The notes under the pieces are model-generated. The model was not told the DNA's origin and made no database searches. It saw nothing but the letters and a program-made list of their open reading frames with translations. Of a stretch of 64,000 nt of DNA, positions 1-64,000 are shown one piece after another. Every line of letters starts with the position of its first letter. The first letter of the stretch is position 1. The position numbers were made by a program, and so were the translations under genes. This DNA is from Bryopsis sp. KO-2023 (taxonomy: Eukaryota; Chlorophyta; Ulvophyceae; Bryopsidales; Bryopsidaceae): assembly GCA_030272585.1 (NCBI GenBank), contig BSYQ01000015.1, forward strand, positions 620,001-684,000. Reading direction: 5' to 3'.

Positions 1-854
1 GCCTATTTAGGTGACCATGGAATAGGGCGGCTGGAAATTTCAGCTTATTCGCCTAAAACAAATGGGTGTGTCGAGCGAATGAACCAGACGATTATGAATG
101 CGCTGAAGAAAAGCTGCTTGGGACAAGGGCATGAGTGGGAGAATCATTTGGAACGTGTGCTTTACGGGATACGCACACAGCGCAATGCTACTACGCAGAT
201 GACTCCTTTCGAAGTCATGTATGGGTTCAAGCCGCGGGACTGGATGGATGATGCAGTCACCCAGGAGATTTTGGAACAGCAAGAAAGTACTTCGACAGTT
301 CTCAGGCTTTCGCGATTGGAAGACAATCGTATACTGGCGAATCAACAAATGACTAAAGCGCAGTCGAAAATGCGGTCGTATTATGATGCTACAAAACGCG
401 GGTCGCAGAGAAAGGAGTTTCGATTGGGTATGGCTGTTTTACTTAAAAACGAACGAGGTCAAAAGAATAGCAAATTTGCAGGTCGCTGGAAAGGCCCATT
501 TAAAATAGTCAGTGATTATGGGTCTGGGATTTTTTTATTGGCAACACCTAAAGGTGCACTGCTGAAAGGCTTAGTGCACCATGATCGATTGATTCGCTAT
601 GAGAAAAGGGACGAAAAAGGAGTTTAGCACAAAAGAAGCGTGTGAGCGCCAAAGTGGTAGATGACTGAAATGAGGCAGTAGTGGACGAAAGGAAGTGGTG
701 CTGTGTAACGTGGGGTAGTGCGATAGTGAGGGAATCTTGTGGACAGTTTCGATTAGTCGTGGGAAGGTATAAAGTTCGACAGGGAAACTTGTAAACAAGA
801 GACAGCGAACGTTTGTTCGCGTTGAGTTAGGTCTGCGCTCGAGTTTTTATTACA
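1..854 (+). mobile_element. Ty3/gypsy-like retroelement, right end (integrase C-terminus plus probable 3' LTR)
   Basis: The first 627 bases encode the end of a retroelement integrase: a core with the usual YSPKTNGCVERMNQT segment, then a C-terminal part that ends in the GPF/Y-type module (RWKGPFKIV...) found in Ty3/gypsy integrases. About 75 bases after the frame ends comes a short stretch starting TGTAACG and ending TTACA, with a TATAAA-like box inside and a purine-rich tract just before it. This fits a short 3' LTR (about 702-854). The left part of the element lies outside the window. The element seems to have landed in the tyrosine-recombinase retroelement whose remains follow. It is an incomplete fossil here; the family call is firm, the LTR limits are inferred. 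Confidence 0.8.
702..854 (+). repeat. Probable short 3' LTR of the Ty3/gypsy-like element
   Basis: About 150 bases with TG...CA ends, a TATAAA-like box near 768-775 and a purine-rich tract (about 687-700) at its left side, placed right after the integrase frame. The partner LTR is outside the window, so identity of the pair cannot be tested. 150 bases is short for this family. Confidence 0.5.
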
Positions 855-1884
855 GGGTAAAAGGTCAGGGGACCTCGTGACTCTCCGTGACACATGTGTC
901 ACTGTGGTGGGCTTCTTATTTTTCTCGCGGGCAAATTCTACACAAGGGGCGGGGTGGACTGACATCTCGATTCAAGCTTCGCCCCCCCGACTGACGTTTT
1001 TGGAGAAGTGCTACAAGGGACATAATGCGTCGGAACCTCGTCGAACCCGACATGTACCATTGGACACATTGCCACAGGTGGCTGTTTTGATTCAACATTA
1101 TATCGAGTGTCGGAATGCAGTTTGGGAGCATCAGCCGCAGCCGTCGTTTTGGTTGTTACCGACGGATCGTGCAAGTATTTCGGCAAAGTGGGTGGCATCT
1201 CGGTTTGCCGCGGTGATTTCGGAGTTTGCTTCGCACCTTCCAGAGTTACAAGGACTACATGTGGGACACCATTCATTGCGACGGGGTGGAGCGACGTCGA
1301 TGTTTTCGATCGGCATTTCTGTGGAAGATATTTGCGTATGGGGTGGCTGGGTGCATAATTCGGATGCGTTGTGGGCGTATGTGACCCGCAATCATGTGGC
1401 TACTTCAGCGGATATGGAGTTATTTTCGTGGCGGCTTCGCCGCACGCTTGGTGATGTGGATCAGACTGTCAGTGGGCGGGATAAAGTATCTGGATCAAGT
1501 TGAATGTTAAGTATCATTTGATACGAGTGGTTCAATTAGTCAGAAACGGTTGTGGTGGGAAGCTTTTGCTGTTTGATTTGCTGTTTAGTAACTGTGACCA
1601 TTGGGACAGTTGCTGGTCTTTTTGACAGTACTTTATCGTGACGGACCCACAGCTATTCGTTGTTTCTTTTTGTCCCGCCCTGCCCTCCCTTTGGATGATG
1701 GAGTTATTGTTTTTTGATTATGTGCGCATCCGGGGATGTGCGTTTTTTGTTTACGGTATTTGTGTTCCTGGGCATGAACATTGGGGAGGTTTTTGTTTTG
1801 CGTGGAACGGATCATTTAATCAAGAAAAGGATGTTTGTCAGACTGTCAGTGGGCGGGATAAAGTATCTGGATCAAGTTGAATGT
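855..1884 (+). mobile_element. DIRS/Ngaro-like retroelement, right end with tyrosine recombinase
   Basis: The frame at 877-1503 encodes the C-terminal half of a tyrosine recombinase: an FFSRAN segment with the first catalytic Arg, a HHSLRRGG segment giving the His-x-x-Arg pair, and a final YVTRNH segment likely holding the nucleophile Tyr. The same landmarks occur in the same order in the whole element at 17.7-22.6 kb, but the sequences are different families. A 47-base direct repeat (1461-1507 and 1838-1884) lies at its right end, as expected for the B1 and B2 parts of split direct repeats; 1508-1837 would then be the A2 part. The left part is missing or cut off by the Ty3-like insertion. 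This is an incomplete fossil. Confidence 0.75.
1461..1884 (+). repeat. Exact 47-base direct repeat pair (B1/B2 of the tyrosine-recombinase element)
   Basis: Positions 1461-1507 and 1838-1884 are identical over 47 bases (starting TCAGACTGTCAGTGGGCGGG). The first copy overlaps the end of the recombinase frame. The spacing is 377 bases. Split direct repeats of the A1-ORFs-B1-A2-B2 kind mark Ngaro and PAT-like elements. I could not find the A1 partner in the window. Confidence 0.8.
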
Positions 1885-2180
1885 CACGTGTTGATCACGA
1901 GTTGAATCAACCGTGTTGAAACAACACGATCGTCAACACGTGTGTTGATTCAATTCGTGTTGATTCAACACGACGTGTTGACCATCGTGTTGTTTCAACT
2001 GAGGAATCAACTCGTGTTGATTCAACACGACGTGTTGACGATCGTGTTGTTTCAACTGAGGAATCAACTCGTGTTGATTCAACACGACGTGTTGACGATC
2101 GTGTTGTTTCAACTGAGGAATCAACGCGTGTTGATTCAACCCAGTTGACGATTGTGTTGTTTCAACTCAGGAATCAACTG
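1885..2180. repeat. 57-base tandem array of palindromic GTTGATTCAACACG units
   Basis: From about 1960 to 2170 a 57-base unit is repeated nearly four times; matching points fall at 1961, 2018, 2075 and 2132. Each unit holds short palindromes (CAACACG, GTTGATTCAAC, CGATCG-like centres), so both strands read almost alike. The flanking 1885-1960 stretch uses the same words in a less regular way. A related but irregular block lies at 5330-5470 in inverted orientation. Confidence 0.9.
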
Positions 2181-2214
2181 AATGAACGCTGCTTTAATTT
2201 TTAAATGCTGATAA

Positions 2215-2262
2215 TGAATTGTGGGATTCGAACCCACCACACCATGGATTTATTCATTCATT
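2215..2262 (-). repeat. tRNA-like module (perfect T-arm/B box)
   Basis: On the minus strand GTGGG-TTCGAAT-CCCAC forms a perfect T-arm hairpin (2221-2237) with a consensus B box. The flanks AATGAAT and ATTCATT can pair around it. No full cloverleaf is visible. A near copy lies at 4571-4620 in the same orientation, so this is probably a piece of a tRNA-derived repeat and not a working tRNA. Confidence 0.5.
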
Positions 2263-2524
2263 CATTCAATAACTTAGCCATGCCAGCATACTGAATTTCT
2301 GAGCTCGAAAGTTCGCCTCCTGAGGTATTATTTGGACGCTTTCAACTTGAAAGCGTTTATATGGAATATAAAAGCACCAACATATCAAAATACAAAGCAC
2401 TCGATCAGTCCTTTTTTTTATCGTCCACCTATCATTTTGTTTCAATGAGCATGTTACTGTGGACTGCACACATGTTCTGAGGGAAGCTTCTGAAGGTGTC
2501 GCTGACCTCAAATCATTTTCAGCG

Positions 2525-2886
2525 GTTGCCAGTGGACCACCCTGAGACAGCAGCACACCCATCTTAAAACAATAATAAAAAACATCTTGGTTGAACTGTT
2601 GCCAGTGGACCAACCTGACACAGCAACACACCCATCTTGGGGCAGTAATAAAAAACATCTTGGTTGAACTGTTGCCAGTGGACCAACCTGACACAGCAAC
2701 ACACCCATCTTGGGGCAGTAATAAAAAACATCTTGGTTGAACTGTTGCCAGTGGACCAACCTGACACAGCAGCACACCCATCTTAAAACAATAATAAAAA
2801 ACATCTTGGTTGAACTGTTGCCAGTGGACCACCCTGAGACAGCAGCACACCCATCTCAAAACAATATAGAAAACATCTTGGGACAT
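2525..2886. repeat. 73-base tandem array, about five copies
   Basis: The word GTTGCCAGTGGACC recurs at 2525, 2598, 2671, 2744 and 2817, an exact 73-base period. Copies two and three are closest to each other; copies one, four and five share AAAACAATAAT-type variants. Both strands are open over much of it because 73 is not a multiple of three and stops are rare; I do not call a gene. Confidence 0.95.
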
Positions 2887-3327
2887 CTATTCCTGCACAT
2901 AATCCCACAACTACTAATAATTCCAAGAAAGCAACTCTCGATTACTTTTTGCAGATGATTTCTTTTGTAAAGAGACTGCTGGTTTTCCAGAAACAATTTT
3001 TGGAGAGGTATTTACTGATGACCAAAGTGGGTTCATCTGAGATACTCACAGAGGCAACATAAATTGCAGCAACTGACCGGAACCTGTTGCAAAGCTTCTG
3101 CAAGATGCCTTTGACTCCGCTGCATCCCTTCATAAATTAACAACACGTCAATGATGATTTTGTTAACTTCATGATGATCTCAACTGCAGAAATGTACCTT
3201 CCCAATGGCAACCCTGCGCTACTGATTGTCAACGAGCACAATCTCCAGCTCTATGCTTCTGGTGGTTCACTCTCACCAGAACCATGCGCAAACATCACTG
3301 CATGAGCCCAGCAAAAGAATTTACCTT

Positions 3328-3639
3328 TCACCTGCAGGAAAAAAAAGTAAAAAAGTAAAAAACCAGTCTGCAGAATGAGCAGGCCAGATAAATCTTGACG
3401 ACTGACGACAGGCGGGGACTGGTTTCGCGACGTGTCGTGGTCCAAACGAGGGGGTCGTTTCGGTTGTGATATTCGAAAAAGTGGGTCTCTTCCTTGAGAA
3501 ATTTCTTGTACACCTTACAGGCAATCTCTTCGCTGATAGTGTCTGCCTCCCTTGGGCCCCAAGGCAAGCACTGATACTCCAGAAAACACCTGTGGACCAC
3601 ACCAAAGCCACCTTCTTGAGATGAGAAGGTAAACCCCAC
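3328..3639 (-). pseudogene. hAT-like transposase C-terminal relic (tentative)
   Basis: The minus-strand frame contains NDPLVWTTTRRE followed by SPRLSSVVKIYLACSFC. This resembles the hAT dimerisation region (DPL-x-WW ... FPxLSxVAxxYL), but the SER-FS segment that should follow is not visible in the same frame. Other minus-strand frames at 3690-3780 and 4892-5407 may be further pieces, but I could not link them by good splice sites. The relic lies inside the 1.9-5.5 kb repeat block, which fits a decayed DNA transposon. The family call rests on a short stretch only. Confidence 0.35.
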
Positions 3640-4235
3640 TTCCCATATTCTGCGACCAAGCTCAGATAAAAAGCAACAGAGCCAAAAAGCGTCCTAGAAC
3701 CTGCCTGCCTTAAGAAGTCGTAATCAGGAAGCCTTCGCTGGTATTTGCGGCGGCGGACCCTCTCTTCTTTGGCGTCGACAGATCACGGTGAGGAGCTCCA
3801 GGTGCTCCATCGAGGACACGAAACATTAGAAAGGAGAAGCAAACGACAGCCGAACGTACCTTTTCCCTGAGCTCCTCTCACCATTTTCTCCGTGGAGGTC
3901 TTTTCCAAACGTCCGCCATTCCGCCACTGACCCCCCTACGGAACGGGAATCCTGCCGCAACCTGCAACTCGAAATGTGGTTGAAAATCTTCATGAGTGGA
4001 CTCATATTCGTGAATCAATCCAATTATCACGCCATCTCCGACTAGGTGTGGCGTCTTGCGTGCGCACAATTCGACTGTGTCAAAACACCATCGCTGCCAA
4101 GGCCACTTGCGAACAGGAGACGTCTAGCGAGCTGAATTGGTTCCATTTCGTTGTTCACAGAGTGCAACGCAAGGAAATGAGCCGCTACGGGTGGTCAGGT
4201 GGGATATGTTGATGGTGGAAAAAAGACAATTGTTG

Positions 4236-4300
4236 GGGCCAGATTGCTCTAAGATTGGTGTAGCACCAAGTGCTAAGGGTTCGAATCCCTTTGTGAGCTA
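4236..4300 (+). repeat. tRNA-like module with paired anticodon-like arm
   Basis: AAGGG-TTCGAAT-CCCTT (4275-4291) is a perfect T-arm with a consensus B box. Just upstream TTGG-TGTAGCA-CCAA forms a stem and 7-base loop in the anticodon-arm position. The D arm is poor and the 7-bp acceptor stem is not visible, so this looks like a degenerate tRNA or tRNA-derived repeat. Confidence 0.45.
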
Positions 4301-4564
4301 ATTTCCGTTACGTGTGTGGACAGAATGTACGAATGCAAGGCTTGCAAAAGGTCGTGGAAAGAGAGCAGTCCTGAGTTCTTACCTTGAACATTTGCCAGCA
4401 ACTGGATTTAATCTTCATGCTGCCACACTTCCTTGTAGTGTTCATGAGAAAGCTGAACACGAAAACGATTGCTAATACTCGTCAATTTCCTTTGTGGCGT
4501 TCCCCTTGGTCAGCTCCAACAGCTCCGAGCTGCGGTTCTCTTTTGTTTCTCCTCAAAGAATTCA

Positions 4565-4620
4565 CATAATGATTTATGGGATTCGAACCCACCACATAGT
4601 GTGTACCATAAATCAATTAG
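4565..4620 (-). repeat. tRNA-like module, second minus-strand copy
   Basis: On the minus strand GATTTAT and ATAAATC (7 bp) enclose a T-arm TGGG-TTCGAAT-CCCA. Sequence around the B box matches the module at 2215-2262, including GTGGTGGGTTCGAATCCCA. A truncated tRNA-derived repeat is the simplest reading. Confidence 0.45.
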
Positions 4621-5472
4621 ATCTATCATATGCAGCCGTACATATTCACGCCACATTTCGATGTAGTGTTGTACAAGCAGAACTTGGACACTTCCATCAC
4701 CACCACATTTGCATATGGTACAACGATATTCAAAGGCTGAGTCCCCTTCGCCTGTGCCCAGCATAAGACAAAAATTGAAACTAATACAAACCCTGTTGAA
4801 AGTAAGGGCCGGCTAGTGCTTGTGCCTTTTTCTCTTCCTTTTTATCTCATCTGTCAAAGAATCCCAGCTGTTGGGAACTTGGAGAATTCTCTTATGTTCT
4901 TATTTTTTGAGCAATTTTTGAACTTGTGCTCACACATGCAGTGCATAATGGACAGGCTTTAGGCTTCCACCCTTGATAAAACACATTTGGAAACAACTGT
5001 TTCAATTCAAGAAAAGTAACCCACAAGCATACCCAATTTCGCTTCTTCTTCCACTGGCAGTCGCTTAGTGTCTCCTCAAACACATAACTGTCAACAGGAA
5101 GCCCCAAAAATAATCCAAAAAACCTGACAGTTGCCACCCCTTCGTGGGGGTCTTCTGTTGCCCCCCCCGAAAGACCATCTTCTGGAGGAGGGACTCGTCG
5201 CGGTAAATTTCGACGGCGCTCGTCTATCTCTTTCTTCTTCGTAGAGCAGCGAAACGCGGAGCGATGAAGGGGGAGGGGGAGATTCGCCTTTTTTTTGCTG
5301 GAATGTTGTATTTGGGTGTTGAAAGCTGAGAAAATCAACCGTTCTCGAATCAGTACGGTTGAATCAACACGGTCGCACCGCAAATCGTCGTCGGGTTGAT
5401 TCAACACGGTTGATATTTGTTAAATCAACGCATGTTGAATCAACAAGGTTGATTCAACACGTGACATTTTTC

Positions 5473-8400
5473 CGACGAATGATGAATTTGCTGTTGAGTT
5501 TGCTGGTGGAATCTGAGTTCTGGGGGGGCCAGGGTTTGCCATCGCATCACATTGTATGCATGGCACTTGGCACTTGTTCAAGAACATTATAAATACAGCT
5601 CATGTAGAACATGAAACAGAAAATCGACATTGTGCGCATGTACATTGCCCTGACTTGGTTGATTGGGGTGCAGTTCTGGTGGATGAACACAGGAAATCTG
5701 TATTTCTATCCCAAAATACATGGACTCCCCTTTCAAAAATAATCTTCAAGAACAATGAAACACTTCCGACAGTCATCCAAAAATCACTTGAAACAAGAGT
5801 GATTACACATCCAAGTGGGATATTTACCAATTCCACAATCTATAAAGCCAAACATGAAAACCCCATGAGCTGAATTCACACACACCAAGCCCAGTTTTCC
5901 CTTTCTCATCTGCGAGAGTTTGGAGTGTTGTTTTTTTTCCCCTCCCCACCAAAACACTCCCTTTTTCATTTTTCGATCTGGTCCCCTTCCAATTCCTTTC
6001 GAGTATCGACCAGAAACAGAACCAAAACTGAAAAACTGAGGAAAAAAAAAGGTGAAAACAAGGGCACTCATAAAACACTGAAAAAACAAGAACATCCATG
6101 TGGTGTCAAATTCTATGCTTTCCTCCCCCCCCCCTCTGAAACATATCAACTTCCCAATTTTCTTTTCTTTTCTTTCGCAAATTTTCGACCCCATCGGAAA
6201 AAAAAGAGTGAAACAAATAAAGCTGTGTATGAAACACAAACTCGATTCTTGTCCTCCTCTTTTTTTTTTTGATTTCCTTTTCCATCCCCCTTTTATTCAC
6301 ACCGACAAGCTTAGAAAACCCTTGAAACCCCCAATCCAAAAATTTTTTCCCAATGAATGTAGTTCCTCGTAAATCTTTCTGAGGGGGAAGGGGAGTAAAA
6401 AAATACGTTCTTATCATCGATAAGAAAACCCCGATCCGAAAAAGATGCAAAAACCACTCCGTGTGAATTCGATCAGCCCCCATGCAATTTTCCACATTCA
6501 ACTTGGCAATAGTTTTGAACAAAAAGAAAAAAAAACAATCCGTTGAAGCGCTTTTTCTTTACTAAACCCCCTTCCCTTTCAAATTCAAGAAAAAGGTGGA
6601 ACAGGGAATCTAAAACAAAAAAACATCATCCCTGTCCCTCAGGAAGAACCAGCAAAAAAACCCCAGCAGATTGCTGAAGAAAAAGCAAGAGAAAAAAAAA
6701 GCTCTGTTTAAAAGAAAAGAGGAGGATATTTTTGTATCGTATTCTATATATCTTTTTTTTTCCTTTTTCTTCCTCTCCAATTTTTCTGATTGATTTCGGT
6801 CATCCCCAACTATATTTGTTTTTTTTTTGTTTTGTTTTTTTTTCCCTTTTTTTCTTTTCAGGGTTCAATTTTTTCTCCCCCCTTTTCTCTGTTTAATTTA
6901 AAAATAAAAGATTAAGAAAAAGAGCGGAAAAAAAAAATTCCCAAAGCGACGGACACACCAATTGTCACTCTTTTTCTTTTTCTGTTTTTTTTGTTGTTCT
7001 TTTCCCCATAAAATTTCCTCTTTTATAATATATGGATTGTCTTTCTTTTTTTCTTCTCTCTGTTCCCCAAGTCATATATATTTTTTTTTAAACCTCCCCC
7101 TAAAATCTGTTTTTTCCTTTTCCCAATTTTTTTTTGTTCTGAAAAAAGCCTATCCTAAAAATATGCCATTTAGAAGAAAACACGTCATTGCTCCGTGTCT
7201 AGGCATGGATTTAACCGGTCAAAGTAAAACAATATAAAGCAATCGACAGATTCCTTGATTTCTTTTTCCACAAATTCATTTTTTTTTCCTTAGAACCATA
7301 ATCATAAAACCCAAGGAACATTTTTTTCTTTTTTTTCTTTTTAAATCTTACCCCTGTCGGTGTGTCCTATTTTAATCCCCCCAAAAGAAGCCACCCTGAC
7401 CAACATTGAGCAACACGCCCCTTCACAATATCTTCCCAATTTGGCTAAATCAAACAAAACTTTTTTTTTTAATTCAAAAAAAAAGAAAAAAAAAGAATGC
7501 CAAATAATTTAATAAGCAAACCATTGAACTGGAATTTGTCCTTGTTTTTTTTTCCCTTGTTTTTCCTGTCTCGACATCTTTTTTTTTTCTTTTTTCCCTC
7601 TCGGCTGCTTTGTCGATAAAAAGCCCAACACCCTCCTCCCTTTTAACCCGCACACCCGGATATTGAACATCAATTTCCTTTACACCGTCCTCCCATCAAT
7701 TTCTTTCTTTTTTTTTGGGTTTTTTTTCTTGTTTTTGACAGCAGGGGTAGCAGTCTAAAGGGGATTTTACCCCCTCATCCTCTCAGCCCCTCACGAAAAA
7801 ATCTCTTGTTTGTGTTTTTTTTTCTTTTCTTCTTTTTCGGTCAAGGTGTCCTCAACGAATAATCCATCCCAGGTTGATTCCAATAAGTGCTGCATGTCTG
7901 ACTCACTTTTTTTTCTTTCGAAGCCCAATCCCTCCCCCCGAATTTGGTTGAACGGAGCACCCGATTCGTGTGCACCATAATATTTCATCCTCCCATGCTG
8001 CCCCATATTCAACTTTTTTTCTCGGGAAACCCAAGGTATGGCTGTCTGTTTCAGTTCAATTCCACAGAAATAAAAAAACATTTTTTCCTTTTTTTTCTCT
8101 CTGTCTCAGTCGTAATCAACGTTCATTCTACTGTAAAAAGCACTCCGAATATCCTACCCCCATGGAGAAAAAAAACGACCACCACTTGGTTATATTCCCT
8201 TTTTCTTTTCAAGCCTTTGGATAGCTCAGACCCAATTTCCTCTCTCCATAATAAAAGAACCTGCAAGAAATATTTGTGAAGCAATTTTTCTTTCCACAAA
8301 TATAACGGCTTTCAGAACCTTTTCCCCCCCTCGAGAAAATGTCCAACATATTAGCCATTCCCAGAAAGATCGATGCAAAATTAGAAAGCGAGGAAAATAG

Positions 8401-9880
8401 ATTTCCACCACAACCGCCCCCCAAAAAAATGCGCACATCGTCCAGAGAGAAAAGAGGGACCCGAAAATCAAGGGGAGGGGGAAACGCTCATGAAAGGTTA
8501 GGAGCAATATTCGAAGATGATTTTTTTTTTCCGTGCAGTTTGAACGCCCCTCCAACCCCCCCGAAAAAAAAAAATTAAAAAAACCAAAACAGAAAAAAAA
8601 AGAACCAAAACGAAAGGATTCAAGAACCCAAAAAAAAAAAAACTGAAACAAAAAAACACAACCCGATCGATATGATTGGACAAAAAATATGAAACATTCG
8701 TTTGAATCTTGCTTTCTTTTTTTTTTTTTTTTGGCTTTTCTTTTCAATATTTCTCTCTCTCTCTCTTCTTTTTTTTTCCCTCATTTTTTCTTTTTTCATA
8801 TCCCTTTCCCCCTTTGCCAGTTTGATTATAAAAAAAAAATCCACCTCGTTTTCCATTCTGCAAAACTCCGATCTTGTCTGACCCAGGCATTCATTGGGTC
8901 CTCGCCAACATAAAAAAGCCCATAAAAATAGATGTTTCTTTTTTTTTATCCAGTTTTTTTTTTTTCGTCGACATAATTTAGCAAACGCACCCCACAGTCT
9001 CTCCATACCCAATTTCTGTAATCATCCCATCGTTAAAAAAAACCCATGTCCCTTTTTGTTTTGTTTTGCTCTTTTTTTTTTGTTTTTTTCAACCCTTTTT
9101 TTTTTCCCGCCCAGAACCCCGTGAAATTCATGCATGCCGATACCCTAAGATTATTCCAAAATTGACTGTCCAATTTCAAGTCAATCCGGAAAAAACTCCG
9201 AACATAAAATGGCCAATTGTGCAGCGAATAGTAGTAAATTTTTTTTGTATATGTTTTTTTTTTTTTTCTTTTTTCCAATATTTTTTGGTTAAATCAATAT
9301 TCTTTTTTTTTTTAAAAACTCCCTAGTCAGCCCACGATTCCCCAGTCAGACAAAAGACATTTTTCAGTCAGACATAAGGGAATCTGGGCTCTCCCAATTT
9401 TCCCTCCACTCCGCTGCAATCCGCCTAATACTAAAAAAACGTAGAAATTCTTTCCCCTCCCTTTTCTTTGTTTTTTTCTCTCTCTTCCTTTTTCCCCCGC
9501 CTCAATTGTTCAGCTGCTCAAGATCTGTAAAAACACACCAACCAAAAAAAATTCAGCCATCAGATATACTTCAGATATGAGCATCCGAAAATCAAACAAA
9601 GAAAAAGAACCTCCATTCTGAGAAAAAAACTGAAAAAGCCAACAAAGCGCCAAATATCATAAACACCACCAAGATTGACAGCTCCTCTCCACTGATCAAT
9701 ACAAGAAATTGATTGTTGAAATAAAAAGGCATGCAGAAAACCCACCCCAATTCCCCCCCCCCCCTCTCCTCCAACCCCTCCACTTTTATTCAATTTTGTT
9801 CACTTTTATTCATCCCCTGCATAAACACCCCCAATCTTGTTAAAATCCATCTAAAACCTCACTCTGCTCACCGTTTTGGT
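5473..9880. other. Gene-poor stretch rich in T, A and C homopolymer runs
   Basis: I see no recognisable gene in these 4.4 kb. From about 5900 onward it is dominated by runs of T (often 8-15), with runs of A and C and short mixed words between. Some open frames occur (for example 5556-5873 plus and 7791-8081 minus), but none resembles a known family and the region has no convincing splice-linked exons. Part of the right end is probably 3' UTR of the kinase gene that ends at 9881. Confidence 0.6.
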
Positions 9881-12802
9881 TTAAAAAAAATTCCCCTCGA
9901 CCCACTCCACATCCCCGAGAGCAAAGTACTTGTGGGGGTGGGCAGTTGGGCCGACCTCACCCAGATCGAGCATCGGGATTTCCTCGTGCAGCAGCGGGCT
10001 GGGCATGGCCCGGGCCTTCAAAGCCTCCCAGTCGAACCCATCGAAGAACTCGTGTTCAGCGATTTCGCGAGGCGAAGGGCGAACAGAGGGGTCCTTCTGC
10101 TCAACACACACACAGAAAAACACAGCAGAATTAGTCACACATATCCTGGAATCTGCCCAAGCACAAAAACACACTTGATGCTGCACCTTCCAAGAAGTTT
10201 TTTTTCAACATTTACCTTGAAGATGGAGTTCAGGAGCTCCATGACCACAGGCGTGATCGTCTCTGGCCTCCTGTCCCAGTTGGCCAGACGGATTCGGCCC
10301 TTCAGGATCTTGCCAGCGCTGTTGGAGAAGGGGGTCCGGCCGTGGGTGATGCACTTGTAGAGCAACACCCCCCACGACCAGATATCCCCAGGGGCCTCGA
10401 ACTCCGGAGTGTGCTTCTTTGGGTCCAGGACTGCCTCAGTTGGCTGCAGGACGAAAAGAAAGCACACACACACATGGAGGGTCAAAGTCTGCTGGGTGGG
10501 TGAATGAGTCAACCCTATTTTTCACGCAAGGAAACCAATGGGGTATCCTCCCTCCCATTTGCTCAGCAAACATGGCCATACATACACGAAGAAAAGAAAG
10601 GCAAAGGATCCATATATAACATATCTTATCTAAAACCATACCCAGCAAAAGAAAAAGAAAATGTAGTCAGTGCACCCAGGGCAACTTTTCCCCAATTCAT
10701 TCTGCAGTGTTTCAAATAGTTTTCCAGGATGCATACATATACAACACAGAAACAAGCCTCACCAGGTACTCCAGAGTTCCGGCCCCTGGGGTGTAGTCTG
10801 CCCCCTGCTCCGCTGAAAGGCCGAAGTCCCCCAGCATCAGGTATCCAGAGGCATCCAGGAAGACGTTCTCCAATTTGACGTCCCTGTGGGTGATGCCCAC
10901 CTGATGGAGGTGCTCCAGAGCAATCAAAACCTGGGCACAGATGAACCTACAAAGCATCCCCAACCACATCAAACTGGTGTTTATTATCGCATAAATGGGA
11001 AAGCCATTCTCCACCGACTGAATTCACCCATTGAAAGCATTCCTTCTTTTTTGTTTTACTTGTTGACATACTGACAGATTGATTTTGCATGCATTCAACA
11101 AAAGAAAGGTAGAACCTCTGTCTAGCGAGGCATTTCTGTCAAATGACTCCTCAATCCTAATGGCAAGAAGCTTCCAACAACCCACACACATCCCAAGATT
11201 TGAGAAGCATTGAACAAAAACTCATGTGTGAAGTCCCCCAGGAACTCTTGTGGTTCGCAAGGCGACTTCACAAGAAGCCATGCATACTACAGCGATGGGA
11301 CCAATTCTCATCAAGCATTCAAATTCCCTGCAGTTCCATTTCAAGCAAGCTCAAGAAGGTCAAAAACCACACACACACACACACACCTGGTCATGTTGAA
11401 GTTGAGCTCTTGGACAATGTTCTCCAGGCTTCTTCCCTCAGCAAAAGGGGTCACGAGGTACAGGTTCAGCTGGTCCCGAAATCCTCCCAGAGTTGGGCAC
11501 AGGAAGGCCTGCCTGCTGGCCCAGAATCGGCCCACCCAGAGTTCCCTCTCCACAGCCACTCGCCCGTAGTCATCCAGTTTGTCGAGCGTGATTCTCTTGA
11601 GGGCATAGTGGTCTTGAGTGAAGGGGTCCGTCACGGCCATGATCCTGCCGAAAGCCCCACAGCCTATGGCATAGCGCTGGACTAAGGCCTTGAACCAGGA
11701 CTGTGGAAAAAAAAGAGAGAAAAACACACGAAATTCAGAAATCAGGTCCCAAGAATTTCAAATAGGAAGGATATGCACCTGAAGAGTGCATGGAAAATGT
11801 GCTCCAGCTCAGTTTTTCAACTGAAACCTAAAAAGATGAGCATATATGGTGGGCTGACTGTTCCACTTGTCCTACATCACGTCGTCTGATGGTCATAAGT
11901 TGAGCAGGGCTAGCAGTAGTCTTTGGAAGCCCTTTCGGGAAAAAAGGGTCAGGGACTGCCGGTCCCAACAAGCATATCTTCGTCACACGTCACGGGTGTG
12001 ACGGACACACATTCGTTCTAGAGAAGCCATGTCTGTCTTCTCCGGAGAGGGCGCTGCGGTCTCAGATGGTCGCAGCGTCCGGAGAATGCCCGTTCCGAAA
12101 CCGAGCGTAACCGAAAGGGAAATTCAACCAACAGGTCTTGACCGACGTCCCCAACCTACTCTTCGTGACGACCGAGCATTTCTATTTTCGTCACAAAAAC
12201 CGCGCCCAGCCAGAACAAGGCGCCCGACCAGAAAACTCCAAGGATGGGCTCATGGGATGTTACAGGACACAAACGACTCAACTGACGCTGCGAGACCCAA
12301 AGTCGCTTTGAGCTGTCGCGGACATCGACGGGTGTCTGGGCGCCCATAATTGGCATATGCGCTCCAAAGTGGGTAGACCGTGCGAGGACTACGAAACCAA
12401 ATCAAAGAGGGACTCGACATTCCCACCAACGGAAAACCAACCCAGACGATTACACCCACGGTTTCTGTCCAAACCGTTTTTCAGTCGACGAAAGTAGCAC
12501 CAAGCAGAGACTTTCTTGCAGCGGGATGTTTTACTCACCACTCTAGAGTCTCCTTCCACGATGTCGTGCGCGCCGTGGACGGCCACCAAACCCTCCGACT
12601 TGGGGCTCTCTGCTGGAGCCTCATCCTTTTCCACCTCGGGCTCCATCCCCACATCGTCCGGACTCTCCCCCACATCCTCCTCGTGCCACCAGTATTTGTA
12701 CGCTGCCTTCGCCGCGAGGTATACCCCCGCGGCTACGGCAGCGAATCCCAGCACCAGCTTTCCCCTCTCGTGCATCATCGTCGCCCGAGCACCACGCTGC
12801 AA
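9881..12802 (-). CDS. AGC-like Ser/Thr protein kinase with N-terminal membrane anchor
   Basis: Five exons join in frame: 12802-12539, 11700-11387, 10946-10763, 10443-10216, 10096-9881, giving about 401 aa. Residues 1-88 carry one hydrophobic helix (KLVLGFAAVAAGVYLAAKAA) followed by an acidic Glu/Pro stretch, so the kinase probably sits on a membrane with its catalytic domain in the cytosol. The kinase domain has a Gly loop (GCGAFG, about 101-106), the VAIK-type Lys in YALKR (about 123), HRDVKLEN (about 213-220) and a DFG (about 233). The APE position reads PTE. The HEFFDGFDWEAL segment near the C-terminus is typical of AGC kinases (PKA, S6K kind). A start at 12778 (MMHE) is also possible. The intron at 11701-12538 is long for this window. 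Substrate unknown. Confidence 0.85.
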
Positions 12803-14278
12803 CGCCCAATCAGTCTACCCACCAAGAAACGGTCGACTGCTTTTCGCTTCCGAACCGAAAACAAAAATGAGTCCCCAGCGAGTTTTTATCCCAAAAAGCA
12901 AGCTATGCGAACTTCACTCTGGGCTCGTTGGAGCGCTGAACAACAGCTGAGTGGTGGGTGCAACCAGCCTCCCAGCGATTTTGAGTTGTCGGGGGATGCC
13001 GGGTCAAATGTTGGCGGAGGTACGGAAAGTCGCAGCTTCCTCCGGTACTTTTCGTCTGACTTGGGGATGCTTCTGGCGGCGCCGTCACCAGCAGATTTCT
13101 GGCAGGGACGTCACTTTTTTTTCCCGTACTTCTTCCCAGTGGGTCGTGCAGGAGACCTTGGCTTTTCCTGTGCAGAGGGCGCTGTGTTCCAAATTCCCCC
13201 AGAAGCACTCCTTTCTCTCCTTTTTGGTTTCCTGACGCGCGCGTTTTGCACTGGCGTGACAGGTGATGTCGGTTTTTCCTTCTCTCTTCCCCCTTTTTCT
13301 GTTCTGTTTATTTGGGGGGTCAAAACACCTAACCGTTCTTTTTGGGGAGCTGTGAAATACAGAAACTTTGGTGGAATACTCCAACCATGCATGGTTTGAT
13401 TGGGTTTCAATTCTTAGAGAAATTAAAAAAATTGAAGAGGGGGGTGGGGGGAATTATTGCCCAACACATTTCCTCACCCCAAGAGTTAGCACGGAAGACA
13501 TTAACTCTTTTTTTTATGTTTTCCGTGCTTTCTTGTTAATCACCCCCATTTCCCCAAAAGGAACATGACACCAATCCTTAGCAATACACCAACATTTTGT
13601 TACAATAGAAATCGTACGCACATGTTGGGAAATATCCACAATCACAAGACTGTGCAGACAGGGAAAAACATAGTGGTCCTCCCTGTACTTTTAAAAAACA
13701 GTTCAGCAACGATCAAAACATGACGAAGCCAAAAAAGACATGCCCTCCCTGAATAAAAAACTTTTTACAGCAAGCTCGCCTTGCTCCCCCAGAAACCAAG
13801 TCTCAAAAGAATTAGTCGGCTGCTAGTCACCCTATCCACAAAATTTGATACATGCTTTTCGGTGCTGGCAAAACCCTATTGGTGAATTATTTGCCAGCTG
13901 TTGCAATATCATATCAACATGAATTTTATATTTTGAGCCCACCAAGCAAAGCAAACCCAAATAACCCTCTGCAACAATGGAGATTCGAGTAATTCTCAAA
14001 ACTCACACGAAAAAGAAAAGAAATCTCTAAGGCCCAACCAGGCCATCAGCAGCTTGGTTTCCCATGAAAATTCCCCCCGAAAAAATTGAATCTTGATTTG
14101 GTTCAAGATATCCTTCAGAATAAGCTTCCGAAAGCATCCAAAAGCCTACACTAAGAAAAAGCAACAGAGCCCTTATGCAGGGCTGGAAAGAAACCCTTGA
14201 GGTATCACAAGAAAGTCTTGAAAAGAAAGGTTTAAAAACAGACATTTTTCTTGGTATTTAAAATCAAAAACACAGTTT
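12803..14278. other. Intergenic region between kinase start and expansin-gene end
   Basis: Holds the promoter side of the kinase gene and the 3' side of the expansin-like gene. Several open frames of about 100 codons exist on both strands at 12900-13400, but they overlap each other and match no family I know. 13400-14278 looks like AT-rich spacer. Confidence 0.5.
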
Positions 14279-16610
14279 TCAACCCATGCGAGGCACGTCG
14301 AACTCTGGAATCGCCGATTCAGTAGAATGACCCCCGCCAAGTTTATTGCCCCTAGTGGAAGCACTGTCAGAGCTCGAAGTTCGGGACACCCTCTGACTGA
14401 CAACACTCTTCAACTCCCCAGCCTTTCCAATCCTGGTAGATGCAGCAGCAGCAACAGAAACCTGAGCCGAACCCCCTTCCAGCTGTTGACCTTCTGAGAA
14501 AGAGACATGACTTCGTGGCGAACCTCCCGCAGCCGCCACACCACCGATCGACACAAAGCTGGCTGATCCATGGGTAGCTGAATCCGGTTTAGCTGGCTGC
14601 GTAGGGCTGGGTGGTTTTTCCACACCTCCAATTGAAACAAAGCCAGTGGATTCACGGGTACCTGAACCTGACTTTGCTGAATGTGGAGCGCTGGAGTCCC
14701 ACCCGCTCCAATGCACATGTGTGGAAGTCGTATCGTGACTGGATGTTCGGGAGACCCGTTGCCCAGCCTCAGTGTCTGACATAGGGGCCAGAGCAGGTGC
14801 TGCAGGTTCCCCTGCCACAATGGCTTTCACCTTGGCTTTCACTTGGGACAGCCTTGTCTTCTTTTTGCTGGCAGAAGGGGTTGGAGTTGGAACTCTCTTG
14901 ACAATATCAGTCCCCTTCGTTCTCTCCCCTGCATTCACCTTGACGACGGACACTCCACTCGATCCACCCACCGTCACTACAGCAGCCCCCGTTGAAGATT
15001 TAGAGGTCACACTGCCAGCACCAGCACTTGTTTTGCTTACTACGGCACCACCTGCTGAAGATGTAGAGGTCACACTTCCACTGGTTATACTTTTCGTAAC
15101 GGAATCCGAGTCCTCTGGATGATCGATCACCACAGAGGTGGTGTGCTTGGTCATAGTGGAGTCAGACGTAGAGACCCTGGAGACTCTGGAAGTTGAAGAA
15201 AAGGACGAAAGCACGCTGTTGGGTGTAATTTCCACTTGGATATTTTCAGGTTCATCAGGCAGGTGAGCATCGTATGAAGGGCAAGGCACTGGTCTATATT
15301 TCAACCCAATCACTCCCTCACTCTTTGGGGCCAACTGTTAAAAAAAGAAAGAAAGAAATCGCACAGTTAGAAGGAAATGAAAGCATTGGTGCCGTCAAAA
15401 CAGAATAAAATCAGCACAGCGATGTACCTTTTCAAAGGCGAAGCTTGAAATGTCGAAATGATCCATGTCACCACAACACCTGTACATACACATAAAATTG
15501 TGAAAAATGTTTAGTCACCATAAACAAAAAATCATACAAACATTCAAACTTTCGATGAAAGAAAATTAACTATGGCAAATTTGCCATGGACCAAAACATC
15601 TGGACTTACAGGGGTTGAGCAGAGCTATCCAAAATGCCCCTAGCATCCCGATTGAAACAAAATCCAGGGAATGATGTGTAAGGGGCCTTTTGGGGGGGTT
15701 ATTTGACACGTCTGAGTTGAACAAAAAAATCCCCCCCCAAAGGCCCCTTACACATCATTCCTATATATATATATATGATACGTCTGATTTGAACAAAGCT
15801 GCCAGGGATGACAAATCCTTGATGTAAGACTGCAAAAACCCACCATCTCTTGTTGGAGTAGGGGTTCTTCGGATAGTTGCAGGGGCATGAATCCACGACC
15901 GTCACGATGACAGTCCCTTGTGAATCGTGGCAGGCATTCGATTTGTCCAGCTTCTCGCCATAATTGTCAGAAAATTCCATACCCTCGCAAGCAAGCTCAA
16001 AACATTTCCTGTGTCAAACGAAAATCCCATTAAAAAAAAGTATGCATCATTTTTCACACTCACATCAACCACTCCCAGCAACAAATTTTTCCAAAATCAT
16101 GTCCTGAGGCAATGCAACCACTTTCTTTCCAAGGAAAAAAAAAAAAAAGAGTACAAGGGCAAAATTTCCACACAAGCGAAAATCTGTGGGGCGATGCCAG
16201 CATTCCAAACCTTACCCACAAGAGCCTTGAAAGTCTGGGTGGCAGTCGGACATCGCGGCGATGTCCTGAGAACACAAACACATCGATCGAATCTCTATTT
16301 CGCACACAACTGAAAGCAGCTTCAGCGCCGCCACGACAACTGGCATCCATCCCAAGTGGTCGTCCTCGCACAACAAAAAACTCACCCAGCCAGTGCCAAC
16401 CTCTCGGTCCAGAGGGCCAAATTGGCAGCTTCCCTCATGAATGCTGAATCCATCGGTGATTCCATGGGCGTCTTCTCCATAGAGCGTCGCGCGACCAATC
16501 CTCCAGCCAGAAGAGTCAGCGCCGCCACTGGCCCTCGCATCAATCGGCGCGATCGACCAAAGCCCCAACACGAACAGAGCAAAAAGTTCCATATTCATGG
16601 AGATAGGCAT
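14279..16610 (-). CDS. Expansin-domain secreted protein with long Ser/Thr-rich tail
   Basis: Five exons: 16610-16386, 16265-16216, 16008-15844, 15479-15428, 15334-14279; about 515 aa. Residues 1-26 form a signal peptide (MELFALFVLGLWSIAPIDARA). Then comes a double-psi beta-barrel expansin domain to about residue 185: GRATLYGED, GSCQFGPL, TVVDSCPCNYP, the HFDIS motif near residue 157-161, and YRPVPC at its end. Expansins loosen walls without clear hydrolysis. In place of the usual CBM63 domain the last roughly 310 residues are rich in Ser, Thr, Val and Gly, with repeated phrases (QRVSRTSS; SFVSIGGV or GFVSIGGV). There is no C-terminal membrane segment. The tail may be O-glycosylated and wall-bound; that is inference. 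The link of tail to domain rests on frame continuity through exon 5, whose first residues complete the expansin fold. Confidence 0.88.
15668..15761. repeat. 31-bp inverted repeat (hairpin) in the expansin-gene intron
   Basis: 15668-15698 pairs with 15731-15761 with one mismatch, loop 32 bases (words GATGTGTAAGGGGCC and its complement). Next to it an (AT)n run at 15764-15775 and a near copy of TACGTCTGATTTGAACAAA (15706 and 15778 areas) suggest a small foldback repeat. It lies in the intron between exons 3 and 4. Confidence 0.85.
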
Positions 16611-17710
16611 GTTGCACAGCCCAACTCAGCACCGACCAGATATGGTCGCTTCCAGAGGTTGAGCGAAAAAAAGCGGTTGTAAGGTGATTTCCGAGTTGAA
16701 TTTTCTTTGGCACAGGTGGTGTGGGGGTTAATTTGAATGGGTTGGTGGGATTCGCGATAAGGACTGGCGTTCTATTGTGAGGTGGAGAATTGGAGAGGGT
16801 GTGAACTGTGGGAAATTCGAAAGCGATCAACCTGACTTGAGAAAAAGCCGTCAAATTGAGTCGTGGCCAGTCGCTTCGATTTCTCGTAGGAAGCCTAGGT
16901 TGTTGAGGTTTTAATGCCCACTGATTTGACAGGAGCTGGACCAGAATTAGACGCAAAATTCTTGTGCATTTTTCCTTTCGGAGAAAAAACTCTGCAGACT
17001 TTTTTTTTCAGAGGTTTTTTATGGGGCGGCTGTATGTCTGTTTTGATTTCAGTTCGCTGAGAAACTGGAGCTAGCTGGAAACGGGGATTGCAGGCAAAAG
17101 AAAGGGATGTTCTTGAATACAATATGTGAACAGAAAGCTGAACCCTTTGGAATGCCATGCCCTTGTTGCACAGCATTGCTTGTTCTTTGCAATGAGACTC
17201 GAGTCTCTGTCATTGAAGAAAAGAATCTTTCTCTGCCTGTCTTCGAAGGCATGTTGCCTTCCAGAGTACAAACACCAGCAGGTCACAATTAATAGTGTTG
17301 AAAAATGTTGTGTGTTGATATATCAAATATTAAAAATATGTAGAATATCAAGTATAGAAATTTGATACCAAACCATAACATAATCATTATTCCCATCATT
17401 ATGACTGAATTGGTGGATATCGGGTAGCGCCACACTTCGTTGAGTTTTGGTCTCACCTGAATATTTGATTCTCTCAAAAAGAAAAGGGTTCACAAATATG
17501 AACTCTTTAATATTTAGTGTGCATTCATTTCTCCTTTTCAAAGGGTTTTTTGGGGAGATTAATTCACCCGTGCACATTCTTTTGTTTCATGCACAGGAAG
17601 CTGAGCAACCACTTTCCAATTGGGGTAAATTGCACCGGACGAGCATTGTTTTTACGACCTTTTCCTAGTTCCGCTAAGTCATATTTACAAGAGCGTTGAG
17701 CTGTGAGAAT
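16611..17710. other. Intergenic region upstream of the expansin-like gene
   Basis: No gene recognised. Short frames on both strands overlap and lack family features. This stretch should hold the promoter of the minus-strand expansin-like gene and ends at the left border of the DIRS/Ngaro-type element. Confidence 0.5.
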
Positions 17711-17867
17711 GGGACGTTACATTAAGTAGAGGAGATTAAATAACGAGTGAGTCTCGGCTCCAGGGTGGGAAAAGACTAGTTCCAAGATGTGATAGGCTGG
17801 CAGTGTGCTTTTGAGCAGCAGTTAGTATTTATTCACAGTTGGGAGCTGTAGTTTCATCTCGTTTTCT
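17711..17867 (+). repeat. A1 repeat of the DIRS/Ngaro-type element
   Basis: 157 bases from GGGACGTTAC to CGTTTTCT, found again at 21830-22459 once the nested 465-base MITE and its duplicated 8 bases are set aside. Confidence 0.95.
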
Positions 17868-17890
17868 TTTTTGAAAACGTATACACTTGC

Positions 17891-18634
17891 GTGTTTAAAC
17901 TCTCGAGACTTGAGTGTCTCGTTTCTACGACTCCCGTTATTGCGGTGTTCTGTCGTATGCAGCACAACGTTCCCCAGAATTGGAGGCCGGCTTTTTTGGA
18001 GACTGCGAGCTCTTACGGCTTTTCGTTGCCTGAGCACGTTACGTCGTTCGCTGTGGAGCCCAACGGTGTGCCTCACTTGCGCACTAATCCAGTGGATCGC
18101 CCTGCAGGAGCTGTGCAATTTGGGCATTGGTTCGATATTGGGTCTACAGCAAGGGGCGGTCGGTTGTTAACGCAATTGGGAGATAGGTCGTCGTTTGCCC
18201 ACGAGGCATCAAATTGGGCCCCTGTTGTGAGTTACTTATTCGATCTCACTGGGTTTATTGCGGCCTTTCTCGCCCATCACGAAGTGGCGGACGAGTTGCG
18301 TGGCGCCTTGGTAGGCTGGTTCGTGGCATTGTCGCGTACAACTGATTTGGCGGCCTCCCAATTTTTGGTACTAAAAACTCGAGGGGAATTCGACCAGAAC
18401 GGTCAACCTGCTGCAAGCGGTTTGCAAACCGCGATTCATTTGTGGGGTTCTACCCAGGAATTGTTGCCTCCTGTGGTTCGTACGTTTTATGAAGGGTTGC
18501 GCTCCAGGACCGAAAAAGAGAGTATCCGAAAGGCAGCCCAAGACGGACAGAAGCAGGGAGGACGAAGAAAGTCCCGTGGCGGAAAGAAGGGACGTGATCC
18601 AGCAAAACCACCCCCTGCAACCGACGAAGCCTAA
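17891..18634 (+). CDS. Gag-like first frame of the DIRS/Ngaro-type element
   Basis: About 247 aa with no match that I recognise. The C-terminal 40 residues are very basic and rich in Lys, Arg and Gly (GGRRKSRGGKKGRDP), as in nucleic-acid-binding Gag ends. The first frame of DIRS-order elements is usually gag-like and poorly conserved. A second Met at 17957 could be the start. Confidence 0.6.
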   Translation: MFKLSRLECLVSTTPVIAVFCRMQHNVPQNWRPAFLETASSYGFSLPEHVTSFAVEPNGVPHLRTNPVDRPAGAVQFGHWFDIGSTARGGRLLTQLGDRSSFAHEASNWAPVVSYLFDLTGFIAAFLAHHEVADELRGALVGWFVALSRTTDLAASQFLVLKTRGEFDQNGQPAASGLQTAIHLWGSTQELLPPVVRTFYEGLRSRTEKESIRKAAQDGQKQGGRRKSRGGKKGRDPAKPPPATDEA

Positions 18635-21600
18635 CGCAGTGTCGGATGGCGCAGTGGGCTTGGGCACAGCGCGAGGAAGCACGGCTGAGGACGAAATTTG
18701 GTATTCAGAAGCCTCCTCATTATGTTCGAGTCCGCCGTCAGCTGGCTCAGTGGAAGGAGATCGGAGCAGACAAAAATGTGCTAAAGTGGATAGCGCAGGG
18801 GGTGAGGATCGAATGGAAAAAGCCGTTGGAGCCCTTCGATTTGGGTTCCACGATATTGAAAACTCAGGAGGAGCGCGTAGCATGGAAGGAGCTATTACCG
18901 AAGTACCTAGAGACGGGCGGCTTGAGGCCAGCGCGTTGCGCCCGCTTCATTTCTCGCGGGTTTTTGATTCCGAAGTACCGCGAGGGGAGGATTACTTCGT
19001 TTCGTCTCGTGATCGATCTCCGCCATGTGAACGAACATACGGTCAAGCGGTCGATGAGATACGAACGACTCAAGGAAGCGGTTCCCTGGATCCGGGACAG
19101 TTCGGGTTTAATAGCCTTCGATATCGCCGAGGCGTTCCACCACGTTTCGATTCACAAGGAGGACCGTCGTCATTTTTGCATTCGAGTGGAGGACAAGGTT
19201 TACGAAGTTCCCTCCCTCCCGTTCGGATGGACATCCAGTCCAAGGATTTTCAGTCGGTTTACCAAGCCGATTGCTCGCTTTCTGAGAAATCCCCACAGTG
19301 TGCCTTGCCCTTCAACCCCAGCGTTAGCAAGGTATTGGCACCAGGGGAGTTCGGGAAGTTTTCTGTTTTATCTGGACGACATCCTAGGAGGACATCCGAA
19401 TGCTTCGAAGGAATGGGGTTCTCAGGTGAGGGACGTGGTGGAAGCTTTGGGGATCACCATACGCGAAGAGAAGAGTTGTTTTGCGCCGCAGCGTCAGGTG
19501 ATGCACCTCGGTCTGCAATTGGATTTGGACAGGGGGTTAATTTTGGTGCCTTCGCACGTCGAAACCCAGTTATTCGAGAAAGCGGGGAAACTTCTCAAGG
19601 TGATTCGCGACAACAAGGGTTCGGCGCCAGCGCGCTTAGTGGCGAGTTTTGTCGGGAAAGCTTGCTCAGTTCTAGCCGCGATTCCCACGGCGCGCTTTTT
19701 CCTAGGGGAACTTTTTCTCAGTTTGAAAGGAAAAAGGAAATGGACCAGTTGGGTGCGAATCCCTTTGAAAGCCATCAAACAAATTGTTTGGTGGCAGCAA
19801 ATCCCGCAACATTGGCACGGTCGGGCCATGGAGTGGGTTCCATCGATACGCATGGAGTCGGACGCGTCAGAGGTGGGCTGGGGGGTGGCTTTGGGGTCGC
19901 CCAGCACCCTTTCCAAGACACGCCCTTCCAAGGAACCAAACTATCTGATCGCCAAGGGATTGTGGACTCTCGAAGATCGTCCACGTTCCATCAACTTCAA
20001 GGAACTCAAGGCGATTTTGTTGGGACTACTGGCCTTCAAGGAAGTGGTAAAGGACCAACGCTTGGAGATTGTGACGGACTCCCAAGTTTGTTACCACATA
20101 CTTCGAGGCGTGTATACCAATATTCCGAGGCTGAGAGCGGTTCTGGGGCAGATTTTGGAGGTGTGCGAAGCCAAGCATATCGAGTGGAAGATGAAGTGGT
20201 GGGGAACTTTGGAGAATTACAGAGCCGATCAGTTATCAAGGATGGTCGAGGCAGGGGATATCGCTCTCAATCCGGCAATTTTTCGATGGCTGTGCCAGGA
20301 GTGCCGATTTCGTCCAACTGTGGACAGATTCGCGGCTCTGCACAATTCACAGTTACCCCGATTCAATGCAATTTCGGCCGACCCTCAAGCGGAGAATATC
20401 GACGCGCTGAGGCAAACCCATCAAGCTTGGAGTTTGGAGAAAAATTATTGCTTCCCTCCCTTCGGCCTGGTCCCTCAATTAGTCCAACTGATCAAGGAGG
20501 TGAAACCGATCGAGGCATTACTGGTGGTTCCGCGTTGGGAAGCGAAACATTGGTACAGGGATCTGTGCATGATGGCAACGAAGCGCCTTCTCCTCCCGAT
20601 GGATTCGTCGACGTTTCTGAAAGGGACGCAGCCGTTTATACCAAGGTGGCCGATGGAGTGTTTTTTGATAAAGCACTAATTGCTAAATTGCATGCAGAGT
20701 TGGGTAAGCCACCTGCAAATTTACAGTGGGACACCCTTTTGAGTGTTGGAAGCGCGGTTGCGACGCGTTTTAAAGAGTTCTCAGCAGAGGAGCGAATGGA
20801 GCTGCTCGAGCAGTTGTGGTCCAGCAATGCTATTATGGGTCGCAAGACAATTTGGTCCAAATTCGGAAAATTTTGGAAATTTGCAGTGGAGCGGCAACAG
20901 AGCCCCATTCCGGCTTCAAGGGAGTTAGTGTATCAGTACCTTCTCCACCTGCGCAGGACTTCAGAAATATCGGCAGTTTCAGCACCGCAATATCTGGCTG
21001 CGATTACTACCGCTCACGCGTGGTTTGGGGAGACACATTATGCTGCCAAGGATGAGTTGACGTCAAGGGTTATATCCAGTTGGGAACTGCAGAGCGCGAA
21101 GTCTGACCCACCAACGCCGGAGCATACACCGTTTCCTTCTCAAGCGGTGGGTTGGCTCCATGAATCAGTGGGGGGTTGGGATTTACGCGCAATGCGTGAC
21201 GGACTGGCGGCTGTTATCGCGTTCATATTTTTTTCGCGAGCAGATACCTACGCCAACATCCAGGTTGGCGATTTATCATGGTCGGTGGAGGAAGTCAGTG
21301 TGTCGTTTGTGGAGTATCGCGCCAAAGGCAAGAACCGTCAAGAGCTTCGACGCCAGCGAAAATTTTTTTCGAAAGGATTACCCCAGCTTCCCAGTCTCTT
21401 ACAGGAATTTAATCGATTATGCTGTGAGGCTTTTCAAGAGGTATCGATGCAAAGGAGCAATTATTTTTGGCAGTTGCCTTCCGAAAGTGTGCCTTCTCCG
21501 AGCAGTATGCGCTTAGCGCTGTTGCGTTTGTTACCAGCATTGCGTTCCGCTGGGGTTTTACAATCAGGGGATTTTTTGGGCACACATACGTTTCGTAGGG

Positions 21601-21755
21601 GAGGATGTACTGCCATGTTTTCGGCAAAGGTTCCTCTGGATCGCATTCGAGATTGGGGAGGTTGGGCTGTGGGTTCAAAATCAATTCATAAGTATTTGAA
21701 GCTTTCTCAAATTTTTCATCCATTGGATTCGGCTATTTTCTCTTGGCTGGTTTGA
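18489..21755 (+). CDS. Tyrosine-recombinase frame of the DIRS/Ngaro-type element (open across the RT)
   Basis: The frame is open for 1088 codons. Its recombinase lies in about the last 360 residues (from about 20650): FFSRAD with the first Arg, HTFRRGG giving His-x-x-Arg, and HKYLKLS with the likely nucleophile Tyr. Upstream the frame overlaps the RT in another register and its translation there is low-complexity and family-free, so the real product probably starts nearer the RT end. Overlap of RT and recombinase frames is known in the DIRS order; how the recombinase is expressed here is not shown by the sequence. Confidence 0.8.
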   Translation: MKGCAPGPKKRVSERQPKTDRSREDEESPVAERRDVIQQNHPLQPTKPNAVSDGAVGLGTARGSTAEDEIWYSEASSLCSSPPSAGSVEGDRSRQKCAKVDSAGGEDRMEKAVGALRFGFHDIENSGGARSMEGAITEVPRDGRLEASALRPLHFSRVFDSEVPRGEDYFVSSRDRSPPCERTYGQAVDEIRTTQGSGSLDPGQFGFNSLRYRRGVPPRFDSQGGPSSFLHSSGGQGLRSSLPPVRMDIQSKDFQSVYQADCSLSEKSPQCALPFNPSVSKVLAPGEFGKFSVLSGRHPRRTSECFEGMGFSGEGRGGSFGDHHTRREELFCAAASGDAPRSAIGFGQGVNFGAFARRNPVIRESGETSQGDSRQQGFGASALSGEFCRESLLSSSRDSHGALFPRGTFSQFERKKEMDQLGANPFESHQTNCLVAANPATLARSGHGVGSIDTHGVGRVRGGLGGGFGVAQHPFQDTPFQGTKLSDRQGIVDSRRSSTFHQLQGTQGDFVGTTGLQGSGKGPTLGDCDGLPSLLPHTSRRVYQYSEAESGSGADFGGVRSQAYRVEDEVVGNFGELQSRSVIKDGRGRGYRSQSGNFSMAVPGVPISSNCGQIRGSAQFTVTPIQCNFGRPSSGEYRRAEANPSSLEFGEKLLLPSLRPGPSISPTDQGGETDRGITGGSALGSETLVQGSVHDGNEAPSPPDGFVDVSERDAAVYTKVADGVFFDKALIAKLHAELGKPPANLQWDTLLSVGSAVATRFKEFSAEERMELLEQLWSSNAIMGRKTIWSKFGKFWKFAVERQQSPIPASRELVYQYLLHLRRTSEISAVSAPQYLAAITTAHAWFGETHYAAKDELTSRVISSWELQSAKSDPPTPEHTPFPSQAVGWLHESVGGWDLRAMRDGLAAVIAFIFFSRADTYANIQVGDLSWSVEEVSVSFVEYRAKGKNRQELRRQRKFFSKGLPQLPSLLQEFNRLCCEAFQEVSMQRSNYFWQLPSESVPSPSSMRLALLRLLPALRSAGVLQSGDFLGTHTFRRGGCTAMFSAKVPLDRIRDWGGWAVGSKSIHKYLKLSQIFHPLDSAIFSWLV
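18646..20679 (+). CDS. Reverse transcriptase-RNase H of the DIRS/Ngaro-type element
   Basis: About 677 aa. RT landmarks appear in order: RLVIDLRHVN, AFDIAEAFHHV, LPFGWTSSPRIF and the catalytic YLDDI. An RNase H-like part follows with RMESDASEVGWG, INFKELKAI, IVTDSQV and the RADQLSR end. No methyltransferase domain is visible, which separates it from classic DIRS1 and favours the Ngaro or PAT side. It overlaps the longer recombinase frame along nearly its whole length. Confidence 0.92.
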   Translation: MAQWAWAQREEARLRTKFGIQKPPHYVRVRRQLAQWKEIGADKNVLKWIAQGVRIEWKKPLEPFDLGSTILKTQEERVAWKELLPKYLETGGLRPARCARFISRGFLIPKYREGRITSFRLVIDLRHVNEHTVKRSMRYERLKEAVPWIRDSSGLIAFDIAEAFHHVSIHKEDRRHFCIRVEDKVYEVPSLPFGWTSSPRIFSRFTKPIARFLRNPHSVPCPSTPALARYWHQGSSGSFLFYLDDILGGHPNASKEWGSQVRDVVEALGITIREEKSCFAPQRQVMHLGLQLDLDRGLILVPSHVETQLFEKAGKLLKVIRDNKGSAPARLVASFVGKACSVLAAIPTARFFLGELFLSLKGKRKWTSWVRIPLKAIKQIVWWQQIPQHWHGRAMEWVPSIRMESDASEVGWGVALGSPSTLSKTRPSKEPNYLIAKGLWTLEDRPRSINFKELKAILLGLLAFKEVVKDQRLEIVTDSQVCYHILRGVYTNIPRLRAVLGQILEVCEAKHIEWKMKWWGTLENYRADQLSRMVEAGDIALNPAIFRWLCQECRFRPTVDRFAALHNSQLPRFNAISADPQAENIDALRQTHQAWSLEKNYCFPPFGLVPQLVQLIKEVKPIEALLVVPRWEAKHWYRDLCMMATKRLLLPMDSSTFLKGTQPFIPRWPMECFLIKH

Positions 21756-21770
21756 GTTAGTGGGACATAT

Positions 21771-21829
21771 GGCATTCAAATTATTATTGGGTTTCGGGAA
21801 AGGAAAAGAAGCAAACTAAGTGATTTAAT
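21771..21829 (+). repeat. B1 repeat of the DIRS/Ngaro-type element
   Basis: 59 bases beginning GGCATTCAAATTATTATTGG, repeated at 22580-22638 as B2; joined directly to A2. Confidence 0.95.
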
Positions 21830-21923
21830 GGGACGTTACATTAAGTAGAGGAGATTAAATAACGAGTGAGTCTCGGCTCCAGGGTGGGAAAAGACTAGTT
21901 CCAAGATGTGATAGGCTGGCAGT

Positions 21924-22388
21924 CAGAGATAGGACTTTACGGTTACGGTCACCGTAACCGGACCGTAACCACCGTAACCGGACCGTAACCGGAGTACAAT
22001 TTTCGTCAGAAAATCGTACTTTTACGGCCGTAACCGTAGCACCGTACCACTCCGTACCGCTCCGTACCGGACCGTAACGACCGTAACGGCCGTAACAACC
22101 GTAAACCGTAGAAAGTGACCCCCGCAGGGTCCCGCGATTCCAAAGGAACCCAGGGGGATTCGAACCCGCGACCCTACTGACTGCAACCTAACGCTTTAGC
22201 ACTGAACCACGCTACTTCACGGTGATTTAGGGCCTACCGTAGTTATACCGTACCTGTTCCGTACCGTAAAAACAACATATTACTCCGGTTACGGTACGGA
22301 GTTACGGCCGTAGTACGGTGACCGTAACCCGACCGTAACCGGACCGGACCGGAGTCGGACCAAAAATTTGGCCCAAGTCCTATCTCTG
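21924..22388 (+). mobile_element. hAT-like MITE (465 bp) with 14-bp TIRs and 8-bp target duplication
   Basis: Ends are exact inverted repeats CAGAGATAGGACTT ... AAGTCCTATCTCTG. The 8 bases CTGGCAGT flank it on both sides (21916-21923, 22389-22396) and occur once at the matching place in A1. Eight-base duplications and CAGxG termini are hAT traits. Inside are many copies of CCGTAACC, GGTTACGG and CCGTACCG words in both orientations, as hAT subterminal binding repeats often are, plus a tRNA-like sequence. No transposase frame, so it must depend on an element elsewhere. Confidence 0.92.
22146..22215 (-). repeat. tRNA-like sequence inside the MITE
   Basis: On the minus strand TAGCGTGGTTCAGTGCTAAA resembles a tRNA D-arm/A box and GGGTTCGAATCCCC is a consensus T-arm/B box with four of five stem pairs. 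The anticodon loop would read TTGCAGT (GCA, Cys-like), but its stem does not pair. It is probably a captured, decayed tRNA or Pol III promoter and not a working tRNA. Confidence 0.55.
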
Positions 22389-22579
22389 CTGGCAGTGTGC
22401 TTTTGAGCAGCAGTTAGTATTTATTCACAGTTGGGAGCTGTAGTTTCATCTCGTTTTCTCCCACCCACCCAGATTTGGATCCCCTTAGTTTGTTTCTCTT
22501 GTTAGGTATTAAGTATTATTAGAGTATTATTGGGACAGATTTTGTGATATGTTTGAACGAACGATCAAAGCAAGTGTAA

Positions 22580-22638
22580 GGCATTCAAATTATTATTGGG
22601 TTTCGGGAAAGGAAAAGAAGCAAACTAAGTGATTTAAT
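22580..22638 (+). repeat. B2 repeat, right end of the DIRS/Ngaro-type element
   Basis: 59-base copy of B1. The 120 bases between A2 and B2 have no partner that I found in the element's left side. Confidence 0.9.
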
Positions 22639-22764
22639 AGTTCCCTCAACTAATATAACTACACACGTTTCCCAACTGTCGGCTATGAGATCCGTCGCCT
22701 TTGACTTAAGAAGGCTGGGCGAATCAAAGCGCGCACCATTTCGTCTTTCCAAGTACTGCTAGGA

Positions 22765-24893
22765 ATGGAACAACCGGCCAAGAGCCCTACCAGTCGTGCT
22801 CTGGAAACATGTGGGCGAAAGCTTAACGGTGAGGAAGCAACTATACCTTCCAGACAGACGATTGGCGAGAAAGCTAGTGGGAAAGCGGATATGCTGAAGA
22901 CAAAGCCGTGGGAAAAGCTGCGATCCATATGGCGTTTCACAAAGACGGCGTTCAGAACAAGAATCGGCTGCTTTCGTCAGCGTACAGTCTTGGAAACGGA
23001 TCAGAGCGAAGAACCCCTGGGGGTGTGCTCGGCTAGGGTTGAATGAATTACCCCACAATCACAGTCTTTCTGCTCACTAAATATTTGTTGAGGATAGCAT
23101 GGCCTCAGTAGGTATTGGACGAGCTTCGCTAAAGAGTGTTATCGTGTAGATATGTTTTCTTCCTGTCCTTGTTTCCGCTGTGCAGACTGTTCAGCGTGCA
23201 GAGTGCGGGTATATACCAGATGAACGTTGCAAGAAAACTATTGTTTACTCTGAGCACTTTTTTGATTCAGACCCAGCAACGTATTCGCCAGCGCGCCGTG
23301 AAACACAAGTCCATTCGAGAAAGGTTCTGCGCGACACGCGTCACTCTCCCACCTTGGGGGAAAAACAAGCGTCAATGGAGCTTGTGGCCGACGGGCAGCC
23401 AATTCCAGATCATTCCTTGACGGCTGCTCGGAAAACGTCGGGGGGTGTTCCGATCTACGATCAGCGGCTTACGGAGAACCTGATGGAAAATGAACTCGAT
23501 GGGAACCAATACTTGATTGGCGAGATTCTTAACTGCAACACTGGAGGGCCCACCGGCAACTTTCTTTAAGAAAAAAAGAAAGTTGCTCTTCTTTAATGCT
23601 CTGGACATTAAAGAAGAGGTGATGGATCAAATTGACAACTTGAGCCCCGCAGCACAACTCACACTAAAGGCGGCAGCGGTGATGGGGGTGGATATCACGG
23701 CGAAAGCGATCATGGAAATTCACCCCTACAGAACTTTTCAGCCCAACGTGGAGATAGATATGGCGGAGCTGGAGTGTGTGGGGCTTATATATCGATGCGG
23801 GGCAAGCAAACACCCCCATCAACCCCAGCTCTGGGGTTTCAACAATCAAGTGGCCAGGGATGTAGTCTACGGCTTGATTCCCGATGGAGAGAGACGGCGC
23901 TTGCATGCCAACGTAGCCCAGCTCCTCCAGGAAAAAGACGAGACGACCAATTTTTCCATTGCTTTCCACTGGGAGAAATCCAGCAAAGGGGTTGAAGGTG
24001 CAGAGTGGAGACGAGCACTGAAAGCTATATTTGGGTGGCAGCGTGCAGCACATTTTGCTCGAGCCCATGGCTGTCGACACCAGGCGCTGGACTTCTTCAA
24101 GAGAGCTGTCGATCTGAATCGCCAGCTCATTGAATCCCTCCCTCAAAACGAGGTCGTGCAGAGCCAGGCCTCACAGCCGCCGGAATCGGCCAAGGCCGCG
24201 CTGATCAAACCAAATGGCAAATGTCCCTCGCAATATTCGGACCTGCCTTATGTAGCTGATATAAGATTTTGATTTTAGAGAGTCAAAATGTAACGATGGA
24301 TGGCTGAGGTCGATATGGAGCTGGCAGACTCAGAAACGAACTCTGCGAGGAGGATGGATATTCTCCATACAGCTTGGGACCATCTGGTGGTTCCTTTGGA
24401 TCTGCTTGGAGCACCATCCCCAGAAGAATTGGCTGCAATGAGAGAGAGGAGGGGGAGCTTGTGGGGAAAGTTGAAGGGGTGCTGGAGAATTCTCGAATCG
24501 AATCGGGAAGACGACCATAAGGAGAACAAGGCAAAGAATGTCGAGTTCATCCAGAGGGTCGTACTGGATGCCTGAACCCCCCCGGCGTCGGCGAAAAAGC
24601 ATGGCACTGTATTCGATGGGGGGGGCATCACAAAGGCAGAGAAGGTTGATGGAGGAGGAAATGCGGGAAGCGGCCAGGATCATGGATATGTATGCGGGCC
24701 TTGACATCCAAACCAACAACATTTTCGCCGTGTTGCACTGCGCTGATTTGCTGGATTTCTTTGTGAGGGTTTTGGGTGGGGGAGTCCTATTTCGCTCGAG
24801 TGGCAGAGAGGGTGGATACGGAGGGAAGGGAGGTGCTGGTGCCAAAGCTTGTGGCCAGCCATTTTTGACGAAGCCAAGTCTCCGGAGGTGATG
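22765..24893 (+). pseudogene. Probable pseudogene of an adenylyl-cyclase-associated ATPase-like (ADCY10/LuxR-type) gene
   Basis: The stretch 23600-24250 encodes DIKEEVMDQIDNLSPAAQLTLKAAAVMG, FNNQVARDVVYGLIPDGERRRLHANVAQLLQE and HWEKSS..A, close to the region after the NTPase domain in soluble adenylyl cyclases and related STAND ATPases (query for inspection of the type 'L.P..Q..LK.AAV.G'). An upstream piece (23184-23560, with possible exon 22765-23022) ends in EILNCNTGG, like the matching family segment. A further helical stretch lies at 24300-24890. The pieces sit in different frames: a stop lies in frame before 24303, and the frame seems to shift at the C run near 24578. No N-terminal cyclase domains are present. 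It could be an intact gene with splice sites I failed to read, but decay is more likely. Confidence 0.45.
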
Positions 24894-25782
24894 GTCAGTG
24901 AGGTCTCCAGGTTCGACTTCACCTGTGAGTCCAGCCAGACTCACAGGCTTGGGAATTGCCTTCTTGATCCAGAACTGTTTTGAAGGTTTTTTTAGGGGAA
25001 GAAATTGTGGGAAGATTTCAATTTCGATTTCAATGAAAAACTTCACCCCTATTTTGAGAAAAATTACGCGAACCTGATGGGGTTCAATGTCTCAGTGCAA
25101 ACTTTGCCCTGCAAAGTCCTAAAATCACTGATAGTAAAATTATACTTAAGCTAGATTCCCCCATCAACCTTATAAATGGACAACAGTTCCAGAAAATTCC
25201 GAGGGGTGTCTTCTTCAGAGTTTCCTTCTCCCCCCCCCCAGATTTTAATTAAAAAAAAATAATCTTGTATTTGGTAACTGATGAAAAGGGCACTTATGAT
25301 CGAAAATGGTTATTTATTTATTTATTTATTTATTTATTTTTTTTCATCGATTCCCTACAATGATTGACTCTCGAGCTCGATGGCAAGTTCTCTTCGACTT
25401 GAAACCAACCTAGACAATCGATGAGCAAGCTTTTTTACAACCCCTTTTTTCCCAACCAAACGCTCCCCCCCCTGATTGAAATCCTGGACAAAACCCACAG
25501 TATAGCACATCCCCCCCGCCCCCCCCCGCCCAAAAAAAAAAGACAAAAAGACAAAAGACAGAAAGGTAACAAGTTCAGAGTGTATCATTTCCTTGGTTAG
25601 TGCATTAAATGACAATACCATCCTTGGACGATTTGCCCGATGATAAATTCAAAGCAGTACAAAAAAACTAGAACATTTAAAACAAACAGAATTTCTTACA
25701 CCAACCCCCCCTCCCTCCTAGTAAGAACTACCAACTGCTAATACAGCCCACCCCCCCACCCCTGCTCCTCTCATTAGCTTCA
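24894..25782. other. Intergenic, AT-rich, with TTTA microsatellite
   Basis: No gene seen. Contains a run of about seven TTTA units at 25309-25340 and long C runs at 25225-25240 and 25465-25530. It should hold the 3' UTR of the PhoD-like gene. Confidence 0.6.
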
Positions 25783-28700
25783 TTATACTTGATTGCATGT
25801 GTCAATGTCGATGGCTAGCTCCATTAGCTTCCCATCATACCCCTTTGCTACTTTTTTACCGTTCTTGTGATCTCTGAGTTGCATTTTGGCAATTCGAGAT
25901 TCCCAGTCGATGTCCAGCATGCCGAAGGATGGATCCAAAACCATGCTACATTTCCCACCCGGACGAAGGCCTAACAAAAAAAATATAAAAATATAAAAAA
26001 ATATATATAGATAGTCAAAAAAACAAGTGGTGCGCCCCTCCCTACCTCCAACATAGGAATTTCTTTATTGAGAAAAAATGATCGAAATGATCGAAATTGG
26101 TGGCTGCTTTTTGGGAAAAGCAGCCATCGCATGCATTGAAACTGAGACGATCATGTCCAGTTTTGTACCTGCTAAATCTTCTCTGAACGAAGAGCAGCCT
26201 TCTTCTTCGGTCGAATACTTTGCTGTTTGTGTCGTCATTCCACTGGACATCACCTGAAAATACAACCACTCTAAAGATTTATTTTCTTTACCCTTCTTCC
26301 TCCTTTCCGTTTTCAATTTTTTTTTGTTTTTCCCTCAATTCTCCCTGAATTTCGTTTGTTCATGGTGCAATACCAAAAGGAAACAGACGACTTTTCTTGT
26401 AGGAAAAAAAAATAACGACGAAGGAGCATGATTTATATTGAGAAAATCCTGTCACCAAAGAAAGAATTCTGGCTCTAAAACCTTTACTCTTTTCTATTTG
26501 AAAGGTTTTTTTTTTCCACCACACTTTTTTGGGTTTATTGGTGATTTTTTTTTTTCCTCTAGTGAGAAACTGTCAATATCAACTGGCATATATGTCCCAC
26601 AGCTTCCTTTTTTTTTCTAAAGCAATATCAACCAAAAGTTTTATTGTTTCACGGCCTAACATTTTCTTCCTATTTCATCAGAATTTGACAGCATTTTCAA
26701 CGCGTAAACGATATTATTTATTTATTTTCAACAAATTGCACAAAAAAGGGCACCCAAGACAAAATCAACGTTAAAGAACGACCCTAACACTATTCGCATT
26801 ATCGTCTGTTACCTGATATATGGGTTTGGTAAGCTTCTCTGTTTGATATCGATCGGAATATTTATTGCCTTTCCCTGGTTTCAAAACTTTGATGTCGGAG
26901 AAATGGTAGTCCCCCGTCAAAACAATCACACACCCTTTCACCGACCTCTCCAGCATGTGGATTAGGTTCAGCTGGGCTGGATGGTAGCACTGTTTTTAAA
27001 TACAGAAAAAAGAATATTACCATTTTATTAATCTGCTTGGAAACTCCTACCATGGACAGTCAGGTTTTAATTTCTTCAACGAAAAAAGTGTTGATTTTGG
27101 AATTTTGTTTTTTCTTCTCACTTGTTAAAATTTCCACCCTCGATTGAAAGTGGTAGTTAAAAAGGCAACCGCTTTTTGATGTTGAAATATTATCACCCCC
27201 TCACAGTCCAAAACAAGTAATTAGTGTTTAAAAATAAAAAAATACAAAATCACATGAACTGGGTAAATTCCACTTCAAACTTTCATTGAAAAAAAATAAA
27301 ATCATCTGCCCCTTCACATCTTGGCCTTTTCTTTTTTATTTCTTTTTCTTCGTTCGCTCATGATTTTCTGCACAGAGACATTTCTATATACATTTTTTCA
27401 AAACACTTACTTCAATACATTTTTCGACCTGCATATTCTCAAATCTGCAATTACCTCCCAATCATCGCCAGAGCATTTTCCTTCATCTCCAACGAAGTCC
27501 GGGTTTCCAAACAACACAGATCCTGATGCAATTATCGTCAAAGCTGCGTCTGACTTCTGGAGTCCATCTTCCAGCCAGCTCCTTTGACTCATGCCCAACA
27601 TTTCACAAAACGGTGCTTCCTGGATATTTTTCAAAAAAAAAAAAGAAAAAGAAAAATGTAACAAGTAACGAAGGCTCTACAATTCATCGCTCGAGTTTTC
27701 AATGCAGCTTCAAATGGCGCTCCATTTTTGTCTTCCATCCATACATAAACAACTATGTAATAATTCTTATAAAAAAGTTGAAAAAGTTTTGGGTCGGAAG
27801 GTAAAACAATCATGAAATGACAAAAAGACAACTCATGGGAATCCCAGTTTGGTTTCCAATTTAAAAAAACTGAGGTAGGATATTTTTATACCTGATCGAC
27901 GTTATTCCAAGTCATCTGGTCGGCGACCTTCAGTATTCCGAATTCTTTTTCCAATCGGAAATTCATTTGACCAAAGGAAGGGGACGTCGGGTCGCAGGCG
28001 ATCGGATAAACCACGTCTGCTTTATCAGCCTGCAAATTAACATCATTTCAAAAATTATCAAATTCCACAGAAAACTAAGAAAAGCATAAAATTGTGGGGA
28101 GGTGACCTGTGCTAGAATGATGCCCTAAAGAAAGCTTCAGAAAAACTCCACAATCACCTTAACCAAAAAAGAAATGCAGCTTCCTCTGTTTTTCAACTCA
28201 ATATTTTTTTATTTATTTTTTAACACACACACACACACACATCTACAAACATAAAAATTTTCCAACGAATTCATGGAATGATGACAAGTTTTCTTTTTCC
28301 CTCAATTTTTATTTTTTCCAATTTTTCTTTTTTGAACACGTGCAAAGTGACATCACCTTTTCACACCATTCCGCCCACAACTCGTCTGTTTCACAGCAGG
28401 AGCCCCCAGTCACTCCCCCAGAATTCCAAAAATCATCGCACCATGCAGCATCAAATTTATCAGCATCCGTTCCATTCTTCAACACGGACGTGCACCTGTC
28501 CAAAGCCATTCTGTACAGAATGTCACAAAGAAAATACCCCGAGAAGAAAAAGTGCTTTCTAGTCAGAAGTTTAAACGCACCTTTTTCAACCCACTGAAAA
28601 TTACCTCTAAAATTTTATTTTTTTTATTTTCTTTTGGGGAAAAGGGAGGGAAGTGTTAATAAGAGCGTTGTTAAATATTCCGCTGAAAGACACTAAAAAC

Positions 28701-31110
28701 ACAGTGAAAATAGGCAAATAGAAAATGAAGAAAATTTGATTTGATTTTAGGGTTGACTAAGTACCATTCTTTCCGGACATGACATGGCAGCGCGTCTCGA
28801 TTGTATCGTTCATCCAGAAGAAACACATCGATGGCTTGCTTACTGGAGTGATTCAGAGTGTACTTCCATTGAATTCCAGAAATGGAATTCCTCCTGGGGC
28901 TGGAGGGTTTTTCGCCAATCACATCCAAATATATCTGCTTCATCTCAAATTTCTTCGGGTACCTAAGAAGAAAAAAGAAAAATCGGAAAATTTAAAAAAA
29001 GACTTAAAAAACTATGGAAACTAAAAAAAGAAAAACAATGAAGTCTCCAGCAGCATCGACCCCCGATGTACAAAATGCAACGATATGCATATATTAGATA
29101 TACAATTAACGACAATTCTAATTTTTTTAGTGTATATAATGTATTCACGAGAAATTTATTTTTTTTTGTTTTGCTACTTCAAAGTTTTTTTGTTTTTTTT
29201 CTTCCTGACCTTTTGTTCCCATCGTTCCATCCAGAATCGTGATCATCCCAAGTTCCCAGTATAGGTTTTGGGCAATACTCTGGATCCGTTCCGTATGGAG
29301 GGAAAACCCCCTTGGACCGAAAATCAGGGCACATGTAATTCAGGAATTTAAGGTAGCCAGGCTCTTCCACCTTGGAGCCACACCACCAGAAAAAAAAAAT
29401 ACATTAGTGAATAAATGCATGAATGGGAACAAGAACAGGGGGGGGGGGAAGGGGGAAAGAAATCAAGTTTTGTTTAAAATGGAAGATTCCATTTTAAAAA
29501 AATCTGTTAAAAAAATGAATTCAATCTTAGTTTAATGAAAACGGGAACCTTTTTTCCCCTCTGATCTTGAATTGGTTGGTTTTTCTCAACACAGTGAAAC
29601 TTCTACTTTTTCACTGCAAAATCTTGTCAGAAAAGAAAATGAGGCTTCCCATGATTCTCCCAAGAAAATCAAAATTTCAAAAAATAAAGTTGAAGACAAA
29701 AAGAGAATAAGAAAAAAATATTTTTTTGGAAGCCATACCTGCGTTTTTCACTTTCACACCTGTTTCTGTGCTTTGGCAAGGGCGTGATCCAAATCCCCAG
29801 TCTGACAGCTGTGAGGTGGATGACTGAGGAAAGTGTAATCGCATTCCTCGCATTGGGAATTGTTCACAGGATCGTTGCAAGACAAAAACGGACTGTCCAT
29901 GTAAACAAAATCCCCCAGCCAAATCCATGCATCAGGTTTGCTGGGAACCACACCCTGCAAGTGGAAAAAAAAAGAAAGAGAGTGCATGACTACAAAATTC
30001 TTGCTTTTCGAATACATTAAAAAAAAAGAAAAAAAGGTAACACAGTTTAAAAAGAAAAAAATAATAATAACAAGAAATATACAAGTTCTTTCAGGCTTTT
30101 TTCTGATTTGCATTTTTTTTTTTTTGTTCCCAGAAAAAAAAGGGATCATCGACTGTATTTTTACAATGCCGAGCATTCCAGCTGTACTGCTTACATATTT
30201 AAACATTTGTTTTGCTCGTCTGATTTCCTTAAAAGAAAAATCGAACAATAGCCACATTAAAAAAAAAAAGTGAAATGGAAACGAATGTCCATCAACTCCC
30301 CTCCCCCAAAAACAAAAAAAATTACCATCCAATCATACAATGAAGCGAAAAAAAAAAAGTTGAGTTCTTATCAGATTATGTATGACATGAGCATCAAATC
30401 TTTCTTTAGTTGCAACTGCCCATTTATTCTTTCCAATTTTTTCAAGTTAACATTAATCAACAAACATATCTGTTCAAACGCACCGTATTCCAGATGGGCA
30501 CCGAGCCAACGAAATGAGAGGTGCAAGAACCAAAGGCAATTTTCTCAACCAAATTTTTGGTGGAAGGCTCAGGCTTCGGGATCGAAATCCCACCCAAAGA
30601 CAGTTTTACACCCGATCTCGACCCTTCTCCCTGATTGGCTTTCGCAGCGATGGCCAAGGCAATTATCGACAGCAAAATCGCTAACCCCCCAATCACACCA
30701 ACACAGATGACACTCCCGTAGAGCCTTTTCCACCTCCTGTCCGTGCCAATATTTTGTGGAAAATCAAAGTCGCTGAAACCTGATGGTTTTTCGGAAAGAA
30801 AAAAACCATCGATCAAAATTGAGTTGGGAACAGAAATTGCAGGGAGCACACATACATCAAATCTTTTTTTGTTTTATCGTTTCAAAAGCACAAAACATAA
30901 ATCAATTGCAGAATCCCTCCAGCAAAGTTTCAAACCTGATCCTGCCAGAAACACAATAAACCAGAACAAGGAAATGCACAGACAGATGCATGCAATGCAA
31001 TGCACACCTTCGTTCCCTCGCTGTCGTGTGAGTTCAACCCCCTCCAAATCGTCGCTGCGGGCCATTGCGCGATTTATCTTTCTGGAATTCAAGTCTGGAG
31101 TCGCAGGCAC
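25783..31110 (-). CDS. PhoD-like metallophosphatase with N-terminal signal anchor
   Basis: Eleven exons: 31110-31008, 30779-30484, 29954-29760, 29370-29210, 28962-28765, 28495-28357, 28029-27892, 27619-27455, 26989-26813, 26253-26169, 25970-25783; about 614 aa. PhoD-type enzymes hydrolyse phosphate mono- or diesters with Fe/Ca centres. Metal-site motifs are present: WLGDFVYMD (about 145-153), GTWDDHDSGWND (about 237-248) and LTGDYHFSD (about 489-497). A 24-residue hydrophobic stretch near residue 55-80 after a charged N-terminus suggests a type II membrane protein facing a lumen or the outside. Cys-rich inserts (for example SCCETDELWAEWCE) match the plant and algal PhoD-like group. The acceptor of exon 6 was chosen because it restores the conserved EWC. 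Possible role in phosphate scavenging; substrate not known. Confidence 0.88.
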
Positions 31111-34435
<3,325 letters not shown>

Positions 34436-36477
34436 AAGAGCCCGTGAAATGCTGGGGAGGGCTGTTCATTTTGACTGTTCACACATTCTTGCGAAGGGTG
34501 GTTTTGGGCTATTTTCCAGTCTAAAAATAGAGCTGCAGATTTGCGCTTGGTAGATGATGATGATGTTGATGTTGATCTCTTCATCCGGAAAAAAGTTGGA
34601 TGGGGGGAAGCATCTGTTCTGAATTGTTGCTGTATATTTTTTTGAGTTTTGGGGGGGGGGGAGGGGAAAAAAAAAGCAATTCCAACATGGATCTAACGTT
34701 TCTGAGTTTCGTGGATGAAAAGGGAATGAGGGACTGACATGCGTGTGAGTAGGAACATTATAGGAAGGCCTGAATAGATTGGATTTTTTTTTCTTTCACT
34801 CGATGTGTGATGTGGGTAATGATATATATATATATCATGAACGATCTGTTTGATAAAAACGGTAGGGGAGAAATGGTCAGACGTGGTGTTGAAAAGATAC
34901 TGGATTTGGAATGACCAGCTGTTCGTTTCTCCATCGGAGTTTGTGTGGAATGGCCAGCTGGTCGTTTTTTTTTGGTCGATGACTAATAAGTCGATGATCT
35001 CTTTTGGAAAAAAGGATATGGTGCAAAATGGCGGCCTAATTCTGGCGCCTGGTTCATCTTTTGGTAAAAAAAAAATGGTGGAGCTGTGCTTCTAGACAAG
35101 GGGTAGGTTTTTTTGAGGGGAAAATCTAGACAAAGATTTGGACCAAACTTTGGATGAAACTTTTGGGGTGGAAATCCACATACACACACATTAGCAACGA
35201 AAAAACTGGAAAACAAAACGGTAAATGAAAGGGAAAAAAAAACAGAATAAAACCATTGCCCATAGCTGGAACTTGGGTTCAGGAACAAAAAAAAAAGTCT
35301 TTCCATCTCTAAGAAGAGGTGGATTTTTTTTTCTTTCTTTTTTTAAATCATTCTGAGAAAGGAAGAGGCACGCTTCTGCTGTACAACCCCACCTGCCCTA
35401 CATTTTTATTAAGTTTCTAATGCTAAGCAATTATACCCCTCTGTTTTTTTTCGGTGTTTATTCTTATTTTTCTTATCCTCTGTTGTGGTTTTAAATTTGG
35501 GAATGGGATGGGTGGAAGAAAAAAGAGTGAGGGGAAAAAGAGAGAGAAAAAACGGGATGTATTTCTCGTTATAATTTTTTTTTTCCATTGGGCTGTCTAC
35601 TATAGGTAATTGGAGCAATGAAAATGTGGGTTGTCCGAAGCATGTGGATTGAGAGGTTGGTTTTTCTTTTCTTTGTGCAAGGTTGGGTCGACTTTTACTT
35701 AGTCCATTTTGGGGGGTGAGGTTTTGTTTTTGTGAAGAGACTCTGTATGGATCTGGTTTCTCTTCGGAGAGGAATCAGTTGCGAAGAGAACATTTGTTTT
35801 CCCTGATGGAAATTCAGGATTTCCTGAACATGGAGTTGTAACCATTGCACTTCTGGGTGAAGAAATTTGTCTGGCGGCCGTAGTGAGTGTTTCCTTTTAC
35901 CCTGCATATTTCTGAAAGACAGATGGGATGACTTGTATAGCTTGAAACAACAGTTGTCCACTTGTGGCAAACCCTGTTCCAGTTTCTCGCTTGTTTGGCT
36001 TGACACTTCACTCTTCTCCAATCATTGGTTCCAAACAACGTTCGCTTGGTGCAAACAAGCTGATCGGAAATATGCGCCGCGCCGCGCCATGAAAATTTTC
36101 CTTCGAAGACAGTGATCGTGGAAATATTTACAGCGTGAGGCGAGAGTATTCACACACACAAGCGTCCAAACACAAACACAATCGGTCCTTCCACGGGTTT
36201 CCTTTCTTCCCTCCAGGACCATTACAGTGTCATAACTTTGCAGACTTGGTGAACCGACACAACTTCCAGCGGTTCTCTCACTTCGGTCGTTCTTGGGTTC
36301 CGAACACAACTCAAAAGCCAAACCTGCCAGCCTGCTTGGAAGGTCCCCGCAGCACAAACCGCTATGGATCACAAGAAGGAAGTGCCGCGTCAGCGGACGG
36401 CTGTTCGCGGACTCTAACAAGCGCCACACCAAGGGAGCTGGGTTGGAGTTACAACTCGTATCTTTCGAGTTGCGAGT
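34436..36477. other. Beta-tubulin 3' side and spacer
   Basis: No gene recognised. Contains an (AT)n run at 34822-34838 and several homopolymer runs. Open frames at 36022-36528 (minus) and 36135-36563 (plus) overlap each other and run into the dispersed repeat; neither resembles a known protein. Confidence 0.5.
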
Positions 36478-37037
36478 TGTGGTTGATGACAGAAACTCGG
36501 GCGCAAAAAACTTACGCGAAATACGCAAACGATACAGGAGGAATTATGTTTCTGTCGATTTGAGCTGGGCAAAATATGGGGAGATCATTCTTCGAAGACT
36601 GGTTGATCGTCACGGGTCAGTGCGATCTACCCAGCGTGGTTGTGCGCCTTACCTCTGCAACCTCACCTCTCGTTCGCGAGAGTGGGGTTGTGGTTCGGTT
36701 AGCCTCCACGCTGGGGAAAGCCAAGCAAGGGGGACGGCAATTTAATAGACCGCTCGACGAGTCGAGTGGGTGGCCTAACCCGGTGGAGGAAATGCTGACC
36801 CGAAAGGTGCGTTCCACCACGGTGGACCCCCGCCTTGACGTGGCGTGGTGGCTCCCTTCGGGGTCTAAGAGGGGTTCCATTTTTTTCTATTTTGCTTTTG
36901 TTTCCTTCTTTTCTTTTGTTTCCTTTTTTTTAAAAGTTCGCCGAGTTTTTCAAACATTTCAACATGACTTTTTTTTTCATGCACTGTATCATTTCTTGAA
37001 TTTTTTTTGAATTGGAATCCAAACTCCGCAAAGTTTT
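36478..37037 (+). repeat. 560-bp dispersed repeat, copy 1
   Basis: Closely matches 56100-56660 in the same orientation, starting GGTTGATGA and ending near GAATTGGAATCCAA. It has a G+C-rich part (TCACGGGTCAGTGCGATCTACC, CGGTGGACCCCCGCC) and a T-rich right part. Both copies keep a minus-strand frame (STGLGHPL-SSSGLLNCRPPC), though its coding value is unclear. I see no terminal repeats or target duplications, so the class is unknown. Confidence 0.9.
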
Positions 37038-37710
37038 TAGCGCTAGTGCTTATGCTTCCTTGCGTTTCTTTTTTTTCTAAGTTTTTGAACTAAAATTATA
37101 GAAATATTGTGTCGTGAATCAAATTGATATTAGCAGCTTTAACCTTGTGCCCAGAAAAGCGCCTGGTTGGAAATGATTGCTTGTGGGAAAGAGTGTTTTG
37201 TCTCAACAGGTTTGCCTGAGCTGTTACAACAAGTGTGTTGGCGTATCGTGCTACCAGAGTTGGGTTGCACTCCAATCTTTTGGCCACATGGGAAGGATGG
37301 GTAAATGGCTGCACACCTTTCCAAAGTCTGGACAGGAGGGACCCCCCCCCCCCCTTTTTTCCAAAGTTTACTTTGTATTCACGATTTCTGTGAACAAAGT
37401 TCATGAGTCCACGTTCAAGTGACAACAAATATCAAGTCCACACCGGAAACCATGCCAAAACGCCATCAAATATTATCATCAAATTCCCTTATTTTTATTG
37501 TACAAGAACCCACCCTGCGACACCCAAATGAAACCACAACAAAAGAAACAAACGGCCACTTTGTGGCCGTTTTCCCTTTTTTTTCCCCTCAAATGCACAG
37601 CCAAATTCCTCCCTTCAAAATCAAATTTCACCCGCCCCCCCCCTTAAAAAAAACGAGTAGAATCTAAAAAAAAAAAACATGCAAAGAGACGAAAGTACAC
37701 AAAAATTGAT
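37038..37710. other. Spacer downstream of the SnRK2-like gene
   Basis: No gene seen. Holds C and A homopolymer runs; the right end is 3' UTR of the minus-strand SnRK2-like gene. Confidence 0.5.
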
Positions 37711-40700
37711 CTAATGACATGGTCGCACGGCTTCTTTGACTAATTTCTCTATCGTTGCAACGCTTTGTAATTTTCTTGTCGAAGCTACATGATTTTCGTC
37801 GATGTTTTCTGCATCCTTGTTGTAGTCGATGAAACCCTCCGGCAAACCTTTCAGAAACCATGGATGTGATTTGATTTCCTGGAAAATAATAGTAATAAAA
37901 ATCTTAAAAAAAACGTGTGAAATGAACAGTTGCTGAGAACAGGCCTGAGGTTGTTATTTTCATGACGACAAAAAAAAAAAAGGAAAAAACCGAAGAAAAC
38001 GAAAATGCATGAGTATATCTAGTTGGAGGGAGGCTCGGGGATTTACACACACCCTTTTCGACAAAACAAACAGCTCTAGTATTTAAGAAATATACTTAAT
38101 TTTTCAGACAATCCTTGTTAGATGGGTATAAAAACTATTTACAAACAACACTCTCTCACTTAATATTATTTTCTTAAATAAATACTTTTGATAAATCAAA
38201 ATTAAAAAACAGATAAATATTCACTATTCAAGCGTTTTTCCGACAAAGGATTTACACAAACATCAAACTTTATCATTTGATCAATCCATCAAACATCATT
38301 CTGATCGACTTCAATCAGAAACCGCCACCCACTTGGAGAGTAATTCTGTTTGAAGGCGATGGCTCCAGCATTTTCTTCAGCAAGTCCACGCAGCCTTCCG
38401 AAATCGGAGTGGTGGTGTCGTTTCTTTTCTGAGCCGTCGGGAAAAAGACTTTTCCCTCCAGAATTCGACGGTAATACACCATGTTACCTTGTTCGGAATC
38501 TACGTCGCCAGGTCTGTTGAAAGGGTAGGAGCCGAACAGCATGGCGTACAGAGAAACTCCGCAAGTCCATATATCCACTTTCTGTTGCGAACCCGACCAG
38601 CAACCAAAATCAAAATCAAAATCGAGATACGAAACAGCAATGCGTACACTGGATGAGCCACAGCTGAAGCTCTAGCTGACATGTTTACATCCATATTTTC
38701 CACCCATGCTTATGTATACTTTTCCTGCAAACGATTTCTGGAAAAAACTAAAACAAAAGAAGGGGAGGGTTGGGTTTTTTTTGGGGGGTGGGGGGGGAAT
38801 ATAAAAATTCAGCATTGAGGAGCGCACCTCTCCGTTGTATGGTTTGTGTTTGAGACACTTCAAAACTTCCGGAGCCAAATAGAACGGAGTTCCCACACAT
38901 GTCTGGGGGGCTGAGTCATACTGATTGTGCTGCAAAAATCAAAAAAAAATTCAAAAAAAATGTACTGCATAAAAATGCAAAAAACAAAACAAACAAAAAC
39001 AAAACAAATAGGACAGGATTAGATTTGTAATGGGCTTTATTGAGAAACTACTGTGCATTTCTTGAAAATAACAAAGTCAGTGTGAGTCAAGTTTCTCTTT
39101 CAGGTTTTATTCGCTCCCTTCCAAAAAAAAAGGGGGGGGCAAGAAAAACCAGCTTACCTTGCTGAAGCCAAAGTCGCAGAGTTTTACCAATTGTTGGTGC
39201 TTGTCCAATAATAAGTTCTCCAGCTTGATATCTCGCAAAACCACATTCTGTATTCCAGGTGCACAAAAACAATTAAGAAAGTACATTTTAAAAAATTATC
39301 TCATTTCTTTCCGACTCCGATCAAAATAGAACTGATTAAGTGTATGCATAGTTATATTTTTATATCTACAAAATACCCCCCCCCCAAAAAAAAAAAAAAA
39401 CGAAAAACGAAAAACAAGCAGATGCATGATAAGATCTTGAAAAGCATGTCACAGAAACTAAAAAATGGACGAAAGCACGAGTAAATCAGTAGAGCGTTAG
39501 AATACATGTACAACCCAATGTGTAAAATGTACATGAAATTGGATTTGAAATTTAACAATTGTTGGAAAAAATATACCACCCTCGAACAGCATGATATCAA
39601 TTGGAATGTCACCATCGAGTCTCTTTGCAACATATTCTAGAAATCCCAAAAAGAAACAAAAAAAAAGAGGGCTCATTCAAAATAAAGTATTGGTTTCATT
39701 ATCGAGTTTCACCCTCTTGTGGCAGTATTCGATTGCAAGAATGATCTGTTGGAAAAACCACCGAGCCCAATCCTCCGGTAGACACTTGTGCTTTCTCATG
39801 TAATCGTGCATATCCCCACCAGCAGCATATTCCATTACGATACATAGAGCTCTGTCTGTAAGAAACACCTGTTTTTTTTGTGTTCAAGGGGGGTGGGGTT
39901 GAAAAGAAAAAAAACAACCAAAAAACATTGCATTTTACTCATGGCCCAGAATATGTGATGTTCAATAAAAGAAAATTCAAGAATTTTTGAAGGGTTTTTT
40001 TGGACTTTGTCTCAACGGGCTGGAACAGATTTTCTGATCGAAGAATCGAAAACCAAAAAAAAAAAAAAACACAACGAAAAAAATGTGCAAAGCTGTGCTT
40101 TGTTTTATTTTTTCAGTATCAGCAGTGCATTCATTCTTTCCATCAATCATTGTTTTTTTGTCGATTCTTTTCCACCAAAAAGCTTAGGACTTGCTCAAAC
40201 CATTTTTTCTTCTTCTCAATACCAGGTAGGGTCGATACAAATTACCCCACCTCTTTGAAACCGATCACATGTGGATGGCATAATATCCTGTGGTTCAAGA
40301 TTTCTCTGGTCACGTAATCTGCATCCTACTCAAAACACAATACAATTTTTCTAAATTTATTTTTAATGACTCTATGGAACCTTTCCATGATATGATCTTG
40401 CAACACACATAGATTTTCTTTTTTTCTTTTTTTTTTCCCGAGTGCTGGAAAAAAAAAAACACAGAAAGAAATAAGCCTTCCGTAAGAATATCGAAACGTA
40501 GCAGTTTCCAGATTAAACTTAAAAACAACATTTTCCAACCCCACTTTTTTTGGGGGGGGGCATCGCAGTATGCAATAAAAAATAAACCAAGTTATGTATC
40601 TGTATCTTTGGTACTGAATTCAGTTCGATTTCCCCTCACATAATGCTAAGATGGATGCTGGGATATCTATAAAAAAAAAACATGGTATCATGTGTAAATG

Positions 40701-41303
40701 TATAAAGGGATGGAAGGGCAATTCCATGAGACTGCAATCGAATTGAAAAAAACAAAAAACAGAGAAAACAAGACCCACAGAAATCGCGCCGCGCGCTCAT
40801 CGCCGCCGTCAGATCGCCCACGATTCGCATGGATCCACGCGGTTCAATTCCCTGAACAAGAACGGAAAACGTACCAAGCTTGGCCCTCTGCCGATGAACT
40901 TGATCGCAACCTCTTTCTTTTTCAAGGTGTCGAACGCCGATCGGACTTTTCCAAACTGACCTTCGCTCAACGGACGACCCTGTGAAAAAAAAACACCACC
41001 GTCAGGATCAAACAGGTGGGGAAAAGAACGGCAGACAGACCCCGAGCCCTTTCCCCAGGGTTAGCGACTCAAGCATAGACAGGAAAACGTAGCAGGGTTC
41101 ATCGACGCGCGCGCATGCTGCGCTCTCTCGAGCCGAGTGTTCGCCCTAGCGCTACGTTATTCGACGTTATTTCGACCGAAACCGAAAGGCTGCTGCAGAG
41201 TTATTACCAGTTTGTATCGTCCGTTGGGCCCGATTAGATCCGCTGGTTGCGTTTCAGCTTTCTCAGGCATATGTCTCTTCGAGCTCGATTGGGTTTGCCC
41301 CAT
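37711..41303 (-). CDS. SnRK2: SnRK2-type Ser/Thr protein kinase
   Basis: Eight exons: 41303-41208, 40979-40875, 40325-40251, 39868-39713, 39247-39158, 38929-38828, 38581-38333, 37878-37711; 346 aa, the normal SnRK2 length. SnRK2s act in osmotic-stress and, in land plants, ABA signalling. Landmarks: EGQFGKV (38-44), VAIKF Lys59, LRDIKLEN (148-155), DFGFSK (169-174), GTPFYLAPE (187-195), IKSHPWFLKGLP (293-304) and the C-terminal SnRK2 box RKLQSVATIEKLVKEA (326-341). Two oddities: the HRD His is Leu, and the first Gly of the Gly loop is Ser. The N-terminus MGQTQSSSK fits the N-myristoylation rule (Gly2, Ser6), unusual for this family. The acidic ABA box of group III plant SnRK2s is absent. All splice sites are GT-AG and in phase. 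Confidence 0.95.
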
Positions 41304-41741
41304 AGTGGCCGTCTTATTCAAGTCCAGAGCGGAATTCTTATGGGGGAACGGAGCAGGGAAGCCAGACTAAACTTCGAGTCCGACATGGAGGAAAATGAGC
41401 TGCTGCTCAAGTAGAAAAGAGGGGGACAGAATTTCGAGCGCCAAAAATTCCTAGCAGCGCGCACTCTCTTGGTCAGTCATTCGCCGTTCAAATTTGACTG
41501 GTGGCAGCCGTCCCCAGCAGGAGAAGAGTGAACATGGAGTTTTGAAACAGAATCTTGAGAAAGCACCAAGTATATTGTCCAACCCACTGATGGGCTCCTT
41601 AAAACACTCGATTCACGAAAATTCACCATTCCCGTTGTTCCTTAATACATAAATATACAGCCCCCCCTGCAGTTTTCCCACAAAACATCCATTTGGAGAC
41701 AGTGAGCACCTGTTGGTTCAATCGGGTGGAGTTTCCAGCCC
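41304..41741. other. Upstream region of the SnRK2-like gene
   Basis: 438 bases between the SnRK2 start codon and the stop of the next minus-strand gene. No coding frame of note; should contain the SnRK2 promoter and the 3' UTR of the adenylating-enzyme gene. Confidence 0.5.
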
Positions 41742-44018
41742 TCAAAGAATATACTTGTGTTTCACCCCCACAGGAAAATAATCAGGCGACCCAAACTTGT
41801 ATAAATAAACCCTCGGCAATTGTCGCTCCTCCGGAACGTAGTTTGCATACTCCGAATTGAGCCTCAGCAACTGCTTTTTAACACATTCCCCGATTTCCGC
41901 ATCCAACCCCTCCTCCAGTTCTTTTCCTGGAATCAGCTCCACCCTGATCGCCAGCCCCTTGTTCAAATCGCTGTCATCCTCAGTGAATAGCACAAACTTC
42001 CCGGTGGTGATGGCCTGCATTTCCTCTTGCTCCAAGCCAACCATAATGTTTTCCACATACACATTGGCACCGTAGACTGACACCGCCCAAAACGATCGCC
42101 CGAAAACCCACACGAACGGTAGCTTTTTGTTTTGACCAGCAACCGACCCCAGATCGAATCCCCTCTCCTCCACGAACTTCAGCATTTGGTCGTAAGATAG
42201 CAAGCCCCCATTGTCTCCGATTCCGTACCTGAGCAATGGAGCAGCCCCCTCATATTCACCCAGTCCGGACACCACCAGAGTTCCATCGCTGGGGTCAATA
42301 TCCATATATCGAATGTCAGGTGAATATTGGCACAGAGTGGGCAGCCTCTCCTTCCCGAACATCTCTAACGCCCATTTCGGATTCTGAGCAAACCACCCTC
42401 GCAATGTCGCACTCAGCTCGGTTTCACCGCCAATCACCCCGGCATCTGCTGTTCCATAAATAGACACAATGCTCCTTTTCGGCTTGTCGATTCCACACCG
42501 TATCGACATGAGGCTTCGCCACTCTTCCGAAAAGACTTCTCCGGCTAAGATCAACTTGATGTCGAAGTTTGGCCAGGGGATGGACTGGGCTAAGCCTTTG
42601 TCAACGACGCCTTTGACGAAAGGGGGGTAACCGATCAAGACGGTTTGATCGTACAGCGGAGCCAGGTCTCGAGACAGTTGCAGGATTTCGTCTGGTTTGT
42701 TTCCTGGAGTGACCATGGTGATTTTGAAGCCCTGGAAAGGAAAAAAATACGTAAACACAAGCAAAAACAACCAGATAGGGATTCCTGCTTGTAGAAAAAA
42801 AAAATCAATTAAATAATTACTGTAGAAAAAGAAAATACTCTTCAATTATTTTTTAAATAGATATATAAATAAAAATAGAACACCTATGTCGATATGCAAA
42901 CCAAGGGACAGGTGACACCAAAATGGGTTAACCTATTTTTATGGAAACCATCTGTTTCTCATACAATTTGACTTCTGATTTTTTTTCCTTCACATTTTAA
43001 GAATTTTGAAGATTCCTAATAAAGTTATTTGGTTCATGTTATATGTTACTTTTAATTAAATGGAAAAGCTCCCAGCTCCTCGTACCTTCAAACTCAGATA
43101 TGATATGCATTTTATTGTAAATATGCCACCGACCCAACTTCCCAAAGGAAGGCAGATCACCGCAAATGTCGATTTTTCTTTCGCCCCGAAGCTGTCGAAA
43201 ATCATCTCAAACCATGCAGCGATGGTGATTTCATCTTGAGCGTTTCTCGGCCAAAGCTGGGGAGTGCCGGAAGAGCCCGAACTGCAATGCATGAAATCGG
43301 CGCCTGACAGATTTCCATCCCAGCAACGATCCGATATCGAATATTGCCTAAAGTAATTCTCCTTGTTGACGATGGGGATCTGAGTCAAATCGATGACACG
43401 TCTTTTAGAATTTTTAGGCAAAGCTTGAGGGACATCAGCAAGATGCCGGGGAAAAAGTGCATGAAAGCATGGTTTCATCGCATGCATCATTTCTTAAACA
43501 ACGAAATAATATTATCCAAGTTTTTCCAGCTAGACTCTGCAGCAAGCATCTTTCACCATCTCGTTTTCCTGGTTTGTGTCAATATTTACGAATTCCTGTT
43601 TGCTTCGCATCTCATGCATTTTTTTTTTTTAAACAAAAAAATAGTAAAGACGTCGGACCTGACCAAGTTCGGAGCTCTGCACTTGGTCCGCCTCAATACC
43701 TCGCTCCGAAAGAAACTGACCATAGGCAGGAACGCGCTTTGCGGCTGACCTGACGGAATCCAACAATTTCGTGCGGGCGCAGTCTGGGTAAGTTTCGCCA
43801 CCGCGCTTGGGAATCACATCTTCTGTCGGAGTGGCGAGAAACTTTTGCAGCGCTCTTCCATGCGCCATTTCGGACGCGTTCTGCTGCTCAGGCAATCGAT
43901 TGGTCGAGCCGAGCCACTCCCTGAGACGACGCCGCACATTTCCCCTGCGATTTGCCTCCAGGTCGTACCGAAAACGACGCTTTCCACGCTTTCCGTCCGA
44001 CTCGCCATCTTTTCTCAA
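41742..44018 (-). CDS. Phenylacetate-CoA-ligase-like adenylate-forming enzyme
   Basis: Three exons: 44018-43659, 43379-43086, 42731-41742; about 547 aa. ANL-superfamily enzymes activate a carboxylic acid with ATP, usually then forming a thioester. Seen: P-loop-like HCSSGSSGTPQLWPR (about 151-164), YGTADAG (310-316) in the place of the acyl-adenylate YGxTE motif, LLRYGIGDNGG (about 385-394) with the ribose-binding Asp, and a C-terminal domain with Lys residues (VGVKHKYIL). The family also resembles F390 synthetase and PaaK. The N-terminal 60 residues are basic and could be a targeting peptide; a later Met (MAHGRALQ) is an alternative start. It is transcribed away from PGRL1 with 146 bases between start codons. 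Substrate unknown. Confidence 0.82.
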
Positions 44019-44164
44019 ATCTGTTTCCCCAGGTTTCTGCGCATTTCAGCACACCCCAGCCACGGTTTCGTTTCGCGGGACAGCTCTATTTCCCATTTTC
44101 GCTCCGCCTCCGCGCTTGCTCGAAACTTTCCATTCCCGAAACGAAAGAGGAGAAAATATCAACG
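44019..44164. promoter_or_regulatory. Short bidirectional promoter region (adenylating enzyme / PGRL1)
   Basis: Only 146 bases separate the two start codons, so both core promoters and 5' UTRs must share it or overlap into the first exons. It is richer in G+C than the introns. No TATA box visible. Confidence 0.6.
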
Positions 44165-47100
44165 ATGTCTTTGATTCTGAAGTCCCCCATGAGCGTGCTC
44201 GAGGCCAAGTGCTCCGTCGTCGGACACAGAGGCCCGAGCTTGTCGCGTTTTTCTCATACCTCCAGATGCGCCGGACTGCTGGGAAGAAAATCGACGGTCG
44301 TGCGCGCTGAAACGGAGAAGGCAGGTGCGGCCCGAGATTCTTTGTTTCTCAGTCCAGGAACGAACGCGAGAAATCAATTCATCCCCTACAATAGGGCAAG
44401 GGCATTTCCCCTGCACTGGTCGCCAAGGACCTAGTTTTTCATACGCTTATTTTCCTGTTCTCTGTGTTCCATTATTTTTTCGGTGCTGCTTTAGTAACAA
44501 AACGGCAAAGGACGTGAATGCCATTTCTAGTCGACTCTTTTGTGTTTTTCTTTCTCTGTTTTGACTGAAAGGTCAAACCAAAATAGATAGATAAGGAAAG
44601 TTCACCCACCTTGGGGGAAAATTCAGAAGGGAAAGAAAAAACCAAAAAAGGAATTATAGTGTTTCTGCAACACTGAGATCAGACCTTAATTTTTTCAACC
44701 ATGTTTTTCGCTGAGCATGTTTTTTGTTTTTCTTTGCATGCAGAATCCAAACCGATTGCGATCGACAATTGTGATGAAAACATTGGAGAATACTGCTCCA
44801 TCGACCAAGCTGTAAAGTTCTATATAACTCAATTCAAGTCAATTGGAATTTGGATTTCTTGGGCATTCTCTCCTCTTCTTATGTTTTGTTTTTTTGTTTT
44901 TGGTGGAGAAAAGAAACACATGAGCGTTTTGGAAAGTTGTTGACAAGGTCCTTCTGGAGATATTGGTAATTTGTGTGGGTTTTTAAATATTGTTCTTTTC
45001 TTTTTAGGGTGAGAAGGAGGTGCGTACTTTGGGGGAAATGGAGCAAGAATTCCTCCAAGCCATGCAGGTGGGTTTGACAGTTTTTCTGCCCTGGGTGAAG
45101 AATATACTCATATGAATTTTTGAACATCCTGAATTGTTTGGAGGGTCAGCAAGTCCTGCAGCTGAACAAAAATGTTTTAAATTTTAAGAATAGCATCACC
45201 ACAATGTGGCAAGATGGGGTGCATCTCGACCGGAAAGTCGACTTATTGACTGTGACTTTGAAAACACAATGAAAAATCGTGGTGGATATGATGAGTGGTT
45301 TTCAAGGCATGCACCGATTGAAGGAGTTTGTTTTTGCCACCCTTCAGTGGATTTATTTTTGCCAAGGATTGACTCCAACCCCCCTTTTTGTTTAAAAAAA
45401 TCATGCTTGTTGGTTGCTGAAGTATTGTGGAGCTGGTTGATTTTTTCTTGAGGATGGGATTTTTGTTTTTTGTGTGTAAAAAGTAGGCGTGGTATTATGA
45501 TGGGGAATCCATTATGACTGATGACGAGTTTGAAAACTTGAAAGAAGAACTCATTTGGCAAGGAAGCGAGATTGCTGTCTTGAGGTGTGTACCCTTTTTC
45601 TTGAATCTTCATGATCGACCCTACCAACATGCACGCAAAAATTTTCAAGTTTTTATTTTTATGAGGCAATGGAGTAAATGTGTTAAATTAGTAATTATTT
45701 TTTCCCTCGAGAGGGGCATGTCAAAAACAGAACCCCTAAACGTAACATCAAATCTGCTCTTTTCCCCTGTGTTGCATAAGAGGGTTCGATTTGCGCAGTG
45801 AATTTGTGTGGGGGTGTTTTTGTTTTTTTTATGTTCGATCATTGTTGTAGAAAAGACATACGGAGGAACTTCTTTTTTTTATTTTTTGCAGTTCTGCCGA
45901 GCAGAAGTTTCTGGAAGCTTCTCTTGCATATTCCAAGGGGCAACAGATTTTGTCAGACGCCGAGTACGATGCACTCAAGATTGAACTCAAGCAGCAGGAC
46001 TCTTTCGTGACGTCAGCGGCAAGTGTTATTTTTCCTTTTATTTTTTGAGTTTTTTTTTCATACCCTTTACGTCCTTTTTGTTTGCTTTGCTTTCCCCTAT
46101 TTTTTTGCAAATCATTGATAGTCTGTTGGTACTTGAAGCTTCAATATTTCTCGTTTGAACAAAAGAATTCATGGGTCCATGCTGGACCTGATATGCAAAT
46201 GCATCAATCGTAATTCTACCCAGTGCTTTTTTTTTGTATTTGGGGAGCAATTGATCTGTGAAGAGCTCCCCTCCCCTTGATTTTATTTGTTTTGTTATGT
46301 GGGGCTCTGTGTGGTTTCATTTCATTAAAATTTTAATTTATTTTTTGGGTCAAATAGGGTCCAAGGTGCAGTTTGCGTTCAAGGAAAATGTACTCCGATC
46401 TCCGAGTCGACTACTTGAAAATGACGCTCCTCAATATCCCAGCTGTTGTTCTGGTAGGCTGCTTTTTTTTATCTTCTAAATTTGGAAAGAAGCGGAAAAA
46501 CTATTCTAAATATATTAAAGAGAACCGTTTCTTCTGTGTTTTGTCGTGACGTACTTTTAACAGGAGTAATTTTTCCTTGCCTTGTATTTGAAATTTGGAC
46601 CAAAAAAAGAAAAAACAGGGTTTTTTTTGTAGAACCCTCTTGTCTTTGCACCCATAAAACCACTGGATTTCTCAGGATTTTTTTTTTTAGTGAACAGTAA
46701 TGGTACCCTGTCATATGCATGCCATTGTTTCTTTGTATTTCTGATTTTTTTTTCCACACCTTATCCACATTTCTTGTCTCTTTTGAAAAAAAAGTAAGAA
46801 GAAGATATCCCGTAATTTTTTTCATCTGTAGTGTTTTTTTTTAATTATTTTTTAAAGACATTAGCAAAACCCAAAGAAACTGCCCTGAAAAAAATACCAA
46901 GACAACAGTATTTCAGCTTTGATTAGATTTTATTCTTAGACCTTACATACACCAATGAATGACACGAGTTTTTAATTAAGACACTGGTGTTTTATTTATT
47001 TATATATTTTTTTTCTTCTGTCTTTTCCCTGAAATCAGGTGTTGAGCGGTGTGTTCTTGCTGGATGATATCACTGGGTTTCAATTGACAGCGTTGATTGA

Positions 47101-47945
47101 GCTGCCCAAGCCTTGGGGTGCTCTGGTTCTGTGGGGTGTGGTGCTTCCAGCTTGTTTCGTCCTTTCCCAACAATTGACCAACATCGTTCTGAGAGATGGC
47201 CTCATCCTCAAGGTAACCCAACCCCCCAGTCAGCATCAATATCAAACCACAAAGAGCTCTACATCCTCCCCCCCCCAAAAAAAAAGCAAAATAAAAAAAT
47301 AAAAAACAAGATAAAAATGCATGATAAAAAGATTGGAAGCAATGTTTCAAAGATAACCTCTTCCACAACAAAAACAATCACAACAAAAACAATCAGCCAT
47401 TAGGAACTGACTATTACTACGACTATTAACTGAATAATAATAAGTTAATTCTATTATTATTGATTGATTGATTTTTCTGGCAAGAGACGTGATTTCTGAA
47501 GTGATTTTTTTGCTGTGCCTTTCCAGGGTCAATGCCCCAATTGTGGAGCGGATCTCAACACCTATTTCGGAGATATTTTCACGGTGGAAGGAAATAAGGA
47601 CGAGGCCGAGGTTCCCTGTGCCAGCTGCAAAGCCAAGCTTTCCCTTTCCAACATCACTCGAGAGGTTTGTATAAAATTTTGCTCTCGAAGGTTTTTTTTC
47701 AGCAAAAAATAACTGAAAAGGTATTTTTCAGTACCTTTTCACTAAAGGTAGCAAGGTGGAGGAAAGAGTGTCTGTTGACCGTGCTTTTGGTTCACTAGAT
47801 ATTTCTTTTTTTGTTTGCTTTTCGTGTTTTTGTTTTTTTGTGTTTTTGGTTTTTTTTTACTTTTACTTTTTTTTGGATATGAATGCTTTTGATTTCTTTT
47901 TTTCTGTCACTGCAGGCAGTTGTGGTCGAACTCCCTGAAGCTTGA
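44165..47945 (+). CDS. PGRL1: PGR5-like protein 1 (cyclic electron flow, thylakoid)
   Basis: Nine exons: 44165-44324, 44744-44811, 45008-45067, 45487-45584, 45892-46018, 46358-46453, 47039-47212, 47527-47664, 47916-47945; 316 aa. PGRL1 works with PGR5 in ferredoxin-plastoquinone cyclic electron flow around photosystem I. The first ~48 residues look like a transit peptide (Ser/Arg-rich, VVRAE cleavage-like end). Then come WYYDGESIMTDDEFENLKEEL, the hallmark GPRCSLRSRKMYSDL (Cys175), two membrane helices (about 191-211 and 223-245), and CPNC...CASC pairs (264/267, 292/295) after the second helix. Cys63 and Cys71 may match the N-terminal redox Cys. Exon 5 ends with a GC donor (GCAAGT): this choice keeps frame and the family spacing before GPRC. 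Confidence 0.95.
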
Positions 47946-49107
47946 GAACGGTAGGTCATCATGCACAGCTGGATGTTGCTATTGCTGTTTGAAGTAGTGT
48001 CTGTCACCACTGCTGGTTGTATTCAAAAAGAGGTCAATTTCACCTCCCCCCCCTCTTACCTTTTTGCATGGAAATCAATAGCGTTAATGTCTGCATTTTC
48101 ATTACGATTTGTGACAGTAAGATTGGTAAAAATAGTTGATTTTGGCATTGGTCCACCCGAAAAGGGGCCATCATTCTCTGCTTGTTTCCAGTTAAACAAT
48201 TATCAGTTAATTCAGCTACCAACCAATTTCTGCCTTTTTGTGAAACCTCAGGAGTATTTTGAACACCCCTGTGAAATACAGCAAATATAAAAAAAAAGAA
48301 AAACGAAAGGGAAAGGGAAAGGGAAAACAAGGGTGTGGATCTGTTTTTTGTGGGTTTTGTTTCAAAGCACACTGATTTTTTGTTGTGTTGCGTAGGCGTC
48401 CTTCAATGCTGTTGTTTATTCACCTGTTGTTTTTAAGTTTGAGTTGTAAAGAAGCCGACCTGAGGGAGATTATTGTGGTGCCGAACACGGATAGCAAGGT
48501 TGCTCTTGATGCTTTTTTTATGTTTTGGAAGTTTTGATATTCGAATTTTAAAATGGATGAGGAAATGAAAGTATTAGCTCTTTTCAAAATTCTGTGCAGT
48601 CATACCGAACCACCGAAAAGAAACTCCAGAAAAGGAGCCAATCTCGAGGCCTTATTGTTTCCTTTCTTCCTGCATTTGTCCATCAGCTCAGCTTCGGCAC
48701 TGGACAACTGCTAAACCTCATTGACCACACTACCTCCCCCCTTGATGGGGTCGCTTCCTGCTGATATTTTCACAATAACAACGCGATTGCTGCCCCGTCC
48801 ATCCTTTTCTGAATTGAAACAAACAAACATAAATTATATCGTGGAGGAGAATCGCCGTTCTCCGTTTCTGAATTCACACAGATTTGCCCAAATGAAGCAT
48901 TTAATCCCGAGACGAAAATAGAAATCATGACTCAGGAGAGCATTGGAACTTTTTCTTTCTGGCATGCAGTGCACACCCCCTCCACTCGACGGACAGCGAA
49001 TGTGGTGAACCCAGCTCAGGGACAGGAGCGCGCTTCATCTCCTCAGCCTTTGGCTGTTGAATATTTTATCCTAAACAGAGAAAGCGACTGCAGCACTGAT
49101 TTCCACC
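47946..49107. other. Intergenic region between PGRL1 and the gamma carbonic anhydrase gene
   Basis: No gene recognised; low-complexity T and GGGAAA runs near 48290-48330. Holds the PGRL1 3' UTR and the promoter of the next gene. Confidence 0.5.
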
Positions 49108-51494
49108 ATGTCCAGCTTCATGAAAGGCCTCGGTGGTCTGCTTCGGTCGGTTGGCCGAGCGGTCGACGACTTTGGGGTTGGAATGCAAGGGAAATTCGGA
49201 TACGTCGAGCAGCGTAAGCTACCTATCACGTGCATAAAATCTTCCCCCACTTTCCCTATTGCCTTTGGGGGTTAAGTCGGTGTTTTCGTGTAGGAAACTG
49301 AGCAACAGAGTTGATGTTGGTGGCAATGCTCTGTAGATTGAATCGAAAATTGGCCAAAACAGGAGATGAAACGAAAGGTTCTGTGATACTGTTTTTTCTT
49401 TGTTTGTTTTTGTATGAAGGGGAGGTCTGCTCTTTTCAAGTGGAGTTGGAATATAAATCTGCTTCCAAAAGGCTTGATGGCGGTAGCCCAGCTCATGTTG
49501 TTGTTTTTTTCGCTTTTGAATTGCAGTTACGCCGAGTTTAGCATGCATGGGACTAAAGGAATCGAAACCCACCCTCGAAAAAGAAGTGTTCGTGGCTCCA
49601 AATGCAACAGTGGTGGGGGATGTCAAAATCGGGCAGAAATCATCTATCTGGTATGGAGCAGTGCTCAGAGGTGAGTTTTTTTTTTCAAAGGGATGTTGGG
49701 GGGAAAGGTGGGGATTTGTTTTTTAATCAAATTATCGGATATATACACTGTCTTTTCACTACAGTTTTGAGAATCAAAGACATATGTATATATGACAAGG
49801 CATATCATTTCACCATCACTTCACAAGGAAGGGTTTCCACACATTTTTATTTTTATTTTGTATTTCTGACGATTGTGTGTTGGAGTCGTTGCTTTTCTCA
49901 ACCTAAATTCTTCCCAATTCTGATCAATGCATTGTGGGTTTTTTTTCGTTTTTTTTTATTTTTGTGTTGTCTTGGGTCTTGACTAGGGGACGTCAACAAC
50001 ATCACTATTGGAGAAAAAACGAACATACAAGATAACGCTGTGGTGCATGTTGCAAAAAACCCCATTCCTCCTGGAAGCCCCATTGCAACGACCATTGGAT
50101 CAAGAGTTACAATTGGTACGAGACCTCATCCCTTCCTCCCAAGAAATATACATAATAAATAAATAAATGAACAAACAATAAAAAACGTAGAATAATAGGC
50201 AAAAGTCAAGTAGTTTGAGACACACAAAGTGAGAAAAAAAAAGAGTGAGATTGTGTCAATTTTGGAAAATCGACACATTCCCCTTCTCCAGGGATATGAC
50301 TTTTTGTGGATGATCTTTGGAGAATGCCATTTCGACAGAAATGCACCCCACTGCAACTCCAGTTGACCAATGTTGAAGATGTTAGAATGCTTTTTCTGCT
50401 GCTGTATCCAACTACATGCTTAAAACACTTGATTAGGCTTTCAGCTGTGACAGTCTACTCGAATTCAACATCTGTTTTCTTGCTGGTATTGCCAACCCTG
50501 AGGAAGGCACTAAAAACCAGCTGCAGCTGGTGAACGTTTTAGATTTGGTGGCAATAAAACACTGGTCATGAAATACGGAGGGCGCCTATTCAAAAATGAA
50601 TATCTAATGGATGCTTGCTCCTTCAGGTCATGGTGCAATCATCCATGCTTGCAGTATTGGGGATGACTGTCTTGTTGGAATGGGTGCCAAGATCCTTGAT
50701 GGAGTTAAGGTGATTTCCAATAGATAATATCATGACATGCATATCCCAAAACGCTGTATTTGTAAAAACGAACTAGAACATACATCAGTTTCATGTTATT
50801 TTCTCGGTCTTCTTTTCAATGAATCTCCTCCACGTCCCCACATGCTGTATTTGTAACAATCATCTTGTATTTTTTCACGAGTGTGCGCTGAGATATGTGG
50901 CCTTGTTGTAGATGGAGCAAGGGTCGATCGTGGCTGGTGGTGCTATGGTCCCCCCTGGAGTTACAATTCCAACTGGTCAAATCTGGGCTGGCACTCCAGC
51001 TCGGTTTTTGAGAGCACTGACGGCCGATGAGGCCATGTTCATCACCTCATCTGCCTCTAGTTATGCCGACCTCGCTGACGTCCATAGGTAGGGAATCAAG
51101 CTGCTGCTGTTGCATGTTCAGATGGTGCCAGGAAATTGTCCTAGATATGTGATCTGGGAGTGTCTGGGAGCATTTTTTGGGTTGATGCATGTGACATTTT
51201 GGCGGGATACATTTTGAATGTGCATGTCAAGAGTGCATGTGTCGAGCAGCATGTCAAATGTGCATGTCAAAAGTGCATTTGTTGAGGTGCATGTCGATTT
51301 GTCTACTTATTGATGCATGGATGTCAGTTGTGAGTGTGCTCCATAGGGAGGAGAATTCCAAAACCTTTGACGAAATCGAATGGGACAAGATCGTTCGAGC
51401 GGATCGCCTGGAGAGAGATCCTGACTACGATTCCCACATGGGTGTCGAAAGGGATCCCAAGACCAGAGAAATCAAATACATGGCTTCGCTCTAA
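49108..51494 (+). CDS. Gamma-type carbonic anhydrase (mitochondrial complex I type)
   Basis: Six exons: 49108-49213, 49527-49670, 49987-50115, 50627-50709, 50912-51087, 51347-51494; 261 aa. Gamma-CAs are left-handed beta-helix trimers; in plants and algae they form a matrix-facing domain of respiratory complex I. Hexapeptide-repeat segments are visible (VVGDVKIGQKSSIWYGAVLRGD; ACSIGDDCLVGMGAKILDG). The catalytic set appears kept: Arg83, Asp85, Gln98 and three zinc His (His104 in VVHV, His128 and His133 in GHGAIIHAC). The N-terminus MSSFMKGLGGLLRSVGRAV is amphipathic and basic, fitting a mitochondrial signal, and matches the start of plant gamma-CAs. It thus looks like the catalytic CA1/2/3 type, not the CAL type. 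Confidence 0.95.
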
Positions 51495-52298
51495 ATTGAT
51501 CTCCACACCCCACCCCCTTTACCAAATGCCATCAACCACCCTCTCTGTGGCCATCACAAGTGATTGATGGATGGTTTACGTTGGCTGGGGGAGAGTTTGA
51601 TGAGTAACCGATCGAGTCGCTCAGTCCTATTTGGTTTTCGGTGTGTAAAAAGGAGATGCGTTCGCAGCCGATTTAGGAATGCTGAGAGAGAGAGATCCAG
51701 GGTGTGATATGAGTATCGAGAATGTGCAAACAACGGAGGGGTTGAAAAAAAAAAGAAATGAGCGGTGGCGGTGTATCTAACATGAAGCGGGTTTTTCTCT
51801 GAAGGGAATTCTGAAAAGAAAAACAGGGGAGAAATTGTGTTAGCTTTAGCAGTTTTTGTGTGAGTGTGTGTGAGTTTGTTTGTTTGTTTTTTCCCCCTTT
51901 TTTGTTGAGGAGATATATCCAGTGACTCATGCATTTGCCTTCGATAGAAGCATAATCCACGCGGTCATTGGACAAACAAACCTTGTCTTTTCTGCACCAA
52001 TTCCTCCATTCGAGAACCTAACAAAAAGCATACAATGATTCCCACAACCAATCAACCCAACCAAGAAAACACCCCGAAAAGAAATTGCACCAGATTGGAC
52101 TGCTTTTCCCTGCAGTCATTCATGCCACACAAACTCTTAAATGCCTTGACAAAAACAAGTACAAGGGGGCGAAATGACGGCAGAATCGGATCCCCAAATC
52201 TTGGTACGGTGGGGTGCATGCGAGCGGCTTCAGTTCTTTGTCGACCGTGCCGAATCTCGACTGGCGTCCGGACGCTCACAGAGATTTGCCACACAAAC
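51495..52298. other. Spacer between gamma carbonic anhydrase and DXO-like genes
   Basis: No gene seen. The open frame at 52035-52457 runs into the first exon of the DXO-like gene, but its upstream part has no family features and the start is set at 52299. Confidence 0.5.
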
Positions 52299-54926
52299 AT
52301 GGCGTCTTTTGACGTAATGGGGTGGAACGAAACCCACAGGGGTCGCTGGGCGAACGTAGATTTGGAGCCCCCTCAATCGAAAGCGCATTGGAGTCGGACA
52401 TCGATCAAAGAAGGATGGGAGTACAAGTATGGAGATGCATCAGGTGTTATTCTATGAAGAAGCTTTTGGTTTTTTCTGGAACAATTCCTCTCCATTTGAA
52501 AATCCTGCCACGATCTTGCCACTCCAAAGGAATGGGAAGCCTGCCTTTTTATTGGAAAGATGGGGATAACTCGGCTTTATGTAGAAATAAATGAGAACGC
52601 AGCGTCTTTGATTTTTGAATTCGAATGTTCAATGGCAAGCACTACTGATCATTAAATTTAAAGAAAAATGCAAACAACTGCATCTTTTGGAAATTTCTGG
52701 TGCATTTTTTTCTTCTCGTCTCCCCGGATACCTGTGGAAAAAAACATTTTGTCCTTTTTTTATCCAATTGCCTTGGAAATCTGCTGTAAAACTTTCTTTT
52801 TCTTTTTTACAACAGCTCTCCGTGCATTGGTTTGTTCTTATGTCAATAGGTACATAAGACGTCATTGTTTTGAAGCACCTTTTTTAAAACCTCCAACTAT
52901 GATTTTTTTTTTCTTAAAAGGATTTGCAAAATACACTCCATGCGAGACCCCAGTCAGCGTGCTGGCAGGATTTCCAGACAATTTCGTCAAAAAGCCCGAA
53001 GGACGGGCCAGCACCGTTGGGGTGGAAGTCATCATCAAAGCGTTGAAACAGGCAGGAGTGGATCCTCTTTCCCCGGGCATAGTGACTTTCCGGAACAATC
53101 TGAACAAAATTTTTCTGACCGTTGTGGATAACAAAAAAGATTGGGTGGTCAGTGCATGCATGCTTTCAGGCTTTCCGACCCTCTTTCTCGACATCGAGGT
53201 GAGTTTTTTTTTCAACTCTTTTTTATTTTTTCAAATGGTTCAAGATTGTAGTATATCAATATGCCTAAAAGAAATTGAAGTTTCAAATTATTTTTTGCTT
53301 TTCTTGCAACCCTACTTCCATTATTTTTTCTCTGAGACTTTTTTATTTTTCTTTTCTTCAGTCGATTCTTTTTTCGAAAAGAAAAGGCCGCTTGTTCTAA
53401 AAAAAAGTTTCATTTTCTCAAACTTGTTGTGATTTGTGTTAAATCTTCTATTTTTTTATTTTTATTTTTCGCCAGACATCAGATGCTGACTTCGAGACCT
53501 ATCCGGACTCCGAAAAGTTCACTTACTACGGCTACAAGTTTGAGACTTTATGTACAGGGGGAGGGGATGGAGTGGTGGATTCCACATCAGAATCAGCAGT
53601 GGTGGTCAAATCGAAATTGAACGATTTGGATCTGTTGATCGCCACTGAGGTGGATTGCCACGAAGAGGCTCAAGATCTGGGTGTGGACGGAAAACCTGAA
53701 GTTTCATCTTTCGTGGAAATAAAAACAAGCAGGTACATACCATAGTTGAATTAAAATCAGGATGTTTTTTTTTACACTTGGGTTTTCTAGTAGGACCATA
53801 AAAGCATAAAAGAATCATTTTTTTCAAGACTACCTTCTTTGAAGGGTTTTTTTTTTTTTTTCCCGACACCCCACTCCATTACACCTGTCTTATCATCATT
53901 TAAACCGTTTTGTATAATTTTGTCAGTTTAATCTTTTAAATAAAAAACATGGGAGGAGGGAGTGTCGAAGTACAGAAATCACAAAGAAAGACGGGGAAGA
54001 TGCTGAATTTGATTTTTTTTTCTTCTTCTTTTTTTCCTCCCCGTTTTCTTTATGCCATTAATCAAGGCTGCCAGCCAGTACAAAACAGCGCCAGAATGCC
54101 CAGAGATTTAAATTTCCAAAGTGGTGGGTTCAGTCCCTGCTTGGGGGAGTCCCCAAAATCGTAGTGGGTTACTGGGACAACGATGGAGTTATACAAGACA
54201 TCAAAGCGTTCGAAACGCACACCCTGCCTACAAAAGCAACTGATGGCATGACTGGTTACATGAAAAAACAGGCAAGTATCACCAAAACTATGCACCCATA
54301 TGATATCAAGTATTTGTTAAACCCGAGAGGTTCTGTGGCCTTCCATTACTGGGCTTCTGTTCTGCAATATTTTTTCATATTTTTGAATCCCTCCACTTGG
54401 CAAATTGGCAGCATCTGGTGAATCAATAGATCAAAGCTCGAGTGTCCCTGCGTTTTGTATTTTCTCGTAGTTATTGTCTTTATTTCTCAACAAAGCCATG
54501 GTGCTAGTACTGTTATTATCATTGTCAGGGATTTCGATATGATCGGATGCTTTTATCGAATTGGCTTCTTTCTTTTTCTGACGTCGGTTTGGTGTCGATT
54601 TTCGGAGAAAAAAATCCCTTTTCCACACAGACAATACGGAGATTTAACAAATCAAATGTCAGGATATTCGAAACATAAATACAAATTATTCGTTTTCTTT
54701 TCTTTTGTAGATATGGAAGCCGGATCATATATTGAGTTTTGGATTGGAGGTGCTGCTGTGGATGATGTCGTATGCAGAGCAGGACCGTGATTGCCATTTG
54801 CAGTTTCGTTACGATCCTCGTTCGCAGATCATCAAGGGGGCGTTGGTTAGAGAAGGGGACCTAGTTGAAAGAGTGAAAACAGCATTAGGGATATCTGAAG
54901 AGGCCGCAAAGAAATCCGATATGTGA
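52299..54926 (+). CDS. DXO1: DXO/Rai1-family decapping exonuclease
   Basis: Five exons: 52299-52443, 52921-53198, 53476-53732, 54067-54271, 54711-54926; 366 aa. DXO/Rai1 proteins remove incomplete or NAD caps and, in many members, degrade RNA 5' to 3'. Family motifs: GYKFE (160-164), IATEVDC with Glu199 and Asp201, and VEIKTSR with Glu222 and Lys224, the metal and catalytic residues; then FPKWWVQSLLGGVPKIVVGYWDNDGVIQ, matching the family's KWW-QSFL-G-P--V-G-RD-DG segment. Exon 4 ends in a GC donor (CAG|GCAAGT): the nearest GT gives the wrong phase for the next exon. The WWIQ-type motif is well kept. The gene likely acts in nuclear or cytosolic RNA quality control. Confidence 0.93.
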
Positions 54927-55294
54927 TATAGTGCAGAATTAATTTATTGATTTATATGTTGTTTTTTCAAAATGGATAAATGGCGACTGGCATTTCCAGA
55001 TACGAGAAATCACAGGGCTTCTTCTGTTCGCCGGTCGGTGTTTTTTTTTGGGGGGTGCAGATCTTCCATTAGGGATAGGACTGCAGCGGTTCATGCGGAG
55101 GTGATTATGTTGGTTGTGTTGGGGGTTTTCTGAACATAATAGGATCTTTACAATTGTGATTGGTCGGAAAGCTGGCTGTCCTGGACAGAATGCAGAAAGG
55201 CCCACGTTTAAATACGTTCTTCATTCTTGATTGTAATGTTCCAACACAGTGACGAAGAAAGCTATTTCACGCACAGAAAAAAACCCTGTGAAAT
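54927..55294. other. DXO-like gene 3' side
   Basis: No coding feature recognised in this short stretch; expected 3' UTR and spacer. Confidence 0.5.
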
Positions 55295-55780
55295 ATGCCA
55301 TCTTCAACGATGATTGACCACTCTGGCCATTGTCCTAGACCCCATGCATGCAGCCCCACAAATCAAAGTTGGGAGGCTCTGCACCACCACCACCACCAAT
55401 CATCCACCACAGTTTTAAAGGAGCGTCTTGCTCAGAGGCTTCTTGATACTTTGGAATCATATGATTGCATGCATGCCAGCGGATCCACAGAGGACAATTT
55501 CAATTCAGGGATCTCTGTCCCAGAAGAGAAACACCAGACAGAGTTTTTATCCAAAACAAAATGGTCAACTAACGATCCTTTGCTGTTGGCCTCAAAAGCT
55601 TTTTTGAATGAACAGGTCACTCTGCCACCCAACATAGCAGCAAAGTTGACTGAAAGACCCCCAACGGATATTTCTTTGTGGAGAGATCGTTTGCTGTTGC
55701 TGTCCCTGCCCTTCTATTCGTGTAGAAACAGCGTAGAGAGCTGCCTTGCAATTGCCAACTTTCCCTGGGCCGTGTATTGA
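55295..55780 (+). CDS. Hypothetical protein, single frame
   Basis: 161 codons with no family match that I recognise. It has a HHHHH run near residue 31 and a Leu-rich end (DRLLLLSLPFYSCRNS). Composition is plausible for protein, but a minus-strand frame (55617-56129) overlaps its end, there are no introns, and a dispersed repeat starts 320 bases on. It may be an exon of an unrecognised gene or chance. Confidence 0.3.
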   Translation: MPSSTMIDHSGHCPRPHACSPTNQSWEALHHHHHQSSTTVLKERLAQRLLDTLESYDCMHASGSTEDNFNSGISVPEEKHQTEFLSKTKWSTNDPLLLASKAFLNEQVTLPPNIAAKLTERPPTDISLWRDRLLLLSLPFYSCRNSVESCLAIANFPWAVY

Positions 55781-56099
55781 CGAATATTTTGATCCGTTGG
55801 GGGTCTCCGAGATGCTCCACAGTTGAGCCTTTTGTGATGGCGAATCCGTGAACCTCCAAAGACGGACTCTGTGACGAGTCGTTTTGGGGCACTTGTTTGT
55901 CGAGTTGGGTGAAAAAAGAGCAAGCTTGTTCTATTGTGAGTGGGGAACGACTCTCGAGGTAAGGGTGCTTCGGACAAGTCCATGACCAACTGCGGACGAA
56001 TCCACCATCACGACTTAACCAAGTAGGGGTACGAGTACCCTGAAAGTGGGTGGGTCGGCCGTTCATCCAACAAGTGACAGACCAAAGGTTTGGTTGCAG
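55781..56099. other. Spacer before dispersed repeat copy 2
   Basis: A minus-strand open frame covers it but shows no family feature. Nothing else seen. Confidence 0.4.
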
Positions 56100-56660
56100 T
56101 TGCGGTTGATGATAAAAACTCAGGCGCAAAAAACTTCCGCGATACAGACAAACGATACAGGAGCAATTATGTTTCTGTCGATTTGAGCTGGGCAGAATTG
56201 AAAGAGATCATTCTTCGAAGACTGGTTGATCGTCACGGGTCAGTGCGATCTACCCAGCGTGGTTGTGCGCCTCACCTCTGCAGCCTCACCTCTCGCTCGC
56301 GAGGGTGGGGTTGTGGTTCGGTTAGCCTCCACGCTGGGGAAAGCCAAGCAAGGGGGACGGCAATTGAGTAGACCGCTCGACGAGTTGAGTGGGTGGCCTA
56401 ACCCGGTGGAGGAAATGCTGACCCGAAAGGCGCGTTCCACCGCGGTGGACCCCCGCCTTGACGTGGCGTGGTGGCTCCCTTAGGGGTCCAAGAGGGGTCC
56501 GATTTTTTCTATTTTGCTTTTGTTTCCTTCTTTTCTTTTCTTTGCTCTTTTTTAAAAGTTCGCCGAGTTTTTCAAACATTTCAGCATGAGTTTTTTTTTC
56601 ATGCACTGTATCATTTGTTGAAGTTTTTTCGAATTGGAATCCAACTCCGCAAAGTTTCTG
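56100..56660 (+). repeat. 560-bp dispersed repeat, copy 2
   Basis: Second copy of the repeat at 36478-37037, by eye over 90 percent alike, with scattered substitutions and small length changes. Same orientation. The flanks of the two copies differ, which sets the approximate limits. Confidence 0.9.
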
Positions 56661-57620
56661 GCACTCTTTGGCTTTTGCTGGTATTTCTCCCCTCTCTCTA
56701 CTCTTCTTTGAACGGTTGTTCTTTAGTCGCTCACGTCTGCGTCGATCAGCGTCCAAAAAGGGGTTCTCTGGTAAACCAACGTGTCGCTGCTCTTTAAAAA
56801 CCCAGTTTTTCTGAGTGCGGTGGGGTATGGAGTTCACTCTCGACGTTGAGATTGTGTTCACTGTGGGAGGCCATCCTCCGATCCAGCTTGGTTAACGCTT
56901 GCGATCGGTGTGGCCGAGACTCATAGCTGAAGGCAGTTGACACCTTCGTATTACCGCCACACTGATATTGACTCGTCCAAACCAATATTGTTCATATAGC
57001 GACAACCCCTAAAGTCCTATTCCGATTTCTGGCACGGCTAATGCAATCAATCGAGCCTAATTTCCCAGAACAATTGTACTTTTCCTGTGCTGTAAGACAG
57101 TGTTCTAAGTTTTATCTTGAAACAAGTCACAAATTTGTTTTAAAACAAGGAGTTCCAGGCAGAAAATGAAGTGTCTTCTCAGAAGACTCTTCAGTCCTCA
57201 ATAGTTTCTTGGATCTTGGGGACTGAATTTGGGGGTTGGGGTTGGGAATTTTGGTTGGTGACCTGCCACGGATCTCTGAAGTTGCAGTGAGATTCAGTGG
57301 CAAATTCAACAATGGCTGATTTAACCAGGCTTTTAACATGTTCAAGTGATGAAAACAAATTTCCTTCCCACCCCCCCCCCCAAAAAATGAAATGAAATGA
57401 AATGAAGCGAAGGGAAGAAAAATAAGAAACGGCCACTAAACCTTCGACAGCCAACCCTTGGTAAGACGCTGTCTGCCCAGAAATTTGAAAAAACAGGATC
57501 TACATGGTCGTATGCTTTAATACAACAGGCGTGCTAGATCTGGCTTTGTGAACCCAAGCCTTCCTCAAAAAATCACCCTTGAAAAAAAGATTCACGACGC
57601 CCATTCACGCTAACTAATAT
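56661..57620. other. Spacer downstream of the WAPL-like gene
   Basis: No gene recognised. Includes a C run at 57369-57380 and an ATGAA microsatellite near 57387-57404. The right part is the 3' side of the minus-strand WAPL-like gene. Confidence 0.5.
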
Positions 57621-60600
57621 TCAAACTTGTGTTGAGAATTTTCGCACAATTCTTTGCAAAGCCCCCCGATCACATCCGACGACGGGGGACGATTTTCCTT
57701 CGCTCCAGCGCAACAAGAGCTGGATCGAATCTACTATAGATTCCAGGTTACCCTTTGGAAAGCATTTCGCCACGGATTTTTGCAACCCTCCCTTGTTTTC
57801 GATCAAATACCCCAGCAATACAGCAGCACATATTCTGGTCAAATCAGCAGAATCCAGCTTTTCCCTTTCCAGTGCTGAATATGCAGCCCTGGCGTCCACC
57901 GCACGGATAATCAGCGACAGGAGCTCCAACACTCCTCCATTCATGGGATATCTTGATCGCATTGAGCTGGGCAACGCCATGGAAATGAGAGTCTTCGAAT
58001 TCTTCTCACTCTTTTCACACAAGTTTATCAGCAGCCCCAGGATGCTCACCAAACTAGACCCACTCTTCACCACAACAGACTTGAATTTGGCGAAGTCGGA
58101 ATTTGACCAGATATTGGCCGATGAGGGGGCCCCAGTGAGATCAACGACATCCTGCATGTCAGACTTGGATGCATCCACTTGCTTTTCGATGGGACCCTCC
58201 GATGAACAGCACAATGCCAGCAATTCCCCACATCCCTCCACCACCCCATGACTACAGAGCATTTCGGCAGTTTCTAGGTCTCCATGCCCAAGATTCATTA
58301 GTAATCCCAATATCCCTTGCAACGAATTGAATTGACCGTTGCTGACGAGCTCCGGAAATTTTGATCGGATCGCTGAAAACCGCGATGCTACAAAGGAAGG
58401 AAATAGCATTGGCTGGATTGAGTCATTACAGCCGAGGATTCTCTTCTTGATGAGGTGCTGCTGACAGGGACCAGTTGAATTAGTCATGCATGTCAGAATA
58501 TCCATGCAATATTCAACTTTCCAGAGCGCCCTGGATACGTCGGCCACGCTGCCTGTTAAAGTCGAAACGTGAATAGACGGTGAATCCTTTTGAAACGCAC
58601 AATTCTCAGTGCTGGAGGGTAATAATGTGGTTGAAGTGAAAACTCTTTTCAGTATACAGATTTGCTGGGACTACTTTCATCGTGGTTCAACACATTCTGA
58701 CAAATTTAACGTGCTGAAAAATATGGGTATGAGCATTGCACAGTTCGATAGCAAATATTGATTGTTTAATTAATTAACGTGTCAGCACCATCCCGCATCG
58801 AAAAAAACTTCCAAAGGTATCCCAATAATTATCTTACCCTTTTTTTATTTCATCAAGCTATATGCAGAACACAAAAATATGAATCCCCACCCCCCAAGAA
58901 AAATTAAATTAAATTAACTTAAACAAAAACTAAAAATGATCGTTTGAAGGGGAAATTATGAACGACAAACAACTCCTGCCAGATACAATGAATTTTTCAA
59001 GCCCCGAATTCTGACCTTCGATCAATGCTGAGTCAGGTTCCAGTGGGCACAAGTTCCAACACTCAACCATCCGATCGCACAGAACGTCCGCCACCCCATT
59101 GGCCACCATGCTCTCTTTGAGGCCATCCATCATGGGGGATTCCACATTTCCATCGATGGCCATGCACAATGCAGCCAAAGCTACGGAGCAGGGGTTTCCG
59201 ATTTCCTCTTCAGGGATGGACGAGCTGAGAGCCCCTCCAGTCATCACCTGGAAATTTCAACACAATCCCCCCAATTTGAAATTTTTTGAATATCCAACGC
59301 TCGGAAGGAAAAAAGAGGGTGAATCTGATGGGTTCATATCAACTGGGAGCATGAGGGTCCAACAATGAAATCATGCGGTTTAGCAGAAAAATCGATAAAA
59401 CGATAACTGCAGCGAATGTCAGTCATACACACCTTCAACAGATCCTTGGTAGGGCCATCCACCACCCTCTCCGAATTCACGCTGGCTTGAGAATCGCTTT
59501 TCACCAAAGACACCAAATCCCCGTCGGCCGAAACACAGTCCAGATCTTGCCTCAACAGAAACTTCACCACCACCATGACCTCTTTTGATGCAAACAGAGA
59601 TAAATCTGCCGATGGCTGGGCCAGCGCCGAAATCGTGTATGCACAGGAAAGTGCCAAGACGGGATCCCCGCTGCCTAACACCGATGCAAATCCCCTCATG
59701 ATTCCATTTTTGACCAAATTGGCAGCTTGCAGAACGTTTCGACTCTTTCTGTCTGACACGATGGTCAGAATGGACATAGCATTAGCTCGTTGAGTGGCGA
59801 CCCCACATCCAGGCTTCAACCCATCCAGTGCATACACGGCAGAATCCAAAACCAACAAATTCACCCCTGATTCCCCGACCACCGTCGCAGAAGGCACCAC
59901 CGATTGAACCAAGGTTTGAGAGGAGGAGGATGTCAATTTCCCAGTGCTGGTGCCCCCGCTGTGTTTCTTCTTCCCCTTATCCCCCTGCTTGGGTAGAGTC
60001 AGGGTGAGGTTCTTAGTTTTTCCACTGCCCACTCCAGCTGATTTGTCATTCAGAGAGGGGAAAAACATCCCCAAGGATTGCACCCCCGACCTCTTTCCTG
60101 ACGACTTTGGTTTGAGAGTTACGGAGCGCACTGGAAGCACACCCCCATATTTCTTCCCAGGACTCCTGGGTTTACTAATAACAGACTTTGATGTGGGTTT
60201 ATTTTTTATGGTAGATTTTCCTGAAGCCTCGTCCTCTTTCTGCTCAGAGCACCTCGATTTCAACCCATTTTTGCCATGCCCAGTAGATGCGGTTCCCCCA
60301 GTTGGAAAACTCCCTGGCTTCGAGGCTTCTTTTTCTCTGCCCTTCCCTGAAGGCACCCTGGGCATGACTTTTGTGGGGCTTGCCTCGAGTCTATGAATTA
60401 CTCCGCACTCTGCTGACCTCTTTGCACGCCCAGTCCCCCCCGACGCCGCCATCTCTTCTGTTTCACACCCTTTCTTGACGGCATCTTGTTTGGTGAGTCT
60501 GTGGAAACTTGGGTTTCTGCCAGCATCGTTCACTTCCCCGAGCGCACCCTTTTTTCGAGATGCTACTCCAGCGCGCTCCCACGGAAAACCCAGCGACTCA

Positions 60601-61055
60601 TCCTCTCCAACGCTATCGGCCGCGTAGTCAAAACTACAAGCAGGCTCGTCGTCGCTTCCAGATTCAGGGTGACTTTGAGGTCGATGCCCAGCATGAGATT
60701 TTTCGCAAGCGGTTGAAGTGCCGGTCGCCGGAGCTCCCTGCTTCCGTGAACTCCTCCAGTCAGTGCCCCCATTGTTTAAGAGAGACTTCGAAGGCTTGTT
60801 CAGTTTCGGGCACGACAGCAACTTCAAGGAATCCCCCACGGTCGTCCCTTCCGACGTCTTGCCAGAAACAGTTGGTCCACGGTCGTTCTGCAAACGAGAG
60901 GATTCAGCTTTTCGACTTCGAGACCTCGTCACCCGCCCAACAAACTCTGGCGAATTCGTGTGCACACAGAAATTATCGATTTTCTTCTTCTTCGATTGGG
61001 GTGCAGCCCGACCCCGCCCTCCAGCGCCTTGGCCACGTTTCCGTTTGACGTTCAT
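57621..61055 (-). CDS. WAPL: WAPL-like cohesin release factor
   Basis: Three exons: 61055-59433, 59247-59016, 58552-57621; about 928 aa. WAPL opens the cohesin ring to let it leave chromosomes. The first ~390 residues are basic and disordered (KRKRGQGAGGRGRA; many Lys, Ser, Gly) with likely nuclear signals. The helical WAPL domain begins near 395 with LVLDSAVYALDGLKPG, which matches the plant segment DAVYALDGLRSG, and goes on through ALSCAYTISALAQPS, LVSILGLLINLCEKS and ICAAVLLGYLIENKGG near the end. The last exon gives the Armadillo-like repeats with LGLLMNLGHG and LLINLCEKSEKN. The single long first exon is unusual for this window. Start 61055 is the first Met of an open frame; nothing upstream resembles coding. 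Confidence 0.88.
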
Positions 61056-62265
61056 AAGAGTTTGCGGGTGTCGAAGGCGGTGGTGCTGGTGGGCGTACGA
61101 ACAAAACAGGGTTGGGGTGAGGTGTTGTGTCGCGCTTTGCGCTGTGCGAGAGGTTTATCTGTTCAAGAAAGCCACCCAGACGATTTCAGCCAATCGACAA
61201 TAACGGGCTTTGATGATCCTGGAATGCTGCCCACAAAACAAGAAAAACAAACGAAAAAAGACATCCATCCGCCATTCCCAGGAACTCGTTACGAATTCCT
61301 TCCTCGGCAGTGTATTCTTTTTTCAATTTTGCTGGCCACATAGTGGCCCTAAATTTGGCTATTTCATCTTCCAAAAAATTGAGAATGGGGCCCCAACTTT
61401 GATGATACAAATTACAAGGTTAACAGAAAAACTATTTGTCTCTGTTGGTTGTGAGTTCTGTGGAATCGTCGTTTTCTTGGGTCTGGCTCCAGTCCACTTT
61501 GGGTGGATGGGGCCCTTTTGTGGTCCCAAAGGTTCCTGATAAAAAAAACGTTTTGGCCTTCTTCTGGCCCAAAAAACTGCCAAGAATTTTTTTTGGGAGG
61601 CCACAATGGGGGACAAAAAAAAACACATTTCTTCAGCATGGAAATGTTACAATTAAATAATTTGTTTGATTGATTAATTGCACCTGAGTTTGTTCTTTCC
61701 CTCACCAGGGTTGCACCCTGCCATCTACGAATTGCTCTTGATGCCTCCCATATCACTAATACTGCGGAAATTGACAGTGCCATTTTTTGCTGTGGATGGA
61801 TACTACAAACCAACATTGGTTCGGGGCTATTTTGGGTTTTAAAAAATGTTTGGGAAGCACTTTTCTGCTTCTTGACACAAGACACACTCGACAAATCTAG
61901 TTAAAACTTAACGAAGCCGCCCCAAAAAATCCCAACAGCCAAACATTCCAATCAATGAATCAATTATTACATGTTGCCTGAGGAGCCACTCAGCCAAACA
62001 TTACGTACCCCCAAACCAATGTTGGTTCGCATCACCCCCCACCATGACACAGATACACCCGCGTTCGTGACATGTATTGTCACAGATGTCATGTCGCCTC
62101 ATAGTTCGTCGCCTTTACAAACGGCGGGCAAAGTGCACACATAAACCCCCTCCCCTCCCACAAATCACTCGTGCAGGAAGCTGTTGGCTCAAACAAGCTC
62201 CAGCAACTCTTGACTCTTGCCATCTCGTCTTTCGTTGTGCATTGCTTGCTAATTTCGTATCTTCA
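61056..62265. promoter_or_regulatory. Divergent upstream region of the WAPL-like and SDR genes
   Basis: 1.2 kb between divergent start codons. Two similar short palindromes occur (AACCAACATTGGTT-like near 61809 and AACCAATGTTGGTT near 62015) and a near copy of an ATCAAT-rich word (61660 and 61955 areas), hinting at a small repeat, but I cannot class it. No gene seen. Confidence 0.45.
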
Positions 62266-63138
62266 ATGGAATCGGCTGGAAAGAGGCCAGTATGTTTTCT
62301 CACTGGAGTTGGTGGTGGAACTGGCTTGTCGCTGGCGAAACGATTTGCCGAAGGGGGTTACGTCGTTGCCATGATCGCTCGAGACGAGGATCGATTGCAG
62401 GAGTATGAGAAAGATGTCCCCAACACCAAGGGCTACGTCTGTGATGTCGCTGACCTCGAGGGTCTGACAGCCACTTTGAAGAGGGTCGAGGAAGAGTTGG
62501 GCCCCATCGAGGTTTTGATTCACAACGCTGTTCGCGCGACGTTCAGCTTGCCTATGGAGGCGGAGCCGAAAGACCTCGAGGATAATTTTAGGGTCAGCGT
62601 GACGGCGCTCCTGACGATGGCGAGGGCAGTCGGACCAGGTGAGCTCGACTCGAAACAAAAATCCTCAAGTTGTGGAAACACAAACGCATTGATTGTTTTC
62701 GTAGCGGCGCAGTCACTCTCGTTTTTCATTTTTCTGACCCTATAATGAACCTATTGTGAAGGAATGATCGAGCGTGGACACGGGGTGATTCTCGCCACCG
62801 GGAATACAGCATCCTACAGAGGAGTACCCACCTATTCAGCGTTCGCGCCCGCCAAAGCAGGCCAACGAATTCTCTGTCAGTCGTTGGCAAGAGATATGGG
62901 ACCGAAAGGAGTGCACGTAGCGTACGTCGTCATTGACGCTGCGATCGATGCGCCGTGGCTGGGGGATAAAAGCAAAAGACCCAGTTGGCTCGTTCCACCT
63001 GAGCACTGGACGGGCAAAGAAGACGACTATTTCTGTCATCCATACGCGATCGCGGATGAATGTTATCATACCGCTCACCAAGACAAATCTGCGTGGGCGT
63101 TTGATGTTTGTATTAGACCCTTTGGAGAGAAGTGGTGA
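62266..63138 (+). CDS. Short-chain dehydrogenase/reductase, atypical active site
   Basis: Two exons: 62266-62638 and 62762-63138; 249 aa, a normal SDR length. The Rossmann cofactor motif TGVGGGTG (13-20) and a DVAD segment after the fourth strand are present. The NNAG motif reads HNAV. At the active site the sequence is YSAFAPAK: Lys156 is kept, but the position four before it is Phe152 where SDRs have the catalytic Tyr. The later segment GPKGVHVAYVVIDAAIDAPW matches a bacterial-type SDR group with IDGAID that also often lacks the Tyr. It may bind NAD(P) without typical reduction, or use another residue. Intron phase and sites are clean GT-AG. Confidence 0.88.
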
Positions 63139-64000
63139 ATCCCCAATCAGATTTTGCTTTTTGTTTTCGTTGCTTTGGTCGCGTCCCAGTGATAGACTGT
63201 AGGCTAGCTCAGATTTTCGGTGTTCGTTTTTTTTGTTTTTCCTGTGCCAGACTATATGGCATGTGGAGGCGGCTAGATTTTAGGTGTGAATATGTTTGTT
63301 TTTGAGGGAGGTCTGTTAGCTGGAGCTCATGGACTCAGGTCTCAAATGCTTTGGAAAGGTTCAAATGCATATGCATTGGAGTAGAAATGTAAAAACGTCA
63401 CCAGTCACAGTTTGCGTTTCTTGCGTTTATCAACGCCTTGGTGGGGGTTCCACCATCCCAACAGTATCAAAACTCTCATCACGTGACCAACCTCTTGAAG
63501 AGGCTTCGCTGCACTATGCTTGCAGCGTCTTTCCAAAACACTGTCCAACGACTCGCGAGTCAATGAGATACGATCGCGAGTCGAGTTGAGGTTCTATGAG
63601 GTTTATGCTGTTAGTAGTTACGGTTATGCGAGTCGATACAGTTGATTCGTCGTTTGTACAATGGAAAACTAAAAAAACACCTGCGTAGAGGCGCGGATAT
63701 ACATGAGACACAAGCTGCAGAACGGACAACTGTTTGATTATTCATTGTTGTGCCGTGGTGTTCACACCAATCAACTGCGTTCACGTTGGAATCTCGATAA
63801 CGCACAGACCAGCATCGCAAGGGGAACTCACTGATGAAGGGGACACCGTCAACGTTGGCGCTCTGGCCATCTCTGGTCGATTGCAGTTCAATTTTCCACC
63901 AGCTCAAGTGTGTTGGCGTCGCTGTTGCCTGCGCCCTCGAAACCTTATTCGGTAAAAGCGGCGAAGCGCCCAACCTGGTCGTCGTTGGTCTTGAAGACCA
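63139..64000. other. SDR gene 3' side and window end
   Basis: No gene recognised. Overlapping open frames at 63600-63973 on both strands show no family feature. Confidence 0.5.

Follow-up and report, generated by a model that had tools for sequence, protein, structure and literature searches.

A young tyrosine-recombinase retrotransposon, probably of the PAT group, in the Bryopsis nuclear genome, with a recombinase most likely translated through pol

Introduction

The 64,000-nucleotide stretch of Bryopsis sp. KO-2023 DNA analyzed here (the window; coordinates count from its first letter, and features lie on the + strand unless otherwise stated) contains an element at 17711–22638, termed WIN below, in which the initial annotation saw a DIRS/Ngaro-type retrotransposon. 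The locus raises the questions of which group of tyrosine-recombinase retrotransposons WIN belongs to, and of how its tyrosine recombinase (YR) is made from a frame running across the whole reverse transcriptase (RT) ORF. We conclude that WIN is very probably a young, TOC3-like member of the PAT group of retrotransposons in the Bryopsis nuclear genome, and that its recombinase is most probably translated through pol. Labels L034–L043 denote other elements of the same genome.

Results

Split direct repeats, genomic copies, and target sites

The direct repeats of WIN are split in the order A1-ORFs-B1-A2-B2, as had been proposed, and all four were located. A1 (17711–17867, 157 bp) is identical to A2 at 157/157 positions, and B1 (21771–21829, 59 bp, with AAT at its end as the B-A junction) to B2 (22580–22638, 59 bp, forming the right end with AAT last) at 59/59, exactly the identities claimed. 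The element had also been called whole, which holds in that all repeats and ORFs are present; however, A2 is interrupted (part one, 21830–21923; part two, 22397–22459) by a nested element that the claim omitted. This 465-bp hAT-like MITE (21924–22388, no strand assigned), which does not belong to the element proper, carries terminal inverted repeats that match perfectly over 14 bp, and its target duplication is the 8-bp CTGGCAGT. A tRNA-like segment spotted in it by eye was unsupported by ARAGORN or Rfam and was rejected. Inverted repeats of at least 30 bp were searched for in 16700–23700 of the window, giving 0 pairs.

Further copies and their repeat identity, the check suggested with the initial annotation, were sought in the genome of 91 Mb. 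There are 12 near-full copies of the family, in each of which the four repeats recur in order, and the structure of WIN is therefore far beyond chance. The other 11 copies differ from WIN by 6–38 substitutions in 4213, and A1/A2 are identical (157/157) in 9 of the 12 and B1/B2 (59/59) likewise in 9 of the 12, supporting the view of WIN as a young copy. The same repeat plan is found in the sister family L034, the plan having been established for these two families only.

At the right end, the triplet is AAT in 12/12 copies. The left crossover triplet on the target side (17708–17710, AAT in WIN) is AAT in 8/12, ATT in two, TTT in one, and ACT in one, ending in T in 12/12, and the base after it is G in 9/12. 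Target sites of this kind are similar to AAT|G, the circle junction. Integration occurred with no target duplication, and a short triplet is common to the predicted circle junction, as characterizes the DIRS order.

The host genome contains at least 67 RT and at least 109 YR matches of DIRS-order material; "patchy", as such elements had been described in the green lineage, is a poor description of this rich host. Its placement in the green lineage itself was sound, the chlorophyll a/b LHC proteins of the genome being nearest to Bryopsis chains.

Coding frames

ORF1 (17957–18634; 225 aa), Gag-like by position only, contains 0 Cys and hence no zinc finger. The RT-RNase H-methyltransferase ORF (18646–20679), with YLDD at 19369–19380, matches Pfam RVT_1 with an E of 1.9e-13, and its RT_RNaseH match (E 0.013) is under the Pfam cut-off. 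The YR frame, open from 18375 to 21755, would be read from its first in-frame ATG as an ORF at 18489–21755, spanning the entire RT ORF in the +2 (−1) frame. Thus, the RT and recombinase frames are open, as first described. The recombinase domain lies beyond the overlap (20680–21755); its Pfam Phage_integrase match reaches just E 0.16, under the cut-off, and its motifs align with those of relatives. We take the His of HTFRR (21585) and the Tyr at 21693 to be the catalytic residues. No match to the integrase-core family (DDE integrase) was found in the three ORFs of WIN, and the combination of RT-RNase H and a tyrosine recombinase without a DDE integrase supports the assignment to the DIRS order.

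A Dam-like methyltransferase domain visible through the family

That no methyltransferase domain is visible, as had been stated, is correct for the WIN protein alone, as its C-terminal domain searched by itself matched no Pfam or PHROG family, but not for the aligned family. Among 11 aligned members (WIN and others), Pfam Dam was matched in six (L037, 4.7e-4; L038, 5.3e-4; four others, 0.034–0.11), all under the Pfam cut-off (best, 20.3 bits versus 28.1), and the phrog_111 DNA methyltransferase in two (best E, 2.2e-4). Moreover, the family profile covering the C-terminal region of the RT ORF aligned with eight phage Dam proteins in hhalign at 95.1% (E 3.1e-8), against 0.1% or less for each of 20 column shuffles, and WIN with L034 alone reached no higher than 18.5%. 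These results suggest that a Dam-like methyltransferase domain, now decayed, forms the end of the RT ORF of WIN; the family alignment places it at 20245–20676, with a degenerate motif IV, FPPF, at 20452–20463.

In the genome, 48 Dam matches were found, the domain of WIN not among them, and 7 of the 48 are located upstream of YR matches among those listed, at a distance of up to about 0.3 kb. Searches of phages by tblastn gave no match at E 1 with the L037 domain and, with the WIN domain, three records from two Gordonia phages, annotated as methyltransferase, at E 4, which is weak alone. A PDB profile search of the methyltransferase alignment returned one weak, irrelevant match, and a single-sequence structure prediction of the domain (pLDDT 35) was discarded.

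Assignment to the PAT group

PAT elements in general have split direct repeats A1-B1-A2-B2, as does WIN, and a Dam-like domain after RNase H, which in WIN is degenerate and detected via the family profile, below the Pfam cut-off. This placement uses domains and repeats; the named groups were compared by description only, and the trees made comprise elements of this genome. Scanning viral_contigs and genome_contigs, once each, with the RT alignment revealed no relative.

As described, the algal TOC3 type of PAT shares with WIN the split direct repeats, a methyltransferase-like domain, a same-strand YR, and an ORF1 free of zinc fingers (PMC4157794). WIN differs from this type, again as described, in its decayed methyltransferase motif (FPPF) and in having pol wholly within the YR ORF, an arrangement not reported for TOC3 in the account consulted. 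The Pat1 type has a Gag zinc finger, which WIN lacks. Kangaroo of Volvox, a green algal PAT element, is likewise described as having split direct repeats and lacking a zinc finger (PMC4157794); in Kangaroo, however, the YR is inverted and the internal repeats lie between the methyltransferase and the YR, whereas the YR of WIN is forward and followed by the repeats.

DIRS1-like elements resemble WIN in their methyltransferase domain, in a long pol/YR overlap described for half of 28 elements, and in ends of the form NTT, complementary to the triplet at the circular junction (PMC3266345), but differ from WIN in their inverted terminal repeats and internal complementary regions. Since the overlap is also reported for these elements, it is not by itself diagnostic of PAT.

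The Ngaro type originally proposed agrees with WIN in its A1-[ORFs]-B1-A2-B2 plan with the internal repeats downstream of a forward YR, and in RT-RNase H and YR (PMC8547959, PMC4157794); the failure of the C-terminal domain of WIN alone to match any Pfam family would also fit an element without a methyltransferase. On the other hand, Ngaro and Viper are described as lacking the methyltransferase and Ngaro as usually lacking ORF overlaps, which are unusual in both (PMC3266345), whereas WIN has both features, its overlap being complete. As the methyltransferase domain is seen in the aligned family, and given also the long overlap and the Cys-free ORF1, the Ngaro assignment is not supported, and we regard it as improbable. 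Methyltransferase loss and split repeats are each described as having arisen more than once (PMC4157794).

Depletion of stops in the YR frame across pol

Eleven chosen elements from eight lineages, all of this genome, were used for the overlap tests. In 9 of the 11 (6/8 lineages), the YR frame is free of stops through about 700 RT codons, with 0–1 stops against 14–31 expected; for WIN, 0 were seen against 31.4 expected, the minimum in 1000 shuffles being 20. In the other two, L041 and L042, the lack of stops is confined to the open part of the YR ORF: upstream of the opening, which by its definition follows the last stop, they contain 12 stops against 17.3 expected and 19 against 15.5, respectively, and downstream 0 against 12.1 and 0 against 14.6.

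Codon or dinucleotide bias might have kept the frame open, the YR itself being translated independently from a start close to the recombinase domain. Junction bias indeed cuts +2 stops in the non-overlapping part of the YR as well (WIN, 11 versus 20.8; L037, 3 versus 8.7), and no clear conservation of the out-of-frame peptide is apparent from one lineage to another. Nevertheless, about 17 stops are still expected in WIN after scaling for this bias, a correction that leaves the weakest case in L037 (about 5 expected), and 0 are seen; the +1 frame has no stop deficit in 11/11 elements (WIN, 40 seen versus 34.4 expected); and the stops common upstream of the opening in L041 and L042 are absent downstream. 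Bias alone is thus an improbable explanation, and selection appears to keep the YR frame across pol free of stops even as the encoded protein drifts in sequence.

Sequence and composition of the out-of-frame peptide

Alternative-frame conservation was scored for 55 pairs, of which four close pairs were far above the null in the +2 frame and the +1 control alike. For the other 51 pairs, score z ranged in the +2 frame from −2.5 to 2.3 (mean 0.46, 37 positive; identity z up to 3.2), and the +1 control gave a mean of 0.39 with 28 positive, so that the slight positive lean is about equal in both. Clear sequence conservation of the overlap peptide between lineages was therefore not found in these distant pairs. 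Its composition, in contrast, shifts in the same direction in 6/6 lineages, and much more weakly in the non-overlap control. Synonymous change was slower in the overlap for the L039/L040/L043 pairs (0.28 v 0.44, 0.19 v 0.32, and 0.23 v 0.33), but L035/L036 were contrary (0.145 v 0.128), and this measure was set aside as evidence for the overlap.

Access to the recombinase start

The first YR-frame ATG lies at −157 from the RT ATG in both WIN and L034, and at +1067 in L041 and +1061 in L042. Instead of leaky scanning to an ATG of its own, access to the YR might depend on a −1 frameshift or on reinitiation downstream of ORF1, a variant that would leave the classification unaffected. The YR/RT frame offset, the same in 11/11 elements (8 lineages), would suit this route, as would L035 and L036, where the RT ATG directly follows a TGA stop and a YR-frame ATG stands 23 nt further on. 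A late shift within pol, however, would leave the whole open frame unneeded, and the ATG offsets kept within the related pairs (WIN/L034 and L041/L042) point to real starts. Frameshifting or reinitiation is therefore rather unlikely, and translation from the YR's own ATG is preferred.

Discussion

Long pol/YR overlaps in DIRS elements have already been reported, noted without functional explanation in the accounts consulted (PMC3266345, PMC6681497). New in the present analysis are the depletion of YR-frame stops across pol in 6/8 lineages and the compositional shift in the same direction.

Presumably, RNA from A1 onward is reverse transcribed, and, following the established model, the split repeats A1/B1-A2/B2 would let the copy circularize with a B-AAT-A junction. 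The encoded recombinase would then integrate this circle, with no target duplication, into the genome at a site resembling AAT|G; the footprint of such insertion is observed here. Judging from the open frame, translation of the recombinase most probably begins at the ATG next to the RT start and continues in the −1 frame across the full RT ORF; from the composition, this would give the protein a long disordered N-terminal arm. A fuller reading, which we advance tentatively and at slightly less than even chances, is that the YR is a protein of about 1,090 residues, of which the N-terminal two thirds, read in the −1 frame over the full length of pol, form a near-neutral and intrinsically disordered arm. 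Selection would preserve an open frame and a disordered composition while leaving the sequence free. The overlap would then be a dual-coding region of about 700 codons specifying a composition-selected linker, maintained across several lineages of ancient divergence.

The in situ decay of the methyltransferase domain seen in this family matters, since the presence or absence of this domain is used to group DIRS elements. Because the statistics indicate that the frame is kept open by selection, translation of the overlap is directly testable, and Bryopsis is an alga kept in culture (PMC12509668). The question of whether the overlap is translated can be put to no fewer than six separate lineages of its genome in which the overlap is full and to two in which it is partial.

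Structure of the element and its genomic copies

The split direct repeats of the DIRS-order element at 17711–22638 of the window were located as A1 (17711–17867), B1 (21771–21829), A2 in two parts (21830–21923 and 22397–22459), and B2 (22580–22638). Three reading frames lie between A1 and B1, and ORF1 contains no Cys residue, i.e., no zinc finger. The likeness of the A copies over 157 bases and of the B copies over 59, claimed in the initial annotation, was borne out (A1 = A2, 157/157; B1 = B2, 59/59), and the internal B1–A2 junction reads TTTAAT|GGGACG. A nested 465-bp element (21924–22388) splits A2; its 14-bp terminal inverted repeat is perfect, and its target duplication, CTGGCAGT, is 8 bp long. 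Both the duplication length and the CAGAG end are hAT-like. This MITE represents a recent burst of its own. A first look at the genome gave 554 candidate places, and all 40 that were scored proved near-identical to it over the full 465 bases (100% as printed); two further copies of the window family, c7 and c8, also hold near-identical MITEs. A tRNA-Cys-like stretch noticed in the MITE by eye was supported by neither ARAGORN nor Rfam.

The genome (91.09 Mb, 28 contigs) is that of a green-lineage host, as had been stated: one light-harvesting protein (locus L047) showed six differences, counted from the alignment, over 263 residues from PDB chain 6igz_7 (Lhca-h), and for a second, joined by hand from two frames, the best chain was Bry-Lhcb1. 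The 6igz structure is that of Bryopsis corticulans. DNA searches of this genome returned 26 matches for A and 27 for B, and the proposed search for further copies yielded 12 loci, the window's included, with A1, B1, A2, and B2 in order. The 11 others differ from the window element by 6–38 substitutions over 4213 bases. Repeat identity was likewise high, with A1/A2 at 157/157 in nine copies and 156/157 in two, and B1/B2 at 59/59 in nine and 56–58 in three; copy c2 scored 114/157 in an ungapped count, which we attribute to an alignment gap. Three copies are uninterrupted (4455, 4455, and 4468 bp), and nine, the window's among them, contain nested insertions, whose total length in one copy reaches about 27.7 kb. 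This load is high for so young a family, whose copies are otherwise near-identical, and is perhaps caused by insertion into silent chromatin. Moreover, an A–B2 layout alone (A 81%, B 95% alike) was found at C12:2640335-2640703; as the product expected from A1 × A2 recombination, it is likely the equivalent of a solo LTR. Two further places hold fragments of the B end only.

At the ends of the 12 copies, no target duplication was seen. The right end is AAT in all 12, and the flank beyond it begins with G in nine. On the left, the flanking triplet reads AAT eight times, ATT twice, TTT once, and ACT once, so that its last base is always T. Such a footprint is what recombination of a B-AAT-A circle junction with an AAT|G-like target would leave.

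At the start of the window lie an integrase-core fragment (1–627; Pfam rve_3, E 8e-4, below the cut-off) and, 3' of it, a lone tyrosine recombinase (YR) frame (826–1503) that groups with the recombinases of L035/L036, two DIRS-order elements of the same genome. Another DIRS-order element with RT and YR matches (G000:C15:603601-606269) lies upstream of the window, roughly 14 kb from its start.

Methyltransferase-like domain and group placement

The initial annotation saw no methyltransferase (MT) domain, which holds for the window protein searched alone and fails for the aligned family. Across its last 144 residues, the window RT ORF (18646–20679) can be aligned with the corresponding part of ten other RT ORFs from the genome (L034–L043); nine positions (D, R, A, W, P, P, P, W, W) are invariant. 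Pfam Dam was matched by six of these 11 members, every match falling below Pfam's cut-off: L037 and L038, in both of which the NPPW motif is retained, at E 4.7e-4 (the best) and 5.3e-4, and L035, L039, L040, and L043 at 0.034–0.11; the window element, L034, L036, L041, and L042 gave no Pfam Dam match. Two members matched phrog_111 (DNA methyltransferase; best E 2.2e-4). The 11-member profile compared by hhalign with eight phage Dam proteins gave a probability of 95.1% (E 3.1e-8, for that single comparison). Reruns gave 93.4% with all members, 91.2% without L037 and L038, and 18.5% with the window element and L034 alone; as controls, an RT stretch scored 0.0 and 20 column shuffles no more than 0.1. 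Because the phage motif NPPY is aligned to FPPF in the window element, its MT-like domain has probably lost enzymatic activity.

Across the genome, Dam had 48 matches, the window element not among them, and seven are located no more than about 0.3 kb 5' of YR matches listed for other elements. Thirty-one exceed the cut-off, 15 of them in frames of 1657–1702 codons. The one of these long frames that was read, L052:829-3999 (G000:C2:7307501-7311500), encodes a Ty3/gypsy-like polyprotein. Its Dam-type N6-adenine methyltransferase (motif NPPF) sits after the Gag zinc finger and before the protease; the domains other than Dam were assigned by eye.

In PMC4157794, split repeats with an MT define PAT, and a forward YR without a zinc finger defines the TOC3 type; by these definitions the window element fits PAT, TOC3 type, in its features. 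The same paper describes the group-defining features as gained and lost more than once, and PMC3266345 describes Ngaro and Viper as without MT and with ORF overlaps not usual. The sister family L034 (46–48% RT identity) shares the repeat plan and the AAT ending, its repeats being 179 and 56 bp long, and pairs with the window element in both the RT and the YR tree of own-genome elements.

Overlap of the RT and YR frames

The YR frame of the window element is open over 18375–21755 (1126 codons), spanning the whole RT ORF. The ten comparison elements were picked from search lists with YR-frame lengths in view, L041 and L042 being added as elements with shorter YR frames; among the 109 YR matches listed, 30, four of them from the window family, lie in frames of 1000 codons or more. 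With L035/L036 and L039/L040/L043 as close kin, the 11 elements represent eight lineages, and YR lies in the +2 frame relative to RT in every one of the 11. After 1000 rounds of synonymous-codon permutation within each RT frame, 14.0–31.4 stops were expected in the +2 frame of the nine full-overlap elements (six lineages), whereas none was seen in eight and one in L035, where the opening of the YR frame comes 11 nt past the RT start; for L038, whose RT frame extends further upstream, counting began at the YR-frame opening. The +1 frame showed no stop deficit in any of the 11 (window element, 40 vs 34.4 expected). In L041 and L042, where the YR ORF opens within RT, there were 12 and 19 stops upstream of the opening (17.3 and 15.5 expected) and none downstream (12.1 and 14.6 expected; lowest shuffles, 3 and 2). 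Codon-junction bias, which in the non-overlapping YR part cuts +2 stops to about a third to five sixths of the null, would account for part of such a deficit; scaled accordingly, the expectation is still about 17 for the window element but only about 5 for L037.

Distant lineages resemble each other in the +2 peptide hardly more than codon-shuffled open-frame controls do (window element vs L034, z −1.0 at 46% RT identity; mean z 0.46 over 51 distant pairs, vs 0.39 in the +1 control frame). Its composition shifts one way in all six full-overlap lineages (one element each, 40 shuffles each), the net positive charge being lower (z −1.9 to −6.9) and disorder-promoting residues commoner (z 1.9 to 5.7); a repeat run gave −2.4 to −4.9 and 1.8 to 5.5. 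In the non-overlapping YR control, which is shorter and whose shuffles were not kept stop-free, mean effects were about a quarter to a third as large, with a charge z of −3.2 in L038. The first YR-frame ATG precedes the RT ATG by 157 nt in the window element and L034, 85 nt in L039, L040, and L043, and 13 nt in L037, and follows it by 23 nt in L035 and L036, 1067 in L041, and 1061 in L042; for L038 the RT start is unclear. From the sequence, we read this as a single YR reading frame that starts beside RT and would be translated through it.

The overlap itself is known: PMC3266345 gives 28 DIRS1-like elements, half of them with a long pol/YR overlap, and PMC6681497 describes pol and YR as frequently extensively overlapped in DIRS elements. 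A test for selection on this overlap was not found in the literature covered, mostly from outside subscription papers, and the listed entries on Bryopsis genomes contained nothing on DIRS elements. The window element is thus a fresh addition to a known kind and brings new evidence on this old peculiarity.
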